NCBI RefSeq assembly: GCF_023698535.1
Contig: NZ_JALJCL010000004.1
Coordinates: forward strand, 1-64,000
Source: Halorientalis regularis
Lineage (GTDB): Archaea; Halobacteriota; Halobacteria; Halobacteriales; Haloarculaceae
Length of the DNA: 64,000 nucleotides
Reading direction: 5' to 3'
Shown: positions 1 through 64,000 of the stretch, piece after piece
Layout of the letters: each line of letters begins with the position of its first letter
Position numbering within the stretch: the stretch's first letter is position 1
Notes under the pieces: model-generated
What the model was told of the DNA's origin: nothing
The model's database searches: none
What the model saw: only the letters and a program-made list of their open reading frames with translations
Made by a program: the position numbers and the translations under genes

Positions 1-29
1 CTTTGAGAAATCGGGACGATTTCGCTAGT

Positions 30-73
30 GAAGCGGGAGATTTGGGTCATAGACAACTGAAGTCTCCCGCTTC
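30..73. repeat. 11-bp perfect inverted repeat, possible mobile-element end
   Basis: GAAGCGGGAGA at 30-40 is the exact reverse complement of TCTCCCGCTTC at 63-73, with a 22-nt loop. No run of T follows it that would make an obvious terminator for the convergent gene. Subterminal hairpins like this occur at the ends of IS200/IS605-type elements in haloarchaea, so it may be the tip of an element lying to the left of the window. That is inference. Confidence 0.4.
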
Positions 74-156
74 AACTCCTTCGATTTAGCGACCTATCCC
101 GACGCCGTCTAGTGATTCAACACAGCCCGTTGTGGAGAACCGCAGTCGGTAACGCG

Positions 157-1095
157 TCACTCGAACGAACAGATACCGATACTGTACGTACTGGAATCGG
201 CACTCAATCCGTCGACGGCGACCATGTTCCGGTCGGGGGACCAGGGGTACACTGGGTTGACGGTATGCATAAACTTGCGGTTCCAGTCGTCTCTCTCCAT
301 CTTCCGAAAGATCGACTGTTCGACCAGTCGTTGCTGGAACGCATCAGGGGACAGTCGTTCGATCCGATATTGGCTGACCTCCCGCTCCAGATACGACCGA
401 TAAAACACGTCGATGCTATCGGATCGATACAATGGCCGGCCAGATGGCGCCATGTTCGCCTTCCCGAACGGTGACTGGGACACGACCGACCTGTCGTTCG
501 TGAATATCGGGTTATCGGGGTGGTCCTCCCACCCCTCGTCGAACAGCGAGTCGGAATATTTCAATCCGATGTCCAGGCTGTCCATGTCTTGATGAATGAC
601 GTACCACGTGCCATCGTGTCTAATCGGTGTCGGGTCCACACGGACGCCTGTGGGGATCGGCACGGACTCCAGTTCCCACGACGTCGGAAAGTCGACCGCC
701 CGGTATATCCTGCATTCGCCGGCGACGTCCGGTCCAGGTGACGGGACCATGAGCCACGAGCCATCGTATCGAAACACGTGCGGGTACGTGTGTTGGGCCG
801 TAGTGGGGTCGATCACGATCTTATTGTACTCGTAGTCGATTCCATCCTCGCTGTAGGCGTGGCCGATAAATACCTCACCTACCACGTTCTTTATCTCGAA
901 GAACAGGTGGTATATACCACCCTCGTAGACGAGAAACGGGTCGGCGACGAACGAAGCAACTGCGTCGTCGACGTCGTCCTTCGTGAGCACGGGATTCGAT
1001 GCGTCGGGATGGCCGACCAGCCGCGTCTCGTCAGGTAATGATGACTCTACGTACGGCGTCGTGTCGCCAGTTTCTAGGTCGGGAGTTCGAGACAT
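157..1095 (-). CDS. GINT1-N/GH43-like five-bladed beta-propeller protein
   Basis: A 312-residue protein resembling the five-bladed propeller found in glucosamine-inositolphosphorylceramide transferase N-termini and in GH43/GH32-like proteins. The diagnostic start is the VADPFLVYEGGIYHLFFE stretch, followed by repeated bladed segments with aromatic/GW motifs (SWLMVPSP, TWYVIHQD, FYRSYLE). In bacteria such domains are often fused to, or lie beside, formyltransferases; a formyltransferase lies 14.5 kb away in the same glycan locus. The reading frame stays open to 1425, but the start at 1095 is preferred because GTATAAATC on the minus strand (about 1121-1129) lies about 28 bp upstream, as expected for a leaderless haloarchaeal transcript. 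An alternative ATG is at 1173. The substrate is unknown; it may be a sugar-binding or transferase-associated protein rather than a hydrolase. Confidence 0.7.
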   Translation of the reverse strand: MSRTPDLETGDTTPYVESSLPDETRLVGHPDASNPVLTKDDVDDAVASFVADPFLVYEGGIYHLFFEIKNVVGEVFIGHAYSEDGIDYEYNKIVIDPTTAQHTYPHVFRYDGSWLMVPSPGPDVAGECRIYRAVDFPTSWELESVPIPTGVRVDPTPIRHDGTWYVIHQDMDSLDIGLKYSDSLFDEGWEDHPDNPIFTNDRSVVSQSPFGKANMAPSGRPLYRSDSIDVFYRSYLEREVSQYRIERLSPDAFQQRLVEQSIFRKMERDDWNRKFMHTVNPVYPWSPDRNMVAVDGLSADSSTYSIGICSFE

Positions 1096-1405
1096 CGGCT
1101 CGGGCACCACGTCTCTGTTGCGATTTATACATCGATAGATCCGACAGTAGCGACTCTTTAAATTGTTGTACATAGCACGAACAGTGGCCGTATCGCCGAG
1201 AAATGTTCGGAGCACGCTCAAACATCCTGCCAGTGGCGTTTCGAGTTGATAAAGACACCGCGCGGGCGTGAGCAACGAGATCGATCTGGGTCCGCTGTCT
1301 GAAGAGACCGGTGACGAGCAGCCGACGAATTCCGCACACGAGTCCGGTTTCGACGAGTTTCTACCGGCGTTTTCATTCGTATCAGCCGCTCTGCCCGGAG
1401 TCGAC

Positions 1406-1606
1406 TCACTGCAGCGGTGAACCACTCGCCGTGTGAGTTAGCTTAACGACCTGCTCACTGACTTTGTCCCGAGCACCCGATTCCAGTAGTGTCTGAAGCT
1501 CTCTTCGGTGTCTGTGAAGCGGCAAAAACCCCTCGTAGCGCGGGTCAGACCCCAACCCCAGTATCGGCGAGTCGAAGTCGAACACGCTGAGGGTGATGGC
1601 CTTGCA
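1406..1606 (-). pseudogene. Possible 5'-truncated gene remnant, unidentified
   Basis: The minus strand reads open for about 65 codons with protein-like composition (segments SVFDFDSPILGLG, DPRYEGFLP, SGARDKVSEQVV) and ends at a TGA at 1406-1408. A stop codon lies just upstream and there is no convincing start, and its end overlaps only the non-coding 5' extension of the propeller gene. It looks like the C-terminal end of a disrupted gene. The family is not recognised. Confidence 0.3.
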
Positions 1607-1610
1607 CTGG

Positions 1611-1619
1611 TATTAAATA
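1611..1619 (+). promoter_or_regulatory. TATA box for the carbamoyltransferase gene
   Basis: TATTAAATA lies about 30 bp upstream of the ATG at 1647, the spacing expected for an archaeal TATA box that drives a leaderless or nearly leaderless mRNA. Confidence 0.5.
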
Positions 1620-1646
1620 CCTGTTCTATGACATGGGCATATATCC

Positions 1647-3365
1647 ATGGGTGATGAATACAAACTATCTTTTAAACCCTCGACATCAGTCTACGGAACG
1701 CATGATTCGAGTGCTGTGATTTTCCGTAATGGCGAACTCGTTCATGAGGTAGAAGAAGAGCGTTTCACTCGTGAGAAGCACGCGCCGAACAGTTTTCCTA
1801 CGAACGCGATCAGATCTTGTCTCGAGTCATGTGATATAGCACTTCCCGAAGTCGACGAAATCATCGTTCCGTACGAACACGAACTGTATCGGAAACGGTT
1901 CCCCTACGAAATCCGGAATGCGGTATCAAGTGGTTCCATTCTCGGTCGATTCTGGCACACGTTGGAAGTGTTTGAACGACTGTACGACTGGAAATATCGA
2001 GCTATTCCGTCGATCGAGGCCCGACTCGCAGCCGATTTCTCGCGGCCGGTTCCGACTATCACAACTCGGCCCCATCACGCATGTCATGCGGCGAGTGCCT
2101 TCCACCCGTCGCCGTTTGGTAGTGCCCTGGGAGTGACGATCGATGGTGCGGGAGAATATGATTCAACCGTCGTCTGGCACTGCACTCCTGACGGTCTGGA
2201 ACGTGTGAAGACATATACGTTTCCCAACAGCCTCGGCCGCTTCTTCGGGATAGTTACTGAGTTCCTCGGGTTTCGGCATCACAACGGAGAAGGGAAGGTT
2301 ATGGGTCTAGCACCGTACGGTTCCGACAATACCGCTATTGAAAACCCGTTACGCAGGTTGCTAGATATCGGAGCCGATCACGACGTGACACCGTTAACCA
2401 AGCACGGATATGATGGTGGAGTCGAGAAACTTGAATCCCTGTTTGACCGGGAGCGTTCCGGGGGAACCGACTCGTATACTGCGTGGGAGAAAGATCTGGC
2501 CTATACGGCTCAAAAACTTCTCGAAGAGATCTGCGTCGCTATCGTAGAGCGGTACCGGGAGGAACTCGGAGAAACGAACGTGGTTCTCTCTGGCGGTGTT
2601 GCGTTGAACTGTAAACTAAACAAACGTATAATGGAACTCCCGGAGGCAGACGTGTTTATCCAACCTGTCGCAAATGACGCGGGGCTTGCAATTGGCGGTG
2701 GATTCATAGATGAATCGCCTGCTGATGTCGAACCGATGCAGACCGCTTACTGGGGGCCGTCCTACGAACGCGCATCAATCGAAGCCACCCTGGAGAAAAA
2801 CAAGGTCGAATACACGGAGCCAGAAGACATTACCAAAACCGTTGCCGAGCGACTAGCTGACGGGAAAATAGTTGGCTGGTTTCAGGGTGCCCTCGAAATG
2901 GGGCCACGAGCACTGGGGAACCGGAGTATTCTGGCCGATCCCAGGACGGAAGCATCTCGTGATCGGGTCAACAAATATGTGAAACATCGGGAGGGGTGGC
3001 GCCCGTTTGCACCTTCACTCTTGGAATCTGCGGCAGACAAATACCTACAGAACTGGGAAGAGTCCTCCTTCATGATCAAAACCTTCGATACCGACCCCGA
3101 TTGTCGAGACGATATCCAAGCAGTAGTCCACCCGGCTGACGGGACCACACGTCCGCAAACAGTCAACGAAGAGCAAAACCCTCGGTATCACTCACTGATT
3201 TCGGAGTTCGAGTCTATTACAGGTGTTCCCGTACTTCTCAACACGTCCTTCAACGATCATGGGGAACCTATCGTTGCGGAACCTGTTGAAGCATTGAAAG
3301 ACTTCTACGGAATGGGGCTGGACTGTTTGGCTCTCGGGGATTTCCTCATTGAAAAGGATGGATGA
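1647..3365 (+). CDS. NodU/CmcH-type carbamoyltransferase
   Basis: The 572-residue length is normal for the family, which transfers a carbamoyl group from carbamoyl phosphate to sugar or antibiotic hydroxyls. The N-terminal Kae1-like half carries GTHDSSAVIF, EERFTREKH, the metal-site HHACHAASAFHPSPF (about residues 143-157) and HNGEGKVMGLAPYG. The motif LSGGVALNCKLN lies near residue 313, and the YrdC-like half carries GWFQGALEMGPRALGNRSIL near residue 410. The gene is complete with its own promoter. In this locus it most likely O-carbamoylates a sugar of the surface glycan, but the acceptor cannot be told from sequence. It faces the propeller gene divergently. Confidence 0.9.
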   Translation: MGDEYKLSFKPSTSVYGTHDSSAVIFRNGELVHEVEEERFTREKHAPNSFPTNAIRSCLESCDIALPEVDEIIVPYEHELYRKRFPYEIRNAVSSGSILGRFWHTLEVFERLYDWKYRAIPSIEARLAADFSRPVPTITTRPHHACHAASAFHPSPFGSALGVTIDGAGEYDSTVVWHCTPDGLERVKTYTFPNSLGRFFGIVTEFLGFRHHNGEGKVMGLAPYGSDNTAIENPLRRLLDIGADHDVTPLTKHGYDGGVEKLESLFDRERSGGTDSYTAWEKDLAYTAQKLLEEICVAIVERYREELGETNVVLSGGVALNCKLNKRIMELPEADVFIQPVANDAGLAIGGGFIDESPADVEPMQTAYWGPSYERASIEATLEKNKVEYTEPEDITKTVAERLADGKIVGWFQGALEMGPRALGNRSILADPRTEASRDRVNKYVKHREGWRPFAPSLLESAADKYLQNWEESSFMIKTFDTDPDCRDDIQAVVHPADGTTRPQTVNEEQNPRYHSLISEFESITGVPVLLNTSFNDHGEPIVAEPVEALKDFYGMGLDCLALGDFLIEKDG

Positions 3366-3484
3366 ACCCCATCTACGTGTCAAGGGGATTGGTAGGCCCT
3401 GCACTGGAGCTCAGTTCGGTGGGGCCGACCACCACTTGTTAGGCGCGACCCAGCCAGGATAACGAGCGGGCGTTACCATCCGTA

Positions 3485-3634
3485 CGCAACGGATATCTCA
3501 ACAGCGTCGAACGCATCTTTCGAGAGGTAAAACGTCGTACGTCTTCGTTCTCAAACTGTTTCAGCACCGCCGAAGCAGAAGACCGGAGACGACTTCATCG
3601 AGGCGGTTGTCTACGTTTGAATCAGCTAATTTGA
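3485..3634 (+). pseudogene. Transposase C-terminal remnant
   Basis: An open stretch of about 49 codons contains NGYLNSVERIFREVKRRTSS, which looks like the C-terminal catalytic helix of a DDE transposase (IS6/IS240-like by eye). The rest of the gene is absent and the frame degenerates after about 35 codons. It fills most of the intergenic space between the carbamoyltransferase and the FkbM gene and marks an old insertion or rearrangement. The IS family is inferred, not checked. Confidence 0.45.
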
Positions 3635-3647
3635 GCACTACCAACCG

Positions 3648-4529
3648 CTACTTGCTCGCTCTGAGATGGTACTTGTCCCCTCGGTCGTCGATGGTGGTCA
3701 GTTCGAACCCATAGGATTTGAGCAGATCGAGCAGCTCATCCTCTGAAGCGTCGAACTTCGGGAGGTGACGGAGATGGACCTCACAGTAGACGAGCCGGCA
3801 CTCATCGCGCCGCAGCGTCTCTTCGAACCCCTTCAGGACGTTGTACTCGGCCCCTTCGACGTCGACTTTCAGGACCGTTGGCGCGGGAACGTCTCTGTTT
3901 GCCACCAGGCCGTCGCCCCGTAACATATCCACGCTGGTCCGTTCGGCGCTGCCCTCCCCGTAGGCTTCGATGGACTCGGTCAGCTCGAGCAGGTTGTGGC
4001 TGGGCGCGGTCGTGTGGGACTCGACGGCCACGGACAGGTTCACCTCGCCCTCGCTGTCCGAGAGTGCCTTCTGGAAGATGGTGGCGTGGATGCCGTTTAG
4101 CCTGAGATTCTCGCTCAGGCGTGCGACGTTCGCGGGATGTGGCTCAAATGCGTAGACGCTGTTCTCGGGCAAGCGGTCGCCGACGAGACACGAGTAGATG
4201 CCGACGTTGGCTCCAATGTCGTAGAAGACGTCGTCGTCGCGAAGATCCGACAGGAGTTGCTCCATCACGTCCCGTTCGGTCATTGAGCGGAGGCGATTCA
4301 GCTCCGTGTGGTTCGAGACGTGATAGACGGCACTGGTGTCGCCGATTTCAATTGGGTACTCTCCAGATCGGAGAACCGCCGTATCGGCGACGGTCGTGTA
4401 GAGGCGTTTTGCGATGCCGAACAGCCCGAGCCGCCGAAGCCCCTGTTTTATCGGCTCCATCGCGGCGCTGTGCCGGAGTCTGGAAATGGTAGATACGAGT
4501 GAGCTTTGAAAGGTCATCTCACAGTTCAT
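3648..4529 (-). CDS. FkbM-family SAM-dependent methyltransferase
   Basis: The 293-residue protein carries the methyltransferase-21 (FkbM) fold: the SAM-binding loop DIGANVGIYSCLVG, the acidic loop AFEPHPANVARLSENL, and the VLKVDVEGAEYNVLKG segment that marks the family. Family members O-methylate sugars and natural products. Within a glycan cluster the likely role is methylation of a glycan residue; methylated hexuronates are known in haloarchaeal N-glycans. The start at 4529 is the longest; an ATG four codons later (MTFQSS) is equally possible. The gene converges on the transposase remnant, not on an operon partner. Confidence 0.85.
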   Translation of the reverse strand: MNCEMTFQSSLVSTISRLRHSAAMEPIKQGLRRLGLFGIAKRLYTTVADTAVLRSGEYPIEIGDTSAVYHVSNHTELNRLRSMTERDVMEQLLSDLRDDDVFYDIGANVGIYSCLVGDRLPENSVYAFEPHPANVARLSENLRLNGIHATIFQKALSDSEGEVNLSVAVESHTTAPSHNLLELTESIEAYGEGSAERTSVDMLRGDGLVANRDVPAPTVLKVDVEGAEYNVLKGFEETLRRDECRLVYCEVHLRHLPKFDASEDELLDLLKSYGFELTTIDDRGDKYHLRASK

Positions 4530-4690
4530 CGTAGCCCACGTTCATTTATCCATCGACATCCCCGGTCTGTCGCGTCGGGTGGGTAGCCGATGTCGTCGCT
4601 CTCCCATTGGCCGCGGCGCCCGTGCCCGTGCATCCTCGGATCCCTACAATCACCACCACAATTATGGTAGCACTGGTCCACCTCAATGAC

Positions 4691-5398
4691 ATGGCAACGG
4701 TAGCACAAGCGGGTTCCCACGCGGAGACGCTCACCAGGGACGGAATCGTTGTTATCGACGACTACCTCGATGCCGACGTCTGCGACGAGATCTACGAATC
4801 AGTCGTCGAGGCGGCCGAGGGCGGTGAGTTCGACGTGGCTGGCGAAGACCCTTCTTATGCAGACTTGCGGAACTGGGACGGACCGGTGGTGAATAAGCGA
4901 TCCGGCTCCGACGAGGGCATGTGGGACATGTTCAACGTCGACCACGTCAACGACGATGTCGCGGACGTCAAAGAGGACGAGAGCATCGCCGAGATCATCA
5001 GTACTGCCGCGGACGAAACGTTCTCGGCCGACCATATCAACGTCTACTGGAACCGGTCGGTGACGAACACCCGGGGCTTTCACGCCGACACCTACACGAA
5101 CAAGTTCAAGTCCTTCGTCTACCTGACGGATGTCCCGGACAGGTCCTACGGGCCGTACACCTACATTCCGGGGACCCACCAGATGTCTCTGGCCAAGGTC
5201 AAAGTGTCCGAACTGGTAAACAAGGTCAAAGGGAACCCGTCGACCGACGCCGTGTTCTACGACGAATCGGAGGCCGTCCACTGCACCGCTCCGAAGGGCA
5301 CCCTCATCATCTCCGATCAGTCGGGGTACCACCGGGGCTATCCCCAGGAGGAGGGCCGCGAACGCATGATCCTCTCGGCGGCGTATACGCCACGATAA
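4691..5398 (+). CDS. Phytanoyl-CoA dioxygenase (PhyH) family protein
   Basis: A 235-residue Fe(II)/2-oxoglutarate-dependent oxygenase-like protein. The HxD iron motif is in GFHADTYTNKFKSFVYLTDV, followed by GPYTYIPGTHQM and the distal His in DQSGYHRGYP. The start MATVAQAG at 4691 is chosen because upstream codons (proline and threonine rich) do not look like protein. Family members hydroxylate lipids or small molecules, and members in polysaccharide loci are thought to modify sugars. It is transcribed divergently from the FkbM gene across about 160 bp. The substrate is unknown. Confidence 0.75.
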   Translation: MATVAQAGSHAETLTRDGIVVIDDYLDADVCDEIYESVVEAAEGGEFDVAGEDPSYADLRNWDGPVVNKRSGSDEGMWDMFNVDHVNDDVADVKEDESIAEIISTAADETFSADHINVYWNRSVTNTRGFHADTYTNKFKSFVYLTDVPDRSYGPYTYIPGTHQMSLAKVKVSELVNKVKGNPSTDAVFYDESEAVHCTAPKGTLIISDQSGYHRGYPQEEGRERMILSAAYTPR

Positions 5399-5761
5399 CG
5401 GCCGGCCTGGATTTCAGGAGATCGAAGGCTACCGATCCAGAACTTCTAGTGCGACGTTCGCTTGCCAAGCCGTCACGGCGAGACTCCGAGGGATCTACGT
5501 TTTCAGGTCCAATTCACGTCGTGGGGGACGTTCGGTCTCGCCTCCGTTCCGTGTATCGTGCCGATCCCACGGACAGACTCGACGAACTCCGGCGTCTCTT
5601 CCGCGATCACCGACGACCGGCGGTCGCCGACGGGGATGGACCTGTCGAGATTGCCCCATCGTAGCGGCACTCGACACGGGACGTATCTGGAACAGATGGG
5701 CACCCACAGAACATCCCGATTGATCAGGGTCCGTTGCTGTTCACTGGACTGCAAGTGGCCT
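5399..5761. other. 363-bp intergenic stretch, decayed sequence
   Basis: No convincing gene lies between the PhyH and NeuB genes. On the minus strand short protein-like segments appear (for example VGDRRSSVIAEETPEFVESV near 5580-5640) but stops interrupt them and no start fits. It may be the eroded end of a gene that once preceded or followed neuB. No strong hairpin or promoter is seen. Confidence 0.4.
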
Positions 5762-6835
5762 TCAGACCACATCCCACGATAGAACCGCGTCCACGGGTAT
5801 CTTTTTCCGGGCTTTTCGACCCACGACAACGTCGAGCATTGTCGGTGAAATCCCCGTCCCGGGTCGCTTGATCGCGACATCATCACGAGTGATCTCGGCA
5901 CCTCGTTCGATATCCTTGGCGGCCACCAAGCTCCGACGGGCGTGCGTCCGACTGTCTGATTCGGCTGCAATCGGCTCTTTCCGCGACGATCCAGTCGTCG
6001 TCAGCATCCGAGAAGTGTTCTCACGGAACGTCCTTACGTCGGTAGGATCCATCGCGTGATAGTGATCGTTACCGTCCAGACTTTTGTCCAAGGTAAAGTG
6101 CTTCTCGATGATGTCGGCTCCCTGAAATACCGAATTGAGTAGCGTGATCATTCCGGAATCGGGTGGTACGTGATCTGAATATCCTATCTCGTACTCTGGA
6201 TATACTTCCGAAAGATGGTCGATCATCCCTAGATTTGCGTTTTCCTCTGTAGTAGGGTACTGAAGGATACAGTGGAGCAAACACAGTTCTGGATCGGGCG
6301 TTTCGTCCTCGATTACACGAACGGCATCGTCGATCTCGCTGATCGTGCTTGCTCCTGTCGAGAGTAAAATCGGTTTTTCCTTCCGTGCAATCGCCCGCAG
6401 AAGCGGATGGTTTGTAATGTCTGCGCTCGCGATTTTATAGGCGGGAACCACTTCGCTCAGATACTCAACGGCGTGAAAATCGAACGGGGTGGAGAGAAAG
6501 TCCAAATCGTAGTTGGCGTCGGTCCAGTCTGCGAGTTCGGCGAATTCGTCGGCACCAAAGTCATCGTACTGCTGGAACAACTCGTACTGCGAGTCCGTCG
6601 TCTCTTCGTCTGTATCCCAATACGCCGGCGAGTGCTTTGACGTTAGTCGGTCGGCAGTGTACGATTGGAACTTGACAGCATCGACACCTGCATCAGCAGC
6701 TTCGTTAATCATTTTCTTCGCGGCGTCGATGGGGGAGCAGCCACGCTGTTCGGCAATATCGAAGTGGTTGACCCCGATCTCTGCAATCAAATATGGTTGC
6801 AAGCGAGTCCCAATTTTTGTATTAGCTATCTGCAT
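5762..6835 (-). CDS. neuB: N-acetylneuraminate (nonulosonate) synthase NeuB family
   Basis: A 357-residue enzyme with the full NeuB layout. The TIM barrel starts IAEIGVNH and carries DAVKFQSYTADRLTS, YKIASADITNHPLL, KPILLSTGAST, HCILQYPT, IGYSDH and IIEKHFTLDKSLDGNDH. It ends in a C-terminal SAF/antifreeze-like domain (RRSLVAAKDIERGAEITRDD...). It condenses phosphoenolpyruvate with a six-carbon amino sugar to form a nine-carbon nonulosonic acid. Sequence alone does not decide between sialic, legionaminic and pseudaminic acid. The start at 6835 overlaps the end of the upstream CMP-sugar synthetase gene by 14 nt (alternative ATG 6844), so the two are co-transcribed. Confidence 0.88.
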   Translation of the reverse strand: MQIANTKIGTRLQPYLIAEIGVNHFDIAEQRGCSPIDAAKKMINEAADAGVDAVKFQSYTADRLTSKHSPAYWDTDEETTDSQYELFQQYDDFGADEFAELADWTDANYDLDFLSTPFDFHAVEYLSEVVPAYKIASADITNHPLLRAIARKEKPILLSTGASTISEIDDAVRVIEDETPDPELCLLHCILQYPTTEENANLGMIDHLSEVYPEYEIGYSDHVPPDSGMITLLNSVFQGADIIEKHFTLDKSLDGNDHYHAMDPTDVRTFRENTSRMLTTTGSSRKEPIAAESDSRTHARRSLVAAKDIERGAEITRDDVAIKRPGTGISPTMLDVVVGRKARKKIPVDAVLSWDVV

Positions 6836-8462
6836 ATTTCTCATTGAAAATGATCTGTTTGATACGGTCAATCCCATTATCGATATCGTGGTCGGAGAGT
6901 GCTTGACGCATCGTTTCGCGTTTCGTAGGCTCGTTGATGTACTCGATCACTGCATCAAGGATCTTCTCTTCCAGGACGTATTCTGCCAGTCCCAGTGACA
7001 AAATACCCTGTGACACGTGTGCATAGGGATGTTTCTGTTCTCTGGCATTCTGTGCAAGCGAGATTACTGGGAGATTCAGTGAGGCAGCCTCGTAGAGCGT
7101 ACGGCCGTTCGAGGTAATTAACAGATCCGCTGCTCCCATGTGTTGCGCCATCGACTGGACCTCTCGGTTGATTTCGACCGTGTGTCGGTCGGGAATTTTG
7201 GAAACTATCGATTCAAGTGAGCCCCTATCGCCGTACCCAAGACCAAGCACGACATCGAGATGTAGACTATCATCGATTGACGAAATTGCCTCAAGTGTCC
7301 GTGCAGTCAGGTTGTTCTGATCTGCGCCACCAAAGGAGATCATGATCCGGTCGACTGACTCGATAGCTGATTTCTGCTTGCTGAATCTGAACTCTCCCCT
7401 GAGACAGAAGTACTGGAACCCGTAGTAATGGTTCTCGGGCGGATTCGAATATTCGTATAGCGCATTTATCACAGCATCTGCGTGATTGGCTCCCTCGCCG
7501 AGGTCCTCGAAGTTCACCACACGAGCGCCTGTCTCCTGCAGTGATCGAACGTAGTCGCCTGCTGTATCTAGGATATCGTTCAGGACGACGAACGGTGAGG
7601 CGTCGCCGACGTAGGCCAAAAACGAGTCGTTGTCATCGAACACCCGATAGTCGTAATTGTTCTCCTCGAGTTTCTCGATGGCGATGTCGTCGTTTGGGCT
7701 GACCGCAAAGAGGATGTCGTGTTTGAAGAGCTCGTCCGCAATGGTGATACCTCGAAAGATGTGACCAGTCCCGTTCTCTTCGTTCCCCGTGACGCGATAT
7801 ACGAGTTGTTTACGATCCAGGTAACTCTCTGCGGTTATCCAGTCCGTGTAAGTGTCGATATCGATACCCTCTCGCGAACTGACAGTATAAAACGTGGGAT
7901 CGTCGCCAATTCGGCGACTGTCCTTGATGACAGCGTTGTGAGATAAGAACACCCCGATCTCGGCGTATATCGGATCCATCTGTTGGCGGTTCTTCCGGTC
8001 CGAGGAGACAGGTTCGTAACCACTGTCGGTTTCTTTCCAGTAGTGATGCGTACTGTCTGCGACGAAGACGCCGCTGTCCGAAGTCCGGTCAAGAACGTAT
8101 TGAATGCCGTCATCGATGGTTCCTGGTTCGATAAGCGGGGTCGTCGGCTGGAAACAGAGGACGTAGGTGAAGTCACCGTCGACTGACTCGAATGCGTGCT
8201 TGACGACTGGAGCGAGTGGAACGTCATCAGTTGCGAGATGCGCAGGTCGATCAATGACAGCGTCGGCATCGAAGTGTCGGCCGATCTGAGCAATCTCTCT
8301 ACTGTCTGTTGTTATTGCTACTTCGTCAATTAGTGATGCCTGGTGACTCGTTTCGATAGCGTGTCCAATGAGCGGTTTCCCTCCTAGGTCTCGGACGTTC
8401 TTTCGAGGAATACCCTTCGACCCCTTTCTAGCTGGAATAACAGAGAGGATCTCTTCGTCCAT
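6822..8462 (-). CDS. CMP-nonulosonate synthetase fused to PseG-like hydrolase/transferase domain
   Basis: A two-domain protein of 546 residues. Residues 1 to about 215 are a CMP-sialic-acid-type cytidylyltransferase (SVIPARKGSKGIPRKN at 7-22, QPTTPL at 105-110, GIDIDTYTDW at 199-208). Residues from about 220 form a GT-B-like domain matching PseG, the UDP-sugar hydrolase of nonulosonate pathways (GTGHIFRGITIADEL at 231-245, ISFGGADQNN at 375-384, LLITSNGRTLYEAASLNLPV). The fusion joins an early UDP-releasing step to the final CMP activation step. It is the first gene of an overlapping operon with neuB and has its own TATA box. Whether the product is pseudaminic or legionaminic acid is open. 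Confidence 0.85.
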   Translation of the reverse strand: MDEEILSVIPARKGSKGIPRKNVRDLGGKPLIGHAIETSHQASLIDEVAITTDSREIAQIGRHFDADAVIDRPAHLATDDVPLAPVVKHAFESVDGDFTYVLCFQPTTPLIEPGTIDDGIQYVLDRTSDSGVFVADSTHHYWKETDSGYEPVSSDRKNRQQMDPIYAEIGVFLSHNAVIKDSRRIGDDPTFYTVSSREGIDIDTYTDWITAESYLDRKQLVYRVTGNEENGTGHIFRGITIADELFKHDILFAVSPNDDIAIEKLEENNYDYRVFDDNDSFLAYVGDASPFVVLNDILDTAGDYVRSLQETGARVVNFEDLGEGANHADAVINALYEYSNPPENHYYGFQYFCLRGEFRFSKQKSAIESVDRIMISFGGADQNNLTARTLEAISSIDDSLHLDVVLGLGYGDRGSLESIVSKIPDRHTVEINREVQSMAQHMGAADLLITSNGRTLYEAASLNLPVISLAQNAREQKHPYAHVSQGILSLGLAEYVLEEKILDAVIEYINEPTKRETMRQALSDHDIDNGIDRIKQIIFNEKYADS

Positions 8463-8502
8463 TTTGTTGGGAGTCTGTGAGAGCGACGTTTAGTCTTTCC
8501 GA

Positions 8503-8513
8503 CATATATAAAC
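8503..8513 (-). promoter_or_regulatory. TATA box for the nonulosonate operon
   Basis: On the minus strand the sequence reads GTTTATATATG about 40 bp upstream of the ATG at 8462. It lies just beyond the 3' end of the decayed GT2 gene, so the nonulosonate operon does not depend on that gene for transcription. Confidence 0.55.
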
Positions 8514-8535
8514 AATCTGTTATTTTGGAGAACGG

Positions 8536-8984
8536 TCAACGGTACCAGGTGTTACTGCCGGAACCAGGGGCACCACCTGCGATCATGACGGACATCGTAC
8601 CCGTCGACGAACCAGGCTCAGAAGTGATAGTATTTCTGACAGTTGGGGTGCCTCGAATAGCCGCCGAACCGTTCCTTCTTTCACGGCGACACATGGCGCC
8701 GGCGGCGAGCGGGCAGCGATTTGGGAGTCCGACCTCGTCGTTGACCTTGAGCAGTCGGACGTGATCGAGAATCTCGTCCTCTTAATCGACGGTGTAGTAG
8801 TCAGCCGCCAGTATTTCGGGTGTCTCGTCGGCCTGGTCGTCGACGACCACCTCGTAGTCGTCCTAGAGCTGTGCGAACGCACTGTCGAGACAGCGAGGAG
8901 ATACGCCTCGTATTTGTCAGCGGTGATAATGATACTGACCTTTGGTGCCATTATATTCTCGACCGGTTGATAGCGATCTTCCAT
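8536..8984 (-). pseudogene. Decayed GT2-family glycosyltransferase
   Basis: The minus strand begins MEDRYQ...MAPKVSIIITADKYEAYL, the start of a GT-A family 2 glycosyltransferase. About 30 codons later a frameshift is needed to continue into DSAFAQL-stop-DDYEVVVDD (the nucleotide-binding aspartates), ADETPEIL, a second stop after YYTVD, then LDHVRLLKVNDEVGLPN. The gene therefore has one frameshift and two in-frame stops and ends after about 150 codons, half the normal length. It sits between the nonulosonate operon and the putative nonulosonate transferase, so it is probably a lost member of the same glycan assembly line. Confidence 0.8.
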
Positions 8985-9015
8985 ATTTCAAACTTCTGAA
9001 CGGAAATACGTTCTC

Positions 9016-10422
9016 TTATCGCTGCTCCTCGCAGATTCGGCGCAGTTCTGTCTCGATATTCTCGACGGCACCGTCGGCGAAGAAGCGATCGCTCTCGACC
9101 GACGACTGTGCCCCCGTCACGAGCGCGTCCGCCAGTTCGTCCGCCGAATCGACGACCGTCGCGTACCCCTCGGTCACCAGAGGCCGCACGTACTCCACGC
9201 CGGGGAGATCGACGAGATACGTCGGCAGGCCGAAGTTGAGTCCCTCGTACAGCGCCGTCGATCCGACACCGATCTGGGCCGCAGACGTCGCGAAGAGTTC
9301 GTACAGCGACGGGGTTTCACCGGCGACCACCGTCACACCCGAGTCAGCGAGCCAGGGGTAGCGCGACCTCCAGTCGTCGACAGTGCTCGGGTGCAGTTTG
9401 TACACCACCTCTCTGTCGACCTGTTCGTCCACCCGGACCGCGATCTTCGAGAGTGGTTCGCCGATCGTTTGTTGGGAGACGAATAGCACCTGCGCTTTCG
9501 GTTCGAGGTGGTCGAACTCGTCGCGCCGCATCTCCAGGTACGGATAGCCGACGTCGATGACTCGTTCTGCCGGGAGTGGAAACTCGACGGCGTCGTTCCA
9601 GAACTCACCGAAGGTGAGCAGATAGTCGGGGAAGGCCGCCTTCGTCCGGTCGCCGGGATAGGCATAGCCGGCGTGATACTTGTGAATCACGCCGTGTTGC
9701 AGTTCGACGACGGTCACGCCCCGCTCGCGACAGGCCTCGACGAACGTCTCTCGCCAGTAGCTCGTAACGAGGACGACCATCTCGGGGTCGAGACGCTTGA
9801 GGAGTGCCCGATATAGCCACTTGAGCGAGCGGCGGATCGCGAGCTGTCGCCGTGACCGCTGGCGGATTCGACTCTCGACGTCGAACGCCCGGTCGATCGA
9901 GCGCTCGAGGGCTTCCAACCGCCGTTCCGAGTCGGATGGAAGCGGTACGTCGGCCAGACCCAGACTCCGCTGGATCGACCCGGTGAACTCGATCAGGTCG
10001 GTGTACCTGAGTCCCTCCGTTCGCGCCGGCGTTCGGTGGATGCTCTTGAACGGGGGTTCGAGATGGAGGGTGTCAACGTCCGTCCCCTCGTGAATGGGAT
10101 CGAAGTAGATGTCCCACCAGTAGCCGTCCTCGAGTCGCTTCCGGCGACTGTGTCCGAGAAAGACCACGTCGTGGTCCCCGGCGGTGAACGGGTTTCGAAC
10201 GAAGACGTTCTTTGCCCATAGTTTGAGCGGCGCGAGCTTGTCGAGGAGCGAACCGCCGGTTCCGGACCCGTCGTCTCGAGTGGGAAAGAGCACTTCCTGA
10301 TGAACGTCGAACCGGACCCGTTCCCAGACTGGTATCTCGTCTACCCGAACGTCGAATACGTCGTGTTCGCTCTCGAGTTCGAGAAACCGTTCGTGTCTCT
10401 CGACTATGTCGCTGTTCGCCAC
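9016..10422 (-). CDS. Polysialyltransferase-like GT-B glycosyltransferase
   Basis: A 468-residue protein with the hallmarks of capsule/sialyl-type GT-B enzymes: VVLVTSYWRETFVEACRERG, VVELQHGVIHKYHAGYAYP (His-Gly acceptor loop), KAQVLFVSQQ, VVYKLHPST and a late SxxxYEGLNFGLP nucleotide-binding region (GVGSTALYEGLNFGLPTYLV). Capsule sialyl- and polysialyltransferases share these KLHP and HG motifs. Beside neuB and the CMP-sugar synthetase it is the best candidate to transfer the nonulosonic acid; this is inference. The frame is open to 10509, but the GTG at 10422 is preferred because a strong TATA (10447-10457) sits 30 bp upstream. Confidence 0.7.
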   Translation of the reverse strand: MANSDIVERHERFLELESEHDVFDVRVDEIPVWERVRFDVHQEVLFPTRDDGSGTGGSLLDKLAPLKLWAKNVFVRNPFTAGDHDVVFLGHSRRKRLEDGYWWDIYFDPIHEGTDVDTLHLEPPFKSIHRTPARTEGLRYTDLIEFTGSIQRSLGLADVPLPSDSERRLEALERSIDRAFDVESRIRQRSRRQLAIRRSLKWLYRALLKRLDPEMVVLVTSYWRETFVEACRERGVTVVELQHGVIHKYHAGYAYPGDRTKAAFPDYLLTFGEFWNDAVEFPLPAERVIDVGYPYLEMRRDEFDHLEPKAQVLFVSQQTIGEPLSKIAVRVDEQVDREVVYKLHPSTVDDWRSRYPWLADSGVTVVAGETPSLYELFATSAAQIGVGSTALYEGLNFGLPTYLVDLPGVEYVRPLVTEGYATVVDSADELADALVTGAQSSVESDRFFADGAVENIETELRRICEEQR

Positions 10423-10446
10423 CGTATCGAACCGTTCCCCGTCGGC

Positions 10447-10457
10447 CGTATATATAC
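10447..10457 (-). promoter_or_regulatory. TATA box deciding the start of the GT-B gene
   Basis: GTATATATAC on the minus strand lies inside the longest reading frame of the downstream gene and 30 bp before the GTG at 10422. This supports the shorter leaderless start. Confidence 0.6.
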
Positions 10458-10635
10458 ACCGACCATCCACGATTACGGCACCAACCAGCGGGCGGCCCGT
10501 CGGGGCCACCGGTTAATTCTCCGCGCTCCGACAGCCATCTGACACATCAACGATCGGTCGGACACGGCATCGAACGCCTGTCGACTGGTTCGGTGGCCGA
10601 CCCATCGGACCCTCTCGCACCGCACGGTCCGGCAT

Positions 10636-11592
10636 CTAAGACTTGGCGGTCAGGTTCTTTCTGATCCTGCTGAGCCGACCGGCCACGGCGGTTTTGAGGT
10701 CGTTGATCAACCAGAAACCGGCCTCGCCAAGGAGGGACGCGGCCACCTGGAGATAGTATTTGAACCGAACCGGGTTCTTGCGGACTGCTAAGACGAACTC
10801 CCGTCGTGCAGCGTCAAACTCTCCTAACTTGGCGTGAAGGTATCCCTTCGTGTAGTGCGTGAACGCCTGTTCGTGTCTGGAGAAGTGCTCCCCGTGTTTC
10901 TCGGTCAGGTACTCCAGCGCGTCGAGTTTCTCCTCGAAATCGGTCGAGATCCGTTCGGCGACCCCTTCCCCCCGGTCCTCGTGTTGATACCGGTTCACGA
11001 GCACGTCAGAGACCGGGACCAACTCGTACCGCTCGAGGTAGCGGACCAGGAACTCGCGGTCCTGAAACGCACCCAGCGACTCGTCCAACGTTCCGACCGT
11101 ATCGAATACGTCCCGACGAAATGTCAGATTCGAAAACCCGATCTTGAGGTCGCCGATGACTGTCTGTGACTCTCTCAGCGTGTCGTTCGCGACGCTGATG
11201 TCCACCGTGGATCCGTTCCGCGTGAATCGCTGTGACGTGTAGACGCCACCGACGCGTTCTTTGGCGTCCGTCAGTGTGGCGAGTACCCTCTCCAGGTGTG
11301 AGGGGGTAAACTCGTCGTCGGAATCGAGAAAGCTCAGATACTCCCCCGAGGACGACCTGATTCCCGAGTTTCGACACGCGTTTGCCCCACGGTTTTCTTC
11401 GAAGCGGACGTATCGGACACGGTTGTCCGTGTACGACGCCATCAGTTCGGGCGTGGCGTCGGTCGACCCGTCGTCGACGACGACCACCTCGAACGCGTCG
11501 ATTGTCTGGGCCAGTACGCTATCTACAGCGCGTGCGAGCGTCTTTGCTCTGTTGTACGTCGGGATGACGACACTGACGGATGGGTCCTCCAT
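10636..11592 (-). CDS. GT2-family glycosyltransferase
   Basis: A soluble GT-A enzyme of 318 residues: VSVVIPTYNRAKTLARAVDS at the N-terminus, VVVVDDGSTDATPELM (UDP-sugar binding), GANACRNSGI, LSFLDSDDEFTP (DxD metal site) and a C-terminal helical part with a TPR-like HYTKGYLHAKLGEFDAARREF segment. It adds one sugar from a nucleotide donor at the inner membrane face. The ATG at 11592 is chosen; a GTG at 11607 five codons earlier is possible. A TATA-like ATATATAAAT element lies near 11640. It is divergent from the GT4 gene that starts at 11761. Confidence 0.85.
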   Translation of the reverse strand: MEDPSVSVVIPTYNRAKTLARAVDSVLAQTIDAFEVVVVDDGSTDATPELMASYTDNRVRYVRFEENRGANACRNSGIRSSSGEYLSFLDSDDEFTPSHLERVLATLTDAKERVGGVYTSQRFTRNGSTVDISVANDTLRESQTVIGDLKIGFSNLTFRRDVFDTVGTLDESLGAFQDREFLVRYLERYELVPVSDVLVNRYQHEDRGEGVAERISTDFEEKLDALEYLTEKHGEHFSRHEQAFTHYTKGYLHAKLGEFDAARREFVLAVRKNPVRFKYYLQVAASLLGEAGFWLINDLKTAVAGRLSRIRKNLTAKS

Positions 11593-11760
11593 AGGTCTCC
11601 GAATCACGCCTCCAGACGCCTATGATACATCCGGACCTCGATATATAAATCCACGCAGTTGTCGCCGTCCCGTTCCGCGTCGCCTCGGCGCCAGGTCCTC
11701 CGGCGTCGCGAACGGTCAACCTATATGGTGACCCGAGAGTGCAGACATACACGGACCTGC

Positions 11761-12903
11761 ATGTCAGACGAAACGACAGTCCTGCACCTGATAACGCGCT
11801 ATCTCGACGGTGGTGCGGAGACGACGACCGAAAACGAGATCGAGGCGCTCCTCGACGCCGATGCTGACTACGACGTCATCCTCGGGACGGGCATCGCGCA
11901 CGAACCGGACGCCCTCACAGCGCTCGAAACCCGCGGCGTCCGGACGGTCATTTTCCGCACGATCCGGCACTACGATCCTGTCGCCGCCGTCATCGCCATC
12001 TTTGCGGTCGCGATCTTCCTCGTCCGGAACGATGTCGACGTGATCCACACCCACAGTACCGAAGCGGGCGTCGTCGGACGGCTCGCCGGCTGGCTAGCGC
12101 GGACGCCGGTCGTCGTCCACGAGATCCACGGCGACCCCATCACCGCGGACCGCAACGCCCTGCTGAATCGGTTTCTCCTGTGGGCCGAGCGGATGACCGC
12201 ACCGATGGCGACGCGGCTGGTCGTCAAGTCCGATCGAATCCGGGACGCGTACCTCGAACGGGGAGTCGGGCGGCCGGAGCAGTACGTTACGATCTATCAC
12301 GGGGTCGACGTCGAGAGATTCGCTGGAGCGGCGCCGTCCGACCCCGTCGCCAACGCGACAGACCCAGTCGTCACGTTTGTCGGTCGAGTCGTCGATGGGA
12401 AGGGGCTATTCGACCTGCTGGACGCGGTCGAGCGAATAGACGCGTCGATGGCTCTCTTTGTCGTCGGCGACGGACCGCTGACGGACGCCATCGAACGCGA
12501 GGTGGACGAGCGAGGACTCGAACACGTCCGGTTGCTCGGGTACCGAGACGACGTAGCGAAGTTGCTCGCCGGGAGCGACCTCCTCGTGTTGCCGTCGTAC
12601 CGGGAGGGGACCCCGCGTGCCGTCACCGAGGCACAGGCGGCGGGTGTCCCGGTCGTGGCGACCGATGTCGCAGGTATCCCGGAACAGGTTGCCGACGGCG
12701 CTTCAGGGATTCTCGTGCCACCGGGAGATGTCGACGCGCTGGCTGACGCGATGGAACTGCTGCTCGACGACGAACCGACACGGGAACGGATGGCCGGGGA
12801 GGCCGTCGAACAGGTGCGTCCCTTCCGACGTGACCACGTCGCCGACCAGATCCGGTCGCTGTACGCGACCCTCGTCGATCCGCGAGCGGACGGCGTCGAG
12901 TGA
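11761..12903 (+). CDS. GT4-family glycosyltransferase
   Basis: A 380-residue GT-B enzyme. It has the N-terminal TRYLDGGAETTTENEI loop, DVIHTHSTEAGVVGRLAGW, YHGVDVERF, FVGRVVDGKGLFDLL and the retaining-GT4 signature PSYREGTPRAVTEAQAAGVP (E-x7-E). The 11761 ATG (MSDETTVLHL) is chosen because upstream codons are arginine-rich non-coding sequence and an ACCTATATGG element lies about 35 bp before it. It converges with the GT-C-like gene, their ends only 6 bp apart. The sugar specificity is unknown. Confidence 0.87.
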   Translation: MSDETTVLHLITRYLDGGAETTTENEIEALLDADADYDVILGTGIAHEPDALTALETRGVRTVIFRTIRHYDPVAAVIAIFAVAIFLVRNDVDVIHTHSTEAGVVGRLAGWLARTPVVVHEIHGDPITADRNALLNRFLLWAERMTAPMATRLVVKSDRIRDAYLERGVGRPEQYVTIYHGVDVERFAGAAPSDPVANATDPVVTFVGRVVDGKGLFDLLDAVERIDASMALFVVGDGPLTDAIEREVDERGLEHVRLLGYRDDVAKLLAGSDLLVLPSYREGTPRAVTEAQAAGVPVVATDVAGIPEQVADGASGILVPPGDVDALADAMELLLDDEPTRERMAGEAVEQVRPFRRDHVADQIRSLYATLVDPRADGVE

Positions 12904-12909
12904 CCGACC

Positions 12910-14148
12910 TCACGGCGTGGCTTCCCGATCGCTGGCCAAGCGGAATCGGTCGATCACGTAGATCGCACCGAACAGGTAGAGGACCCAGACGAACTGCTGG
13001 CGCATTCTGACTGCCGTTCCGACGTTGACCGTGCCGATGCTATAAAAGACGCTCACCACCACGAACCCGGCGACGAGCCCAGTACCGACGGCGACGTCGC
13101 GACGGACGACGTACCTGAAGCCGGCGAGTGCCGGGATGGCGTACGCCAGGTTCACCAGTGGCTCGACGAGAACCACCAGCGTCTCGAGCTGGCCGACCAT
13201 CCACGGAAAGGGTGTGAAGTAGAAGTACAGCACGCCGATCCAGGAGAAGACGACCATTTCGATGAGCGTCTCGGGAACGAATTGCTCCAGATACGCCGTC
13301 TCACCCCTCGTCCGCTGTCGATGTATCGTCGAGAGGGTCTGGACTGCTAGCCCGACGATCGACCGTCCGAACGCGACGACACCGAGACCGGCGGTCGTGG
13401 CAACGGCGCCGGCCGTGCGGTACGCGTGGTGGCGAACCGTCCAGCCGATCCACGAACCGATGGCGATGGCGAATAGATACGGGTAGATATTATCGGGGCG
13501 CGTCACGAGCACAAGACCCAACAGGATCGCGACGCTCGCGGGGCGGAACCGCCATCGTTTCCCGGCCGTCGCTGCGAACACCCGCACCAGCGTCGTCGTC
13601 GCGAAGAGGATCGTCGACTCCCGGAGCAGAGTGGGGTGACTCAGGGCGAAACTCGGGAACGCGGCGACGGGGAGTGCGGCCAACAGACCGGCTCGCCGTG
13701 AGTGAAACCGGACGCCGAGTGCGTAAACGTTGTATACGGCAACCGAGCCGAGAAACAGCAACGCCACTCGAGCGTAGACCCCGCTCGGACCTGGAAACAG
13801 CCAAAACGGCGACAACACTAAACTCCAGACGGTGTCGGACGGACCGATCTTCATCACCGGAATGAACTGCGTGTATATCTCCACGTCGGGCAGGTTCCCG
13901 TGCCGGAGCGTCTCCCCGAAGCGTCGCGCCAGCTTCTCGAATCTCCGGGCGTCGTTCTGGGCGTAGGGATTTAGTTCCGTGAGCGAGAGCGGAAGGAAGA
14001 GCAACCGGAACAGGAAACTCCCGAGGAGCAATCGCCGTCCGATAGACACAGCGAATTCACGCCAGTGGTCCTCAAAAGGCTTTACATATCGGCGGAAACT
14101 GATCCAGGTCAGCCATTTGCAAGGGTCGATGCGAGTCCGAGGACCCAA
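12910..14148 (-). CDS. Polytopic membrane protein, GT-C/ArnT-like
   Basis: About 400 residues with roughly ten membrane segments. An early extracytoplasmic loop (SLTELNPYAQNDARRFEKLARRF) holds acidic residues, as in GT-C enzymes of the dolichyl-phosphate-mannose mannosyltransferase type, followed by ARVALLFLGSVAVYNVYALG and HPTLLRESTILFATTTL. Such proteins use lipid-linked sugars on the outer membrane face. The catalytic motif is not sharp, so an unknown-function membrane protein is possible. The longest start is a TTG at 14148; a GTG at 14049 (VSIGRRLLLG), just before the first membrane segment, is an alternative. Confidence 0.6.
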   Translation of the reverse strand: MGPRTRIDPCKWLTWISFRRYVKPFEDHWREFAVSIGRRLLLGSFLFRLLFLPLSLTELNPYAQNDARRFEKLARRFGETLRHGNLPDVEIYTQFIPVMKIGPSDTVWSLVLSPFWLFPGPSGVYARVALLFLGSVAVYNVYALGVRFHSRRAGLLAALPVAAFPSFALSHPTLLRESTILFATTTLVRVFAATAGKRWRFRPASVAILLGLVLVTRPDNIYPYLFAIAIGSWIGWTVRHHAYRTAGAVATTAGLGVVAFGRSIVGLAVQTLSTIHRQRTRGETAYLEQFVPETLIEMVVFSWIGVLYFYFTPFPWMVGQLETLVVLVEPLVNLAYAIPALAGFRYVVRRDVAVGTGLVAGFVVVSVFYSIGTVNVGTAVRMRQQFVWVLYLFGAIYVIDRFRLASDREATP

Positions 14149-14240
14149 CGGCTCGGTTTCGGTCGGTTCGGTGACCCGGTTTCGACCGCTCGGCCTGTAA
14201 TGGCATACAATATGTGGCCGGCGCTGTAACGATCACCGCA

Positions 14241-15347
14241 ATGACCTCTAGGACGGTTCTGGTGTTCATAAATACGGCCACTGAGACCTCTAACGCGCTT
14301 GAGATAGCCGCGTCGATGGCGCGGGAGACAGACGACATCGAGATAAGAGTCTGTTCGTTTTATCCGCCCGATACGCAGTCGTTCGGGGTCGGCGTCGACT
14401 CCCTCGACGCCTCCTCACAGTTAGATCCGATGGCTTACGTCCGCTTCGTCCGTCTCGTTCGCCGTATCGACCCGGACATCGTTCACGTGCACCCGCAGGG
14501 AACAGGCTCGATTGTCCGCCTCCTTCTGTCTCTGTCCGACTTGGGGCTTGTCACGACCGAACACAACACCCACGACGATTTTGGCCGCCTCAAACGAACG
14601 GTGAACGGGTTCACGAACGTGCTGAATGACGCGTTGGTCGCGAACTCCGAAACCACTCGCGAGAGTTTTGCCTCCTGGGAACGGCGATTGTTGGATCTGG
14701 CCGATGTACGGGTGCCCGTCATCTACAACGGGGTCGACCTGGAGACGGTCAGGGCTGTCGGGGGCGGCGAGAATCGCCCCGAACTACCGGACGGGTTTCT
14801 GATCGGAACCGCGGGAAGGCTCGTACCGCAGAAGAATCAGGCCGCCCTACTCGAAGCAGCAGCACCCCTGGTCCGTGCATACGATTCCGTTCACGTGGTC
14901 GTCGTCGGTGGCGGTCCGTTGCTGGACGCGCTCGAGCGCAAGGCGCATAACCTTGGTATTTCCGAGTCAGTGCAGTTCACCGGCTTCCTCCCGAAACGAG
15001 AGACGGTCCACGAGGTACTGCGATCGCTTGACGTGTTTGCCTTTCCATCACGATACGAGGGGTTCGGTGTGGCCGCTATCGAAGCGATGGCACTCGGGAC
15101 GCCCGTAGTCGCGAACGACATCCCGGTATTGCGTGAGGTCATCGGTGACGCGGGGGTGCTAGTTGATACCAGTGACCGGAACCGGTTTGGTAACGCTCTC
15201 GAACGCCTGTACGAGAATGACGACGAGCGAGCGGACCTGGCGGATGCCGGACGCCGACGCGCGACGAACACGTTTCCACTGTCCGATACCGTTTCCGACT
15301 ACGCGGCTCTCTACCGGTCAGTCGCCCGCTCGCTCGCTCGTCAGTGA
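14241..15347 (+). CDS. GT4-family glycosyltransferase
   Basis: A 368-residue GT-B enzyme: DIVHVHPQGTGSIVRLLLSL, TTEHNTHDDFGRLKR, VIYNGVDLETV, GRLVPQKNQAALLEA, the inner VVVVGGGPLLDAL and the E-x7-E site PSRYEGFGVAAIEAMALGTP. The ATG at 14241 (MTSRTVLVF) gives the normal GT4 N-terminus. It follows the GT-C-like gene divergently, with only about 90 bp between starts. It probably adds one sugar to the lipid-linked glycan of this locus. Confidence 0.87.
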   Translation: MTSRTVLVFINTATETSNALEIAASMARETDDIEIRVCSFYPPDTQSFGVGVDSLDASSQLDPMAYVRFVRLVRRIDPDIVHVHPQGTGSIVRLLLSLSDLGLVTTEHNTHDDFGRLKRTVNGFTNVLNDALVANSETTRESFASWERRLLDLADVRVPVIYNGVDLETVRAVGGGENRPELPDGFLIGTAGRLVPQKNQAALLEAAAPLVRAYDSVHVVVVGGGPLLDALERKAHNLGISESVQFTGFLPKRETVHEVLRSLDVFAFPSRYEGFGVAAIEAMALGTPVVANDIPVLREVIGDAGVLVDTSDRNRFGNALERLYENDDERADLADAGRRRATNTFPLSDTVSDYAALYRSVARSLARQ

Positions 15348-15638
15348 GATCACACTCCGTAGACCGAAGGAAGAACACCTCTACAGTGTCGGACCGGCAC
15401 CAGTGTTCCTCGACCAGATGTGTCCCAAGAAAACCCAAAACCACCGGTCACCAGCACGCTCTCGTCGTTCCAGTACGTCGTCGTGTCACTCAGTCTTCAG
15501 GATAGGGTCGTCGCCGGTCGATACGGAGGGCCGGGATCGATATCGGACAGGTCGTCTGATGAAACTGCTACGGATTCCGACTATTGATTAAGGTTTCCTT
15601 CGGACCCCGCTCGGGCGAACTGTGTCCCGCTCTGGGAA

Positions 15639-16433
15639 CTATTGTTTCCGTTTCGTTTGCCTACGAAGCGTTTCGAGACCCACACTCACTATCTCTCGGG
15701 CCGTCGGTGCGGTGTGAATCTCCCCGAGGTGGGATGGTTCCATCGGTGACTCGCCCGTGAGAACGGTGTCGAACCCGTCGGTTGCGAGCGGTACCGACTG
15801 GGCGAACAACCGGTCCTGGATGGACGTCCACGATCGACAGTCAGCGATATCGACAGTTGTCGACGCGACGACCTCGCCACCGTCTAACGTTTCGGTGAGT
15901 CGCTGTAAGGTTACGCCCGCCGTTTCCCGTCCGTCATAGAATTCCCAGAACCCGGCCGGTCGGCCACGGTACTCGCGGATATCACCGTGATGAAAACTGA
16001 GTACACCGTAGTCCGGAGCATCGAGAACTGCGCCGCGAAGCACGCCGAACCCGAACCGAATGGCGAGATCACACTCCGCCTCCAGCGACTCGATGGCGTC
16101 CGTCGGGAGTTCATTTCCGAACGACTCGGCGTCCATCGGGGTACAGTCGACGCGCGGAACACCGTCCAGACAGCTGACTTCGGCGAGTGGGACCGACCGG
16201 CGGAACCAAGGGTCGACCAGACTGTCCCGAACGCCGACTACGAGGCCCCATAGCCCGTCGGCGGTGATCTTGTCGACTGCCGCGCGGAGGGTGCTCTCTG
16301 ACGCGTCGTTCCGAACTACGATCGAGAGCGATACGTCCTCCCGGTGAGCGATCACGTTGAGGACGCGCTGCTGCCACTCACGAACTGAGTCACCGTCGAC
16401 CAGAACGCCGACATCAAGTGGGGTGTTCGTCAT
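15639..16433 (-). CDS. Formyltransferase-family protein
   Basis: A 264-residue protein with the methionyl-tRNA/sugar N-formyltransferase fold in its second half: LSFHHGDIREYRGRPAGFWE followed by GVTLQRLTETLDGGEVVAS. In the usual Asn-His-Asp triad the His (H148) and Asp (D184) are present, but the Asn position is Ser (S146). Family members move formyl groups from N10-formyltetrahydrofolate to amino sugars. Its start overlaps the stop of the deacetylase by 4 nt (ATGA), so the pair could free and then re-acylate an amino group on the glycan. An altered activity is possible given the missing Asn. Confidence 0.75.
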   Translation of the reverse strand: MTNTPLDVGVLVDGDSVREWQQRVLNVIAHREDVSLSIVVRNDASESTLRAAVDKITADGLWGLVVGVRDSLVDPWFRRSVPLAEVSCLDGVPRVDCTPMDAESFGNELPTDAIESLEAECDLAIRFGFGVLRGAVLDAPDYGVLSFHHGDIREYRGRPAGFWEFYDGRETAGVTLQRLTETLDGGEVVASTTVDIADCRSWTSIQDRLFAQSVPLATDGFDTVLTGESPMEPSHLGEIHTAPTAREIVSVGLETLRRQTKRKQ

Positions 16434-17356
16434 CGAACCAGCCCTGCCAGTTCACTCATCGTCGCGATACGAACGTTGGTCTCCGATCGCTTCTCCGCGA
16501 GCCACTCCAGAAAAGAAACAACGGGCCCGAACTGTTCACTGTTCGCGAGGTTGTATAGGTGCGTCCAATAGTGGACAGCGGAGTCGTGTTCGATGGCCCG
16601 CTTGACGCCGCGTCGTAGGTACCGCAACTGGTGTCGCTGTCGGGTGCCGACCGGCATGAACCGAAACGGGAGCGGTGCGGACCGGGCACCGTTCGGAAGG
16701 AGTGGGCTCGTCAACGACGGTTCGAAGCTGCTGTAGGTCTCGACGATGTCGTTGACGACTGACGGATCGCGGATCGGCGGCGCTTGCCATGGGAGCGCCC
16801 GGGACGCAGTGTTCAGCTTTCGCGCTCTCGTTGAACCGGGATGTTGTGCCGGGACGCGGATCACTTCGATACCGTGGTCGGCTAGTGTCCTGTAGTCTGT
16901 GTCACTGTGTCGCGGGGCGACGAACGACGAGAGCTGACCGGGGTCGAGTTCCGCGACACGGTCGAGTTCCCAGTCGAGTTCGTCGCGGTCGTCGGTCCGG
17001 ACGCTGTGTGAAAACGTGTGTGTACATACCTCATGATCGGTGGGGCGATCCTTGATCTCCGTCACCATCTCCGGGGCGTAGTACCGTGGGTGACGATCGC
17101 CGGTCGATCCCGGATCACTCTCGAACCAGCCGGCGGGATGGGGGCCATCGTGAGTTCCAGAACACGCCGCCAGACAGAGATGCCCGACAACGTCGAACGT
17201 GAACGGGATCGACGTTTCGTCGAGATTGTCAAGCAGACGGTTCAGGGTTCCTCGTTCGCGCTTCCCATCGTCCGTGAGCAGGTCGTCGCCGACCGGAATG
17301 TCGTGAAACCCCCACCCGAGTTCCACTTCGATGCTGAACGTGACCGTGGCGGTCAT
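16430..17356 (-). CDS. Polysaccharide deacetylase (NodB/CE4-like)
   Basis: A 308-residue protein with a CE4-like layout: strand TFSIEVELGWG (an acidic motif 1 with Glu in place of the usual Asp pair), IPFTFDVVGHL, the H-x3-H metal motif in HEVCTHTFSH (H113, H117), FVAPRHSDTDYRTLADHGIEVIR and a C-terminal YWTHLYNLA segment. It would remove N-acetyl groups from a sugar in the cytoplasm, as no signal peptide is present. It is the middle gene of a three-gene operon with 4-nt ATGA overlaps on both sides (sulfatase-like upstream, formyltransferase downstream). Confidence 0.78.
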   Translation of the reverse strand: MTATVTFSIEVELGWGFHDIPVGDDLLTDDGKRERGTLNRLLDNLDETSIPFTFDVVGHLCLAACSGTHDGPHPAGWFESDPGSTGDRHPRYYAPEMVTEIKDRPTDHEVCTHTFSHSVRTDDRDELDWELDRVAELDPGQLSSFVAPRHSDTDYRTLADHGIEVIRVPAQHPGSTRARKLNTASRALPWQAPPIRDPSVVNDIVETYSSFEPSLTSPLLPNGARSAPLPFRFMPVGTRQRHQLRYLRRGVKRAIEHDSAVHYWTHLYNLANSEQFGPVVSFLEWLAEKRSETNVRIATMSELAGLVR

Positions 17357-18675
17357 TCGATGTATCCTAGATCTTCTAAGTTCTCTTCGACGCTGTCTCG
17401 GAGCCCCTCGTGGCCCCGCTTGTCGGTCCTAGCAGCGGTTCCAGTAGCGGCGTGATCGTCCAGTAGCGTTCGCAGTTCCGCAGCGATTTCGGGTTCGTCT
17501 CCGATCACGTTCGCACCGTCGGTCGACATGTGTGGTCCGTGGTAGAGTTCGGTTTCCTCGGCCGCTGTATCGGTCAGGAGCTTCCATTCGCCGCGTCTGA
17601 CCCCGTAGTAGCTCCCGTCGTGCTGGAAGAAGACGGGTGCTTCGAGATTGCGATCTTTTTCTGGAAGTGATGTCCCGGGACGATCTGGATATTCCGGTAC
17701 GTGACCGTTGAGTACCGTCGGGAACACGTCGACGTGTTCCGCGATACCGTCTCTGACGACGCCGGAATCGAGCTCAGCCGACCGCACGATCGTCGGCACT
17801 TGCGTGTAACTCGAGTGGAGCGTGGCGATGTGAAACTCCTCGAACTGCCCGAACTCCTCGCCGTGGTCGCCGGTCAGAATGACGGTAGCGTCGTCGGGCG
17901 CGTGGTTGAGGAGACGACCGATCTGTTCGTCGGCGCTCCGGATCCCCGCGTCGTACGCGTCGATCACCGCTTGTGGCGGCGCCTCGCCGACCGTGATCGC
18001 GTCGGATCGACCTGGGTGGATGACGTGTTCGACGTCTACATCGCCCCGAAGTGCCTTCAGGTGGTCGTCCCACCGGGCGTAGGGCGTGTGTGCGTCCATA
18101 AGGTGAATCCAGGCAAAGTGATCGTTCTCGGCACGTCGCTGTTCGTCGAGCCAGTCAACCGCGTGGTCGACCACGTCCACGTCCGTCACGCTAGGCTGGA
18201 ACTCGCTGCCAGCGACGCGTTCGAACAGTCGGTAGAGTTTCGATAGCCGCTCCCGGAGCCACCCGGCCCCGATCAGGTTGTCGACGCCGCGGGCGAGGCT
18301 CTCGACGATACCCTGTTCGTCGGCGAAGTCGGAGACAGATAGATAGGTGTCGAACCCGATATCATATCCGTAGTCGCGGCTGAGATACCCGTTGTTTGCA
18401 AAGCCGGCGGTCGCGTACCCGGCCTCGCGGAACAGTTCGGCCAGCGTGGGGACGGCTTCCGGGATTCCGAGGCCGTCGATTTGGTTCGTGTACAATCCTG
18501 TGTGAATCGTCTGGAGTGTCCACCGCGTTCCCGGACAGTTCGCGTAGGAGACTTCGAACCATGTCGCGTCGTCCACGAACGCGTCTATGTGAGGTGTCGT
18601 CGGCCGGTCGTATCCATAACAGCCGACGTGGTCCGCTCTGAGGCAGTCGACGGTTATCAGCAGTACGGAGTCCAT
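17353..18675 (-). CDS. Sulfatase/alkaline-phosphatase superfamily protein
   Basis: A 440-residue member of the sulfatase superfamily: metal-binding VLLITVDCLRADHVGCYGY with PTTPHIDAF, GDHGEEFGQF and HDGSYYGVRRGEWKLL near the C-terminus. The nucleophile region reads NCPGTRWT (C47). The formylglycine motif is C-x-P-x-R, but here Pro follows Cys directly, so C47 and R51 are kept while the Pro is displaced. It may act as a phospho- or sulfo-transferase/hydrolase on the glycan. It has no signal peptide, so it is probably cytoplasmic. It is the first gene of the overlapping operon. Confidence 0.75.
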   Translation of the reverse strand: MDSVLLITVDCLRADHVGCYGYDRPTTPHIDAFVDDATWFEVSYANCPGTRWTLQTIHTGLYTNQIDGLGIPEAVPTLAELFREAGYATAGFANNGYLSRDYGYDIGFDTYLSVSDFADEQGIVESLARGVDNLIGAGWLRERLSKLYRLFERVAGSEFQPSVTDVDVVDHAVDWLDEQRRAENDHFAWIHLMDAHTPYARWDDHLKALRGDVDVEHVIHPGRSDAITVGEAPPQAVIDAYDAGIRSADEQIGRLLNHAPDDATVILTGDHGEEFGQFEEFHIATLHSSYTQVPTIVRSAELDSGVVRDGIAEHVDVFPTVLNGHVPEYPDRPGTSLPEKDRNLEAPVFFQHDGSYYGVRRGEWKLLTDTAAEETELYHGPHMSTDGANVIGDEPEIAAELRTLLDDHAATGTAARTDKRGHEGLRDSVEENLEDLGYIE

Positions 18676-18806
18676 CTATCGAGCGTTATTGGCTACGAAC
18701 CACCGGGTCGGCAATAAGCCATTCGTCTGTCGACACGTGGAGCGCCGGTCCAGCATCGCCCCTCGCGAGAGGACATCGCCTTCCCAGGTGTGTCGCGGGT
18801 GTTCGA

Positions 18807-20273
18807 TCACTCAGATTGGTCTTCGTTGACCGGCGCTACGACGATATCGCAGAGGACCCTCCAAATCTGTCGAACGACGATTTTGAGATCGACCCAAAAG
18901 GACTGGTTGCGGATGTACTCGATGTCGTACCGGAGTTTCTCCTGTGGGTCGTGGCCAGTGGCGTCGTTGATCTGTGCCAGCCCTGTCAGTCCGGGCTTGA
19001 CGAACCAGCGGCTCCGCCAGTCCTCAGCGCCGGACTCCATGTCCGTTTCCAGTTCCGGCCGTTCCGGTCGCGGGCCGACGACGCTCATATCGCCGACCAG
19101 AATAGACCACAACTGCGGAATCTCATCGAGGTGGGTCTGCCGGATGAACCGACCAACGCAAGTGACTCGCGGGTCGACGCTGCCGCGGTCTTCCGCCGAG
19201 AGCTTCGCTCCGGTCTCGGCTTCGGCTTCGGGGACCATGCTCCGGAACTTGAAGACGGTGAACGTGTCGCCGAATTCGGCAGTCCGCTCCTGACTGTACA
19301 GCACTGGCCCTGGGCTATCGAGTTTAATCGCGGCCGCGATGAGAAAAATCACAGGCGAGAGAACGACCAATCCGACGCCAGCGAAGGCGACATCGAACAG
19401 TCGCTTGACGACGTAGTCCTGCCAGTCCCACGGATCGAGGTCTACCTCGACAAGTTCGCCGCCGGCCACGCCAGTTGTCAGGATGTCGTCGGCGTGGTCA
19501 CGGTGGACCACCGCAGTCACGCCGTGATCGTAACAGGTGTCGAGCGTCCCGAAGAACTCCGCACGGTCAGTGTCAGTGAACGCCAAGAGTGCGGTGTCGA
19601 TGTCGTGTTTTACCAGCACCTCGTCTAGCCTGGAGAGCCCGCCGAGATTCGAGAGTTCATTGAGTCGGGTCGTGACCCGTCCCCCGTCCGAGAGTTCGGC
19701 CGGTGTCACACCGTCGGGATCGCCCGTCTCGTAGGAGGAAGGCGGTGACACGTAGCCGATTACGGGAAGGACCGTCGCGTCAAGGATTGCCTCCATCGCG
19801 CGCGGGTCATCGCCAACTATAATCGCCCGCGACCGATCACTGGGCCGCCGGCGAATCGCGACCATCCAGGCTGGCAACCATAGCACTAGAAAGACCGCCG
19901 CCATCAATAGTGTCGCTCGCGGGAGACGATAGTCGTAGTCGAAGTATCCCAGCGCGGCCAGCCCGACCATCGCTAGAACAACGCGCTTCTGGGTGAGCAA
20001 TATCGTGTCCAACACCCGACGCGGCCGGGGTTTGAAAAGTGGCCACATCGCGGCCAGCGCGACGAGTAGCGCCGTCGCGACGGCCAACGTCAACTCCCCG
20101 TTCGACAGGACGTTCGGGGCCGGCCGACCAAGGACCGGTACCCGACTGAATGCGTCCTGAATCAACGGGTAGTTGACGAACCAAACCGCGAACGCAGTGA
20201 GGCTGGCAGTTCCGAGAACGCTCGCGACCCGATACCGCCAGCCCGTTGCCATTGAACCTGATAACTCGACCAC
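18807..20273 (-). CDS. Polyprenyl glycosylphosphotransferase (initiating sugar transferase)
   Basis: A 488-residue WbaP/CpsE-like protein with four N-terminal membrane helices, a CoA-binding-like middle domain and a C-terminal catalytic part. The catalytic part begins with a membrane segment (VAFAGVGLVVLSPVIFLIAAAIK) and carries FKFRSMVPEA, THLDEIPQLWSILVGDMS and VGPRPERPE. These enzymes move a sugar-1-phosphate onto the polyprenyl/dolichyl carrier and start glycan assembly. It therefore likely begins the glycan made by this locus. The start may be 20273 or MATGW at 20252. It is divergent from the membrane gene at 20363. Confidence 0.9.
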   Translation of the reverse strand: MVELSGSMATGWRYRVASVLGTASLTAFAVWFVNYPLIQDAFSRVPVLGRPAPNVLSNGELTLAVATALLVALAAMWPLFKPRPRRVLDTILLTQKRVVLAMVGLAALGYFDYDYRLPRATLLMAAVFLVLWLPAWMVAIRRRPSDRSRAIIVGDDPRAMEAILDATVLPVIGYVSPPSSYETGDPDGVTPAELSDGGRVTTRLNELSNLGGLSRLDEVLVKHDIDTALLAFTDTDRAEFFGTLDTCYDHGVTAVVHRDHADDILTTGVAGGELVEVDLDPWDWQDYVVKRLFDVAFAGVGLVVLSPVIFLIAAAIKLDSPGPVLYSQERTAEFGDTFTVFKFRSMVPEAEAETGAKLSAEDRGSVDPRVTCVGRFIRQTHLDEIPQLWSILVGDMSVVGPRPERPELETDMESGAEDWRSRWFVKPGLTGLAQINDATGHDPQEKLRYDIEYIRNQSFWVDLKIVVRQIWRVLCDIVVAPVNEDQSE

Positions 20274-20362
20274 TGGTCATAAGGCCTGCGACAGCCGTCA
20301 CGCGAGCGTCTGACCCCCGTCGAACGCCCGTTTCGGCGTGTCGACTTGGGGACAATCTCTTG

Positions 20363-22513
20363 ATGTCGCCCCGCCGAAACAGGAACGTGACACGACTGTC
20401 GGACTTCGCGTCGACCGAGAACCAAGACCCCGCCGACCTCGCCCACCGGTGGCGACGACGACTCGGACGCGCCCTCTTCGGCGACCGCTACGGCGTCGTC
20501 CTCTTTCTCGGCACGCTCGCCGTCCTCGCGACCTACTGGCGGGTCGGCGTATTCCTCACCGACAGCTACGCCATCGCTAACGGCCTGGTCAACGTCGCCG
20601 ACGGCAACCTCGAAATCACGAAAATAACCTACTCGCTCACGCCGGGTTCCCAGCCTGGCCTCTGGTACGCCGACGGCGCGGTGTACGCGCGCAACTACGC
20701 CCACATCTTCCTCTCGTTGCCAGTTCTGTGGGTCCTCGACGCTCTCGCTGCCCTCTTCGACCTGCGACTCGTCCTCGCCGCGGCGTGGTCGGGGATCATC
20801 GTCCTCCTGTTCGACCGTACCGGCCGCATTCTCGACCGACACCAGCCGTTCGCCATCGCGGGTGCGGCCCTCGCGCTGGTGGCCTTTCTCGCAAGCGCCC
20901 TCGTCGCTGCGCCCCTCCCCAACCGCTGGACCGCGTTCCTCGCGCTCCAAATAACGGGAATGCTTGCCGTCGCCTTCGCCGGCGTCGTCCTCTACCGCGT
21001 TCTCACCCACGCACACGGGCGCCGGGTCGGGCTCGTCTTCGGCGCGGCGGCTGTGGTTGCCTCGCCCGTGAGCTTCTGGGCGTCGATCCCGAAACGGCAC
21101 GCGCTCTCGGGATTGGCCGTCGTCGCCGTCCTCGGGGCCTTTTACTTCAGTCGTGCGGCAGACACACGACGGCGCGCGCTTGGCCTCCGCGCCCTCGCGT
21201 ACGCCGTCGTCGCATTGTGGGCGTGGCTCCACGCGCTCGAAGCCCTCGTGGTCTTTGCCGTCCTCATCCCGACAGACCTCGCGACAGCCCGCTCGAACCA
21301 CCCGAAACACCTCGCGGTCGTGACCCTCGTCTTCCTCGTCGCACTCACACCCTTCCTCGCGACCAACGCGGCGATCAACGGCGACCCCTTCCAACCGCCC
21401 CGGTCGCTAGACTCGTTCTCCGGGCAGGTCGACCCGCTCGCGACCGGCGGCCAGAACGGTGGCGACAGTCGAAGCGGTGGTGGGGAATCGACACCGACGC
21501 CGACACCCACCGAATCACAACCAACGACAGATGCGTCGACGACCATCGACGGAACTGGTCCACCAGCGACGACCGAAACCGAACTGACGACCAACGGCAC
21601 GACTACACAGGACGAGACAGGTGGAACGGCAGCACCGGAATCTCCCGGTCGCGCGTCGCCGTCGGACCCCAGCCCAGGCCCGATCGCGACGCTCCTGTCC
21701 GCACTCACGGCCATACTCGGCGTGGCCATCGAGGGCAGTTCCTGGGCCATCGGGAAGGGTTGGTCCTACGTCGACACCGGGATTACGCTTGCACAGGAGG
21801 ACCCCGACCGACTCTATCACACCTTCCTCAGGAGCGGCCGGATCCCCGAATACGTGAGCTACCGGATGACCGATCAGGAAGCGATCGACCTCGCGTTGCT
21901 CGAAGTCGCGCCATTGTTGGGTGGCCTCCTCGGCGTTCTCGGAGCCAGCCTCCGACGCCTTCGAACCGTCTCACTCAAGGGACTCAGAACTGCACTCGGT
22001 CGGCCGACGCGCCAGACCGACCTGCTGGCGGTCGCGATGACGGTCGCACTCGTTCTGATGAACGTCGAACGGCTGCCCCTGCACACCCAGATCACCGTCC
22101 GGTATCTCGTCCCCATCGTTCCCCTCGGACTGTACGGTGTCGCTCGCCTGGGTTGTGTCCAGCGCGCCGTCAACGCCGACCTGTGCTGGCTCGCCGGGGC
22201 GTACGTCGGTGGCCTCGTCGTGGGCGGGCTCGGCTTCCTGCTCGCCCACCTGTGGCTCGACCTCGCGCTGGGGGAAGCGATGCAACTACACGCGCTGGTG
22301 AATCTGGCAGGTGCCGGCTTGCTCGCGATCTGGGCTGTCGTCGCCGGCCTCGGATTCGACTTCGACGAGCGCGTTGGTGTCGTTGCGCTCGCGATCCCCG
22401 CGGCCCTGTCGACGCTGTTCCTGCTGTTTACCGGCCTCGTCTACTTCCAGTACGCCGATTACGCGCTGCCGCTCGTGGAGGCGCTCGTCGGGTTGTTGCC
22501 GATCGCCGTGTGA
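20363..22513 (+). CDS. Large membrane protein with Ser/Thr/Pro-rich central loop
   Basis: A 716-residue protein with about eight N-terminal membrane helices, a loop of about 100 residues, then five or six C-terminal helices. The early loop (TDSYAIANGLVNVADGNLEI) and YARNYAHIFLSLPVLW resemble GT-C proteins, but no catalytic motif is certain. The central loop (about 375-465) is rich in Thr, Ser, Pro and Gly (TPTPTPTESQPTTD), typical of exposed, possibly O-glycosylated linkers. The start at 20363 is chosen because upstream codons are arginine/proline rich. Function is not recognised; a glycan polymerase or late transferase is conceivable from context. Confidence 0.7.
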   Translation: MSPRRNRNVTRLSDFASTENQDPADLAHRWRRRLGRALFGDRYGVVLFLGTLAVLATYWRVGVFLTDSYAIANGLVNVADGNLEITKITYSLTPGSQPGLWYADGAVYARNYAHIFLSLPVLWVLDALAALFDLRLVLAAAWSGIIVLLFDRTGRILDRHQPFAIAGAALALVAFLASALVAAPLPNRWTAFLALQITGMLAVAFAGVVLYRVLTHAHGRRVGLVFGAAAVVASPVSFWASIPKRHALSGLAVVAVLGAFYFSRAADTRRRALGLRALAYAVVALWAWLHALEALVVFAVLIPTDLATARSNHPKHLAVVTLVFLVALTPFLATNAAINGDPFQPPRSLDSFSGQVDPLATGGQNGGDSRSGGGESTPTPTPTESQPTTDASTTIDGTGPPATTETELTTNGTTTQDETGGTAAPESPGRASPSDPSPGPIATLLSALTAILGVAIEGSSWAIGKGWSYVDTGITLAQEDPDRLYHTFLRSGRIPEYVSYRMTDQEAIDLALLEVAPLLGGLLGVLGASLRRLRTVSLKGLRTALGRPTRQTDLLAVAMTVALVLMNVERLPLHTQITVRYLVPIVPLGLYGVARLGCVQRAVNADLCWLAGAYVGGLVVGGLGFLLAHLWLDLALGEAMQLHALVNLAGAGLLAIWAVVAGLGFDFDERVGVVALAIPAALSTLFLLFTGLVYFQYADYALPLVEALVGLLPIAV

Positions 22514-22753
22514 GCTTTTCGGGGTGAATCAATTCGGCGGTTGGAATCATCCGCTCGGGTCGCTGAGGCCAGACGTTCGGGGCATTATCGCGATAGTCCT
22601 TATCTGAGTAATGACCTTCTCCAATCGGGAGGTCGGCGACACCTCTACCTTTTCGAATCGCAGGAACTAGGGGCTAGACAACGCGATCGAACGAATTACG
22701 ACGGGGTTCAACGATCGTATCCCGCAGATCGATGACTGGTCGGCAGCACTGGA

Positions 22754-23209
22754 TTACTCAGGTTCCTCAAATTCGAGCGCTTCTCGAACGGCGTCGGGGA
22801 GCGTTGGCCGTGGTGCGGCCTCGTGGCGTCGTACCCGCTCGGACTTCTCGGTTTCCTCATAGACCGCACGTGCAACCGGGACGCCCCGAAGGAAGTTGTG
22901 CTTGTAGAGGATATCAACGCCGCGCTCGGTCGGTCCCCAGAACTTCGACGGGAGATCTCGCGTCGACGCATTAGGCTCGTGCACGTAGACATCGAGGATC
23001 CCTGCCTCTTGTAGCGTCTCGAGTTGATCGAGGATGGCTGCCTCGTTCTTCGGGATCATGTAGTCCAGTTCGGCCAGCGACGTGAGGTGTGCCGGATGGC
23101 CGAGGATCAACTGCAGGATGAGATGGCGCGTCTCCTGAGAGAGCAGCTCACGCATTCGCTGCTGCTCTGCAAAGGAATCCTCGAACTCTTCCGAGGCCGT
23201 GTCGCTCAT
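22754..23209 (-). CDS. ArsR-like winged-helix transcriptional regulator
   Basis: A 151-residue haloarchaeal regulator: RHLILQLILGHPAHLTSLAELDYMIPKNEAAILDQLETLQEAGILD is a winged helix, followed by a wing/effector part with FWGPTERGVDILYKHNFLRGVPVARAVYEE that is common in this archaeal family. The ATG at 23209 is chosen: TTATAC on the minus strand (23233-23238) lies about 25 bp upstream, giving a leaderless mRNA. It is divergent from the gene at 23325 across a region with possible operator repeats, so it may regulate itself and that neighbour. Confidence 0.8.
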   Translation of the reverse strand: MSDTASEEFEDSFAEQQRMRELLSQETRHLILQLILGHPAHLTSLAELDYMIPKNEAAILDQLETLQEAGILDVYVHEPNASTRDLPSKFWGPTERGVDILYKHNFLRGVPVARAVYEETEKSERVRRHEAAPRPTLPDAVREALEFEEPE

Positions 23210-23247
23210 ACTGGACAGTAGCAGGCTGGTCTGTATAACGGTTTGGG

Positions 23248-23285
23248 TTGACCAAGTCAATAGAATCGTTGAAAAGTTGACTTAG
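23248..23285. promoter_or_regulatory. Candidate operator of the divergent wHTH gene pair
   Basis: TTGACCAAGTCAA (23248-23260) is a palindrome with 5-bp arms (TTGAC/GTCAA). A related half-site TTGACTTAG begins 29 bp later (23277-23285), about three helical turns away. The repeats lie between the two divergent TATA regions (near 23235 on the minus strand and CCTTTTACT near 23295 on the plus strand). The regulator beside them may bind here. Confidence 0.45.
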
Positions 23286-23324
23286 TTAGAAACGCCTTTT
23301 ACTCAGCCAGTGTTACCTCAATTC

Positions 23325-24107
23325 ATGAGTGCGCCATCCGTTCCACCGAACTCGGGTGATATCATGAAGGCCGTTCAGCAGGCCTTACACGGGCTCGATA
23401 TCGGGTCAACAGAAGCCGTCCGAATCCTCTCGTGGGCAAACAGCGAGACGCCGGCGATCTACGACCGAGATCAAACCGCGTACCTCGTCCTCGGGAGTTA
23501 CCGTGATCCGTATCTCCGGCGAGTCCGAGCGGTTAGCGACCGTCTCAACCGCCGATACGGAACGTATGCATTCCTCATCGGAGACCTCTCTGACATCGAC
23601 CTGCCACGACTCCCAGAGTTCCGTGTGAAGTTCCACATCACGGCGACACTCAGTGACTACGTCGCTGCCGTCTTCGAACAGGACGCCGGTGGGGAAATCA
23701 ACGAACTTGGTAAACTCGGCGAGACCGAATACTTCGAGAAAGCGTATGCCCTCCCGCGCGCCTACCACTGGGACACAGAAAGCCATCTCAGCGACGAACG
23801 AGACGTGATCGCTGCTGGGGCGCAAACCATGGCTGCCACAGATATTGACGACGAGAGTAAATCGGAAGAACTCGACGCGCTCGTCGACCGTGCGACCCAA
23901 GCGGGAATCGACATCTCGGTTGATGAGGTGACAACCGCGCTTGCGGACGATGATTTCGAGGTCCCGTCGTACAGCTGGGTACACCTGAACGACTTCCGGC
24001 TGTTCGAACTCCACGAGCGATGTTATCCCTGGACGACTGAAGATGAGTTACTCGCGGCCGCCGATGATCTTCCAGGATCACCGAGGCCGGACTGGGAACA
24101 GAATTGA
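23325..24107 (+). CDS. Haloarchaeal conserved hypothetical protein
   Basis: A 260-residue acidic, soluble protein with no membrane segment. The N-terminal part is helical (SGDIMKAVQQALHGL); the middle part reads AYLVLGSYRDPYLRRVRAVSDRLN and AFLIGDLSDIDLPRLPEFRVKFH, a Rossmann-like alternation seen in a haloarchaeal family of unknown function. The C-terminus is helical and acidic. The ATG at 23325 is preferred over 23310 from promoter spacing. No catalytic motif is recognised. It shares its promoter region with the adjacent wHTH regulator. Confidence 0.65.
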   Translation: MSAPSVPPNSGDIMKAVQQALHGLDIGSTEAVRILSWANSETPAIYDRDQTAYLVLGSYRDPYLRRVRAVSDRLNRRYGTYAFLIGDLSDIDLPRLPEFRVKFHITATLSDYVAAVFEQDAGGEINELGKLGETEYFEKAYALPRAYHWDTESHLSDERDVIAAGAQTMAATDIDDESKSEELDALVDRATQAGIDISVDEVTTALADDDFEVPSYSWVHLNDFRLFELHERCYPWTTEDELLAAADDLPGSPRPDWEQN

Positions 24108-24380
24108 ACCGCTCTCGGGGCTACAGACGCAGGAATCCTGCAACGGGATCTCAGGCCAGTCGTGGTCCTATAATTTCAAGACGCATCCAGTCCACACATC
24201 TCTTGCTGGGTAGTATCGGCTTGGCTGTCTTCTGGGGCAGTCCAACGCTCCCATCCCTAGCCGAGTCAGCGTCATCTGTGATTCTTTTTCCGTGGCTCTC
24301 TCCACTGCGGTAGCGGTCCGCAATGGCACGTGACGCATCTCGGCGTAGCATCTACAGTGTGTGAATACGTTGTGTTTCAC

Positions 24381-24602
24381 ATGAGCAGTTTCATCCGGAT
24401 CTCGAAAGAGACGAAGCGAAAGCTTGAGACGAGAAAACAAGAGGGAGAGTCGTTCGATGACCTACTGAATAGGTTGGCACGGACCGAGAAAGATGTCGAA
24501 GAGATGGCTGGCTTTGCGGGTGAGGGGATCGGCGAGCACGTGCGACGAAAGCGCGAGGAGTTGAACGAGTCGCTCGAAGAGCGGAAAGAACGGTTGGACT
24601 GA
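24381..24602 (+). CDS. VapB-like antitoxin, apparently orphan
   Basis: A 73-residue protein of two halves: an N-terminal ribbon-helix-helix-type start (SSFIRISKETKRKLETRKQEGESFDDLLNRL) of the kind found in haloarchaeal VapB-like antitoxins, and a long charged C-terminal helix. The ATG at 24381 follows poorly coding sequence. Normally a PIN-domain toxin overlaps the 3' end, but the 166 bp downstream hold no PIN gene, so the toxin seems lost or the protein works alone as a DNA-binding factor. Confidence 0.7.
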   Translation: MSSFIRISKETKRKLETRKQEGESFDDLLNRLARTEKDVEEMAGFAGEGIGEHVRRKREELNESLEERKERLD

Positions 24603-24768
24603 TTTGCTTCGACGACGATGTTTCCGACAGCTTCGTCCAGCCACATCCTGGCCTCAATGTCGTCTCGTCCTCGTTGAACCACAGGAGCGAACAGTAGAGT
24701 GTTTTCGCGGTCTTTACGAACTCCTAACCGTCTGCTGAGATGTATCGACATGAGGAAATCGTCGTCCC

Positions 24769-25536
24769 CTACTCCGTCACCGTCTCTGCACTCTCGTCAG
24801 CCGCGACTTCTGCGTCCGCTTCACCCTTGTCCTGCAACCGCCGCTCGGCTTCCTCTCTGTCCTCGGGATAGCCCACGTCAATCCGCCAGCCGTCCATCCG
24901 AAGCGCGTCGATGGTTCGCCCGGACTGGAGCAACAGGTCGATGGCCTCACTGATCTCGTACTCGCCCCGATCCGACGGCTGGACGAGATGACAGGCGTGG
25001 AAGATGGCCGGCGTGAAGGTGTAGAAACCGGTCATCACCAGATTCGACGGCGGCTCGTCGGGCTTCTCGACGACCTCGACGATCTCCCCGTAGTCGTTGG
25101 TATCACAGACACCGTACCGGCTGGCATCTTCCCACGGCACTTCCTCGACGAGAAACGCCGCATCGGCACGACTCTCGCGCTGACGGTTGACCACGTCCGC
25201 GAGGTTCGCCTGGAAGACGTTGTCGCCAAGCATCAGCATGAAGTCGTCGTCGATATGCTCTTCCACCGTCAGCAGGGCGTGGGCCAGCCCTTGCTGTTCG
25301 CGCTGGTGGGTGTAGGTGATCGGGACGCCGTCGAACTCGTCGCCGTAGTGGTCGATTATGACCTCCTTCATATAGCCGACGACGACGACCAGTTCGTCCG
25401 CGCCGAGATCGACCAGTTGCTCGAAACAGTGGGTGAGGATCGGCTTGTCTTCGACCTCGACCATTCCCTTGGGCTTGTCCTCGGTGAGGGGACGCAGCCG
25501 CGTTCCCTCGCCGGCGGCCAACACGACGGCTTTCAT
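24769..25536 (-). CDS. aglF: Sugar-1-phosphate nucleotidylyltransferase (AglF-like)
   Basis: A 255-residue enzyme: VLAAGEGTRLRPLTEDKPKG (NTP-binding signature), MVEVEDKPIL, DFMLMLGDNVF (metal-binding DN), GYPEDREEAERRL at the end, and a short acidic tail. Haloarchaeal homologues (AglF) make UDP-glucose from glucose-1-phosphate for N-glycan assembly; a dTDP-glucose-type activity cannot be excluded. The UDP-glucose dehydrogenase gene (aglM-like) 7 kb away would use its product. It stands alone between a TA-like remnant and the wHTH/NTase operon. Confidence 0.8.
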   Translation of the reverse strand: MKAVVLAAGEGTRLRPLTEDKPKGMVEVEDKPILTHCFEQLVDLGADELVVVVGYMKEVIIDHYGDEFDGVPITYTHQREQQGLAHALLTVEEHIDDDFMLMLGDNVFQANLADVVNRQRESRADAAFLVEEVPWEDASRYGVCDTNDYGEIVEVVEKPDEPPSNLVMTGFYTFTPAIFHACHLVQPSDRGEYEISEAIDLLLQSGRTIDALRMDGWRIDVGYPEDREEAERRLQDKGEADAEVAADESAETVTE

Positions 25537-25717
25537 GTCCGCTTACTCGACGGGTCAGCTGCAAAACTCTTGTCCTAGCCTTCTCCTCGATACGGTCTCG
25601 TCTCAGGAAGTTCGCTGAGATGGGTTTGCCCGAGATACCATATCGGTAGAAAGATAACTTCCTCTATTAAATGCGGGCCAAGACTAATACTCCTAGATGC
25701 TATAGCGATAACTAGCG

Positions 25718-26392
25718 ATGATGGAGTACGTCGACGGGACTGCGGCAAAAATCATGTTGGCAATCCGTCCCGGTGATTCGATTCGGCGGATCGCCCAGAA
25801 GATCGACGGCTCCTACTCGTGGGTCTACGACTGGGTCGAACGGTTGGAAGAGGCGGGCTTCATCCGGCGCGACGACGGCCTTTACGTCGAGAGTTACGAT
25901 GTCAGAGACAGCTACTACGATATCGTCGCAGCAATATCCAGATCAGCTCCACTCTCGATCGACGGGGGATACGTCATTCCGCATTTCGCAGGTATGCCGT
26001 TCGCGTACACCAAAATCGACGGAGTCTACGTCTGGACGCACGGCGGCTATCAGATCGCTCGCGGTCACGACGACTATCCGATCTTCATTCAGGTCGCTGA
26101 CCGGGATATCGAACGATGGGTCGCCTTCTTCGACGAGTTCGGGATTCCGAACACGATCGAGGAGCGCCTGGATGCAACCGAGTATGAGGGAACAGTCTCG
26201 TACGTGTTATTCCCGACGAGCGAGGATATCACTCGCGAGTGGGTCGACGGCAACCCGGTCGTTCCGTTAGACAAAACGATCGACCACATGCTGGACTACC
26301 GCGTGAACTACGAACCGGCGTTGGAGATGATCGCTGACGAGTACGACCGTGACATCGACGCGTCCCACGCAGATCCACGCCTGAACGCATGA
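25718..26392 (+). CDS. Winged-helix protein, partner of nucleotidyltransferase
   Basis: A 224-residue protein. Residues 1-60 form a winged helix (KIMLAIRPGDSIRRIAQKID, WVERLEEAGFIRRDDGLYVE); the rest is an alpha/beta domain (YYDIVAAIS, VIPHFAGMPFAYTKIDGVYV) with no known motif. Its last codon overlaps the ATG of the nucleotidyltransferase gene by 4 nt (ATGA). The layout, a wHTH regulator followed by an NTase, matches AbiEi/AbiEii-type toxin-antitoxin modules, where the wHTH protein is the antitoxin and repressor. The assignment rests on architecture, not on close similarity. Confidence 0.7.
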   Translation: MMEYVDGTAAKIMLAIRPGDSIRRIAQKIDGSYSWVYDWVERLEEAGFIRRDDGLYVESYDVRDSYYDIVAAISRSAPLSIDGGYVIPHFAGMPFAYTKIDGVYVWTHGGYQIARGHDDYPIFIQVADRDIERWVAFFDEFGIPNTIEERLDATEYEGTVSYVLFPTSEDITREWVDGNPVVPLDKTIDHMLDYRVNYEPALEMIADEYDRDIDASHADPRLNA

Positions 26393-27084
26393 GTCTTGGC
26401 GAACGCGAAGACGAGTTGCTAGATACGCTGGAGACGGTGATCGACGCCGATCTTCCGTACGTGCTTGTCGGTGGCTGGGCGATTGCGGCCTTCAACCAGC
26501 GATTTACGACAGATGTTGACGTCGTGATTCCGGGACAGGCTCTCGACGACTACACTGCGCTCCTCACTGGTCGTGGGTACGAGAAAACCACTGATGTCGA
26601 GCGAAACGAATTGTACGAGGGTCGTACTGTCAGGTTCGAGAAAGACGTCGGAAACCCAGTTCAGTTCGATGTGATGGTCGATGCATTGGGGTGTCGACAA
26701 ACAGAAGCCGAGTGGTCGTGTCGCTATCTCTCCGAACACTCCGTCACCGAAGAATTGGGCACTTCCCGTCCAATTTCGGCCCGGATTCCGGAACCGGAGT
26801 TGCTGTTTGCTGTAAAACTCCACAGTGGCCGAAAAGCCGATACCCGCGACCTCGTGGTACTTGGAAGCGACGCCGATCTCGAACGAATCGCGATGCATCT
26901 CAACCGTGGAGACGCAGAAAAACTTGCACGTCGTATCGGAGTCGTCTTGGATCGACTAACGTCACCCGGTTTTGCGGATTCGTTCAAAGGTGTCTTCGAA
27001 CAGCAGACAGTACCCGAGCAGGATATCGACGCTGTCGAGGAATTCCTTCTCAACCAGCGTGATCGTCTCGATACCGAACAGTGA
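26389..27084 (+). CDS. AbiEii-like nucleotidyltransferase (probable toxin)
   Basis: A 231-residue protein with the polymerase-beta-type nucleotidyltransferase core: LVGGWAIAAFNQRFTTDVDVVIP (GG at 28-29, D42 and D44), then VQFDVMVDALG (third acidic residue), and PEPELLFAVKLHSGRKADTRDLVVL, the conserved later block of AbiEii/DUF6036-like proteins. The catalytic residues are intact. It is translationally coupled to the wHTH gene. Toxins of this type can add nucleotides to tRNAs in bacteria; the target here is unknown. Confidence 0.75.
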   Translation: MSLGEREDELLDTLETVIDADLPYVLVGGWAIAAFNQRFTTDVDVVIPGQALDDYTALLTGRGYEKTTDVERNELYEGRTVRFEKDVGNPVQFDVMVDALGCRQTEAEWSCRYLSEHSVTEELGTSRPISARIPEPELLFAVKLHSGRKADTRDLVVLGSDADLERIAMHLNRGDAEKLARRIGVVLDRLTSPGFADSFKGVFEQQTVPEQDIDAVEEFLLNQRDRLDTEQ

Positions 27085-27104
27085 TGAAAAAGAACGATTA
27101 GCTG

Positions 27105-27536
27105 TCAGATACGCAACCCCTCCTCCGCGATACGATCTATCACGTCTCGATGGTGGCGGCGGATGTCATCTCGCTCGTCTTCGAAAGCTTCCGTGATTTC
27201 CCTCTTGAACTCCTCGAATGCTCGCTTATCACCACAGAGGAATTCTCCGTTGACGGCGTCTTGAGCGACTTCGATAGGGAGCGTCTCGATGTTCGAAACG
27301 TCGACGAACGGAGCGTCTTCACGCTGGAGTGCCCCGGACAGGAAACACCGCTTCTGGAACCGTTCGTGCGATGAGAGGTTTTCGCTGAACTTGACGGCAA
27401 GGTCCAGGCCGGACGCAGCATGAGTCCCGTCCGTGATATGGGGACCGAAGGCCACTGCAAACACGATGTCGGCGTCTGCGCGGAGTGACTCTGCGAGGTC
27501 GGTCAGCACTGCCGAATGATCGTTACCCCCTGTCAT
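27105..27536 (-). CDS. Degenerate MNT-type nucleotidyltransferase
   Basis: A 143-residue protein shaped like MntA antitoxins: VFAVAFGPHITDGTHAASGLDLAVKF occupies the place of the G-S-x10-D-x-D motif, but Ser is Pro (P32) and the first Asp is Gly (G43), leaving only D45. The later part (PFVDVSNIETLPIEVAQDAVNGEFL) fits the family. The start at 27536 is preferred, as upstream codons run into sequence antisense to the MFS gene. No HEPN partner lies beside it. It faces the wHTH/NTase operon tail to tail, 20 bp away. Catalysis is doubtful. Confidence 0.65.
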   Translation of the reverse strand: MTGGNDHSAVLTDLAESLRADADIVFAVAFGPHITDGTHAASGLDLAVKFSENLSSHERFQKRCFLSGALQREDAPFVDVSNIETLPIEVAQDAVNGEFLCGDKRAFEEFKREITEAFEDERDDIRRHHRDVIDRIAEEGLRI

Positions 27537-27645
27537 ATGGAGCACAACACCGTATCTCTCCAAAAGAATTGTCCTCCGTTGAGTATGACTCACGGGAGAC
27601 TCGCTCTTCAAAACTATCTTTCCCGGCATTCTCGAACCTTGGTCA

Positions 27646-28818
27646 GTGAGTCGTCGGTACGCGTCGGTCGTCCTCGCGTTATGTACGCTGGCCTTCTTCG
27701 CCACGATGGTCGCCCGGCTGGTAATCAGCCCCGTCGTCCCGAATCTCACCCTGGCGTTCGGGGTCAGCAACGGCACCATCGGGCTGGCGCTGTCGGGCAT
27801 GTGGGTCGCGTACGCGATCACGCAGTTCCCCAGCGGCGTCCTCGGTGATCGCTTCGGCGAGCGGACGGTGATCCTCACCGCTGTCGGCGGCACCGCGGTG
27901 ACGAGTCTCCTGTTGACGACCGCCCCGAACTTCCCGCTCTTCTTCGCCGGGACTATGCTCCTGGGAGCGGTCGCCGGCCTCCACTACAGCGTCGCAACGA
28001 CGCTACTCGCTCGGTACTTCGACGACATCGGGTGGGCCATCGGCGTCCACGTTGCCGGTGGCCCGCTTGCCGGTCTGCTCGCTCCAATCGCGGCGGCCGT
28101 GGTCGCGACGCGGTAAGGTTGGCGACCAGCTATCGGCATCGGTGCAGCCGTTGCAGTCCCGGTGTTCGTCGCCTTCTGGCTCTCCGTGGACTCGACCGAA
28201 CCGCGCCAGCCCGATCAGCCGATGCGGGAACGCTTCGAGGTCGGTGCAGTGCAGGAACTGCTCGCCCGGCCCCAGATTCGGTACACGACTGCACTCTCCG
28301 TGCTCGGCGCTTTCTCCTGGCAGGCGACGGCCTCCTTCCTTCCGACCTTCCTCACGGCCCACCATGGTTTCTCGACGACGATGGCGGGCGCGCTGTTCTC
28401 GGCGTACTTCGTGATCCACGGGCTGACTCAGCCGATGCTCGGGTCGCTCTCGGACCGGCTTTCCCGGGATGCCGTGGTTGCGGGCGCGCTCGCGCTGGCC
28501 GCCGTCGGGTACGCGTTGCTCGTCCTGACCGAGCAGTTCGCCGTCGTGATCGCCGGGATCGCACTCGTCGGCGTCGGGATGAGCTGGGGCGCGCCGCTGC
28601 AGTCGCGGTTCATGGACATCCTGAGCGACGCCGAACGCGGAGCTGGATTCGGCCTCGTCCGCAGCGTCTACATGACCATCGGTGCATCGGGGAGCGTGGT
28701 CGTCGGGGTCCTCTCGGATACCGTCGGCTGGACGGTCGCGTTCGGGCTGTTGGCCGTGCTGGTGAGCGTGGCCGTCGTCGCGATTGTCGTGAACAGAGTG
28801 CTGGGACTCGGTCTCTGA
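27646..28818 (+). pseudogene. MFS transporter interrupted by one in-frame stop
   Basis: The two open stretches 27646-28116 and from 28117 to 28818 lie in the same frame and together make a normal 12-helix major facilitator of about 390 residues (GTG start; GVLGDRFGERTVIL loop between helices 2 and 3; GLTQPMLGSLSDRLSRDAV between helices 8 and 9 equivalents). They are split only by TAA at 28114-28116, in VVATR-stop-GWRPAIGIG. The usual residue there would be Tyr or Phe, one base away. It is either a recent nonsense mutation or a sequencing error. An N-terminal start within the second half (28162) is unlikely to give a functional transporter. Confidence 0.8.
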
Positions 28819-28821
28819 GAG

Positions 28822-29640
28822 TCAGAGATCGGACTCCCGGAACCGACGATACCCGACCGCCAGCGGAACGACCGCCCACGCCAGCAGCAGCACCAGCGCC
28901 GCTGGCGCGCTCACGTAGACGGGCGCGCCCTCGGCCACGTACAGTCCTGCCAGGTCGACGTCGAACCCGGCCCGGACGAGCCGGGCGTAGGCTTCGCCGG
29001 GCTCGATCATCCGGAAGAGCAACGCCCAGTCGGGCATGTCGTTCAAAACCTGAAACTCGAAGCGATGGAGGACGACGAGCACGGTCGACTGGAGACTCCC
29101 CCAGAACGTGACCAGGAGCAGGTACCCGCCGAGGCCGCCGAGTGTGATCCAGCGGTCGGCGGTCGTCGACATCGAGAGCCCGACGGCGAACCCGACGAAC
29201 GCGGTCCCAAAGAGCGCGGTCGCGACGAGGAACCACGGGAACCACAGCACCCCCTCCGAACCGAAGCGGACGGCACCGACTACACCGGCGACGGCGAGCG
29301 CGAGCAGGGCCGGTACGAGGACCACGGCCGCGCGGCTGACGAACGTTCCGACCGCAAGGTCTCGCCGGGAGTGGGGCAGGGAGAGCGTGAGGGTGAGTCG
29401 CCCGCTCGTGCGATCGTCGGCGATGGACTTGTAGCCCAGCAGGATGGCGACCGCCGGGAGGAGAACGCCCACGACGCCGGCCAGCCCCGCGACGAACGCC
29501 GGGAAGTTCGGCTCGCCGATGTAGTCGTGAGCGACGACGTACCCGAGGAACGCGACCGGGAAGAGCCCGACCGCGAGCCAGGTCGTCTTCGACAGCATCG
29601 TCCCGCGAACGTCTTCGCGGGCGATCACACGCCAGCTCAT
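28822..29640 (-). CDS. ABC-2 type transporter permease
   Basis: A 272-residue membrane protein with six helices and the layout of NosY-like permeases: MSWRVIAREDVRGTM..., a first helix, GVLLPAVAILLGYKSIADDRTSGRLTLTLSLPHSRRDL (the amphipathic linker typical of the family), and closing helices ending in GYRRFRESDL. Its start overlaps the stop of the paralogous permease upstream by 4 nt. With the ATPase at 30443-31357 it forms an export or membrane-remodelling ABC system; the cargo is unknown. Confidence 0.85.
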   Translation of the reverse strand: MSWRVIAREDVRGTMLSKTTWLAVGLFPVAFLGYVVAHDYIGEPNFPAFVAGLAGVVGVLLPAVAILLGYKSIADDRTSGRLTLTLSLPHSRRDLAVGTFVSRAAVVLVPALLALAVAGVVGAVRFGSEGVLWFPWFLVATALFGTAFVGFAVGLSMSTTADRWITLGGLGGYLLLVTFWGSLQSTVLVVLHRFEFQVLNDMPDWALLFRMIEPGEAYARLVRAGFDVDLAGLYVAEGAPVYVSAPAALVLLLAWAVVPLAVGYRRFRESDL

Positions 29641-30446
29641 GCCAGATCCCTCCGGGCGAAGCGCCGATAGGCCAGTCCCAGCGGCCCCACGAGCCACAGC
29701 ACGAACAGGGGCAGTGCGACCCACTCGCTCAGGTACCAGGCACCCTCGACGGTGGCGCTGGGGTCGACGAAGCCGTCGGTGAGCCGGCCGAAGACCCGGC
29801 CAGGTTCGAGGCCGAAGTAGAACTGTAACGGGCCGGGCAACTCGCCGTCGATCAGGCCGGCGAAGTCCAGCGCCAGTGTGAGGCCATCGTCGAGGGCATC
29901 CCAGACCATCACGAACAGGAAGAAGACGGAGAGCGCGAGGACGAGCGCGCGCCGCTTGGTCGACGCGGCGATGGATGCGGCGATCCCGATGCCCGTCCAG
30001 ATCCCGCCGAACCACACAGTGAAAACGACGAAGGCGAGGTAGCGGAGCGGTTCGAGTTCGCCGAACGGGTAGACGACGAGGAAGCCGGCGACGGCCAGCG
30101 CGGCGACCAGCGCCGCCGTGACCACACCGGCCCGGCCGAGGAACTTCCCGAACACGATATCGGCCCGGCTGTGGGGCAGCGACAGGGAGAGTCTAAGCGC
30201 GCCGGACTCGCGCTCGCTCACGACCGCGTTGTACCCCAGCAGGACGCCGACGATGGGGACCAGCGTCGTCAGGCTCCCGTGGACGACGCCGGCGAACCGC
30301 CCGGTCGTGTACGGTTCCGAGCCGCCGATCGGGTAGACGTACGCCGTGACGACGATCACGAACCCGAGCAGGCCCAGCAGGGCTTTCGTCGAGCGTTCGC
30401 CGACCGTCAGGTCCCAGTCCTGGCGAGCGATCACGTCCCAGCTCAT
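29637..30446 (-). CDS. ABC-2 type transporter permease
   Basis: A 269-residue paralogue of the following gene: MSWDVIARQDWDLTVGERSTKALLGL..., LVPIVGVLLGYNAVVSERESGALRLSLSLPHSRADIVFGKFLG, six membrane helices and the same C-terminal LAYRRFARRDL. It overlaps the ATPase gene upstream and the second permease downstream by 4 nt each. The two permeases probably form a heterodimeric channel driven by the ATPase. Confidence 0.86.
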   Translation of the reverse strand: MSWDVIARQDWDLTVGERSTKALLGLLGFVIVVTAYVYPIGGSEPYTTGRFAGVVHGSLTTLVPIVGVLLGYNAVVSERESGALRLSLSLPHSRADIVFGKFLGRAGVVTAALVAALAVAGFLVVYPFGELEPLRYLAFVVFTVWFGGIWTGIGIAASIAASTKRRALVLALSVFFLFVMVWDALDDGLTLALDFAGLIDGELPGPLQFYFGLEPGRVFGRLTDGFVDPSATVEGAWYLSEWVALPLFVLWLVGPLGLAYRRFARRDLA

Positions 30447-31357
30447 CGGCCGGACCCGGTGTATTCGATGAACATGTCCTCGAGCGAGGCCTCCTCGGTC
30501 CGGAAGTTCACCACGTCGACGCCCGCGTCGTGCAACTCCACGAGGATGTCCATCTTCGCGTCGTTCGTACAGGTCACCTCCAGCGTCGAGTCCTCGCGCT
30601 CGACGGCCGTCTCGACGCCCTGAACTCCGCGAACGGTCTCCACCGTCCCGTTCCGCAGGTCGTCGACCGTGATGACGAGCTTGGTGCCCCCGCCTAGGGA
30701 CTCCCGGAGCCCCTCGATCGTGTCGACGGCGACGAGTTCGCCGTCCTGGAGGATGCCCACGCGGTCACAGACCGCCTCGACCTGTTCGAGGATGTGCGAA
30801 GAAAAGAAGACCGTCGCGCCGCGTTCGTTCTCCTCGCGGATGATATCCCGCATCTCGGCGGCCCCGTTGGGGTCCAGTCCGGTGGTGGGCTCGTCCAGCA
30901 AGAGCAGGTCCGGCTCGCCGACCAGCGCCATCCCCAGCACCAGCCGCTGGGCCATCCCCTTCGAGTAGTCGCTGGCCTCTCGCTCGGCGTCCGTTGGGTC
31001 GAGCCCCACCCGATCCAGGATCTCGGCGGGGTCGTCGTCGGCGTCTTTCGATTCGATCGCGTACTCGATGTGCTGGCGGCCGGTCCGGCGCTCGAACACC
31101 GAGTATCCCTCGGGGAGGACGCCGATGCGCTCGCGGGCCGCGACACCCTCCGCGTGACAGTCGTGGCCGAAGATCTCGACCGACCCGTCGCTGGGCGTCG
31201 CGAAGTCGAGCAGGACGTTAATGAAGGTGGACTTGCCCGCGCCGTTGGGCCCGAGAAAGCCGAAGATCTCCCCCTCGGGGACGGTGAGGTCGACCCTGTC
31301 CAGGGCGACCACCGTCCCGTACCGTTTCGATACCTCCGTGGCTTCGATGGCGGTCAT
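30443..31357 (-). CDS. ABC transporter ATP-binding protein
   Basis: A 304-residue ATPase with Walker A GPNGAGKST, signature SDYSKGMAQRLVLG, Walker B LLLLDEPTTGLDPNG, the H-loop SSHILEQ, and a C-terminal acidic region (TVETVRGVQGVETAVE...) typical of NosF/CcmA-like exporters. It is the first gene of a three-gene operon with two permeases. The ATG at 31357 is the natural start. Confidence 0.92.
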   Translation of the reverse strand: MTAIEATEVSKRYGTVVALDRVDLTVPEGEIFGFLGPNGAGKSTFINVLLDFATPSDGSVEIFGHDCHAEGVAARERIGVLPEGYSVFERRTGRQHIEYAIESKDADDDPAEILDRVGLDPTDAEREASDYSKGMAQRLVLGMALVGEPDLLLLDEPTTGLDPNGAAEMRDIIREENERGATVFFSSHILEQVEAVCDRVGILQDGELVAVDTIEGLRESLGGGTKLVITVDDLRNGTVETVRGVQGVETAVEREDSTLEVTCTNDAKMDILVELHDAGVDVVNFRTEEASLEDMFIEYTGSGR

Positions 31358-31474
31358 ATGTCAATCGGCGAACCGAGCCGAAATAAAAGCGCGCGGTGGT
31401 TTTCTGACTCGGAAACAGTGATTTCCACGCCCACTGAGCCGACTGCCCTGTGGTTCAAGTTCCGCCCAGTAACC

Positions 31475-31816
31475 CTACAGCCAGTTCCGGCTCACGTATT
31501 CCAGCGTGATATCGTCCTGCTCTAGATATTCGGACATCTCGTGGACGATATCCCCGACTTCACGTGCCGACAGAGTCTGATCCGTCTGGAAGAGGACACC
31601 TGCCGTATCGTCGATGTTTAACTCGGTGAAGAAATCGTCGTCCTGCGTGAGGACGACGCGGTTCGTCTCGTTGGCGTAGGCAGCTATCGACTCGTCGTCA
31701 CTTCCCAGCTCGAGATCAGGCACGTCACCGATCTGCTCGATATCGTGACCGAGTTTCTGAAGGTAGCTGATCGTCGCTCGTTCGATGTTTTCGTCTGCGA
31801 GAAGGCGATACCCCAT
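31475..31816 (-). CDS. DUF5615-type PIN-like toxin
   Basis: A 113-residue PIN-like protein: RLLADENIERATISYLQKLGHDI (first Asp/Glu pair), DLELGSDDESIAAYANETNRVVLTQDDDF (central acidic site) and TAGVLFQTDQ. Members of this family are predicted RNases paired with DUF433 antitoxins, as here. The start overlaps the stop of the DUF433 gene by one base (TAATG), giving translational coupling. Confidence 0.83.
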   Translation of the reverse strand: MGYRLLADENIERATISYLQKLGHDIEQIGDVPDLELGSDDESIAAYANETNRVVLTQDDDFFTELNIDDTAGVLFQTDQTLSAREVGDIVHEMSEYLEQDDITLEYVSRNWL

Positions 31817-32097
31817 TAGTCGCGAACGTCGTCAGGGTCTGTCGTCAGGTGGCGATGCTCGTCGACTGCCGACTGGCGCTGCCGTTCGATTGCTCGCATT
31901 TCTTCGGGATGGTCGTGATAATACGTGAGTGCGCGATAGACATCGGCCACGTCGAGATCGTGCCGGTCTGCGACCGTCCGCGGGTCGAGGTTTCTGTCCT
32001 CGACCTGCTCTTTGAGAAACTGCACCGTGATCCGTCGGCCTTCCAGATGAGGCTCGTCGTGTACCTCACGAACGATCCGCTTCGCAACCTGACTCAT
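31816..32097 (-). CDS. DUF433-family antitoxin
   Basis: A 93-residue protein with the helix-turn-helix-like DUF433 core: HLEGRRITVQFLKEQVEDRNLDPRTVADRHDLDVADVYRALTYY, then HPEEMRAIERQRQ. It is predicted to bind DNA and neutralise the DUF5615 protein encoded immediately downstream in the same operon. Confidence 0.83.
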   Translation of the reverse strand: MSQVAKRIVREVHDEPHLEGRRITVQFLKEQVEDRNLDPRTVADRHDLDVADVYRALTYYHDHPEEMRAIERQRQSAVDEHRHLTTDPDDVRD

Positions 32098-32189
32098 ATG
32101 ACATTGTTCGCCATCAACCTACTTGAACATCCGCCTCGGACCAATCTCCCAACCGAACCCTCAAGGCCGGTGACGTGGACGAACCCTGT

Positions 32190-33485
32190 ATGCACGTAAG
32201 CGTCGTCGGCAGCGGCTACGTCGGGACGACCATCGCGGCCTGTTTCGCCGACCTCGGTCACGAGGTCACGAGCGTCGACATCGACGAGACCGTCGTCGAC
32301 GCGATCAACGACGGCGAGGCCCCGATCCACGAACCCGGGCTCGACCCGCTCGTCTCGGTCTACGGCGGTGACCAGTTGCGAGCCACGACCGACTACGACG
32401 CCATCGCCGACACCGACGTGACCTTCCTCGCGCTCCCGACGCCGAAACACGACGACGGGAGCATCGACACCTCGATCATGGAAGCCGGTGCCGAATCCGT
32501 CGGCGAGGCCATCGCCGACAAGGACGACTACCACCTCGTCGTCGTCAAGAGCACCGTCGTCCCCGGCACGACCGAGGACACCCTGACGCCGATCCTCGAA
32601 TCGGCCTCGGGAAAGACCGCGGGCGAGGACTTCGGCGTCGCGGTCAATCCCGAGTTCCTCCGGGAGGGGACCGCGGTGGACGACTTCATGGAACCGGACA
32701 AGATCGTCGTGGGGACGGACGGCGACGGTCGCGCGCTCGACCGCCTCGCGGAGGTCTACGAACCGCTCGTCCTCCAGTGGGACGTGCCCGTCTTCGAGAC
32801 CGGCCGTCGCGAGGCCGAGATGATCAAGTACGCCAACAACGCCTTCCTCGCGAGCAAGGTGAGCCTCATCAACGACATCGGGAACATCTGCAAGGAGTAC
32901 GGCGTCGACGCCTACGAGGTCGCCGAAGCCATCGGCCTCGACGACCGCATCGGCGAGCGGTTCCTCCGGAGCGGGGTCGGATGGGGGGGCAGCTGCTTCC
33001 CGAAGGACACCGCGGCGATCATCCAGCACGCCCGCGACGCGGGCTACGAGCCGCGGATGCTAGAAGCCGCGGTTGAGGTCAACGACCGCCAGCCCGAGCG
33101 GCTCCTCGACTTGCTCGACGATCACGTCGACGCCGACGGGGAGCGGATCGCAGTCCTCGGGCTCGCATTCAAGCCCGGCACCGACGACATCCGGAACTCG
33201 CGGGCGATTCCGGTGATCGAGGGACTCCGCGAGCGTGGGGCTGAGATCATCGCGTACGACCCCGTCGCGGCGAGTGAGATGGCCGGGCGGTTCCCCGGCA
33301 TCGAGTACGCCGAGTCGGCGGCCGCGGCGCTCGACGGCGCGAGCGGTGCCGTCGTCGTCACCGACTGGGACGAGTTCGGGACCCTGGACGAGGAGTTCGA
33401 CGCGATGGCCGACCCCGTGGTCGTCGACGGCCGACGGATCGTCGAGCGCCGCGAGGGTATCACCTACGAAGGACTGACCTGGTGA
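32190..33485 (+). CDS. aglM: UDP-glucose 6-dehydrogenase (AglM-like)
   Basis: A 431-residue enzyme of the UDP-glucose/GDP-mannose dehydrogenase family: [21 protein letters not shown] (NAD-binding), [51 protein letters not shown], the catalytic Cys in [13 protein letters not shown], and a C-terminal domain with [14 protein letters not shown]. It oxidises UDP-glucose to UDP-glucuronate for hexuronic acids in haloarchaeal surface glycans. The ATG at 32190 is chosen over 32175. It is separate from the aglF-like gene but uses the same pathway. Confidence 0.9.
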
Positions 33486-33504
33486 CGGTCGGTCCGCGAG
33501 GCTG

Positions 33505-34068
33505 TTACTCCGGCCGTTCTTCCGGTGTGGATTCGCCGTAACCCGGCACCAGCACACCCAGTCCGGGCAGTTCGTGGCGGTACCAGAGCGCGGCGGCGAC
33601 GACGGTGAGTCCCAACTCGAAGAGCGCGAGCGGGCCGAGATCGAGCGCGAACAGATGGTCGAGGAAGCCACCGGTCGCCAGCTCGTACTCGATGGCGGGG
33701 ATCAGGGGCCACCCGAGGAACCCGACGTAGTGGAACTCGCCGGCCAGCGCGGGGTAGAGGGCGTCACCGAACAGATGACCGATGTAGCCGATGCCGAACG
33801 CGGCCACACTCTCGCGGGCGTCGAACCGTCGTGCGACGAGCCACAGCGCTACGAGGAGCGCGGCGGCGATCAGAAGCGAGTGACCGAACGACCGGCCGTT
33901 CGGCAGGACGGCGAACTGCCAGGCCAGTGGCTTGTCGATCAGGTCCGGCAACTGCGTGCCGACCGCGAGCGCGACGACGGCGACGCCGTGCGGGCGCAGG
34001 TCGAAGCGGGATCGGCGGTAGGCGGTGTACAGGAGGTAGCCGACGGCAGCGTGTCCCCAGGGCCACAT
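33505..34068 (-). CDS. YdjM/DUF457-like membrane metal-dependent hydrolase
   Basis: A 187-residue membrane protein with four helices and the conserved acidic/His positions of the family: PWGHAAVGYLLY, GTQLPDLIDKPLAW, RSFGHSLLIA and YIGHLFGDALYP. Family members are often called inner-membrane metal-dependent hydrolases, though the activity is little known. It is convergent with the aglM-like gene. Confidence 0.82.
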   Translation of the reverse strand: MWPWGHAAVGYLLYTAYRRSRFDLRPHGVAVVALAVGTQLPDLIDKPLAWQFAVLPNGRSFGHSLLIAAALLVALWLVARRFDARESVAAFGIGYIGHLFGDALYPALAGEFHYVGFLGWPLIPAIEYELATGGFLDHLFALDLGPLALFELGLTVVAAALWYRHELPGLGVLVPGYGESTPEERPE

Positions 34069-34138
34069 TACTGGGACGGACGGTGGGCGCGGCCATCAGG
34101 CTTCGGATCGAAGCCCCCGAACTGGCGTATCTTTTTTA

Positions 34139-34157
34139 GTATTACACGGTGTATTAC
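34139..34157 (+). promoter_or_regulatory. Promoter and candidate operator of the AbrB/PIN operon
   Basis: Just before the ATG at 34163, GTATTAC occurs at 34139-34145 and again at 34151-34157, and the centre TACACGGTGTA (34143-34153) is a palindrome with 5-bp arms. AbrB-type antitoxins commonly repress their own operons by binding such repeats. Confidence 0.5.
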
Positions 34158-34162
34158 TCGAT

Positions 34163-34423
34163 ATGAGCGAATCGACTCGGATCACGGAGAAGGGGCAGGC
34201 GACGATCCCGAAGGGGTTACGCGAGAAGTACGACCTCGAACCGGGAGACGAAGTGGTCTGGCTGGATACCGACGAAGGAATCGTGGTAAAAAAGCGGACC
34301 CGGACCGAAGGACGGGGACTCCTCGTCCCCGACGAGACAGCCGAGGAGAAGCGAGCGGAGGTCGCCGAGGAACTGGAACAGCGAGTGCGTGACCGCCGCG
34401 ACCGAAACTACGAGGAATCGTAG
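34163..34423 (+). CDS. AbrB/SpoVT-type antitoxin
   Basis: An 86-residue protein with the AbrB swapped-hairpin fold: RITEKGQATIPKGLREKYDLEPGDEVVWLDTDEGIVVKKR, then an acidic helical tail that would wrap around the toxin. Its stop codon is immediately followed by the toxin ATG. A palindromic repeat precedes it. Confidence 0.88.
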   Translation: MSESTRITEKGQATIPKGLREKYDLEPGDEVVWLDTDEGIVVKKRTRTEGRGLLVPDETAEEKRAEVAEELEQRVRDRRDRNYEES

Positions 34424-34822
34424 ATGTACACGGCCGATGCGGTTGCACTTCTTTGTTATTTGGTTGATTCGCTCCCACCCGAGGCCGACCGGCTTTTCGC
34501 GGAAGCCGAAGCCGGGGAGACGGTGATTCACGCGCCCGGGACTGCACTCGCGGAGGTGCTGTACTCCGTTTCGCGGGACAAGAACGTTCGTGGCATCACA
34601 CTGTCCGGGACGCCGGAACAGGCCCGGAGTGCGCTCGTCCGGGACGGGCCAGTCGCACTCGCATCTATCGACGACGCTGAACTCGTGGAGTATGCGGGAT
34701 TGACGGAGACGTTCAGCATCCACGACGGGCTCGTCGTCGCGAGCCACAGCGCCAGGGACACCGAGGCCATCATCACTCCCGACGGTGTCATCGCCGATTC
34801 GGGCTACGAGACGGTCTGGTAG
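34424..34822 (+). CDS. PIN-domain toxin (VapC family)
   Basis: A 132-residue PIN domain. It has an early Asp (MYTADAVALLCYLVD), APGTALAEVLYS (second acidic residue), FSIHDGLVVASHSARDTEAIITPDGVIA (third and fourth acidic positions). Such proteins are single-strand RNases, often cutting tRNA or rRNA. It directly abuts the AbrB-type antitoxin gene (start follows stop with no gap). Confidence 0.85.
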   Translation: MYTADAVALLCYLVDSLPPEADRLFAEAEAGETVIHAPGTALAEVLYSVSRDKNVRGITLSGTPEQARSALVRDGPVALASIDDAELVEYAGLTETFSIHDGLVVASHSARDTEAIITPDGVIADSGYETVW

Positions 34823-34828
34823 CTCCGG

Positions 34829-37180
34829 TCACCCGGTCCGATCCCCGGATGTGACGTTGCGCTCGCTCACCGATACCGTCTCGTTCCAGAGTCTATACTC
34901 GCCGGGATAGGGCACGGTGACGGCGTACTCGCCCGCGGCGTTCGTCCGGACCTGGCGCTCGTAGGTGAAGGGCGCGCCGGGCACGTCGACCGACCGGGAG
35001 AGTGTGGTGGTCGCGTTCGCCGGCCCGGTGCCGGTGATCGTCGCGCCGGGGATGACTCGGAACGCCTTGTACGTCCCGTCGTCGGACGCGAAGACGGCGC
35101 GGAAATGGGCCAGCCCGTCGACGGGCGACTGGCGGGAGCCGAACCCGTCGTGAAGGCGGGTGAACAGCGACCGCGCGCTCGCGTTCGAGTTCGATACTGA
35201 CTCGGTGACGACGTAGCCGACTCGATTCCGGTGGCTCCGGTACCACTGGGACTCGTTGCCCGACGCGTACAGCGTCCGGTACTGTTGGCGTGCGTACCCG
35301 TAGGACCGGGATTCCCCGTTGACGAAGTAGTTGAACATCCGGTTGCGGGCCCACTGGCTGAGGACGTAATCGTCGGGGTAGCTCAGGTTCGCGGCGGTGG
35401 CGTGGTCGTCGATGGCCGCCGCCGACTGGTACGCGCCGCCCTCGATGGTGACCTGGCTCGTCTTGATCGGCGTCTGGAGGACGCCGACGCCGCCGACCAG
35501 CAGGAACAGGGCGACGAGCAACCCGGCTTCGCGGACGGTCGGGACCCGAAGCGTCGCGGTACCGCCGTCGGCGGCGCTGTCGCCAGCACCCGCTCTTGGG
35601 TTCGGAGTGGCTGGCTCGTCGACGAACGGTCGCGGAATCGCGGCGAGGTCGACCCAGTGGGCCAGCCAGACGAAGCCAAGGCCACCGAAGAGGGCGGTGA
35701 AGGCGGCGAGTTCGCCGACGAAGCGGACCTGCACCGCCGCGAGTGCGAGGAAGTACCAGGTGTATACGACCGCAACGAGCCACGGTTTCGACCCGTCGGT
35801 GGCGCGCCGACTCGCCCAGAGCAGCGGCGGCAGCGCGAGAACGAGCACCAGCCCGAGCAACAGGAACCAGGTGAAATCGCCGCTGATCAGCGGCTGGGTC
35901 TCGACGATGTTCCGGGTCGCGAAGAACGTGTCCGCGCGCGCTCCGACCCGTCCCCAGAAGTTCTCGAAGACTGTCGGAATCAGGAAGACGGCCGCGACCG
36001 CCCCGACGACCTCCGTACCGGCCATGGCGAGGGTCGGGAGGTCGAGCCGGTGGGCGACTTCTCCGACGGCCAGCACGCCCGCGGCCCCGGCGACGAGCAA
36101 CAGTGGGATCGCGGCCACGAAGTCGGTGTGCCAGCCCATCTCGCCGTGGACGAAGTGGACGACCAGCGCGGCCAGCGCGAGTCCACCGAGCAGCGGCGCG
36201 TTCGACTGCAGGGGTGAGCGGTCGGCGCCGATGTCGAGCAGGACCGCCAGCGCCACCACGAGCGCGATCGGAACCACGAGCGCCGGCCCGTTCTCCCAGG
36301 CGAGTATCTGCCCGGCGACACCGATCCCGAGTCCAACCCCCGCGACCCAGGCTCCCGGGTCTCGATACGCCCGCTCGTCCTGAGCCGCGAGGACGACCAG
36401 CGTGAGCGCCGTGAGGACCAGCCACGGGTAGTCGAAGGCGTGGTGGTCGGCGAAGCCGAGACTCGTACGGAGCGCGTGGGCAGGCGTCGTCGCCAGGAAC
36501 ACGACCGCGGCCAGCCCGACTCGCCGGTCGTCGGTGAGCCGAACCGCGAGGACGTACAGCAGGAGTCCCGTGAGCAGCGCCGACGCGACCGGATACCACG
36601 CCATGACGGTCCCAACCGACGACGCAGTTCCGCCGAACAGGTCCGATAGCCAGTACAGCGCAGCGATCACGAATGGCTCACCGTTCGCCAGGGGGATGTC
36701 ACTCAACAGGGCAGCGTCGAATCCTCCGCCCCGTGTCAGCAGGCCCTCGACGTAGTACCGGTAAAAATATAGATCGTTCCCCGACAGGACCACGGCTCCG
36801 TCGCGGAACACCGATCCGAACGAAAACATCGTCCGGAAGATGACGACCACGGCGAGCGCGCCGGAAAGCGCGCCTGCGGCCCGTGCGTCCACGTCGACGG
36901 CGGGCAGTGACAGGTCCCGCTCCGCCCCGTTCGACTCGGCAGTTGCCTCGTCCGCGTCGCCGTCGAGCGCGCGCCGCGTCGCCTCGGGGAGCCGATACTC
37001 CCCGTCGACTTTCTCGACGAGGTCCGCAGACACGAGTTCGCCGAACGTGCCTGAGTCGATTGGTACGTCCTCGAAGGTCCAGGTCTCTTGGGCGTCGTCG
37101 ACGGGGCGGAGGGATTCGAGTGCGGACGCCAGCTCCGGGCGCTCCTCCAGCGTCGCCGTGGCGTCGCGCTCGTCTGCCAT
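34829..37180 (-). CDS. STT3/AglB-like protein lacking the WWDYG motif
   Basis: A 783-residue AglB paralogue. Residues 1 to about 65 look like a winged helix (TFEDVPIDSGTFGELVSADLVEKVDGEYRLP), then about 12 membrane helices follow. The first external loop has GNDLYFYRYYVEGLL (the catalytic GxD region), and ADHHAFDYPW (about residue 243) matches the conserved DHH loop. In the C-terminal periplasmic domain the WWDYG position reads VLSQWARNRMFN (about residues 605-616), so the acceptor-binding motif is gone; the later HFRAVFASDDGTYKAF and GATITGTGPANATTTL match AglB. It may have lost oligosaccharyltransferase activity or act on other acceptors. True AglB is not in the window. Confidence 0.82.
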   Translation of the reverse strand: MADERDATATLEERPELASALESLRPVDDAQETWTFEDVPIDSGTFGELVSADLVEKVDGEYRLPEATRRALDGDADEATAESNGAERDLSLPAVDVDARAAGALSGALAVVVIFRTMFSFGSVFRDGAVVLSGNDLYFYRYYVEGLLTRGGGFDAALLSDIPLANGEPFVIAALYWLSDLFGGTASSVGTVMAWYPVASALLTGLLLYVLAVRLTDDRRVGLAAVVFLATTPAHALRTSLGFADHHAFDYPWLVLTALTLVVLAAQDERAYRDPGAWVAGVGLGIGVAGQILAWENGPALVVPIALVVALAVLLDIGADRSPLQSNAPLLGGLALAALVVHFVHGEMGWHTDFVAAIPLLLVAGAAGVLAVGEVAHRLDLPTLAMAGTEVVGAVAAVFLIPTVFENFWGRVGARADTFFATRNIVETQPLISGDFTWFLLLGLVLVLALPPLLWASRRATDGSKPWLVAVVYTWYFLALAAVQVRFVGELAAFTALFGGLGFVWLAHWVDLAAIPRPFVDEPATPNPRAGAGDSAADGGTATLRVPTVREAGLLVALFLLVGGVGVLQTPIKTSQVTIEGGAYQSAAAIDDHATAANLSYPDDYVLSQWARNRMFNYFVNGESRSYGYARQQYRTLYASGNESQWYRSHRNRVGYVVTESVSNSNASARSLFTRLHDGFGSRQSPVDGLAHFRAVFASDDGTYKAFRVIPGATITGTGPANATTTLSRSVDVPGAPFTYERQVRTNAAGEYAVTVPYPGEYRLWNETVSVSERNVTSGDRTG

Positions 37181-37282
37181 ATCTCGCCCATCCCCCGTCG
37201 AGCGAATAAACCCATCGACAGGCGTGTCGCCGGCTGTCCGGAGTACACAGATCGCGAGAAACCGACCGGTTCGCGTTCCCGA

Positions 37283-38803
37283 TCAGTAGACGGCCGACTC
37301 GATGTCGTCGTCCAGATCGTGGAACTCCGCCAGATATGCCCGGCGTTCCTCACGGAGGGCTGCCACCTGGTCGTCGGCGTCGTCCAGATTCGCCGCCACG
37401 TCGAACACCGACACCTCCATCCCGGGCACCTCGCTCGGGACGGTCAGGCCGGTCGTCTCGTCGTCGCGCCAGGCGACCGTGCCGCGGGAGATCCCCTCCA
37501 GCAGCGTCACCGTGTCGTCGACGCCCACGTCGCGGCCGCCGACGGAGCCGGTGTTCAGGACGAAACAGTCCACGTCGAGATCCTGGATCAGGTCGCGGAA
37601 CCGGTTGCCCTCCTCGCCTTCCGAGCCCATGATGAAGGGGTTGGTTCCGACGACGCGGATCGACTCGCCGGCCGCGGACGGGTCGCCGGCGCTGGTCTGG
37701 ACGGACTCGCCGAGCATGAACGCCGCGGCGGCCTCGTCCGGGTCGAGCTTGGCGACCGGCGGCATCACGGGGTTGCGCGTGATGAAGAAGATCTGGTCCA
37801 GATTCGGGAGGTCGATCTCCTCGCCCGCCGAATCCAGTTCCGAGCGCTGGATCACGGCGCGGCCGTTCGTGGTGTGGTGGTCGCTGTCGAAGTCGACCGT
37901 GCCGTCCTCGGCCACGTCGACGTTCTCCAGCACGGCGGACTCGTGGGTCGCCGCGTCGTAGAGTTCCGGCTGTTCCTCGCGTTCGAGGCCGATGGTCTTG
38001 ATGTAGAGGCCCTGGCCCTCGCTGCCGGCGACGGAGCCGTCCGACAGGAGCGCGCACACGTCGTCCTGCAGCATCGTCGCGTCCTCCGGATCGTCCAGAT
38101 CCAGCCCGTGTGCCGTCAGGGTTGACTTGCCGGTCCCCGAGAGGCCGAGGAACAGCTGGCCGACGGTCTCCTGGTCGTCCTCGTCGCCGTCCTCGCGCTG
38201 GAGTCGGACGCGCTTGCTCCCGGCGTGGAGGCCCAGGCCGCCCGCCTCCTTGGCGCGCAGCATGAACAGGCGCAGGAACGACTTCTTGGCCTCACCAGTG
38301 TAATCGCTCCCCAGGACGGCCGTGAAGCCTTCCTCGGGGAGGATGCGGATGGCGGTCTCGTCCCAGTCGGGCACCTGCACGGTCACGAAGTCGGGCTCCG
38401 CGTCCGGATCGTCGACCGGTTCGAACAGCTTCGCCACCGAGAGCGCGATGCGGCCGTACGCCTTCGGAACGTAGTACCGGCAGACGTAGGCGTGGTCGGG
38501 GTGGCGACCGACCTGGCGATCGAGACAGAGCATCTCCGTGCCCTCGGCGAACTCGATGGCATCCTCGAAGTGCTCGAAGTCGTCGGCGTCGAACTCGTGG
38601 TCGATGGCGTTTCTCGTCCTGTCAGCGTTGCGCGACTGCTGGTCGCTGACGTAGGCGGGCGAGCCGAACTCCGTGGTCGTCTCCAGATCCCGGGAGAACT
38701 CCCGGAGCTGGTCGAGCGACGGATCGTAGACGACGTGTTCGGCCTCGACCGGGTCGGGTAACGCTGTGACGGGCTCTCGCACCGTGAATCCGGACTCGGA
38801 CAT
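37283..38803 (-). CDS. pckA: Phosphoenolpyruvate carboxykinase (ATP)
   Basis: A 506-residue enzyme of ATP-PEPCK type: RYYVPKAYGRIALSVAKLF, the P-loop LFLGLSGTGKSTL, ATMLQDDVCAL, DSDHHTTNGRAVI, NLDQIFFITRNPVMPPVAKL. It interconverts oxaloacetate and PEP for gluconeogenesis. The ATG at 38803 (MSESGFTVRE) is chosen over the longer frame. It is divergent from trmY across 137 bp. Confidence 0.9.
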   Translation of the reverse strand: MSESGFTVREPVTALPDPVEAEHVVYDPSLDQLREFSRDLETTTEFGSPAYVSDQQSRNADRTRNAIDHEFDADDFEHFEDAIEFAEGTEMLCLDRQVGRHPDHAYVCRYYVPKAYGRIALSVAKLFEPVDDPDAEPDFVTVQVPDWDETAIRILPEEGFTAVLGSDYTGEAKKSFLRLFMLRAKEAGGLGLHAGSKRVRLQREDGDEDDQETVGQLFLGLSGTGKSTLTAHGLDLDDPEDATMLQDDVCALLSDGSVAGSEGQGLYIKTIGLEREEQPELYDAATHESAVLENVDVAEDGTVDFDSDHHTTNGRAVIQRSELDSAGEEIDLPNLDQIFFITRNPVMPPVAKLDPDEAAAAFMLGESVQTSAGDPSAAGESIRVVGTNPFIMGSEGEEGNRFRDLIQDLDVDCFVLNTGSVGGRDVGVDDTVTLLEGISRGTVAWRDDETTGLTVPSEVPGMEVSVFDVAANLDDADDQVAALREERRAYLAEFHDLDDDIESAVY

Positions 38804-38940
38804 CAGGCGTGCATACCACGGGCTCGGTAATAAGGTCGGGCCATTCGGTCGCGCCTTGGTTCGGTATACCGTCACGTTGCCCACTCGACCATCCAGCCCG
38901 GACGGATACGTTCTTCCCCTCGCGGATCCACACCTGTCCC

Positions 38941-39537
38941 ATGCGCCAGTTTTGCCTGCTGGGCCACCGCGTGCCGACGACGCCCGACTTCTCGCTCGAC
39001 GCGCTCCCGAGCGAGGCCGGTCGCCTCGACATCCTCTGTCGCGCGATCAGCGCCGCGTTCGTCCTCTCCCACGACATCCGCGAGGACGTGCGCGTGTCTC
39101 TGATCCTCCAAGACGAGTTCACGATCCAGTTCGACGGCGCGGACCTGCGCAACCTCAACCCCGACGAGCGTAGCACCGCCGCGCTCGTCCGTACCGCGCT
39201 CGAACACCGCGAGGACGCCGTCGGCCACGTGCCCGCCGAGAGCTCCCCCGGCGTCTCGATCTCCCGGAAAGGCTTCGAGACCACGCTTTCTGAGGCCGCC
39301 GCCGACAGTACCGTCGTTCACCTCCACGAGGACGGCGACCCAATCGTCGACATCGAGCCGCCCGAGGACCCCCTGTTCGTCCTCTCGGATCACGAGTCCT
39401 TCACCGACGCCGAGGCCGACCTGCTCGCGGAGTACGCGGACCACCGCGTCAGCCTCTCGCCGCGGGCCCTCCACGCCGACCACGCCATCACGGTCGCGCA
39501 CAACTACCTCGACACCGGCGGCTTCCAGCGGTACTGA
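38941..39537 (+). CDS. trmY: tRNA (pseudouridine54-N1)-methyltransferase
   Basis: A 198-residue SPOUT-type methyltransferase: LLGHRVPTTPDFSLDALPSEAGRLDILCRAISAAFVLSHDIR, LRNLNPDERSTAALVRTALEH and FVLSDHESFTDAEADLL match archaeal TrmY. It methylates pseudouridine at position 54 of archaeal tRNAs. Confidence 0.9.
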   Translation: MRQFCLLGHRVPTTPDFSLDALPSEAGRLDILCRAISAAFVLSHDIREDVRVSLILQDEFTIQFDGADLRNLNPDERSTAALVRTALEHREDAVGHVPAESSPGVSISRKGFETTLSEAAADSTVVHLHEDGDPIVDIEPPEDPLFVLSDHESFTDAEADLLAEYADHRVSLSPRALHADHAITVAHNYLDTGGFQRY

Positions 39538-39597
39538 GAACCTGTTCGCTATCCTGAAGTTTAAGTACCAGACCGAGCCAAACCCCGGGTACGGGAC

Positions 39598-40668
39598 ATG
39601 GATCGGGGTGTACGAGGTGGGTTCGCGCTCCTGGTACTGGTGGCGCTGCTCGCGCTCTCGGGCGTCGCCGCCGGCGAGGCCAACGAGCCACCGCTGGCCG
39701 AGGCCGGTCTGGACCAGCAGGTCCGGGCGGGTGAGACCGTCCGGCTGGACGCCACAGGGTCGCGAGACCCCGACGGCAACGTCACCGGGTACGAGTGGTC
39801 GATCGAGACGCCCAGCGGCGGGACGACGACGCCCGATTGTGGGACCTGTGGCACCACCTCGTTCCGCCCGGAGACACCCGGACAGTACAACGTGACTGTC
39901 ACCGTGACCGACGACGACGGCGCGAGGCGGACGGACACGCTGTACGTCGAAGTCGACCCCGCACCGGGGCCGTCGGTGTCGCTGTCCGGCCCGAGCGACC
40001 CGACCATCGAGCGGTCACGGTACGGCGACCCGTCGGGGAGCGCGCGGTACGTTGCGAACTTCTCTCGGGGCGGGAATCCGATCGATTACGTCGAGTGGGT
40101 GGTCGACGGCGAGCAGACGGTTCAGCGCCCCGTCAACGACTCCAGCGTGGACTCGATCAACTACGTCCACAGCATGGAATCGGCCGCGACTCATACGCTG
40201 ACCGTCCGAATCGTCGATACTGCCGGCCGCGACGCGACCGACTCGATGACGGTTTCGCCGCAGGTCCAGACCGCCAACGGCGGTTCCGGCGGTGGCGACG
40301 ACGGGTACGATGGTGTGATGCAGGCTGAATGGGGTGGTAGAACGATTACCTTCGAGGCACCGACTATCGATACGAGTACCGGTGAGGTCGTTCAGCAGTC
40401 GGGTCCGAACCTTGAGCAGTTGAATGCTGTTGCAACAGCCGATCCGGGAGAAGAGGTACAGACTAAATTTGATGACGAAGATGGGAATAGTGGAAACCAG
40501 AATCAAGACAGTGTTAATGACAAATCAGATAATACAATTAATAATATTGTCAATGACGTGTTCTCTGGAATAGGCATACCAAATACATCTTCTGACAGTG
40601 GTGGTAGTAGTTCAGAAAAAAGTTCATCAGACAATAGTGGGTTCGGGGGTATATGTCCAATATGTTAA
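39598..40668 (+). CDS. Exported PKD-domain protein with AT-rich C-terminal part
   Basis: A 356-residue protein starting with an arginine-containing signal peptide (GGFALLVLVALLALSGVAAG). Residues 30-120 are a PKD domain (PPLAEAGLDQQVRAGETVRLDATGSRDPDGNVTGYEW), followed by a second Ig-like region (PSVSLSGPSDPTIERS...). From about codon 280 the DNA turns AT-rich and the protein becomes Asn/Asp/Ser-rich (SVNDKSDNTINNIVND), ending in CPIC. The last 16 nt overlap the next gene. It is probably surface-exposed; the partner of the PKD domain is unknown. Confidence 0.78.
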   Translation: MDRGVRGGFALLVLVALLALSGVAAGEANEPPLAEAGLDQQVRAGETVRLDATGSRDPDGNVTGYEWSIETPSGGTTTPDCGTCGTTSFRPETPGQYNVTVTVTDDDGARRTDTLYVEVDPAPGPSVSLSGPSDPTIERSRYGDPSGSARYVANFSRGGNPIDYVEWVVDGEQTVQRPVNDSSVDSINYVHSMESAATHTLTVRIVDTAGRDATDSMTVSPQVQTANGGSGGGDDGYDGVMQAEWGGRTITFEAPTIDTSTGEVVQQSGPNLEQLNAVATADPGEEVQTKFDDEDGNSGNQNQDSVNDKSDNTINNIVNDVFSGIGIPNTSSDSGGSSSEKSSSDNSGFGGICPIC

Positions 40669-41642
40669 AAAACCTGACAGTCGTGTTGATGCTGTCTGTA
40701 ATGTTGATCACTGCAGGGTGCAGCGGTATAATCCCTGGTAAAAAAGAAAACACAAACAATACAACTCAATATATAAACGAAACAACTATATCCTCACCTG
40801 TAGATTATACTGATGATAACAATACAGAGACTGAAAAACCGGTAGAAAAACCAGAAAATGAACACCGGTTCCGAGATCTGCTGAGGTCTGGGCTGAACAA
40901 AACAAATATAAAAGGTCTTGATTATAAGAAAAATAACACTACTTTAGATATCTCTTATTATGGGGACTTTAGTAACGAGTCACGAACCACTAGGGAGCTG
41001 TCATTTATAGCGGCATCCTTTGCAGAAGTAGTCAATAAAAGCTACAATTCTAAGTCGGGTTGGGGGATATCACGCCTACACATTACTGGAAAGAGTGCTA
41101 ACGATTCTGTGGTCTGGGACTCAATAATTGAAGATTGGTGGGCGATGAAATATATAAATGATGATTGGAGTTTCAATAATTATCTTGATGCTATAGTGGC
41201 CTCCGGAGAATTGTGGAATATTTCAACTGCACAACCGCCACACGATGGTGATGTGTATATTGACAATCTGGGTAGTGCTCTTCAAAATCGTACTGATATT
41301 AGGGTACTTTCACTCGATAAACACGGAGGGGAGGCCTTCCTCACCTATGAAACCGATGATGAATTGAATTCGAGCCAGTATTTCGACGAGGTAGCCAACG
41401 TCGTCGATGTTTACAAGAATCTGACACTCCCACGCAGTCTCAATCGCACGGACGGCTGGTACGCGGGAGTCCTCAACACCGAGATCCGAAACGGCAACGA
41501 CACGCTGGAGTGGTATCGCTACCGGATTCGGTGGGCGGAAGAACGGGTTCGAGGCGACATGACGCGTGAAGAGGAAGCAGGGCGGCTCAGACTCTCCCGC
41601 TTCCTCGAAAAAGACAGACTCCGTGACGAACCGCACGAGTAA
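40653..41642 (+). CDS. Lipoprotein of unknown function from AT-rich DNA
   Basis: A 329-residue protein with a Sec lipoprotein signal (LMLSVMLITAGCSG, Cys lipidation site), then an Asn/Thr-rich linker and a mostly alpha/beta domain with IEDWWAMKYIND. It begins within the 3' end of the PKD gene. Its codons are AT-rich (AAA, ATA, AAT) until about 41370, then turn GC-rich to the end, so the last 90 codons match the surrounding genome. This points to gene conversion or recombination within the ORF. Family unknown. Confidence 0.72.
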   Translation: MSNMLKNLTVVLMLSVMLITAGCSGIIPGKKENTNNTTQYINETTISSPVDYTDDNNTETEKPVEKPENEHRFRDLLRSGLNKTNIKGLDYKKNNTTLDISYYGDFSNESRTTRELSFIAASFAEVVNKSYNSKSGWGISRLHITGKSANDSVVWDSIIEDWWAMKYINDDWSFNNYLDAIVASGELWNISTAQPPHDGDVYIDNLGSALQNRTDIRVLSLDKHGGEAFLTYETDDELNSSQYFDEVANVVDVYKNLTLPRSLNRTDGWYAGVLNTEIRNGNDTLEWYRYRIRWAEERVRGDMTREEEAGRLRLSRFLEKDRLRDEPHE

Positions 41643-41647
41643 ACGCC

Positions 41648-42106
41648 CTATTCCAGAACCCCGGCGTCCTCCAGATACGCCTCGACGTATGGATGCAGAT
41701 CGAACTCGAACGGGGGCTGGAACGTCCGCAAGTCGCTGTGCTGGTCGTCCGGCTCGAACGCTGCGCCGTCGTCTGGGGTCACGTGGTAGCCAATCGGAAC
41801 GTAGTGCTTGCCGTCGGTGTCGTCGAACTCGGAGGTGTCGTAGAAGTGTTCGTAGACGCCGAGTTTGCGCTCGATTGTCACGCCACGGCCGAGTTCGGAG
41901 TCGGCGACCCGTTCGACAGCATCGCGCAACCGTTCGTGCTTGTGTACGCGGCCGCCGGGGACGAACCACTCGCCTTTCGCTGGGTCGTTCTCGCGTTTCC
42001 CGAGGACGACGCCATCCTCGGTTTCGACGACGAGATCGACGGAGACCAGCGGAACGTGCTCGACCACTGTCTCCCACTCTTCTGCCGGAACCGGACCGTC
42101 ACTCAT
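41648..42106 (-). CDS. Nudix hydrolase, GDP-mannose mannosyl hydrolase-like
   Basis: A 152-residue Nudix protein. The box region PGGRVHKHERLRDAVERVADSELG lacks the usual REUxEE Glu pair, as in GDP-mannose mannosyl hydrolases, which use a modified box. Later motifs (YEHFYDTSEFDDTDGKHYVPIGYHV) match that family. It would hydrolyse a GDP-sugar; the actual substrate is not certain. It is convergent with the AT-rich lipoprotein gene, and a TnpB element lies just upstream. Confidence 0.8.
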   Translation of the reverse strand: MSDGPVPAEEWETVVEHVPLVSVDLVVETEDGVVLGKRENDPAKGEWFVPGGRVHKHERLRDAVERVADSELGRGVTIERKLGVYEHFYDTSEFDDTDGKHYVPIGYHVTPDDGAAFEPDDQHSDLRTFQPPFEFDLHPYVEAYLEDAGVLE

Positions 42107-42189
42107 ACTCCCGCTGGCGTTCCCGCCTGCCTTTTCGGTTGCTATCCACGCCGGCGTTCGCCGCTACACGAACGACCGTGTTGACATCC

Positions 42190-42225
42190 TCCTCCGCAAC
42201 GCGGAGGAATCCCAAGCGTTGGGAT
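42190..42225 (-). ncRNA. Right-end tandem hairpins, probable omega-RNA 3' part
   Basis: TCCTCCGC-AAC-GCGGAGGA (42190-42208) and ATCCCAA-GCG-TTGGGAT (42209-42225) are perfect back-to-back hairpins right after the tnpB stop codon (42227-42229). In TnpB elements the right end is transcribed into the omega-RNA, whose guide lies just beyond the element; here that would be minus-strand sequence below about 42178. Confidence 0.5.
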
Positions 42226-42226
42226 A

Positions 42227-43540
42227 TTAGGGTTTGCAGTCCACCACCTCTCGTTGCGGTTGGAATCCCCAGGAGAGGTCATACAGGTAGACTGCTGGCT
42301 GTGCCAACCAGCCGGTACTCCTATCCCCGTCCAAACTGGCCGGAGACTCAGAGTTACTTTCGTTGATGTCGAGACGGATGTTCTCCGCCCCATTCACGTC
42401 GGCGTTGAACGCCGCATCACACGACTCGCACACGTACAACCCGCGTTCAACACGCTGCTTCTCGTCTTCTCTCCCGCAGACGCAACACGTTTTACTGGTG
42501 TCCTGCTCGTCCACTTCTACGACTTCGATACCCCTGACCTTCGCCTTGTATGCGAGGATGTCGGTGAAGCGGTCGAACGCCCAGCCGTGCAGGTCAAGGT
42601 TCCCATGCCGGCCCCAGTTCTTCGAGTCGCCGTCCTCGTCCTCTCGGACTCCCTCTAAGTCACCAACGGTGATGCGGCCAACACCTTTCTCGACACACCG
42701 GTGGACGATGTGTTTGGCGAGGCTGTGGAAGAAGTGGGTTCGGCGTTCCGACCACTTGTGGTGCAAGCGGGTGGCTCGTTCCCCACTACTGTCGTTGCAT
42801 TTGGCGATTTCTTTCGGGAAGTAGTACCCGTCTTGCTTCAGGCGGTTGCCGGGGTACAGGTTAGCGTCCTCGGTACTGTAGGCGACGGTGGCGAAGTTGC
42901 TGATACCGAGATCGATACCTGCCGTTTCATCACCGGGAGTGGTGGGTGTCTCAATTTCGTCTTTACAGACGAGGTGCAGTTCCCACCGCTCCTTTGTGTC
43001 GTCGTAGACGGCTCGAACCTGTTGGAGGGTCTCGACCGTGACATCGGGTCGCGTTTCGTATTCGATGAGGATGCAGTCCCGTTGCCGAGGGTAGTCTTTG
43101 TGGAGTTTGCCTTTTGAGAGTCTGACGCGGTTGTGTTTGGTGTCGTGGCGGATGCCGTTCTGTTTCCATGTCACCGTACTGCGGGGGTGTTCTTCGTGGA
43201 CGCGGCGACCTTCTGCGTCGTAGTAGTTGCGTTTGCGGTAGCCGGGCGGATTATCCCGGTTGTCGTCAGAGGAGTACCACGAGTTGAAGGCTTCAGCGAG
43301 TTCCTCCAGAACCCGCTGACTGGACTGTGAGTGGAGTCCTTTGTATTTTGGATGTGTCTTCAACTCGTCTTTCAACACCTCGTGGTCAGGAATCTCGCCT
43401 GTTTCCTCCCACTGTTCACGGGAGTAGTAGTTAGCGACGTTCCAGAGTTTGCTGGCTGCCCACCCGTGGTGGTCAAGAGACTCCGCGACTTGTGAGTGGT
43501 TGCAGATTGTCGCTCGATGGGTGCGGTGGACCTCCAGCAT
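42227..43540 (-). CDS. tnpB: IS200/IS605 OrfB-family RNA-guided nuclease TnpB
   Basis: A 437-residue TnpB with all RuvC residues: D210 in GIDLGISNFAT, E296 in ITVGDLEGVRE and D381 in FNADVNGAENI. The zinc finger is CCVCG (C352, C355) and CESC (C371, C374). The N-terminal helical part is intact. It should be a competent RNA-guided nuclease of the kind that cuts empty donor sites. The ATG at 43540 has TATA-like elements upstream (TATAACAGG, GTTTATATTG). Confidence 0.92.
   Translation of the reverse strand: MLEVHRTHRATICNHSQVAESLDHHGWAASKLWNVANYYSREQWEETGEIPDHEVLKDELKTHPKYKGLHSQSSQRVLEELAEAFNSWYSSDDNRDNPPGYRKRNYYDAEGRRVHEEHPRSTVTWKQNGIRHDTKHNRVRLSKGKLHKDYPRQRDCILIEYETRPDVTVETLQQVRAVYDDTKERWELHLVCKDEIETPTTPGDETAGIDLGISNFATVAYSTEDANLYPGNRLKQDGYYFPKEIAKCNDSSGERATRLHHKWSERRTHFFHSLAKHIVHRCVEKGVGRITVGDLEGVREDEDGDSKNWGRHGNLDLHGWAFDRFTDILAYKAKVRGIEVVEVDEQDTSKTCCVCGREDEKQRVERGLYVCESCDAAFNADVNGAENIRLDINESNSESPASLDGDRSTGWLAQPAVYLYDLSWGFQPQREVVDCKP
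42230..42240. repeat. 11-bp direct repeat, copy at the tnpB 3' end
   Basis: GGGTTTGCAGT here includes the last codons of tnpB; an identical copy is at 43590-43600, 50 bp upstream of its start codon. The pair brackets the coding sequence in direct orientation. Confidence 0.55.
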
Positions 43541-43589
43541 TCGTGGAACGTCTCTATAACAGGTTATACTCGTTTATATTGTGAAATTT

Positions 43590-43600
43590 GGGTTTGCAGT
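43590..43600. repeat. 11-bp direct repeat, copy upstream of tnpB
   Basis: GGGTTTGCAGT, identical to 42230-42240, lies in the 5' flank of tnpB. It may be functional in the element or a trace of a deletion-prone repeat. Confidence 0.55.
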
Positions 43601-43752
43601 GAAATATCCAGACTTGCTGGTAGTGGTGGTCGTGTCACTGAGTGACGGCGCGTATCCACGCCCTGAAGGCCGTGATATTGCGCCTGCTCCGCGTATAATT
43701 AAAGACCGTGATGTTTATGTAAGTCGCCCTCTCAGGATGTGGTGAGGACAAA

Positions 43753-43908
43753 ATGACCGAACGGCCTCAGATCGAAACGACGGCTCCGCTCGTTCCCGAG
43801 ATGCCCACGAACCGCGTCCGCACCGACGGTGGTCGCGCGGCAGCGAAAACGTCCGGCAACGAGCTTGTAGACGAGGCCGACGCACCGCTCGTCCCCGATC
43901 TCTCCTGA
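43753..43908 (+). CDS. Small 51-residue protein with repeated APLVP motif
   Basis: The short ORF encodes 51 residues starting MTERPQIETTAPLVPEMP and ending EADAPLVPDLS, so APLVP occurs twice, near both ends, each time followed by an acidic and a hydrophobic residue. A Shine-Dalgarno-like GGTGAGG ends 5 nt before the ATG, unusual for haloarchaeal first genes, and TATA-like TATAATTAAA is at 43693-43702. Codon use is GC-rich and normal for the genome. No family is recognised. It is followed by the metallophosphoesterase gene in the opposite direction. Confidence 0.5.
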   Translation: MTERPQIETTAPLVPEMPTNRVRTDGGRAAAKTSGNELVDEADAPLVPDLS

Positions 43909-43956
43909 TCGGCGCGGTCACTTTTTCAGGACTCCGGTCGCGTAGTGACAGCACTG

Positions 43957-44469
43957 TCATGCGTCGACTTCGACGAACTCGACAGCGTCGGCGTCGGTGT
44001 CGAGGATCGCGACGCTCCGGTGGTCGTCGGGGACGGTCGGGAAGTGTGCGCCGGGGTTGACGACGGTGGTGTCGCCCTCGGAGCGTTTCTCGGCGACGTG
44101 GAAGTGACCGTAGAGTACGTAGTCGTAGTCGCCGGAGTCGGCGCGTTCGTTGACGGTCTCGATGCCCTGGTCGCCGTGGAGGACGTGGACCGACGTGCCG
44201 TCGAAGGTGAGGTCGGCCTCGCGGCCGTGGAGCTGGCTCCCGTCGCTGAAGCCGTCGATGGTGGCCTGAAGGCCCTCCCGTTCGCCGTCGTTGTTGCCGA
44301 GGACGCCGTGGATGTCGAAGCCATGGCCCTCGAAGGCCGCGAGTAGCGGCGGAGCGATGTAGTCACCGCAGTGGACGAGGGTGTCGATCCCCCGGTCGTC
44401 GAAGGCGGCGGCGATGGTCTCGGCGGCGCTGTAGTTGTCGTGCGTGTCTGAGACGATTCCCACCTGCAT
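43957..44469 (-). CDS. YfcE/MJ0936-type metallophosphoesterase
   Basis: A 170-residue calcineurin-like phosphoesterase: VGIVSDTHDN (D-x-H), TLVHCGDYI (GD), VLGNNDGE (GN-D), VHVLHGDQ and YVLYGHFHVAEK (GH-x-H), ending VVNPGAH. All metal ligands are present. Family members hydrolyse phosphodiesters; the substrate is unknown. The ATG at 44469 gives the standard N-terminus. It is divergent from the ABC exporter pair. Confidence 0.87.
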   Translation of the reverse strand: MQVGIVSDTHDNYSAAETIAAAFDDRGIDTLVHCGDYIAPPLLAAFEGHGFDIHGVLGNNDGEREGLQATIDGFSDGSQLHGREADLTFDGTSVHVLHGDQGIETVNERADSGDYDYVLYGHFHVAEKRSEGDTTVVNPGAHFPTVPDDHRSVAILDTDADAVEFVEVDA

Positions 44470-44571
44470 ATCCGTGGCGACGACCGGCCGGACAATGAAG
44501 GTTTTCTGGCTCGGAAAACGCGACCCCACCTTCATGCGTCCGCCGCCGGGAGTCTTGGACGACTGGTCCCC

Positions 44572-45372
44572 ATGACAGCGATCGAGACGACCGACCTCAC
44601 GAAACAGTATGGATCGACCACGGCCGTCGCCGACCTCGACCTCTCGGTTCCGGACGGGGTCGTGTACGGCTTTCTCGGCCCGAACGGTGCGGGGAAGACG
44701 ACGACGATGCGGATGCTCACGTCACTGACCCGCCCCTCCAGCGGCAGCGCACGGATCGCCGGCGTTCCCGTCGACGACCGCCAGCGACTCATCGAGCGGG
44801 TCGGTTACCTCCCGGAGGAACCGCCGCTGTACACCGAACTCACTGCCCGCGAACAGCTGACCTACGTCGCTGGGTTGCGCGACCTCCCGGAGGACGAGAC
44901 GAGTCGGCGCATCGAGGAACTGCTCGATCGGCTGGATCTGGCCGACGACGCCGACCGGCGTATCGACGCCTACTCGAAGGGGATGCGCCAGAAGACGGCG
45001 TTCGTCCAGTCGCTGTTGCACGACCCGGACGTGCTCTTTCTGGACGAACCGACCAGCGGGCTGGACCCGCGGGCTGCCCGGACGATCCGGGAGATGATCG
45101 ACGACCTCGCCGCCGAGGGGACGACCGTCTTCCTCTCGACGCACATTCTGCCGGTGGTCGACGAACACGCGGACACCGTGGGCGTCCTCTACGACGGGGA
45201 ACTGGTCGCGGAGGGGCCGCCCGGCGACCTGAAACGGCAGGCCGACGCCGGTGCGGGGGACGACACTGGCGGGGCCGGCGAGCGGACGCTCGAAGATGTC
45301 TTCCTCGAAGTGACCAGCGAGGACCCGGCGGCCGACGAGGCGACGGTGGAGGGTGCCACGGATGTCCGGTAG
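44572..45372 (+). CDS. ABC transporter ATP-binding protein
   Basis: A 266-residue ATPase: Walker A GPNGAGKTT, signature DAYSKGMRQKTAF, Walker B VLFLDEPTSGLDPRA, H-loop LSTHILP. It overlaps the following membrane gene by 11 nt, so the two form an exporter. The C-terminal GGAGERTLEDVFLEVTSED is typical of NosF/CcmA-like ATPases. Confidence 0.92.
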   Translation: MTAIETTDLTKQYGSTTAVADLDLSVPDGVVYGFLGPNGAGKTTTMRMLTSLTRPSSGSARIAGVPVDDRQRLIERVGYLPEEPPLYTELTAREQLTYVAGLRDLPEDETSRRIEELLDRLDLADDADRRIDAYSKGMRQKTAFVQSLLHDPDVLFLDEPTSGLDPRAARTIREMIDDLAAEGTTVFLSTHILPVVDEHADTVGVLYDGELVAEGPPGDLKRQADAGAGDDTGGAGERTLEDVFLEVTSEDPAADEATVEGATDVR

Positions 45373-47113
45373 CGGCTGGATCCGGCAGGGGTTCGCGATC
45401 GGCCGAACCGAGTTTCGGCGGACGACCCGCTCACTCCGGGGGGATTCGGCACGGCTGGCGCTGCTCGGCGTCGTCGCGGTGCTGTTCGGCCTCATGGTCC
45501 TCGCGGGTGCGTGGTTCATCCTGCAGTTCGGCGACCAGATTCCGGCGGGCGACGTGTCGAACGTGATCCGCGGCAGTGTCGCGATCCAGTGGTTGTTTGC
45601 GGTGTTCATCACCGCCCAGCGTGCGGGGTCGCGCCACCACAGCATCGACCAGGAGTCGCTGATGTTGCTGACGGTCCCGGTCCGGGCCGTCGCCCTGGGT
45701 CTGCTCAGCGCCGAGTGTTTCCGGGCGCTCGCCTACCTCGCCGTCCCGGTCCTGTTGCTGGGTGGCGCGTTCGTCGTGGCCTCGGCGTCACCGCTGATGG
45801 CCCCGTTCCTGGTGCTCGCCGTCCTGTTGTTCTTCACGACGGCGCTCGTGCTCGGGTTCGCGCTGGGCCTGCTCGCCAAACTGCTCGTGGCGCGGTACCG
45901 CGTCGTCGCGGAGCACAAGTCCGCGTTCAGCTTCCTGGCGGTGATCGTGTTCGTCGGCGGGTACGTCGGCCTCCAGAACTTCGGCGGGCAGAGCCTGACC
46001 GCCTTGCTTGGCTGGCTCCCGTTCTCGTGGATCGTCGATCTGGCGGTGATCGGATCGCCGTTTTCGGGGTCGACCCTCCGTGCGGCCGGGGTTCTCGTCG
46101 GTGGACTGGGCTGGACCGTCGGCGGCGTCCTGGTCGTCGAACGGCTCGGTGTGGCGCTGTGGTTCGGCGACACCGTCGAAGATGCGGTGGCCGCCGAGCA
46201 GGCACGCGTCGACACCGGGTCCGCTGCCGACCCGCTCGCCGCAGCGGTCCGGCCCATCCCGTTGCCGATGATCAGCCAGCCGGCCCGCCGGATCGCCCAG
46301 CGATCCGTCGTCGTCGCACGCCGGAATCCACAGCGGCTCTCCTTCCTCGTGCTTCCGGTCGTCCTCCTCGGCGTCACCCTGGTCAACGTCGCACAGGCCG
46401 GCGTTGGGTCGCTTCTGGCGCTGCTGCCACCGCTGGTGGTCGTCGGGCTCCCCTGGCTCGCCGGAGCCGTGTTCGGCCTCAACCCGCTGGGCGACGAGGG
46501 GGCGGCGCTACCGACCACGCTCACGTCGCTTCCCTCGGGACGGGACTACGCCGTCGGGCTCGCCGTGCCGGGACTGACGCTGGGTCTGCCCGTCGTCGTC
46601 CTCGCGACCGTCGCGACCGGGCTCGCCGGACCGTACGCACCCCTCGAAACCGCGGCGCTCGCGGTGCTCGCGCTCGTGCTGACGCTGGCCGCGGTCGTGA
46701 TCGCACCGGCGCTCGGGATGGCGTTCCCCCGGTACGACCCGGTCAGGGTGGGCAGCGACCGCGAGATCGTCCCGCCGAGTCTCAGCGCCGTCGTCCTGTA
46801 CTCGCTGACACTCGGCATTCCGGGGGCGCTCGCCGCGGCCGCGACGCTGGCACCGGCGGGAACGCGTCGGTTCCTGTCGCTGCTCGTCGGTGGCCTCCTG
46901 TCCCTTCCCTTCGGCCTGCTCGCGAGTCAGGGGCTAGACCCTGCCCGTGGCGTCGTGACCTGGCTGGGGCAGGTCGGGGCTGAAATAGCGACCATCCCCG
47001 TGCCGGCCGTCCGCTGGGGTGGGTACATTCTTCCACTCGCCGCCCTGTGTCTGCTCGGGATATGGTCGTTCAGGGCCGTCTCACGGCGGTTTCGGAACCA
47101 CACGCTCGACTAG
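45362..47113 (+). CDS. Large ABC-2-like membrane component
   Basis: A 583-residue protein with roughly 12-14 helices in two halves (each half with a FRRTTR- or RRNPQR-type cytoplasmic entry helix), consistent with two fused permease units. The first reads IRQGFAIGRTEFRRTTRSL, the second RIAQRSVVVARRNPQRLSFL. It is translationally coupled to the ATPase and probably forms the channel of an exporter with unknown cargo. The start at 45362 is chosen. Confidence 0.82.
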   Translation: MSGSGWIRQGFAIGRTEFRRTTRSLRGDSARLALLGVVAVLFGLMVLAGAWFILQFGDQIPAGDVSNVIRGSVAIQWLFAVFITAQRAGSRHHSIDQESLMLLTVPVRAVALGLLSAECFRALAYLAVPVLLLGGAFVVASASPLMAPFLVLAVLLFFTTALVLGFALGLLAKLLVARYRVVAEHKSAFSFLAVIVFVGGYVGLQNFGGQSLTALLGWLPFSWIVDLAVIGSPFSGSTLRAAGVLVGGLGWTVGGVLVVERLGVALWFGDTVEDAVAAEQARVDTGSAADPLAAAVRPIPLPMISQPARRIAQRSVVVARRNPQRLSFLVLPVVLLGVTLVNVAQAGVGSLLALLPPLVVVGLPWLAGAVFGLNPLGDEGAALPTTLTSLPSGRDYAVGLAVPGLTLGLPVVVLATVATGLAGPYAPLETAALAVLALVLTLAAVVIAPALGMAFPRYDPVRVGSDREIVPPSLSAVVLYSLTLGIPGALAAAATLAPAGTRRFLSLLVGGLLSLPFGLLASQGLDPARGVVTWLGQVGAEIATIPVPAVRWGGYILPLAALCLLGIWSFRAVSRRFRNHTLD

Positions 47114-47179
47114 GCCGGACGGTGGCGACTTTCGCAACCGTTAAAACCGGCGCGTGCCATCTCCGTATTGCTACTGCAC

Positions 47180-47252
47180 GGGCCGGTGGGGTAGCTTGGT
47201 ATCCTTCGGCCTTCGGGTGGCCGTAACCGCGATTCGAATTCGCGCCGGCCCA
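47180..47252 (+). tRNA. tRNA-Pro (anticodon CGG)
   Basis: A 73-nt cloverleaf: acceptor GGGCCGG/CCGGCCC with discriminator A, D-stem GGGT/ATCC, anticodon stem CGGCC/GGCCG with loop TTCGGGT (anticodon CGG), T-stem CGCGA/TCGCG with loop TTCGAAT. The CCA is not encoded and no intron is present. It is followed by CTTTTCCC, a possible termination T-run. Confidence 0.93.
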
Positions 47253-47589
47253 CTTTTCCCGGTTTGATTCGCTAAGTCGCAACTTCGGGTGGCCGTAACC
47301 GCGTCCTCGTGAGCGGAGCGAACGAGGGCCAGCGAGACCGGAGGTCTCGCGTGATTCGAATTCGCGCCGGCCCATCTTTCTACTGCGATCAGATCGCGAG
47401 CAACGGCTGGTCGAACGGCCGTGCCGAGTGATACCGGGAATTCCATCCACGTCTCGGGTGAGCCGTCCCGTGGTTCGGAGCACGACAGCCCGCTCCCACA
47501 CCGGTCCGAAAAGAAACGACGGACTGTTTCCGGCCGAATCCACCGCTCGTGTGCCCCAAATCTACAAACGACGCGCTCGAAGACGGCGT
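47253..47589. other. Intergenic region with a broken tRNA-Pro 3' copy
   Basis: Between the tRNA and the next gene lie a split partial copy of the tRNA 3' half (47283-47374, described separately) and about 215 bp without a recognisable gene or hairpin. No integrase gene is seen near the copy. Confidence 0.6.
47283..47374 (+). repeat. Partial tRNA-Pro copy split by a 49-nt hairpin insert
   Basis: CTTCGGGTGGCCGTAACCGCG (47283-47303) repeats the tRNA from the anticodon loop onward. A 49-nt insert follows (47304-47352), then the identical T-loop/acceptor end through CCGGCCCA (47353-47374). The insert has two hairpins: CCTCGT/ACGAGG (47305-47310, 47322-47327) and GCGAGACC-GGA-GGTCTCGC (47332-47350). 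The copy has no 5' half, so it cannot make tRNA. Such 3'-end duplications are typical of integration at tRNA genes. Confidence 0.85.
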
Positions 47590-48240
47590 ATGAGTACGCA
47601 CCGGATTATCTACGCGTTCGACCTCAGTGCGTTCCCCTCGGGTCGGTTGTCGTCCACGTACCGCAAGTTTCGGGAAGCCGCGGATGCGCTGGAACGATCG
47701 GAACAGGTGGATCACTTCGACTGCACTGCCGAATCGGCGGAGGAGCTCTGGAAGCGGCTCCGAACACTCGACTCGGAAAACCCGAACTCCGTGGACGTAC
47801 CTGAGCTGTTGCTCTCGATCGACCAGTATCCGTCACTGGGCGATGTAACGATACATCGTTCGAGTTGCGGGCTCACCGGCGATACGGTACTCTTACAGAA
47901 GGTTCCACACTGGCTCCGCGAGTACTCTGAACCGGCCGCGACGGCGTGGGAGAATATGTGTTATTTGGAACCGGAGGAATCGGTTGAGATCCGATACGAC
48001 GGTAACACGTACGAACTGGTCCCGGGGACGAAAACGGGTGGGCTCGTACAGGGTGAGCGGATCGAAACGCTCCGCAGCGGCCTCGAACTCGCGATTCCGT
48101 CGGTATCCGATTTCTACGAGTCACTGGACGACCGATATCGATCCGTCGGGCAACAGTGGCGGCCAGTCGAGTGGGTCTACGGGGAGTGTAGCCGACTCGC
48201 ACGCACAGACGAGGGAGTGATCGCTTCGAGAACGATCTAA
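47590..48240 (+). CDS. Hypothetical protein
   Basis: A 216-residue soluble acidic protein starting MSTHRIIYAFDLSAFPSGRL. It is helical early (YRKFREAADALERSEQVDHF) and beta-rich later (SVEIRYDGNTYELVPGTKTGGL). No known domain is recognised. The start at 47590 is supported by arginine-rich non-coding codons before it. Codon use is less extreme than its neighbours, which together with the nearby tRNA scar suggests acquisition, though this is weak evidence. Confidence 0.6.
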   Translation: MSTHRIIYAFDLSAFPSGRLSSTYRKFREAADALERSEQVDHFDCTAESAEELWKRLRTLDSENPNSVDVPELLLSIDQYPSLGDVTIHRSSCGLTGDTVLLQKVPHWLREYSEPAATAWENMCYLEPEESVEIRYDGNTYELVPGTKTGGLVQGERIETLRSGLELAIPSVSDFYESLDDRYRSVGQQWRPVEWVYGECSRLARTDEGVIASRTI

Positions 48241-48631
48241 GTCCCGGGACCGCCCGGACCCGATCACTCTCGTAGCCTCGCGGTGAGGGCGGCCCTGGCC
48301 GAACTCACCCGCCCGGGAGTCGGAATTGTCGCTTGTCGCCCGAAGGCCGTGTCGAAACGACACACTTCCGCGGATTCGAGCAGGGGAGTCACCGCTCAGA
48401 GCGAAGCGAGCGGGCACGTTGTCCTGTGTTCGGCATCTGCACCGGTCTGCGTTCCTCCCGCGAGCGAACTCGTGACCGGTGCAGAGATGTGGCCAGCGAA
48501 TGGCCCCGTATCACGGTTCCGATGCCGCTTTCTGACGGAAACTATCGCGGTGTATTCGGGTGTCTGACGCTCGTCTGCTGTCTCCGAGACAAATCATCAA
48601 TTATTTCTTAGCGACCAACGGAATAGGCCCT
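48241..48631. other. 391-bp intergenic region upstream of the processive GT2
   Basis: No gene is seen. It contains an 11-bp inverted repeat at 48437-48484 (listed separately) and AT-rich sequence near 48590-48610 (CAATTATTTCTTA) that could hold the promoter of the GT2 gene. Confidence 0.5.
48437..48484. repeat. 11-bp inverted repeat with 26-nt loop
   Basis: CTGCACCGGTC (48437-48447) pairs exactly with GACCGGTGCAG (48474-48484). The position about 150 bp before the GT2 start leaves open a long leader element, an operator or a small mobile-element trace. Confidence 0.5.
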
Positions 48632-50116
48632 ATGAAAGTAGAGACTGCGGAGAGTCAATCGTTCTCCTACAAGGGAGCTCTCCGCTATATCGCCGTCGCC
48701 GCTGTCATAATGGGGGCACTGTACCTCCCGGCGATCATCTTCCCCGACACGTGGTTTCGGGTACTCACGACCGTCATGCTGGTCGCCCTGCTCGGTCTGA
48801 CCGGACGGGCACTCGTGTCGGCGCTGTTTTCGTTCAAGCGTCCGGAGACGCCCGAGCTGACGCTGTCGGACGCCGAGTTGCCGGAGGTCAGCGTGGTCAT
48901 CCCGGCGTACAACGAGGCCGCGGTGCTGCCCGACACCATCGAGGCGTGTCGGAACCTCGACTACCCGGCCGAGAAGCTGGAGGTCGTCCTCTGTTACGAA
49001 CGCGACTCCGTCGACGATACGGCGGCGATCTGTGAGGAGGCGGCCGCCGACGACCAGCGGTTCAAAGCGGTCGAGCGGGACGAACCCGGCGGCGGGAAGG
49101 CGAAGGCGACGAACTACGCGCTCCAGTACGCGACCGGTGAGATCATCGCCAGCATCGACGCGGACCACCGGTTCAAGTCCGACGCCATCCGCCGCGCGGT
49201 GGCGTGGTTCGAGTCCGACCCGGACATCTGGTGTGTCAAGGGTCGCTGCTACGGCGACAATCCGCGCGACTCGCTGTTGGCCCTGCACGCCACCGTCGAG
49301 CGCCACATCGCCGAGAAGGGTGACCTGTTCGCCCGGGAGGTCCTCGGTGGGTTCACCATCTTCGGCGGCGGACAGGCCTTCTTCCGCGCCGAGATGTTCG
49401 ACGAACTCGGCAACTTCGACGAGAGCGTCCTCGTCGAGGACATCGACATGTCCTCGAAGATCCACGACTTCGGCAAACAGCTCCGTGTCGATCCCTCCAT
49501 CGTCACGTTCGAGGAGAACCCGGCCACCCTCCAGTCGTGGTGGAGCCAGCGCAAGCGCTGGGCGCGTGGCTGGATGCAGGTCGCCTTCCGCTATCTGTTC
49601 CGACTCCCGCGCAGCCAGAACATGTCGATGCGCGAGCGGTTCGACGCCGCGTTCACGTTCGCCTACGCGCTCATGCCGGTCTTCGTCGCGTTCACGTTCC
49701 CGATCTTGCTGTTCGACATGGTTCGGGACTTCGCGGTCCACAACGCTGCCACTGCACCCATCCTCGCCGACATGGGCCTGAAAACGACGCTCCAGTACGG
49801 CGTTCCGACCGCGACGTTCTTCTCGGAGTTCACCCGGAACGCCCTCTGGACGTTGCTCGCGGTCTCGCCGGCCATCGCGGCGTGTATGGTGTTCGTCCAG
49901 GACTACCGTGACGGGTTCAGCCACGACGCACTGGAGTTGTTCGCCGCGTGTACGCTGTGGGTCTACCTGGCACTGCAGAGCGTCGTCTACGTCGTCTCGT
50001 TCCTCGACGAGGTCATCTTCGAGCGCCCGAGCATCTACGTGACGACCGCCCGGGTCAACTCCCAGGCCAAGTCCGGGTCGGGCAAGACCGGCGGCACCGA
50101 GACCAAGTCCGACTGA
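48632..50116 (+). CDS. Processive membrane GT2 glycosyltransferase (cellulose/hyaluronan synthase-like)
   Basis: A 494-residue protein: two N-terminal helices, then a GT-A domain (VSVVIPAYNEAAVLPDTIEA, GEIIASIDADHRF, VLVEDIDMS and the QRKRWARGW processive motif), then three to four C-terminal helices. These features match bacterial cellulose, chitin and hyaluronan synthase-like enzymes, which polymerise and extrude a beta-linked glycan from a UDP-sugar. The polymer is not identifiable from sequence. The ATG at 48632 (MKVETAESQ) is chosen over the longer frame. Confidence 0.85.
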   Translation: MKVETAESQSFSYKGALRYIAVAAVIMGALYLPAIIFPDTWFRVLTTVMLVALLGLTGRALVSALFSFKRPETPELTLSDAELPEVSVVIPAYNEAAVLPDTIEACRNLDYPAEKLEVVLCYERDSVDDTAAICEEAAADDQRFKAVERDEPGGGKAKATNYALQYATGEIIASIDADHRFKSDAIRRAVAWFESDPDIWCVKGRCYGDNPRDSLLALHATVERHIAEKGDLFAREVLGGFTIFGGGQAFFRAEMFDELGNFDESVLVEDIDMSSKIHDFGKQLRVDPSIVTFEENPATLQSWWSQRKRWARGWMQVAFRYLFRLPRSQNMSMRERFDAAFTFAYALMPVFVAFTFPILLFDMVRDFAVHNAATAPILADMGLKTTLQYGVPTATFFSEFTRNALWTLLAVSPAIAACMVFVQDYRDGFSHDALELFAACTLWVYLALQSVVYVVSFLDEVIFERPSIYVTTARVNSQAKSGSGKTGGTETKSD

Positions 50117-50155
50117 GCGTCCGATTCTTTACCGCGCCGACCGTCGTCCCGTTCG

Positions 50156-50545
50156 ATGGGCTATCACCACATCGACCCCGACGAGCTCGCGCCGTCGCCG
50201 GACCACCCCTGTGATCGCCGGTCGCTGGCCGAGGCGGCGGACCTCGCCCAGCTCGCGGCGGCGGTCTACGACCTCGCGCCCGGCGAGGACCTCGCGACGA
50301 CCTACCACTACCACGACCAGCGCGAGGAACTGTTCTACGTCCTCGCTGGCGACCTCCACGTCGAGACACCCGACGAGGCGTTCGTGATCGGGGCCGACGA
50401 GACGTTCGTCGTCGAGCCCGAGCAGCCGATCCGGCCGTACAACCCGGCCGACGCCGACGAACCGGTCCGGGTGCTCGGGGTCGGCGCGCCGAAATTCGAC
50501 ATCGGGCAGCCGTACGAGCCGGACGCCGACGGTGACGACACGTAG
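50156..50545 (+). CDS. Cupin-domain protein
   Basis: A 129-residue cupin: TTYHYHDQREELFYVLAGDLHVE (two His, Glu) and ETFVVEPEQPIRPYN as the second motif. Small cupins bind a metal and act as isomerases, dioxygenases or binding proteins; the function is not identifiable. It follows the GT2 gene by 39 bp, so may share its transcript. Confidence 0.82.
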   Translation: MGYHHIDPDELAPSPDHPCDRRSLAEAADLAQLAAAVYDLAPGEDLATTYHYHDQREELFYVLAGDLHVETPDEAFVIGADETFVVEPEQPIRPYNPADADEPVRVLGVGAPKFDIGQPYEPDADGDDT

Positions 50546-50611
50546 GCGGTCCCGGGGCGGTCGGAAACTCTCCCGGTGTACAAACCGAACGCCGATTGTC
50601 CGGTGTTTTAC

Positions 50612-50627
50612 GGGTGCTTTTGCACCC
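50612..50627 (+). repeat. Small perfect hairpin before the Nudix gene
   Basis: GGGTGC-TTTT-GCACCC lies 18 bp upstream of the ATG at 50646 and just after a TATA-like GTTTTAC. It could be a short leader hairpin or a binding site near the start of transcription. Confidence 0.4.
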
Positions 50628-50645
50628 CGAGGCGCTGTGGTCGGT

Positions 50646-51200
50646 ATGACCGACGACGCCACCCACGAGTTGGCCTGGGAGACGCTGTACGGCGAGACGG
50701 CCTACATCTGCCCGGGGTTCGACATCCAGCGCGAACAGGTCCGCCTCCCCGACGGGACGGAGACGGACTTCGACTACCTCTCCGAGAGCGAGAGCGTCGT
50801 CGTCGTCCCCTTCACGCCCGACGACGAGGTCGTCGTCATCGAGGAGTGGCGACAGGCCGTAAAGCGAGTCACCCGCGGACTCCCCGCCGGCGGCGTCGAG
50901 GGCGAGGACGCCGACCTCGAGGCGACGGCCCACCGGGAACTCGAAGAGGAGACCGGCTACGAGGCCGACGCCGTCGAGCACCTGACGACGGTGGAACCGG
51001 CCAACGGGTTCTCCGACGCCGTGTTCCACTACTTCGTCGCCACCGGCTGTGAACCGACGGGTGCGCAGGAACTGGACCACAACGAGTCGATCAGCGTCGG
51101 GACGGCCGACTTCGACGACCTGCTCGCTACGGTCGAGTCCGGTGACTGCCGGGACGGCCGGACTGCCATGGGCGTCTGTTACTACGAGCTGTTTGGGTGA
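50646..51200 (+). CDS. Nudix hydrolase, ADP-ribose pyrophosphatase-like
   Basis: A 184-residue Nudix protein with a full box: GGVEGEDADLEATAHRELEEETGYE. It is preceded by VVVVPFTPDDEVVVIEEWRQAVKRV, typical of ADP-sugar pyrophosphatases. The ATG at 50646 is chosen. It likely hydrolyses ADP-ribose or a related nucleotide-sugar. Confidence 0.87.
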   Translation: MTDDATHELAWETLYGETAYICPGFDIQREQVRLPDGTETDFDYLSESESVVVVPFTPDDEVVVIEEWRQAVKRVTRGLPAGGVEGEDADLEATAHRELEEETGYEADAVEHLTTVEPANGFSDAVFHYFVATGCEPTGAQELDHNESISVGTADFDDLLATVESGDCRDGRTAMGVCYYELFG

Positions 51201-51244
51201 GTAACGGTAGAAAGAGTTACTGAGTTTCGGACGTAACTTGAAAT

Positions 51245-51520
51245 ATGGCGACTGCAGTGAAAGTCGACGAGGACGCAAAATCTCGCCTCGAAGAGCTACA
51301 GGCGGAGATCAAACTTGCGACTGGCGAGAAGGTGACACAGCAGACGATCTTGAGTCGGCTGATTGAGGACGCTCACGAGTCGAAATCTGACTTCGTCGAT
51401 TCGTTCCGAGAGACGACCGTGCCGCTCTCGGACGAGGAGATCCAGCGACTCAACGAAGCCCGGATCGAATCGGGCAAGGAGACGGACGAAGACGATATCG
51501 ACGATATCCTGTACGGATGA
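51245..51520 (+). CDS. Ribbon-helix-helix antitoxin (VapB-like)
   Basis: A 91-residue protein with an N-terminal RHH-type start (AVKVDEDAKSRLEELQAEIKL) and a longer acidic C-terminus. It overlaps the PIN-domain gene by 4 nt (ATGA) and would repress the operon and inhibit the nuclease. Confidence 0.83.
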   Translation: MATAVKVDEDAKSRLEELQAEIKLATGEKVTQQTILSRLIEDAHESKSDFVDSFRETTVPLSDEEIQRLNEARIESGKETDEDDIDDILYG

Positions 51521-51948
51521 CCGTTTTCGTGGATACGGGCGTCATTTACGCCGAGTTCGATGGTTCGGCGAACCGGAACGAAACGGCCGTCCAAGCGATG
51601 GATGCGGTATACGAGGGGGAGTTCGGACAACCGTTTACGAGCGATTACGTATACGACGAAGTCGTAACACTGACGCACAAGCGAACGGGTCGCTTCGAGG
51701 CAGCACGGACAGTGGGGGAGAAAGTACGTGGAGCGGCGGACTTCCCTGACGTATACTCGTTCGCGTACGTCGATCCGACTGTCTTTGAGGCTGCAATTGA
51801 CGTATTCGAACGATACGACGACCAGGGCCTGAGCTTTACCGACGCGACGACCGTTGCGCTGGTAAACGACAAAGATATCGACGCTCTCCTGAGCTTCGAC
51901 GACGATTTCGACGGGCTCGTCGAACGGATCGATCCCGCGAGCGCGTGA
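51517..51948 (+). CDS. PIN-domain toxin (VapC-like)
   Basis: A 143-residue PIN protein: FVDTGVIYAEFDGSANRNE (first acidic group), YVYDEVVTLTHKRTG (second), SFTDATTVALVNDKDIDALLSFDDDFD (third/fourth). A metal-dependent RNase toxin paired with the overlapping RHH antitoxin. Confidence 0.86.
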   Translation: MTVFVDTGVIYAEFDGSANRNETAVQAMDAVYEGEFGQPFTSDYVYDEVVTLTHKRTGRFEAARTVGEKVRGAADFPDVYSFAYVDPTVFEAAIDVFERYDDQGLSFTDATTVALVNDKDIDALLSFDDDFDGLVERIDPASA

Positions 51949-51990
51949 GGAACACAACCCTTAGGCCCGCGCCCGCGAAAGCCGGGGCCA

Positions 51991-53505
51991 ATGGGCGACT
52001 GGTTCGAGGTCCGTGACTACGACGCCGCCGGTCGGATCGGGGAGCTGACCGTCCCCCGGGCGGACGTGACCGTCGAGACGCCGGCACTCCTGCCCGTGGT
52101 CAACCCCCACGTCAGGACGGTCGAGCCGGCCCGCATGGAAGCCGAGTTCGGCGCCGAGATCCTCATCACGAACGGCTACATCCTCTACGGCTCCGACGAC
52201 GCACGTGAGCAGGCACTCTCGGACGGCCTCCACGACCTCTACGACTTCTCCGGAGCGATCATGACCGACTCCGGGTCCTTCCAGCTCTCCGAGTACGGCG
52301 AGATCGACGTGGACACCCGCGAGATCCTGGAGTTTCAGCACGATATCGGCTCGGACATCGGGACGCCGGTCGACATCCCGACGCCACCCGACGTGAGCCG
52401 CGAGCAGGCCGCGGACGAACTCGCGACCACGCAGGAGCGTCTGGAACTCGCCGCCGAGGTCGAGACCGGCGACATGCTCGTCAACGCGCCGGTGCAGGGC
52501 TCGACCTACCCCGACCTCCGCGAGCGGGCCGCACGCGAGGCCTACGGGACGGATCTGGACGTGTTCCCGGTCGGCGCGATGGTACCCCTGCTCAACGACT
52601 ACCGCTTCGACGACGTGGTGGACACGGTGGCGGCGGCCAAGCGGGGGCTGGGCGCGGACGCGCCGGTCCACCTGTTCGGCGCGGGCCACCCGATGATGTT
52701 CGCGCTGGCGGTCGCGATGGGCTGTGATCTGTTCGACTCGGCGGCCTACGCGCTGTACGCCCGCGACGACCGCTATCTCACGGTTCGAGGCACCGAACAC
52801 CTCGAAGACCTCGATTACTTGCCCTGTGAGTGCCCGATCTGTGCGAGCCACACACCCGACGAACTGGAGACCTGCGACGACGCCGAACGCGAACGCCTCC
52901 TCGCGGAGCACAACCTCCACGTCACGTTCGGGGAGATCAGGCGGATCAAACAGGCGATCCGGCAGGGGAACCTGCTGGAACTCGTCGAAGCCCGCGCTCG
53001 CGGCCACCCCGCGATGCTCGACGGCTACCGCGCGCTCGGCGACCACGCCGAACAACTGGAGGCGACCGATCCCGCCACGAAAGACGCCTTCTTCTACCTC
53101 TCTGGGGAGAGCGCGGCCCGCCCCGAGGTCCTGCGTCACCACCAGCGGCTCGAACGGCTGGACGCCGACGGCGAAATCCTGCTCACCGAGGGCGACCCCA
53201 ACGCGGCCTACGACGAGAGCTGGCGGGTCGTCCCGCCCTTCGGCCCGTTCCCGCGGGACCTCTCGGAGGTGTACCCGCTCAACGCCGAGGTGCCCGAGCG
53301 GCTGGACGAACGCGCCTACGCCCAGGCTGCCGACGGCGTGGCGCGGCTGGCCGCGGCCAATCCCGACGTGGACTTCACGCTGGGCCACACCGGCTGGCCC
53401 GCGCGTGCGCTCGACCGGGTTCCCGAGGCCGTGGACACCTACGAACTCGGCGTCGACGACGCGTTCGGTGACGACGAGGGCGAGGCGGACGACGAGCGCG
53501 CCTGA
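51991..53505 (+). CDS. tgtA: tRNA-guanine(15) transglycosylase
   Basis: A 504-residue Tgt[21 protein letters not shown], nucleophile Asp in [59 protein letters not shown] and zinc motif [11 protein letters not shown], plus a C-terminal extension. It exchanges guanine-15 for preQ0 in tRNA, the first step of archaeosine formation. arcS, for the next step, lies 0.9 kb downstream. Confidence 0.94.
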
Positions 53506-53528
53506 GTCGCGGCGCTACTAATCGACCC

Positions 53529-54236
53529 CTATTCCAGTTCCCAGCCGGAACTCACCGCCCGTCCCCAGTGTTTTTCGGGCCGCCAGATCAGGTGGCCGTC
53601 GCCCCGCCGCTCGAAGACGGCCGAATCGCCCGGCGCGACTTCGGTTTCGGGGTCGGCATCGGCAAACTCCGTCCAGGGAACGATCTCGAGGTCGGACTCC
53701 GGATCGAGCCGGACCTCCAGGTTCTCGGCCTGGACCGCTTCCGACCCGTCGTGTGTGAGCGTCACGCCGGTGGTCGGCTCGTCGAACCCGCCGTCCTGAT
53801 ACTCGAGTTCGAAGAAGGCGTCGGGCTCTTTCGGCGGCCCCGACGGCGGATCACTCGTCTCGCCGTTCGATTCGATGTCTTCGCCGTCGTCGATCTCGAG
53901 CGCGAGGTGGCCCACATCGCGACTGTACTCGGCCGAGACCGAGGCGGACACCTCGACGCAGTCGCCCGTCCCGAACCAGTCGGTGTTGAATTTCTTCCGG
54001 AGCGGCGTGCTCACCTCGGCGTAGCCGGTCCCGTCGGCCACGATCATCTCCGAGTCCGACATCCGGGTGACCGTCCCACGGATCGACGCCTGGTCCGGAT
54101 TCTCCATGTCGAGGACACGCTCGTAGAGCGCCCCCAGCTCCCGGTCGCCCGGCGTACAGTTCGATTCCAGAATCCCGAAACACCCCGCGCTGAGCCCTGC
54201 TGCCCCGACAGTCGCCAGTACGTCTCGTCGCTGCAT
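53529..54236 (-). CDS. Tat-exported lipoprotein, unknown function
   Basis: A 235-residue protein with a twin-arginine lipoprotein signal (QRRDVLATVGAAGLSAGCFG, Cys lipidation site). The mature part is acidic and beta-rich (IRGTVTRMSDSEMIVADGTGYAEVSTP resembles an OB-type strand layout). The start at 54236 is preferred because GCTATATG (54260-54267) lies about 28 bp upstream and gives the usual short Tat leader; an alternative ATG is 54263. It sits between tgtA and arcS in the opposite orientation, functionally unrelated as far as seen. Confidence 0.75.
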   Translation of the reverse strand: MQRRDVLATVGAAGLSAGCFGILESNCTPGDRELGALYERVLDMENPDQASIRGTVTRMSDSEMIVADGTGYAEVSTPLRKKFNTDWFGTGDCVEVSASVSAEYSRDVGHLALEIDDGEDIESNGETSDPPSGPPKEPDAFFELEYQDGGFDEPTTGVTLTHDGSEAVQAENLEVRLDPESDLEIVPWTEFADADPETEVAPGDSAVFERRGDGHLIWRPEKHWGRAVSSGWELE

Positions 54237-54361
54237 ACGTCGTCGTGATAGTGTAGTCGACATATAGCTTTTCCAATCACTCAGGGCGACGGCGGTCATC
54301 GGGTCAGTCGCTGGCGCGTCGGAAGGAAAGATACTCGGCCGCGCTCGCCCGAGACGGTGCC

Positions 54362-56113
54362 ATGACCGAGTACTTCGAGGTCCACGAGCGGGACGGGGCC
54401 GCCCGCATCGGGGAACTGCGGCTCGCAGACCCACTTACCACGCCCGCGCTGGCCGACGAGGTCGTCACCGACGCGGGCAGTCTCTGGCCCGAGGACAGCG
54501 AGGTGCCCGACGGCGACGAGTCGACGCTCACCGTCCTCCCCCACCGGGGCCTGCCCGCCGGCACGCCCGAGGAGGTCGAGGACACCTTCGCCGTCGACTA
54601 TCCCGACGTGGACTACCCCAGCGCCGCGGTCGTCTCGCCCGAGACCGCGACCGCCCACGGCACGGACGCCTACGTCCTCTCGAACGCCAGCGGCTACGCC
54701 GGCCACGCGGCCGCGTTCGTCGACGCCGTCATCAGTACCCGGGAAGCCACACCCGCAGACACTGCGCTGTATCTCCCAGGTGTCGCCACGCCCGGCAACG
54801 TCGCGACGCTGGTCTACGCCGGCGCGGACCTCGTGGACACGGATCGGGCGGTGTTGCGCGGCACCCAGGGGTTCTACCAGGCGACCGACGGCGAGTACTT
54901 CCTCGAAGACCTGGACGAACTCCCCTGTGCGTGCCCGGCCTGCCAGCAGTCCCGCGACGAGTTCGACCGCGAGGACTGCGCCGAACACAACCAGCGCGCG
55001 CTGGCCGCGGAACTCGCGCGGGTCCGCCGCCGGGTTCGCGACGGATCGCTCCGGGACTACATCGAGGGGCAGGCCCGCCACGACCAGTGGCTCACCGCCA
55101 CGTTCCGGCGGCTGGACCAGCAGTACAGCTACCTCGAACAGCGGACGCCGGTCGTCCGCCGCGAGGAGATCACGGCCGCGACCGACGACACCCTCAGGCG
55201 AGTCGAGATCCAGCGCTTCGCAGAACGCGTCACCACCCGGTACCGGAACCGCTTCTCCAGCCCCCTCGTGCTGGTGCCCTGCTCGGCGAAGAAACCCTAC
55301 AGCGAGTCACAGAGCCACGGCCAGTACCACGACGTGATCCAGTGGCGTGCCCACGTCGCCTCGATGACCTCGCCCATCGGCGTCGTGCCCCAGGAACTGG
55401 AATGCACCTACCCCGCCCAGCACTACGACTCCGTCGTGACGGGCGAGTGGACCGCCACGGAGATCGAGTTCGTCAGCGACGTGCTGGAAGCGTACCTCCG
55501 GCGCAACGACTACCCCGAAGTGATCGCCCACGTCCCGCCCGAGGGCTACCGCGAGATCGTCGAACGCGCCGCGGCCGATCTCGACGTCGATCCGGTCTTC
55601 ACCGTCGACGATCACCCGACGACCAGCGAGTCGCTGTCGAACCTCGCGGCGGAGCTAGAGGGCGAGTTGACCTATCCGAAACGCGAGCGCGAGCACAACA
55701 CGATCCGGGCCATCGCCGACTACCAGTTCGGGGATGGAGCCGGCGACGACCTGTTCGACGACCTGCACACCGAGTCACGCTACCCGAAACTCCGGCTGAC
55801 CGACGCCGACGGCGAGCAACTGGCCGCGATGGTCCCCGAGTACGGCGTGCTCTCGTTGACGCTCGCGGGTGGCCGGCGCTGGGTCGAGAGCGACGTGCCG
55901 GTCAAACGGGTCGAGATCGACGACTTCGTGCCCCACGGGAGCGTCCTCGCGCCGGGCGTGGTCGACGCCAGCGACTCGATCCGGCCGGGCGACGAGGTGG
56001 TGATCGAGGGGTCGGCCGCGTTCGGCGTCGGCCGCGCGGCCATGAGCGGCCCGGAGATGGTCGAGTCGACGCGGGGCATCGCCAGCGAGGTTCGCCACGT
56101 CGACGAGCGGTAG
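54362..56113 (+). CDS. arcS: Archaeosine synthase subunit alpha
   Basis: A 583-residue TGT paralogue with the ArcS layout: a degenerate TGT-like barrel (DAYVLSNASGYAGHAAAFVD, LRGTQGFYQATDGEYFLEDL, zinc motif LPCACPACQQ), a central core with LVLVPCSAKKPYSESQSH (the conserved ArcS motif) and a C-terminal PUA domain (FVPHGSVLAPGVVDASDSIRPGDEVVIEG). It converts preQ0-tRNA to archaeosine, with lysine as nitrogen source. It complements tgtA next door. Confidence 0.93.
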   Translation: MTEYFEVHERDGAARIGELRLADPLTTPALADEVVTDAGSLWPEDSEVPDGDESTLTVLPHRGLPAGTPEEVEDTFAVDYPDVDYPSAAVVSPETATAHGTDAYVLSNASGYAGHAAAFVDAVISTREATPADTALYLPGVATPGNVATLVYAGADLVDTDRAVLRGTQGFYQATDGEYFLEDLDELPCACPACQQSRDEFDREDCAEHNQRALAAELARVRRRVRDGSLRDYIEGQARHDQWLTATFRRLDQQYSYLEQRTPVVRREEITAATDDTLRRVEIQRFAERVTTRYRNRFSSPLVLVPCSAKKPYSESQSHGQYHDVIQWRAHVASMTSPIGVVPQELECTYPAQHYDSVVTGEWTATEIEFVSDVLEAYLRRNDYPEVIAHVPPEGYREIVERAAADLDVDPVFTVDDHPTTSESLSNLAAELEGELTYPKREREHNTIRAIADYQFGDGAGDDLFDDLHTESRYPKLRLTDADGEQLAAMVPEYGVLSLTLAGGRRWVESDVPVKRVEIDDFVPHGSVLAPGVVDASDSIRPGDEVVIEGSAAFGVGRAAMSGPEMVESTRGIASEVRHVDER

Positions 56114-56169
56114 TTCCGGCAACCCCGAAGCGGAAGTTTATTGCTGTCTTCTCCGGGAAAACCTGCTAG

Positions 56170-57372
56170 ATGAAGCGCATATTGCTGACTGTGGCGGTCG
56201 CCGCGATGCTCGTTCTGGCGGGCTGTAACGGCGGTGGCCAGGGGACGGCGTCCCCGAGCGGTACCGAAACTGCGACGAACGGCGCACAGGCCGAGACCGA
56301 GCTGAGCAGTCCGGACGTCCCGGACTCGCTGGACGTTGGAATCTCGCTGGCCGGGCCGGGCAGCGGTGGCATGGACACGGTGTCGTCGGACATGTACCCG
56401 CCGGGGGTCGACAGCTCCGGTGTCACCAACACGACGGCGCTGGTCGCCAGCCACTTCGAGGCCGCCGTGGCCAACGCCGAGACGCGGATGGCCTTCAGAT
56501 CCAGTGGCGGGACGCTCGGACTCGTCCACAAGAACGGCTCCAGCGGGGAACGGCTCCGGTACGTCAACGCGACGACCGGGAAGACCGAGACCTATTGGCA
56601 CTCCGGGTCGACCGTCGTTCGGCGGAACGAGTCGAAATCGCCACCGGTCACCTACTCCCACGGTGAGACGAACCTCTACACGGGCTATCAGTTCCTGGGC
56701 ATCTTCCGGGTGATTCCGTTTGCCACGCTCAACTCGATGTCCCTGTCGGTCGACGGGACGGCGACCGTCGACGGCCAGCAGGTCCTTCGGCTGGCCGTGA
56801 ACGGCTTCAACCGGTCGGCCTCGACCTGGAACGTCAGGTCGGGACTCCAGAACGCCAGCGGCTACGTTCTGGCCACGCCCGAGGGTGTCATCCGCGAACT
56901 GCACTGGGAGGCGACGAACGTCAACACCAGCCAGACCGAGAGCATGACCGTGACCGTCTCGGGCGTCGGCTCGACCAGCGTCACCCGGCCCGACTGGGCT
57001 GGCGAATACCCCGACGCGACGGTCTCGACGACCAGCGGGGGACAGGTCCTCGCGCTGACCCACGAGGGTGGCGACGCGATTCCGGCCGACACGCGGATCC
57101 AGGTCGGCTCGGGCTTCTCGGCCTACGGGAACGTGACGCTCGCCGAGTCACTCGAATCCGGTGAGACGCTCTACGTCGTCGCCACTGGCCGGTTCGGTGA
57201 CTACAACGTCACCGCGCGTGTCGGGAGCCAGCCTAGCGTGCCCGAGAACGCCGCCTCGTTCTCCCGCCGGGTCCCGTCGGTGTCGGCGTTCCTCGACGGC
57301 GTCCAGCTCCAGTACGGCCCCGAAGTCGAGTCCGGGGGCGGCGCGGGTGCCGGCTTCGGTGCCGGCGCGTAA
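56170..57372 (+). CDS. Haloarchaeal lipoprotein
   Basis: A 400-residue protein with a Sec lipoprotein signal (AAMLVLAGCNG). The mature part starts with a Ser/Thr/Gly-rich linker, then a beta-rich domain with SHFEAAVANAETRMAF, RYVNATTGKTETYWHSG and a Gly-rich C-terminus. The composition is typical of surface lipoproteins with no known activity. GTTTATTG about 30 bp before the ATG serves as TATA. Confidence 0.75.
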   Translation: MKRILLTVAVAAMLVLAGCNGGGQGTASPSGTETATNGAQAETELSSPDVPDSLDVGISLAGPGSGGMDTVSSDMYPPGVDSSGVTNTTALVASHFEAAVANAETRMAFRSSGGTLGLVHKNGSSGERLRYVNATTGKTETYWHSGSTVVRRNESKSPPVTYSHGETNLYTGYQFLGIFRVIPFATLNSMSLSVDGTATVDGQQVLRLAVNGFNRSASTWNVRSGLQNASGYVLATPEGVIRELHWEATNVNTSQTESMTVTVSGVGSTSVTRPDWAGEYPDATVSTTSGGQVLALTHEGGDAIPADTRIQVGSGFSAYGNVTLAESLESGETLYVVATGRFGDYNVTARVGSQPSVPENAASFSRRVPSVSAFLDGVQLQYGPEVESGGGAGAGFGAGA

Positions 57373-57417
57373 CCACTCCGCCGGGACGTTTTAGTTCGGT
57401 CCGCCCCTCGCGGGGGT

Positions 57418-57801
57418 ATGGACGAGATCGCACTCGCCGTTCCGGAACCCATTCTGGACTCGCTGCCCGACGACGACGGTGCGGCCGAACAGGACATGAA
57501 ACGGGCCGTCGAGGGCTGGGAACGACGGATCAACCGCGCGATCGCGGACGAATCCGAGGAGGAAGCCGCCGGCTACGTCCTCGACGCCATCGAACTCTTC
57601 GAGGAGCGGATGGACACCTACGACGCGTTCGTGCCGGAGTTGCGGGCCTGGGGCCAGTCGCCGATCTACGCCATCTGCTGGCGCAACCTGATGGCCGACC
57701 TGATCGGCCAGCTGTACGAACACGAGGAGCTGGCCGACCGACTGGATCGGGAGCGCAACCAGCGCGTCGTCGAGGACGGCATCCGCCTGCGGGACCTCTG
57801 A
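57418..57801 (+). CDS. Haloarchaeal conserved hypothetical protein
   Basis: A 127-residue, all-helical acidic protein: ADESEEEAAGYVLDAIELFEERMD, AWGQSPIYAICWRNLMADLIGQLYEHEELADRLDRER. No known domain is recognised. It precedes the SAMP-like gene by 41 bp in the same direction, so may belong to that cluster. Confidence 0.65.
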   Translation: MDEIALAVPEPILDSLPDDDGAAEQDMKRAVEGWERRINRAIADESEEEAAGYVLDAIELFEERMDTYDAFVPELRAWGQSPIYAICWRNLMADLIGQLYEHEELADRLDRERNQRVVEDGIRLRDL

Positions 57802-57842
57802 AGCGGCGGGGATTTATGCCGGCTCCGAACTTGCGTGGCAGT

Positions 57843-58139
57843 ATGCACCTCGAATGCCGGTTCTTCGCCACCTATCGGGCCATCGTCGGGCAGAAGTCCC
57901 TCGACCGGGAGTTCCCCGATGGGGCGACGGTCGCCGAAGTCCTCTCGACGCTGGAGGCCGAGTATCCCGACCTCGAAGCGCAGTTGCTCGACGAGGACGG
58001 GACCATCCGCCCACAGCTGTCGGTCCTCAAGAACGGCCGGGACGTGACCCACATGGACGGCGGGGCGACGGGACTCGAAGACGGCGACTCCCTGTCGGTG
58101 TTCCCGCCGGTCGCGGGCGGCGCTCGTGGGGTGAGCTGA
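57843..58139 (+). CDS. Ubiquitin-like small modifier (SAMP/MoaD family)
   Basis: A 98-residue beta-grasp protein: LECRFFATYRAIVGQKSLDREFPDGATVAEVLSTLEAEYPDLEAQL, SVLKNGRDVTHMDGGATGLEDGDSLSVFPPVAGG. By eye it resembles SAMP3-type proteins. SAMP and MoaD proteins must end in Gly-Gly to be adenylated, but here ARGVS follows the GG, so a protease would have to trim it before conjugation or sulfur transfer. It overlaps the next gene by one base (TGATG). Roles may be protein conjugation or molybdopterin sulfur transfer. Confidence 0.87.
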   Translation: MHLECRFFATYRAIVGQKSLDREFPDGATVAEVLSTLEAEYPDLEAQLLDEDGTIRPQLSVLKNGRDVTHMDGGATGLEDGDSLSVFPPVAGGARGVS

Positions 58140-58414
58140 TGCGCCGCGAAGAGGCATTCAGGGGGATCTCGAAACGACTGGCGGTCCATTACCTGGAGAA
58201 CCTGGGCGGCGAACTCGTCGCCGGCGAGCGCGAGGACAACGCGGAGGCCGACGTCGCCGGCGAGGACTGGACGGCCACGCTGTCGGCCGAGAAAGTCTCG
58301 GTCGCCGGCTCGATGACGCTGACGGAGGTGTCGGTCGTCTTCGAGGGTGGCGAGGACACCGTCGCGGAACTCGTCGAGAAGTTCACCCAGAAAGCGATGC
58401 GAGCGGGTGGCTGA
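58139..58414 (+). CDS. Small MoaD-associated protein ending in Gly-Gly
   Basis: A 91-residue alpha/beta protein: RGISKRLAVHYLENLGGELVAGE, WTATLSAEKVSVAGSMTLTEVSVVFEGGEDTVAELVEKFTQKAMRAGG. It resembles the small C-terminal domain that accompanies MoaD in some archaea (DUF1952-like), though this is not checked. It ends in Gly-Gly. One-base overlaps on both sides couple it to the SAMP-like gene and to the next gene. Confidence 0.62.
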   Translation: MRREEAFRGISKRLAVHYLENLGGELVAGEREDNAEADVAGEDWTATLSAEKVSVAGSMTLTEVSVVFEGGEDTVAELVEKFTQKAMRAGG

Positions 58415-58770
58415 TGGCCGGCGACCCCATCGAGGGGGAAGTGCTGATCCTCGTGGCGGCGAAAGCGAGCGTCGGGCCCCAGCGGCTCCCGGACCTGGTC
58501 GACCGCGTGGCCGCGGACCTGGGCCCCCAGCGCGAGACCTACGCCCGCGAGTACGAGCGCGCCTACGAGACCGACGGCCGCACCGCCTTCTTCGTCGAGG
58601 ACGGTCACTGGCAGGAAATTCGGGACCGCCTCGACCTCGGCGAACGCGAGGTCGACGCCGTGCGGCGGGCCCACCACGAACAGTTGACTCGTGACGGTCG
58701 GCGACTGGGCCGGATCGAGGAGTTCGAGATGGCCCTGGAGATCAGGGAGTGCGTGGTGCTGGGCGTCTAG
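58414..58770 (+). CDS. Haloarchaeal conserved hypothetical protein
   Basis: A 118-residue soluble protein: GEVLILVAAKASVGPQRLPDLVDRVAADLG, TDGRTAFFVEDGHWQEIRDRLDL, EVDAVRRAHHEQL. No known family. It is translationally coupled to the SAMP/MoaD cluster and overlaps the epoxide-hydrolase-like gene tail to tail by 4 nt. Confidence 0.68.
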   Translation: MAGDPIEGEVLILVAAKASVGPQRLPDLVDRVAADLGPQRETYAREYERAYETDGRTAFFVEDGHWQEIRDRLDLGEREVDAVRRAHHEQLTRDGRRLGRIEEFEMALEIRECVVLGV

Positions 58771-59678
58771 AGGAAGTCGAGCAACTCCTCAGTGACCGCC
58801 TCGGGCACGTCACACTGCACCCAGTGGCTGGCCTCGGGGAAGCGCTCGACCCGGAGGTCCGGAATCCACTCGTCGAGGCCCTCCGAGATGCCGACGCCGA
58901 GCGCGGCGTCTCGCTCGCCCCACAGCACCAGCGTGGGGACCGTGATCTCGGTGTCGCCCGGCGGATCGAAGAATCGTCGGAGCCCGGGCAGGGTGGCCTT
59001 GGCCATCGGGACGCCGATGCCGTCGACGTAGGCCCGGTAGTAGTTGACGGCGGCGCGGGCGGCACCGGGCCGGGAGAACGCCTCGCGGTACCGCCGGACG
59101 TCCTCGTCGTCGAACGCATCGGGGTTGGCGGGCTGATCGCGGAACACCTCGCCGACGGCGCGGGCCCCGCCCGCCGAGAGCAGGCGTTCGGGGAGCCACG
59201 GCACCTGGAAGAAGAGGACGTACCAGGACCGTTGCAACTGCGCGAGGTCGAACTCCCGGGCGAACGCGGCCGGATGGGGCGCGTTCATGACGGTCAGGCT
59301 GTCCAGAACGTCGGGGCGTTGCATGCCGACGGCCCAGGCGATGGCTCCGCCCCAGTCGTGGCCGACGAGGTGGGCGGTCTCGCCGTGGCTACGGATCAGG
59401 CCGACAACGTCACCGACCAGGTTCTCGATGGCGTAGCTGTCGACGCCGTGGGGTTTCTCCGAGCGGTTGTATCCCCGGAGGTCGGGGGCGACGACGCGGT
59501 AGCCCGCCTCGGCGAGCGGGCCGATCTGGTAGCGCCAGGAGTACCAGAACTCCGGGAAGCCGTGTACCAGGACCACGACCTCTCCGTCCTCGGGTCCGGC
59601 CGCGACGTAGTGGAGGCGCACGTCGTCGACGACGGCGTTGTCGTGTTCGAGGTCGATATCGGCGAGTGGGTCGCTCAT
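58767..59678 (-). CDS. Alpha/beta hydrolase, epoxide hydrolase-like
   Basis: A 303-residue hydrolase: VVLVHGFPEFWYSWR (HGxP oxyanion loop), nucleophile Asp in HLVGHDWGGAIAW, cap domain PWLPERLLS..., and catalytic His in PEASHWVQCD. An Asp nucleophile points to epoxide hydrolase or haloalkane dehalogenase rather than an esterase. The ATG at 59678 is chosen over the longer frame. Confidence 0.86.
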   Translation of the reverse strand: MSDPLADIDLEHDNAVVDDVRLHYVAAGPEDGEVVVLVHGFPEFWYSWRYQIGPLAEAGYRVVAPDLRGYNRSEKPHGVDSYAIENLVGDVVGLIRSHGETAHLVGHDWGGAIAWAVGMQRPDVLDSLTVMNAPHPAAFAREFDLAQLQRSWYVLFFQVPWLPERLLSAGGARAVGEVFRDQPANPDAFDDEDVRRYREAFSRPGAARAAVNYYRAYVDGIGVPMAKATLPGLRRFFDPPGDTEITVPTLVLWGERDAALGVGISEGLDEWIPDLRVERFPEASHWVQCDVPEAVTEELLDFL

Positions 59679-59806
59679 TACACGTCCGCTGGCGGCCGAG
59701 CCACTAAGCCGCACCGACACGGCTACGTCTTCGTCCCATTCGCCGATAATTAGCAGCTATTTACATAATGATAGTTGACACATATACACTCGGAGCGACA
59801 CAGATC

Positions 59807-60355
59807 ATGTCAACGCGCACTCTCGAAGCGGACCTGTTCGGTCGTGAAACGCGATTCGAGTACTCGGACCACTGGGTCGGCTACGCCCTGCTGGGGCTCC
59901 GGTTCGTGATGGCCTGGGTGTTCCTGCAGGCCGGGATCGCCAAGCTACTCGAACCCGACTGGACGGCGGCGGGCTTCCTCGCGAACGCCGTCCCGGCGGG
60001 CAACCCCTTCGGCGGGCTATGGGTCTCGCTGGCGGGGTCGCCCATGGTCGATATGCTCGTGGTATGGGGGCAGCTCCTGATCGGACTGACCCTGCTCGTC
60101 GGTGCGTTCGTCCGGCTGGCCGCGTTCTTCGGGGCGTTCCAGATGATCCTGTTCTGGGCGGCCCACCTCGAAGGCGGGCTGATGGCCGGGCTCCCGATCG
60201 GGCACGGCTTCTTCGTCAGTAGCCACATCGTCGACGCCATCCTGCTGTTCGGCCTCGGTGCCATCGGCGCGGGGCGAATCCTCGGCGTCGACGCGTGGCC
60301 CGAGGAGCAGTCGTTCGTGCGGTCGAACCGGTGGCTCCGCGTGTTCCTGGGCTGA
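59807..60355 (+). CDS. DoxX-family membrane protein
   Basis: A 182-residue protein of four membrane helices with the DoxX-like core: LLGLRFVMAWVFLQAGIAKLLEP, LVVWGQLLIGLTLLVGAF, FILFWAAHLE-type helix and GHGFFVSSHIVDAILLFGLG. Its archaeal relatives act in quinone-linked or redox processes, but often function is unclear. CATATACAC about 25 bp before the ATG serves as TATA. Confidence 0.85.
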   Translation: MSTRTLEADLFGRETRFEYSDHWVGYALLGLRFVMAWVFLQAGIAKLLEPDWTAAGFLANAVPAGNPFGGLWVSLAGSPMVDMLVVWGQLLIGLTLLVGAFVRLAAFFGAFQMILFWAAHLEGGLMAGLPIGHGFFVSSHIVDAILLFGLGAIGAGRILGVDAWPEEQSFVRSNRWLRVFLG

Positions 60356-60441
60356 GCGGGCCAGCGGGGGTTCGCGGTCGGCGTCGTCGGGGTGGCGGTA
60401 CTGACGGTCGGTTTTTTGCGGTCGGTCATCGAAGTGTCGTA

Positions 60442-60485
60442 CCGGTCGCGAGCGGTAGCGAGCGACCGGCTTTTTCGCCCACGTT
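60442..60485. terminator. Hairpin followed by T-run, possible terminator
   Basis: CCGGTCGC (60442-60449) pairs with GCGACCGG (60472-60479), directly followed by CTTTTT. It lies between the convergent DoxX and AOR genes and could end both transcripts. Confidence 0.6.
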
Positions 60486-60538
60486 TTTCAAGGAGCGGTG
60501 GCGCGCCATGGGCGCGACACCCGACGCAAAAAAGGTGG

Positions 60539-62485
60539 TTAGTCGTCACCGGGCGCGGCCGCGCCGGAGTCACCCATGGAGACGCCGGTGCCGGGGCCCA
60601 CGTCGATGCCGAGTTCGTCGAGTTTCTCGTCGGGGACGACGCCGTCGACCCAGTCGCGGACCTCGTAGTACTCGGCTTTGAGCTGGTCGAGTTCCGCGAG
60701 TTCGCCCTCGCTCGCGCCCTGTGCGGGGATGGCGTTCTCGTTGCCTTCGACGAAGCGGTCTGGCAGGTCGTCGTCGTCGCCGTCGAAGCCGGCGAGGTTG
60801 TTGTAGTACCGTTCCAGGTTGTAGATGCGTTCACCGGCGGTCATCAGGTCCTCCTCGCTCACGTCGAGGCCGGTCATCCCGCCGTACTGCAGGACGTACT
60901 CCTCGATGCCCTCCGCGAAGGCGTTGAACTTGCAGATGTCGAAGGAGTCGGAGATGGCGTGCATGTCTTGGAAGGTGGCACAGAGTTCGCCCTTCCCCTC
61001 GGGGTCGTAGGGATCGACCTTCTGGGGGACGCCCAGGATCTCGGCGGCGGGGGTGTAGCCGCGCAGGTGGCACGCGCCGCGGTTCGAGGTGGCGTAGCCG
61101 ATGGCCATGCCCTTCATACAGCGGGGGTCGTAGGCGGCCATCGACTGGCCCTTGACGGCCAGGGAGTTCTCGTGGGCGTCGAACTCCTCGGCCAGGTGGT
61201 CGGGGCCTTCGGCCATGTGGTCGGCGAGGTCGGTCTCCCGGTGGCCGATCCGCTCGATGAGGTCGATCATCTCCTCGCTGTCGCCCCAGTCGATGGAGTC
61301 CTCGAAGTCGAGTTTCCCCTCCTCGATCATCTCCATCGTCATCGCGATGGTGTTGCCCGTGTCGATTGTGTCCATCCCGAGGTCGTTACACAGGTCGAGC
61401 ATGACGGCGATGCGGTCGCGGTCGTGGTGGCCCGAGTTCGGCCCGAGCGCCCAGGCGGACTCGTACTCGTAGGACTCCATCCGGACGTTCATCTCCTCGC
61501 CCTTGTGCATCGCCTGGACTTCGACTTCCTTCTTGCAGGCGACCGGGCAGGAGTGACAGGTCGGCTCGTCGACGAGGATGTTCTCCCGGACGTTCTCCCC
61601 GGAGACTTTTTCCGAGTCGATGATGCGCTCGCCGTCACCCTCGGCGTCGGACATCGACTTCGTCGAGGAGTACTTCCCGTTCTTGGTCGGGAGGCCGTCC
61701 ATCTCCTCGGTGACGTTCATCAGGACGTTCGTGCCGTACAGCGAGAGCCCGCCCTCGTTGGGTGCGGTCACGTCGGACTCCTGGATGACCTGCATGGCCT
61801 GCTTGTGGCCTTTCTTGAACGTCTCCGGGTCCTCGGGCTGGGGCATCTTCGTCGAGGAGCGGACGACGACGGCTTTCAGGTTCTTCGAACCCATCACACA
61901 GCCGGTGCCGCCACGGCCCGAGGCGCGGTCGTCCTCGTTGATGATGCAGGCGTACTTGACCTCGTTCTCGCCGGCCTGCCCGATGGCCATCACCGAGAGG
62001 TTCTTGCCGTAGGCACCCTCGACCTCTTCCTCCAGCTGGTCGCGTGTCTCGTGGACGCCCCTGCCCCAGAGATGAGAGGCGTCCCGGAGTTCGACCTCGC
62101 CGTCCTCGACGACGGCGTAGACCGGCTCGTCCGCTTTCCCCTCGAACAGCAGGCCGTCGAAGCCCGCCCACTTGAGCCGTGCGCCCGACCAGCCGCCGTG
62201 GTGGGAGTCGGTGACCGTGCCCGTCAGCGGTGACTTCGTGCAGATGGCGATCCGACCGCTCATCGTGGTCTGGGTGCCCGTGAGCGGTCCGTTCATGAAC
62301 GCCAGCAGGTTGTCCTCGCCCAGGGGGTCGACCTCGGGCCCCTGATCGAAGACGTACTTGACGCCGAGGCCGCGCGCACCGATGTACTTCTCGGCGTCTT
62401 CGTCGTCGATGCCCTCGTACTGTACGTCGCCCGCGCTCAAATCGACGCGAGCGACGGTGTCGTGGAATCCTCCGAGGTCTGTCAT
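60539..62485 (-). CDS. Aldehyde ferredoxin oxidoreductase family protein
   Basis: A 648-residue tungsten/molybdopterin enzyme: YIGARGLGVKYVFD, GPLTGT, GRIAICTKSPLTGTVTDSHHGGW (pterin binding), GQAGENEVKYACIINEDDRASGRGGTGCVMGSKNLKAV and Fe-S Cys pair CHSCPVAC with a later DICKF Cys. It oxidises an aldehyde or similar substrate with ferredoxin as acceptor; the specificity is unknown. Its Asp-rich C-terminal tail is typical of haloarchaea. A SAMP/MoaD-type gene that could serve its cofactor lies 2.4 kb away. Confidence 0.92.
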   Translation of the reverse strand: MTDLGGFHDTVARVDLSAGDVQYEGIDDEDAEKYIGARGLGVKYVFDQGPEVDPLGEDNLLAFMNGPLTGTQTTMSGRIAICTKSPLTGTVTDSHHGGWSGARLKWAGFDGLLFEGKADEPVYAVVEDGEVELRDASHLWGRGVHETRDQLEEEVEGAYGKNLSVMAIGQAGENEVKYACIINEDDRASGRGGTGCVMGSKNLKAVVVRSSTKMPQPEDPETFKKGHKQAMQVIQESDVTAPNEGGLSLYGTNVLMNVTEEMDGLPTKNGKYSSTKSMSDAEGDGERIIDSEKVSGENVRENILVDEPTCHSCPVACKKEVEVQAMHKGEEMNVRMESYEYESAWALGPNSGHHDRDRIAVMLDLCNDLGMDTIDTGNTIAMTMEMIEEGKLDFEDSIDWGDSEEMIDLIERIGHRETDLADHMAEGPDHLAEEFDAHENSLAVKGQSMAAYDPRCMKGMAIGYATSNRGACHLRGYTPAAEILGVPQKVDPYDPEGKGELCATFQDMHAISDSFDICKFNAFAEGIEEYVLQYGGMTGLDVSEEDLMTAGERIYNLERYYNNLAGFDGDDDDLPDRFVEGNENAIPAQGASEGELAELDQLKAEYYEVRDWVDGVVPDEKLDELGIDVGPGTGVSMGDSGAAAPGDD

Positions 62486-62543
62486 GATTTAACGTACCAT
62501 AATAACGTAAGGGCTGAAGCCTGTTAGTCGTTCCCAGAGCTCA

Positions 62544-62561
62544 GTAACCGGTACCGGTTAC
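62544..62561. promoter_or_regulatory. 18-bp perfect palindrome between AOR and EEP genes
   Basis: GTAACCGGTACCGGTTAC is fully self-complementary. It lies 59 bp upstream of the AOR start, between two divergent genes, where a dimeric regulator could bind. A second inverted pair CCGGAT/ATCCGG (62563-62568, 62588-62593) lies just beyond. Confidence 0.6.
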
Positions 62562-62638
62562 GCCGGATCGGATAAATAGCCGTCCATATCCGGTGAAATT
62601 ATTGGGTGGTGACCGCTCGTGGCGGTCCACGGGAGCAA

Positions 62639-63760
62639 ATGGGAGACAGGAATACTCGATCGGGGAGCGAGCAGGTCCAGCGACGCGACGTGTTGCGGAC
62701 GGGGGCGACGGTTGTCGGGAGCGTCGGCGTCGTCGGGGCGTCGGGCATCGGACAGGCCGTCGGCGGATCGACCGATGGCGCAGGCGAGACCTACCGGTTC
62801 CTGTGGCAGAACCTGTGGTTGCTCAACGGCATCGTGGGCAACGACACGGACATCGCCAAACCGGCCTTGCAAGCGCGGGCCGAGGCGTTCGGGAATCGAC
62901 TCGCGGGCAGCGACATCGACGTGGCCGCACTCTGTGAGGTGTTTTCCGCCGAACAGCGCGAGACGATCCGCGAGCCAGTCGGGCGGGCGATAGACTACGA
63001 GATCGGGCCGCCGGCCGAATTCGAGAAATCGAGCGGCCTGTACACGCTCGCGCTCGGCGGTCCCGAAATCGTCGCGACGGAGCGCATGGAGTTCGACGCG
63101 GACGGCTACGAGCCACGCGACGCCGACGCGTGGGCCAAGAAGGGCGTCCTGTACACGCGACTGGACTTCGGCCTCGGGCAGGTCGACCTGTTCACGACGC
63201 ACCTGCTGGCCGGCGGTGGCATCCCGTACGTCGATCTGAACCCGTTCTGGGACCCGCCGACGCCCGCCGAGTACCGGGCCGACCAGCTCGAGGAACTCCG
63301 GGCGTTCGTCCAGTCCGTCGAGGCCGAGCACGACCCGGACAACCGCGTGCCGACCGTCGTCGCGGGCGATTTCAACGTCGGTGCCGGCGGGGGCGAGTAC
63401 GGCACCCTCACGGCGGTCCGGGACGACCTCGGGCTGGAGGACGCCTGGCTCCAGTACGCCGGGGGCCCGGGCGGGACGAACCGCACCGCCATCACCGGCG
63501 GCTGTGCGTTCGATTCCGACGAGAGCCCGCCCTCCTACTGCGACGGGGGCGCGGGCGGCGACCGCATCGACTACGTGTTCGTCGAGCCGACGCGGCCGAG
63601 TCACGACTGTCGGCTGTCGGTCGCGGATATCAGGCGGCGGGTGTTCTGGCGGCAACTGGCACCGCCGGGTCAGTTCTACGCCGACGACGCCGAGGAAGAG
63701 CCCAACTACCTGACCGACCACGTCGGGCTTGAACTCGACTGGACGCTCGCGCCGCGGTGA
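62639..63760 (+). CDS. Tat-exported endonuclease/exonuclease/phosphatase-family protein
   Basis: A 373-residue protein with a twin-arginine signal (VQRRDVLRTGATVVGSVG...). The mature part carries EEP-family residues: FLWQNLWLL, VAALCEVFS (Glu), VVAGDFNVGAGG (Asp/Asn), DRIDYVFV (Asp) and LTDHVGLEL (Asp-His). It is probably secreted and could be a nuclease, phospholipase or phosphodiesterase. The start at 62639 sits after the promoter region shared with AOR. Confidence 0.85.
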   Translation: MGDRNTRSGSEQVQRRDVLRTGATVVGSVGVVGASGIGQAVGGSTDGAGETYRFLWQNLWLLNGIVGNDTDIAKPALQARAEAFGNRLAGSDIDVAALCEVFSAEQRETIREPVGRAIDYEIGPPAEFEKSSGLYTLALGGPEIVATERMEFDADGYEPRDADAWAKKGVLYTRLDFGLGQVDLFTTHLLAGGGIPYVDLNPFWDPPTPAEYRADQLEELRAFVQSVEAEHDPDNRVPTVVAGDFNVGAGGGEYGTLTAVRDDLGLEDAWLQYAGGPGGTNRTAITGGCAFDSDESPPSYCDGGAGGDRIDYVFVEPTRPSHDCRLSVADIRRRVFWRQLAPPGQFYADDAEEEPNYLTDHVGLELDWTLAPR

Positions 63761-63804
63761 TCGCGACCCGAGGAGGTTTGTCCGTCGGGCGACCAGCCGA
63801 TGAT

Positions 63805-64000
63805 ATGCAGTGGTCGCCTCCGGTCCGTGTGCCCGGCCCGGTCCGCGCCCTGCCCGCTGTCTGCTACGCCGTGGTCGTGCTGGTCGCGTCGGTCGTAGAC
63901 CCGCCGGCTGGCGGAGTGGCACCGACCGGTCCCCTCGGTCTCGTCGGCGTGGACAAGTGGCTGCACGCCGTGGGGTACGCGACGCTCACGCTGCTGGTCG
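63805..64000 (+). CDS. VanZ-like membrane protein, 3' end cut by window edge
   Basis: Sixty-five codons are visible: MQWSPPVRVPGPVRALPAV..., one helix (VCYAVVVLVASVVD), and DKWLHAVGYATLTLLV, which is the conserved DKxxH motif and second helix of VanZ-like proteins. It continues beyond the window. Function in archaea is unknown. Confidence 0.65.
   Translation, partial: MQWSPPVRVPGPVRALPAVCYAVVVLVASVVDPPAGGVAPTGPLGLVGVDKWLHAVGYATLTLLV

Follow-up and report, generated by a model that had tools for sequence, protein, structure and literature searches.

What does an STT3/AglB-type protein do once the WWDYG motif of its acceptor site has been replaced? The WWDYG and DK/MI motifs are regarded as setting the N-X-S/T sequon, a rule taken to be almost universal, and the question is raised by a gene at 34829–37180 (minus strand) of the window, the 64,000-nucleotide stretch of Halorientalis regularis DNA analyzed here. 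The gene encodes a 783-residue protein of STT3/AglB fold, the window paralogue, in which the WWDYG site reads SQWARNRMF (residues 608–616). A preliminary description made from the sequence had placed this string, together with a GND motif and an ADHH loop (D245-H246-H247), in an STT3-type protein; all of these features are present, and both Pfam and an AlphaFold2 model agree with that assignment. It knew of no described function for such a form, and our literature search likewise found no paper describing a WWDYG-less one.

Fold and Pfam profile together place the window paralogue among the STT3/AglB/PglB proteins. It scored 32.7 bits against the STT3 family (PF02516; cut-off, 24.5) and 28.7 bits against AglB_L1 (PF18079; cut-off, 23.6), the latter corresponding to a peripheral domain at residues 712–762 (34895–35047, minus strand) that also matched structure 3wai with a Z score of 12.6, in line with the AglB-like C-terminal motifs of the preliminary description. 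The AlphaFold2 model (pLDDT 86, pTM 0.80) was closest to Archaeoglobus fulgidus AglB (3waj, Z 34.5 over 592 residues; 7e9s, Z 34.3), with lower matches to PglB (Z 24.8), ArnT (Z 24.0), DPY19 (Z 23.6), and Pmt4 (Z 19.9). Membership in TIGR04154, the archaeosortase-associated haloarchaeal STT3 family that comprises the normal AglB, was rejected, as homology was weak at 110.7 bits against a cut-off of 450. An N-terminal winged-helix-like segment had also been proposed, and residues 1–75 (36956–37180, minus strand), modeled alone, indeed folded as HHH-EE-H (pLDDT 87), with best PDB matches that were mostly winged-helix proteins (Z up to 7.5); Pfam found no family in these 75 residues. This domain is kept in most family members and missing from one subfamily, in which matches start at about residue 80 to 107. 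Some paralogues carry a C-terminal extension (L071, 12001–14937, and other frames of about 1,000 residues), annotated in Haladaptatus as LamG-like, a possible sugar-binding domain.

The closest relatives of the window paralogue are from Halorientalis, and its own genome also encodes a WWDYG-containing AglB of the normal kind (L001), along with two further paralogues, one full length (L003) and one truncated (L004). The truncated copy (C2:129428–130342) is cut to approximately the first 297 residues and lies 20 kb from the full second copy at C2:149722.

The altered WWDYG site is a conserved feature of the whole family and not decay. In conservation counts over 87 aligned paralogues, which leave out one antisense open reading frame, WWDYG occurred in none, versus 40 of 40 AglBs, and 84 of the 87 instead carried V[FL][ST]xWxx[NS]RxxN at that position. 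A local mutation or sequencing error was ruled out on these grounds, and orthologues with an intact WWDYG, named in the preliminary description as the finding that would mark the change as local, were looked for without any appearing among the 87. In the window paralogue, the family motif VLSQWARNRMFN spans residues 606–617 (35330–35365, minus strand), of which W610, R614, and N617 are present in 87/87; orthologues read V-[LF]-S-x-W-G-x-N-R-M-Y-N, and A611 of the window protein is slightly atypical, glycine being found there in 66 of the 87 members. Since an hhalign comparison of the paralogue and AglB profiles spans the membrane part only, the position of the motif rests on MAFFT and structure alignments. 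The DK-motif Asp was retained in 8/87 paralogues versus 40/40 AglBs, a count that covers the DK form of the DK/MI part of the Ser/Thr pocket. In AglB, the WWDYG and DK/MI motifs make only the pocket for the +2 Ser/Thr (PMC8342417, PMC3703281). Judged from the alignment, this pocket appears to be lost in the paralogue family; the strict conservation of W610, R614, and N617 may reflect an acceptor that is specific but of another kind, as opposed to a relaxed one.

Catalytic residues showed the opposite pattern of conservation, both DXD-type motifs and the TIXE/SVSE-type Glu of the STT3 class being found across the family. The metal of A. fulgidus AglB is held by Asp47 (GND) and by Asp161 and His163 (DHH), with the TIXE Glu360 acting via water (PMC8342417). 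Their counterparts in the window paralogue are the invariant first motif GND (D136; 36773–36781), the second motif DHH (D245, H246, and H247; 36440–36448), and the TIXE-type loop NIVE (E427; 35900–35911), to which QVRF (R486; 35720–35731), common to AglB, can be added, all on the minus strand. N135, D136, H246, and R486 were each present in 87/87 paralogues and E427 in 86/87; residue 245 was Asp in 79/87 and Glu in 8/87, and H247, the counterpart of His163, was His in 65/87. As far as the alignment can be read, then, the family has kept, essentially without variation, the residues with which AglB binds metal and carries out catalysis. With these residues kept and only the +2 Ser/Thr pocket apparently gone, a changed acceptor rule would be expected and not lost catalysis, which upholds the earlier suggestion that loss of WWDYG signals a different acceptor. 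The retention of E427 and R486, the loss of the DK Asp, and the family-wide replacement motif go beyond the preliminary description, as do the partner genes and the occurrence of a family member in Halobacterium salinarum, both described below.

Defined as a match to the window protein better than 1e-40, the paralogue was found in 155 of 292 sampled haloarchaeal genomes, and normal AglB (TIGR04154) was found in 287 of the 292, nearly always elsewhere in the paralogue-bearing genomes. The family therefore adds to AglB and does not replace it. One class-sample genome (G118, 100% complete) has the paralogue and no TIGR04154 match, although only three candidates were scored there and AglB may have been missed. 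In a phylum-wide sample, 27/27 matches were haloarchaeal, and approximately 200 non-haloarchaeal genomes gave no match, ruling out a wider archaeal family; a viral or phage origin was likewise dismissed, with no match among phages or viral contigs. In a tree built without the motif columns, the paralogue and haloarchaeal AglB split cleanly (support 1.0, branch 1.63).

Genes that travel with the paralogue point to a glycan pathway. In the window, these are a Bac_transf polyprenyl-phosphate sugar-1-phosphate transferase (PF02397; 18813–20273, minus strand), a predicted pathway partner, together with an AglF-type UTP-glucose-1-phosphate uridylyltransferase (24775–25536, minus strand) and a UDP-glucose 6-dehydrogenase assigned from sequence as AglM type (32175–33485, plus strand), whose families recur beside the paralogue. 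Across the first 35 loci, the recurrent neighbors were a sugar transferase (Bac_transf, PF02397), NDP-sugar epimerases, an AglF-type nucleotidyltransferase, and UDP-glucose dehydrogenase. The window's glycan island (1647–25536) also holds a NodU-like carbamoyltransferase, a sulfatase-like gene (17359–18675, minus strand), a NeuB/PseI-like synthase (5768–6877, minus strand), and a PseF+PseG-type fusion (6828–8462, minus strand), besides the Bac_transf and AglF genes; its content suggests a surface glycan containing nonulosonic acid.

Bac_transf was present in 149/155 genomes with the paralogue, six having the paralogue alone, versus 27/137 without it. Within the 22 genera in which the paralogue varies, 73 genomes had both genes, 4 only the paralogue, 2 only Bac_transf, and 69 neither, an association reached in 0 of 20,000 within-genus shuffles. 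Physical linkage was also evident, with Bac_transf within 20 kb of 82 of the 120 paralogues for which a Bac_transf was listed (approximately 1% expected). Within 8.7 kb, Bac_transf was found at 34/80 paralogue versus 0/40 AglB loci, UppP at 17/80 versus 0/40, and an epimerase at 38/80 versus 3/40; AglB itself lay that close at only 1/80 paralogue loci. In matched genomes, UppP (PF02673) was found in 15/20 with the paralogue versus 0/20 without (p 8e-7), and Wzy_C (PF04932) exceeded its cut-off in 7/20 versus 0/20. Bac_transf enzymes make polyprenyl-PP-sugar and UppP recycles polyprenyl-PP, and an initiating PF02397 transferase, expected of a polyprenyl-PP pathway, is present in nearly all paralogue-bearing genomes and often nearby. 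Haloarchaeal AglB pathways characterized so far use dolichol monophosphate (PMC11239922, PMC6591318); given its coupling to Bac_transf and UppP, the paralogue seems to be part of a different glycan pathway, one based on pyrophosphate.

Proximity to S-layer genes is seen at some loci. TIGR04216 S-layer genes lie 1.3, 2.8, 3.3, 4.2, and 8.7 kb from the paralogue in five genomes of three genera. Such a gene occurred within 8.7 kb at only 2/80 sampled paralogue loci, and a general S-layer neighbor rule was ruled out. PGF-CTERM-like protein ends were found nearby at 8/80 paralogue versus 0/40 AglB loci (p 0.05, with at least one of the matches due to chance). Plasmid-borne copies of the paralogue lie close to an S-layer gene, to genes for PGF-CTERM proteins, or to those for surface glycoproteins, and UppP adjoins the paralogue in two cases.

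Archaeal glycoproteins were first found in H. salinarum, a genetically tractable organism. One sampled genome (G018), which we take to be H. salinarum from the 100% identity of its bacteriorhodopsin to the known protein, carries a paralogue reading YVFSRWSRNRLYN (SRWSRNRLYN) at the motif, 3.3 kb from the S-layer gene csg. ABC/FtsX-type genes lie between csg and the paralogue, and on the other side of the paralogue come, in this order, glmS, two glmU-like genes, and a sugar transferase of WcaJ/EPS type. UppP (PF02673) and Wzy_C (PF04932) had no match in this genome, and carrier recycling and polymerization there would therefore need other proteins. Elsewhere in the genus, pieces of an N-terminal paralogue sequence lie between two S-layer genes (G067, C1:214019–214493; L097 and adjacent), perhaps a decayed copy.

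The S-layer protein of H. salinarum bears at Asn-2 a GalNAc-linked repeating-unit glycan that is made on Dol-PP and blocked by bacitracin; glycosylation of Asn-2 persists when Ser-4 is changed to Val, Leu, or Asn, for which there was "no suitable explanation," and a single oligosaccharyltransferase gene had been found in the organism (PMC2952790, PMC4335974). Whether AglB attaches this glycan has been left open (PMC6591318). The csg product of G018 (L100, 11447–13984) has the predicted mature start ANAD, so that Asn-2 is kept and the sequon Ser-4 is absent (N-A-D, not the published N-A-S); the published biochemistry concerns laboratory strains of H. halobium, from which this genome, assigned by bacteriorhodopsin alone, differs at the csg N terminus. 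Across genomes, Asn-2 was found in the S-layer proteins of 7/18 with the paralogue versus 0/11 without (p 0.03, in a post hoc comparison that includes some close kin), and six of these seven sites were not N-X-S/T. Asn-2 contexts in the other paralogue genomes were NAD, NER, NRG, NSN, and NAS, and several paralogue-bearing genomes have an S-layer N terminus without Asn-2. The association is suggestive only.

Based on these observations, we propose that the paralogue functions as an active GT-C transferase in the membrane, with the STT3 fold. Bac_transf would start the glycan by placing a sugar-1-phosphate on polyprenyl phosphate, the paralogue would move the flipped polyprenyl-PP glycan to an acceptor outside the cell, and UppP would recycle the carrier in most paralogue genomes. 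As its C-terminal domain lacks the Ser/Thr pocket, the acceptor would not be a classical N-X-S/T sequon; the likeliest acceptor would be a surface (S-layer) protein, in H. salinarum Asn-2 of the S-layer glycoprotein. We judge this proposal, from activity and donor to acceptor, to have about an even chance of being right. Its narrower form, in which the family is a second haloarchaeal N-oligosaccharyltransferase that places Dol-PP repeating-unit glycans on S-layer Asn residues without reading a +2 Ser/Thr, is held tentatively, with rather less than even confidence.

Known systems frame this proposal. The paralogue resembles AglB/STT3 (PF02516; 3waj, 7e9s) in its GT-C fold over nearly the full length, GND, DHH, TIXE-type Glu, QVRF, and AglB_L1, and differs in the replaced WWDYG and DK motifs, the added winged helix, and the coupling to Bac_transf and UppP. 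A. fulgidus likewise has several STT3 paralogues in one archaeon (AglB-S1, -S2, and -L), and the C-terminal domain of AglB-S2 matched with a Z score of 11.2; all three, however, have the WWDYG/DK-type Ser/Thr pocket, deformed in the S1 crystal (PMC3703281). The traits expected of the H. salinarum Asn-2 oligosaccharyltransferase, namely a Dol-PP donor, no need for a +2 Ser, and an S-layer target, match those proposed here, from which we infer the link to the gene. The Agl15 glycan of Haloferax is AglB independent; the paralogue family was absent from all sampled genomes of a presumably Haloferax-like genus (g31) and therefore would not explain that glycan.

O-linked and lipid acceptors, raised in the preliminary description, are possible, as are polysaccharide ones. 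The chief rival to our proposal is a terminal ligase or attachment enzyme of exopolysaccharide or capsule, which would pass the polyprenyl-PP glycan to a glycan or lipid. The neighbors of the paralogue at various loci (NDP-sugar enzymes, flippases, glycosyltransferases, and an O-antigen ligase family protein), the match of the H. salinarum Bac_transf to EPS/WcaJ-type families, the enrichment of Wzy_C, and the incomplete pathway for the acidic exopolysaccharide of Haloarcula hispanica (PMC9943897) are all consistent with such a role. We nevertheless consider it fairly unlikely, as the AglB-type C-terminal domains, which make protein-acceptor contacts in AglB, are kept (PF18079; 3wai), the S-layer gene is a close neighbor in H. 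salinarum, and Wzy_C was not found in many paralogue-bearing genomes. Alternatively, surface proteins could receive lipid-linked glycans on Ser or Thr. Such O-transfer would need no +2 Ser/Thr pocket and would supply an enzyme for the short S-layer O-glycans of haloarchaea, which have none known (PMC9943897, PMC8241124). Known haloarchaeal O-glycans are, however, mono- or disaccharides (PMC8241124), the linked genes fit a longer PP-linked glycan, and the TIXE Glu of N-oligosaccharyltransferases is kept, making an O-oligosaccharyltransferase improbable.

Still less probable is a GT-C monosaccharide transferase like AglS, ArnT, or PMT, acting from a Dol-P sugar on a lipid- or protein-bound glycan: the model does match ArnT, DPY19, and Pmt4, but clearly below AglB; the TIXE loop and the AglB-type domains at the C terminus are oligosaccharyltransferase traits; and association with Bac_transf and UppP argues for a donor carried on pyrophosphate. 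If the protein were instead a partner or regulator of AglB without catalytic activity, perhaps with its winged helix as a sensor, this would account for the lost sequon pocket and for the fusion of such a domain to a membrane enzyme. Conservation of the catalytic residues over 87 diverged members and the linkage of the gene with Bac_transf and UppP instead of aglB speak so strongly against the non-catalytic role once suggested that we give it hardly any weight.

Returning to the preferred reading of an active transferase with an altered acceptor rule, the paralogue offers a candidate gene for an old question, that of the oligosaccharyltransferase attaching the Dol-PP repeating-unit glycan to H. 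salinarum Asn-2, in a genome that had been thought to hold only one oligosaccharyltransferase. Given a kept catalytic core, a lost Ser/Thr pocket, and separate glycan genes, it may be the enzyme missing since the 1990s. If true, the family would represent an STT3-type N-oligosaccharyltransferase not bound by the sequon rule, and the paradox of the 1998 H. halobium Ser-4 mutants would be resolved. More broadly, a conserved, apparently active STT3 family without the WWDYG and DK/MI motifs would provide a natural test of what sets the sequon rule.

Follow-up and report, generated by a model that had tools for sequence, protein, structure and literature searches.

The SAMP3-partner gene pair of haloarchaea: variable extensions and fusions after the Gly-Gly motif, and co-occurrence with an aldehyde:ferredoxin oxidoreductase-type gene

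Among the archaeal ubiquitin-like proteins (Ubls), SAMP3 of H. volcanii is a known protein modifier that has been found isopeptide-linked to other proteins, including MoaE (PMC4443979, PMC7305310). In the portion of PMC4443979 drawn on here, it is said not to be directly involved in molybdopterin synthesis and to be unable to substitute for SAMP1 in DMSO respiration; HVO_2177 is annotated as SAMP3 (PMC4500146). The desampylase HvJAMM1 cuts a linear SAMP1-MoaE fusion precisely after the last Gly, both in vitro and in vivo (PMC4443979), and CsJAMM of Caldiarchaeum cuts SAMP precursors (PMC6043591), so that precursor SAMPs as such are not new. A further haloarchaeal family, arCOG06308, was described by Makarova and Koonin in 2010 as TBP-like, GG-ended and unique to Halobacteria; its genomic neighbours are a MoaD-like Ubl and a pair of small proteins, and an Ubl-like activity was suggested for it (PMC2948915). 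As regards tungsten enzymes, a 2006 study took MoaD genes located strictly next to AOR genes to be tungsten-cofactor genes (PMC1779556). A MoaD-type Ubl of Thermococcus takes part in the synthesis of a tungsten enzyme's cofactor, as supported by deletions, and another Ubl adjoins AOR (PMC11323500).

The window analyzed here, a stretch of 64,000 nucleotides from the 4.03-Mb genome (45 contigs) of Halorientalis regularis, a close relative of H. persicus and H. pallida, contains a SAMP3-type gene at 57843..58139 (+). The frame starts at 57816 in the list of open reading frames; the similarity to relatives starts at 57843. The product has 98 residues, including a five-residue tail, and its C-terminal end is SVFPPVAGGARGVS, also given as FPPVAGGARGVS. 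The codons of the FPPVAGG motif occupy 58101..58121 (+), with the two Gly codons at 58116-58121, and are followed by those of the tail ARGVS (58122..58136, +), which varies between species. The stop codon TGA (58137-58139) has one base in common with the ATG of the next gene (58139..58414, +), which encodes a partner protein of 91 residues, hereafter P2, with the C-terminal end KAMRAGG; its terminal RAGG codons lie at 58400..58411 (+). Translation and the genomes of the genus thus confirm the gene arrangement given in a preliminary description of this DNA, namely FPPVAGG followed by ARGVS and a one-base overlap with a 91-residue gene ending in RAGG.

The pair is flanked by two small conserved proteins: P4 (127 residues, 57418..57801, +) and P3 (118 residues, 58414..58770, +), the start of which overlaps the P2 stop. 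Of the 80 named loci, 59 gave a tblastn homolog of P4, and P3 has a homolog in all 80. For neither of these two window proteins did Pfam or NCBIfam yield a match above the cut-off. For P3, analyzed with 39 members, the best Pfam E-value was 0.054, i.e. at chance level, and the PDB gave no match at E 1. The stretch beyond its last invariant Arg is variable, at 7 to 41 residues in these 39 members, in contrast to the end of P2.

The SAMP3-type protein matches ThiS in Pfam (E 1.5e-16, 61.1 bits, cut-off 22.5) and both SAMP1 (103.9 bits, cut-off 60) and moaD_arch (74.3 bits, cut-off 49.5) in NCBIfam. The GG corresponds to residues 92-93, and the matches to the ThiS and SAMP1 models both stop at residue 93, the second Gly, after which the encoded ARGVS follows. 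The top match among the sequences in the PDB is 2m19 (E 4.6e-31), the title of which names H. volcanii HVO 2177, with the SAMP1 structures at E 9.6e-11 or weaker. On the strength of these similarities we assign the window protein as a SAMP3 orthologue, nearer to HVO_2177 than to SAMP1. Elsewhere in this genome there are a separate SAMP1-like gene (L003) with the end FPPVSGG and a third SAMP-like paralogue (L002:1501-1788, G000:C11:111549), in which residues beyond the GG are present too (VAGGQR). A SAMP3 gene with P2 directly downstream also occurs in two Haloferax species (L152, L153). In Haloarcula pellucida, an opposite-strand ORF (L107:3092-3532, -) lies between SAMP3 and P2; judged by eye, its product looks like a small ubiquitin-like protein with the end FIFCC in place of GG, and PMC2948915 mentions that Halobacteria have a beta-grasp family with a CC end.

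The SAMP3-P2 pair is present in all eight genomes of the genus. Seven of them have in-frame tails of 2-6 residues after the GG (ARGVS, ASGVS, VI, VV, ASEVR, AEGVDR and SELRSG), and in the eighth (G003) SAMP and P2 form one ORF with no in-frame ATG, GTG or TTG between them. No frameshift is needed to account for these seven tails and the fusion, and the differing sequences of the in-frame tails rule out a frameshift or an assembly error as the origin of the tail. The range of arrangements is broader in the named set, comprising the best 80 of 182 haloarchaeal loci, for which the scan pattern demanded RAGG: 11 loci are fused, 44 have adjacent genes (20 tailed, 24 ending exactly at the GG), in 22 the genes are more widely separated (2 tailed, 20 exact), and in 3 the stretch lacks a SAMP. 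Each of the 77 loci that have a SAMP shows FPPVAGG, and the linkers of the 11 fused loci contain no ATG, GTG or TTG. In a sample of 392 genomes from across the phylum, for which the search did not demand RAGG, 60 genomes have P2. The stretch examined around P2 includes SAMP at 54 of these 60 loci, where it is fused in 8, tailed in 23 and exact in 23. The motif FPP[VI]AGG is kept in all 54, as FPPVAGG in 53 and FPPIAGG in one. An ATG or GTG does occur in the linker of four of the eight fused phylum-sample loci and of two loci in the family set considered below, so that separate translation is possible at those loci. In these counts, locus L074 (G125), with a partial SAMP match, is treated as not extended, and the linker DNA of L032 and L038, which were mis-anchored, is left out.

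A 90-row tree of SAMP and P2, built by a quick method, requires at least seven changes of the fused state, of which starred branches force three, and 16 changes between the extended and the exact state. Since tails and linkers vary and the GG is retained in 54 of 54 loci, the sequence past the GG is labile and the GG itself is not. The preliminary description had envisaged orthologues that keep both the tail and the pair, or else orthologues that end at the GG, with the tail of the window explained by a frameshift. The pair is indeed kept in 8 of 8 genus genomes, and 23 of 54 orthologues do end at the GG, but the tails are not frameshifts. Descriptions of SAMP3-DUF1952 fusions were not found in the part of the open-access literature that was searched.

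A possible cause of the tail is suggested by the window sequence itself: a putative Shine-Dalgarno-like site for P2, GGTGA (58130..58134, +), lies within the tail codons. In this genus SAMP3 is translated with a few residues past the GG, perhaps because the ribosome-binding site of P2 has been built into the end of the frame, and in other lineages the frames have merged into a SAMP-GG-linker-P2 polypeptide. It could be argued that the tail is then no more than a neutral by-product of translational coupling, created when readthrough of the SAMP3 stop supplied the Shine-Dalgarno site of P2. Among loci with adjacent genes, 8 of 19 tailed ones have a site of at least four bases located wholly past the GG codons, compared with 1 of 22 exact ones, but these are raw counts and the comparison is confounded, as exact loci have little room after the GG. 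Moreover, the genes lie apart in 5 of 23 tailed loci, and coupling would account for the origin of the tail, not for the recovery of a free GG. We consider it a possible but less probable explanation of the tail; coupling and trimming of the tail are compatible and can both hold.

The nearby molybdopterin/tungsten enzyme gene noted in the preliminary description is present at 60539..62485 (-), convergent with SAMP3-P2-P3, and it encodes a protein of the aldehyde:ferredoxin oxidoreductase type, a tungstopterin enzyme family (NCBIfam PRK09849, E 1.5e-65, 222 bits, under the cut-off of 868). It co-occurs with SAMP3 and P2, and the tungsten-enzyme link is the best supported part of the earlier interpretation. 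A downstream convergent oxidoreductase gene lies within 4 kb of P2 in 38 of the 80 named loci (best 80 of 182), and in three more a match is found upstream or on both sides within the same distance. In 146 genomes of the family, P2 was found in 74, SAMP3 (E 1e-17) in 75, the oxidoreductase (E 1e-100) in 76 and P3 in 73. When the comparison is confined to the 96 good genomes (at least 90% complete, at most 5% contaminated), an identical group of 54 has SAMP3, P2 and the oxidoreductase, and the other 42 lack all three (Fisher p 3e-28, kinship ignored). Presence and absence are concordant also inside the five variable genera (g2, g3, g7, g11 and g13), and the genomes of the full set that disagree (G104, G108, G127, G130 and G139) are all less than 90% complete. 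P3 accompanies P2 in 50 of the 54 good genomes, being absent from four g2 genomes and present in two without P2.

In the phylum sample the preset limit of E 1e-100 was met by matches in 224 of 392 genomes, 164 of them without P2, and is thus too loose. At 71% identity or more, a cut that was set after seeing the result, the oxidoreductase is found in 60 genomes, and these are the 60 P2 genomes of the 392, 51 of them outside the family; the 60-with-60 match therefore holds for close orthologues only. The other 164 matches, among those listed, have at most 49% identity, and 20 listed genomes of the window's order that lack P2, the same 20 in both listings, gave no match to the oxidoreductase. 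The two phylum draws were equated by their size and tallies (392 genomes, 320 of them good, 136 genera), and three candidates per genome were scored for the oxidoreductase and 13 for P2, so that a gene may occasionally have been missed. If a distance of up to 12 kb is counted as near, the oxidoreductase is near P2 in 55 of 73 genomes of the family and in 33 of 51 other genomes, and not near in the remaining 18 and 18, respectively; as the genes are distant in some genomes, their co-occurrence holds beyond linkage. Taken with the phylum-wide pattern, the family-wide one rules out coincidence as the reason for the proximity of the oxidoreductase, and we regard it as very probable that the SAMP3-P2 pair is functionally tied to this enzyme. 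The use of tungsten by the window oxidoreductase is presumed from its family. A second oxidoreductase copy, 87% identical to that of the window, occurs on another contig of the fused-gene genus genome (G003:C4:31837-33783).

The nature of the tie can be understood in more than one way. The pair could constitute a conjugation system, the main target of which is the oxidoreductase or its supply, rather than a sulfur carrier; the known isopeptide linkage of SAMP3 to proteins would agree with this, and the co-occurrence is as much to be expected of a target as of a client. On the other hand, MoaD genes beside AOR genes have been read as belonging to tungsten cofactor synthesis (PMC1779556), and the Thermococcus Ubl deletions support a role with the cofactor (PMC11323500). 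We find conjugation as the main function rather unlikely, and give an even chance to sulfur carriage by SAMP3 with P2 as its partner.

If SAMP3 is to carry sulfur or to be conjugated, the tail would have to be removed, and the preliminary description had proposed a protease-trimmed precursor. The genome of the window has a desampylase gene of the HvJAMM1 family (G000:C2:55101-55460; NCBIfam NF041370, 160.2 bits, cut-off 130). A strong JAMM match, defined as 64 bits or more, is found in 76 of the 78 searchable named P2 genomes (best 80 of 182), including all 31 with a tailed or fused SAMP3; the two without (L107, L125) both have an exact SAMP3 that lies apart. In the family, 19 of 19 tailed-or-fused genomes have a strong JAMM vs 28 of 55 other P2 genomes. 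Of the 27 (among 74) family P2 genomes without one, 21 SAMP3 genes were read and all are exact, the remaining six comprising five loci that were not fetched and one stretch without SAMP. The association is significant by genome but not by genus (6/11 vs 0/3, p 0.15 one-sided, 0.21 two-sided), and with so few genera behind it, it may reflect ancestry; JAMM is thus not retained as a discriminating factor. The trimmed-precursor idea keeps the indirect support of the GG preserved before variable tails, of the desampylase gene and of the 19 of 19 family genomes, and loses that of an association at the genus level. In genera g2, g3 and g13, which have P2 without a strong JAMM, SAMP3 genes were read for 20 of 26 genomes and are all exact. 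In two related genomes, G144 and G145, a tailed SAMP3 gene is the direct neighbour of the JAMM gene in divergent orientation, with a gap of 28 bp in G145 (L227).

It is conceivable that the tail is never removed, and that SAMP3 acts as a domain bound non-covalently to P2, the GG being kept for structural reasons or through recent descent. The Thermus protein 1v8c was crystallized with both domains in one chain, and a strong JAMM is missing from some SAMP3-P2 genomes. This is, however, hard to reconcile with FPP[VI]AGG retained in 54 of 54 loci while the length and sequence of what follows vary, with the desampylase-type JAMM in every tailed-or-fused genome of the family and of the searched named set, and with the cutting of the SAMP1 fusion after its GG by HvJAMM1 (PMC4443979), and we consider it unlikely. 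That SAMP3 is often made as a precursor and trimmed after the GG by JAMM seems probable to us.

For P2, the structural model (pLDDT 94.6) predicts a beta-alpha-beta4-alpha topology, which we take to be TBP-like, with the last helix extending to residue 89 and the GG following it. The closest structure is the C-terminal part of Thermus 1v8c (residues 87-165; Z 12.2, rmsd 1.4 over 79 residues), the next best having Z 8.9; Foldseek alone also places 1v8c first (E 0.009), with none at E 0.001. Fold matches of middling strength to KA1, START and other structures were not regarded as evidence of relationship. The C-terminal half of 1v8c belongs to Pfam DUF1952 (E 6.3e-43). The P2 sequence itself gave no match to PF09189 (DUF1952) at E 1; in the P2 family alignment, 18 of 50 members match it at E 1, the best at 2.4e-5, and DUF1952 matches at E 0.001 were found in 4 of 391 class genomes, two of them above the cut-off. 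In the PDB, P2 alone had no sequence match and the P2 profile had four hits, none better than E 0.06. When a profile was built from six haloarchaeal fusion proteins, it aligned to 1v8c across both domains (E 1e-17); the model of the fused protein has a pLDDT of 90.6 by domain and a pTM of 0.51, and the arrangement of the domains in it is not confident. As judged from the model, P2 has the fold of a DUF1952 domain. This predicted fold rules out P2 as a second beta-grasp protein. P2 does not match MoaE either: the one Pfam match of the window P2 at E 1 is to another family, and MoaE is not among the 25 listed of the 27 families matched by 50 members. Beyond Thermus, a plasmid search for DUF1952 gave MoaD-domain matches only, among 20 of 23 records listed, and no mention of DUF1952 was found in the open-access literature searched.

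The preliminary description had also suggested that the conjugating role might have moved from SAMP3 to the neighbour. This is not borne out by the predicted fold of P2, though its terminal GG is strictly kept: the exact end R[AS]GG is found in 60 of 60 phylum-sample orthologues, which is the unbiased figure, the 80 of 80 with RAGG in the named set being circular because the scan pattern demanded it. Three extra places with P2 paralogues were found in the phylum sample, two with the end RAPG and one broken by a stop. P2 paralogues without a SAMP in the stretch (L077, L078, L079, L080, L317, L318) end in RAPG or RASG, so that the terminal GG seems to be special to the SAMP3-linked P2. Within the phylum sample, P2 was found in the window's order only (60 of 392 genomes). 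The idea that the RAGG of P2 is itself activated by an E1 enzyme, P2 being a second, non-beta-grasp carrier or modifier, could draw on the last residues, a dense conserved stretch, on the GG with which 1v8c ends as well, and on the Ubl-like role proposed in 2010 for the matching family (PMC2948915). Nevertheless, the predicted last helix leaves no beta-grasp tail, the paralogues with RAPG or RASG do without the GG, and SAMP3 retains its own GG at every locus read; we find such a role for P2 very doubtful. Equally doubtful is the most elaborate scheme, a two-protein sulfur relay for one tungsten oxidoreductase, in which SAMP3 and GG-ended P2 would derive from a cleavable ubiquitin-like polyprotein matured by JAMM and the GG of P2 would be charged in turn.

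We propose, with about even confidence, that SAMP3 and its dedicated partner P2 form a module serving one oxidoreductase, in which SAMP3 is often a JAMM-trimmed precursor. This proposal builds on the sequences and their fusions, the invariant GG, the fold predicted for the partner, the co-occurrence and the presence of a desampylase gene, all of which were observed here; from these we infer the cutting at the GG, the sulfur chemistry, the role of P2 and the use of tungsten. The JAMM desampylase would cut after the Gly-Gly, and the free Gly of SAMP3 would be activated by an E1 enzyme and would then transfer sulfur as a thiocarboxylate. P2 could be the sulfur acceptor or a docking partner, as MoaE is for MoaD, and the transfer would take place during maturation of the tungsten cofactor or of the oxidoreductase, with the conjugation of SAMP3 to lysines as a second use.

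If the relay reading holds, the conjugation of SAMP3 to proteins would be secondary to its role with the cofactor. The distribution that SAMP3 has in common with the oxidoreductase and P2 makes its purpose directly testable. The tails and fusions would turn some haloarchaeal SAMP3 genes into precursor genes, comparable to the ubiquitin fusions of eukaryotes, and a precursor SAMP3 would give the desampylase a role in maturation beside that in deconjugation.

Several described systems resemble the one presented here. SAMP3 of H. volcanii (HVO_2177, 2m19) belongs to the same family, but its chain ends in VAGG, whereas the window protein has five more residues; in the portions of the literature considered, H. 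volcanii SAMP3 is described without a P2 partner or a link to the oxidoreductase. The SAMP precursors of Caldiarchaeum are also processed by JAMM, in another group of organisms, and the part of PMC6043591 used here does not describe a fusion to a partner. In SAMP1-MoaE (PMC4443979) and in MoaD-MoaE of Deinococcus (PMC8832034), a MoaD-type domain is fused via its GG to a partner and released by JAMM, but the partner is MoaE, whereas that of SAMP3 is a DUF1952-type domain. P2 fits the description of arCOG06308 in PMC2948915 by its topology and terminal GG, by its restriction to one order and by having a SAMP neighbour. On the other hand, the present analysis connects P2 with the DUF1952 domain of Thermus, with SAMP3 in fused proteins and with a single oxidoreductase, which goes beyond what the relevant text of that paper describes. 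Another counterpart is the Thermus thermophilus "MoaD related protein" 1v8c, in which, as in SAMP3-P2, a ThiS domain is followed by a DUF1952 domain, with FPPVAGG at the junction and a terminal GG. The organism labelled Tth in the table of the 2006 study of MoaD genes beside AOR genes is presumably the same species. In Thermus, the two domains form a single chain, whereas the haloarchaeal SAMP3 and P2 are encoded apart, as coupled genes or as a fusion.
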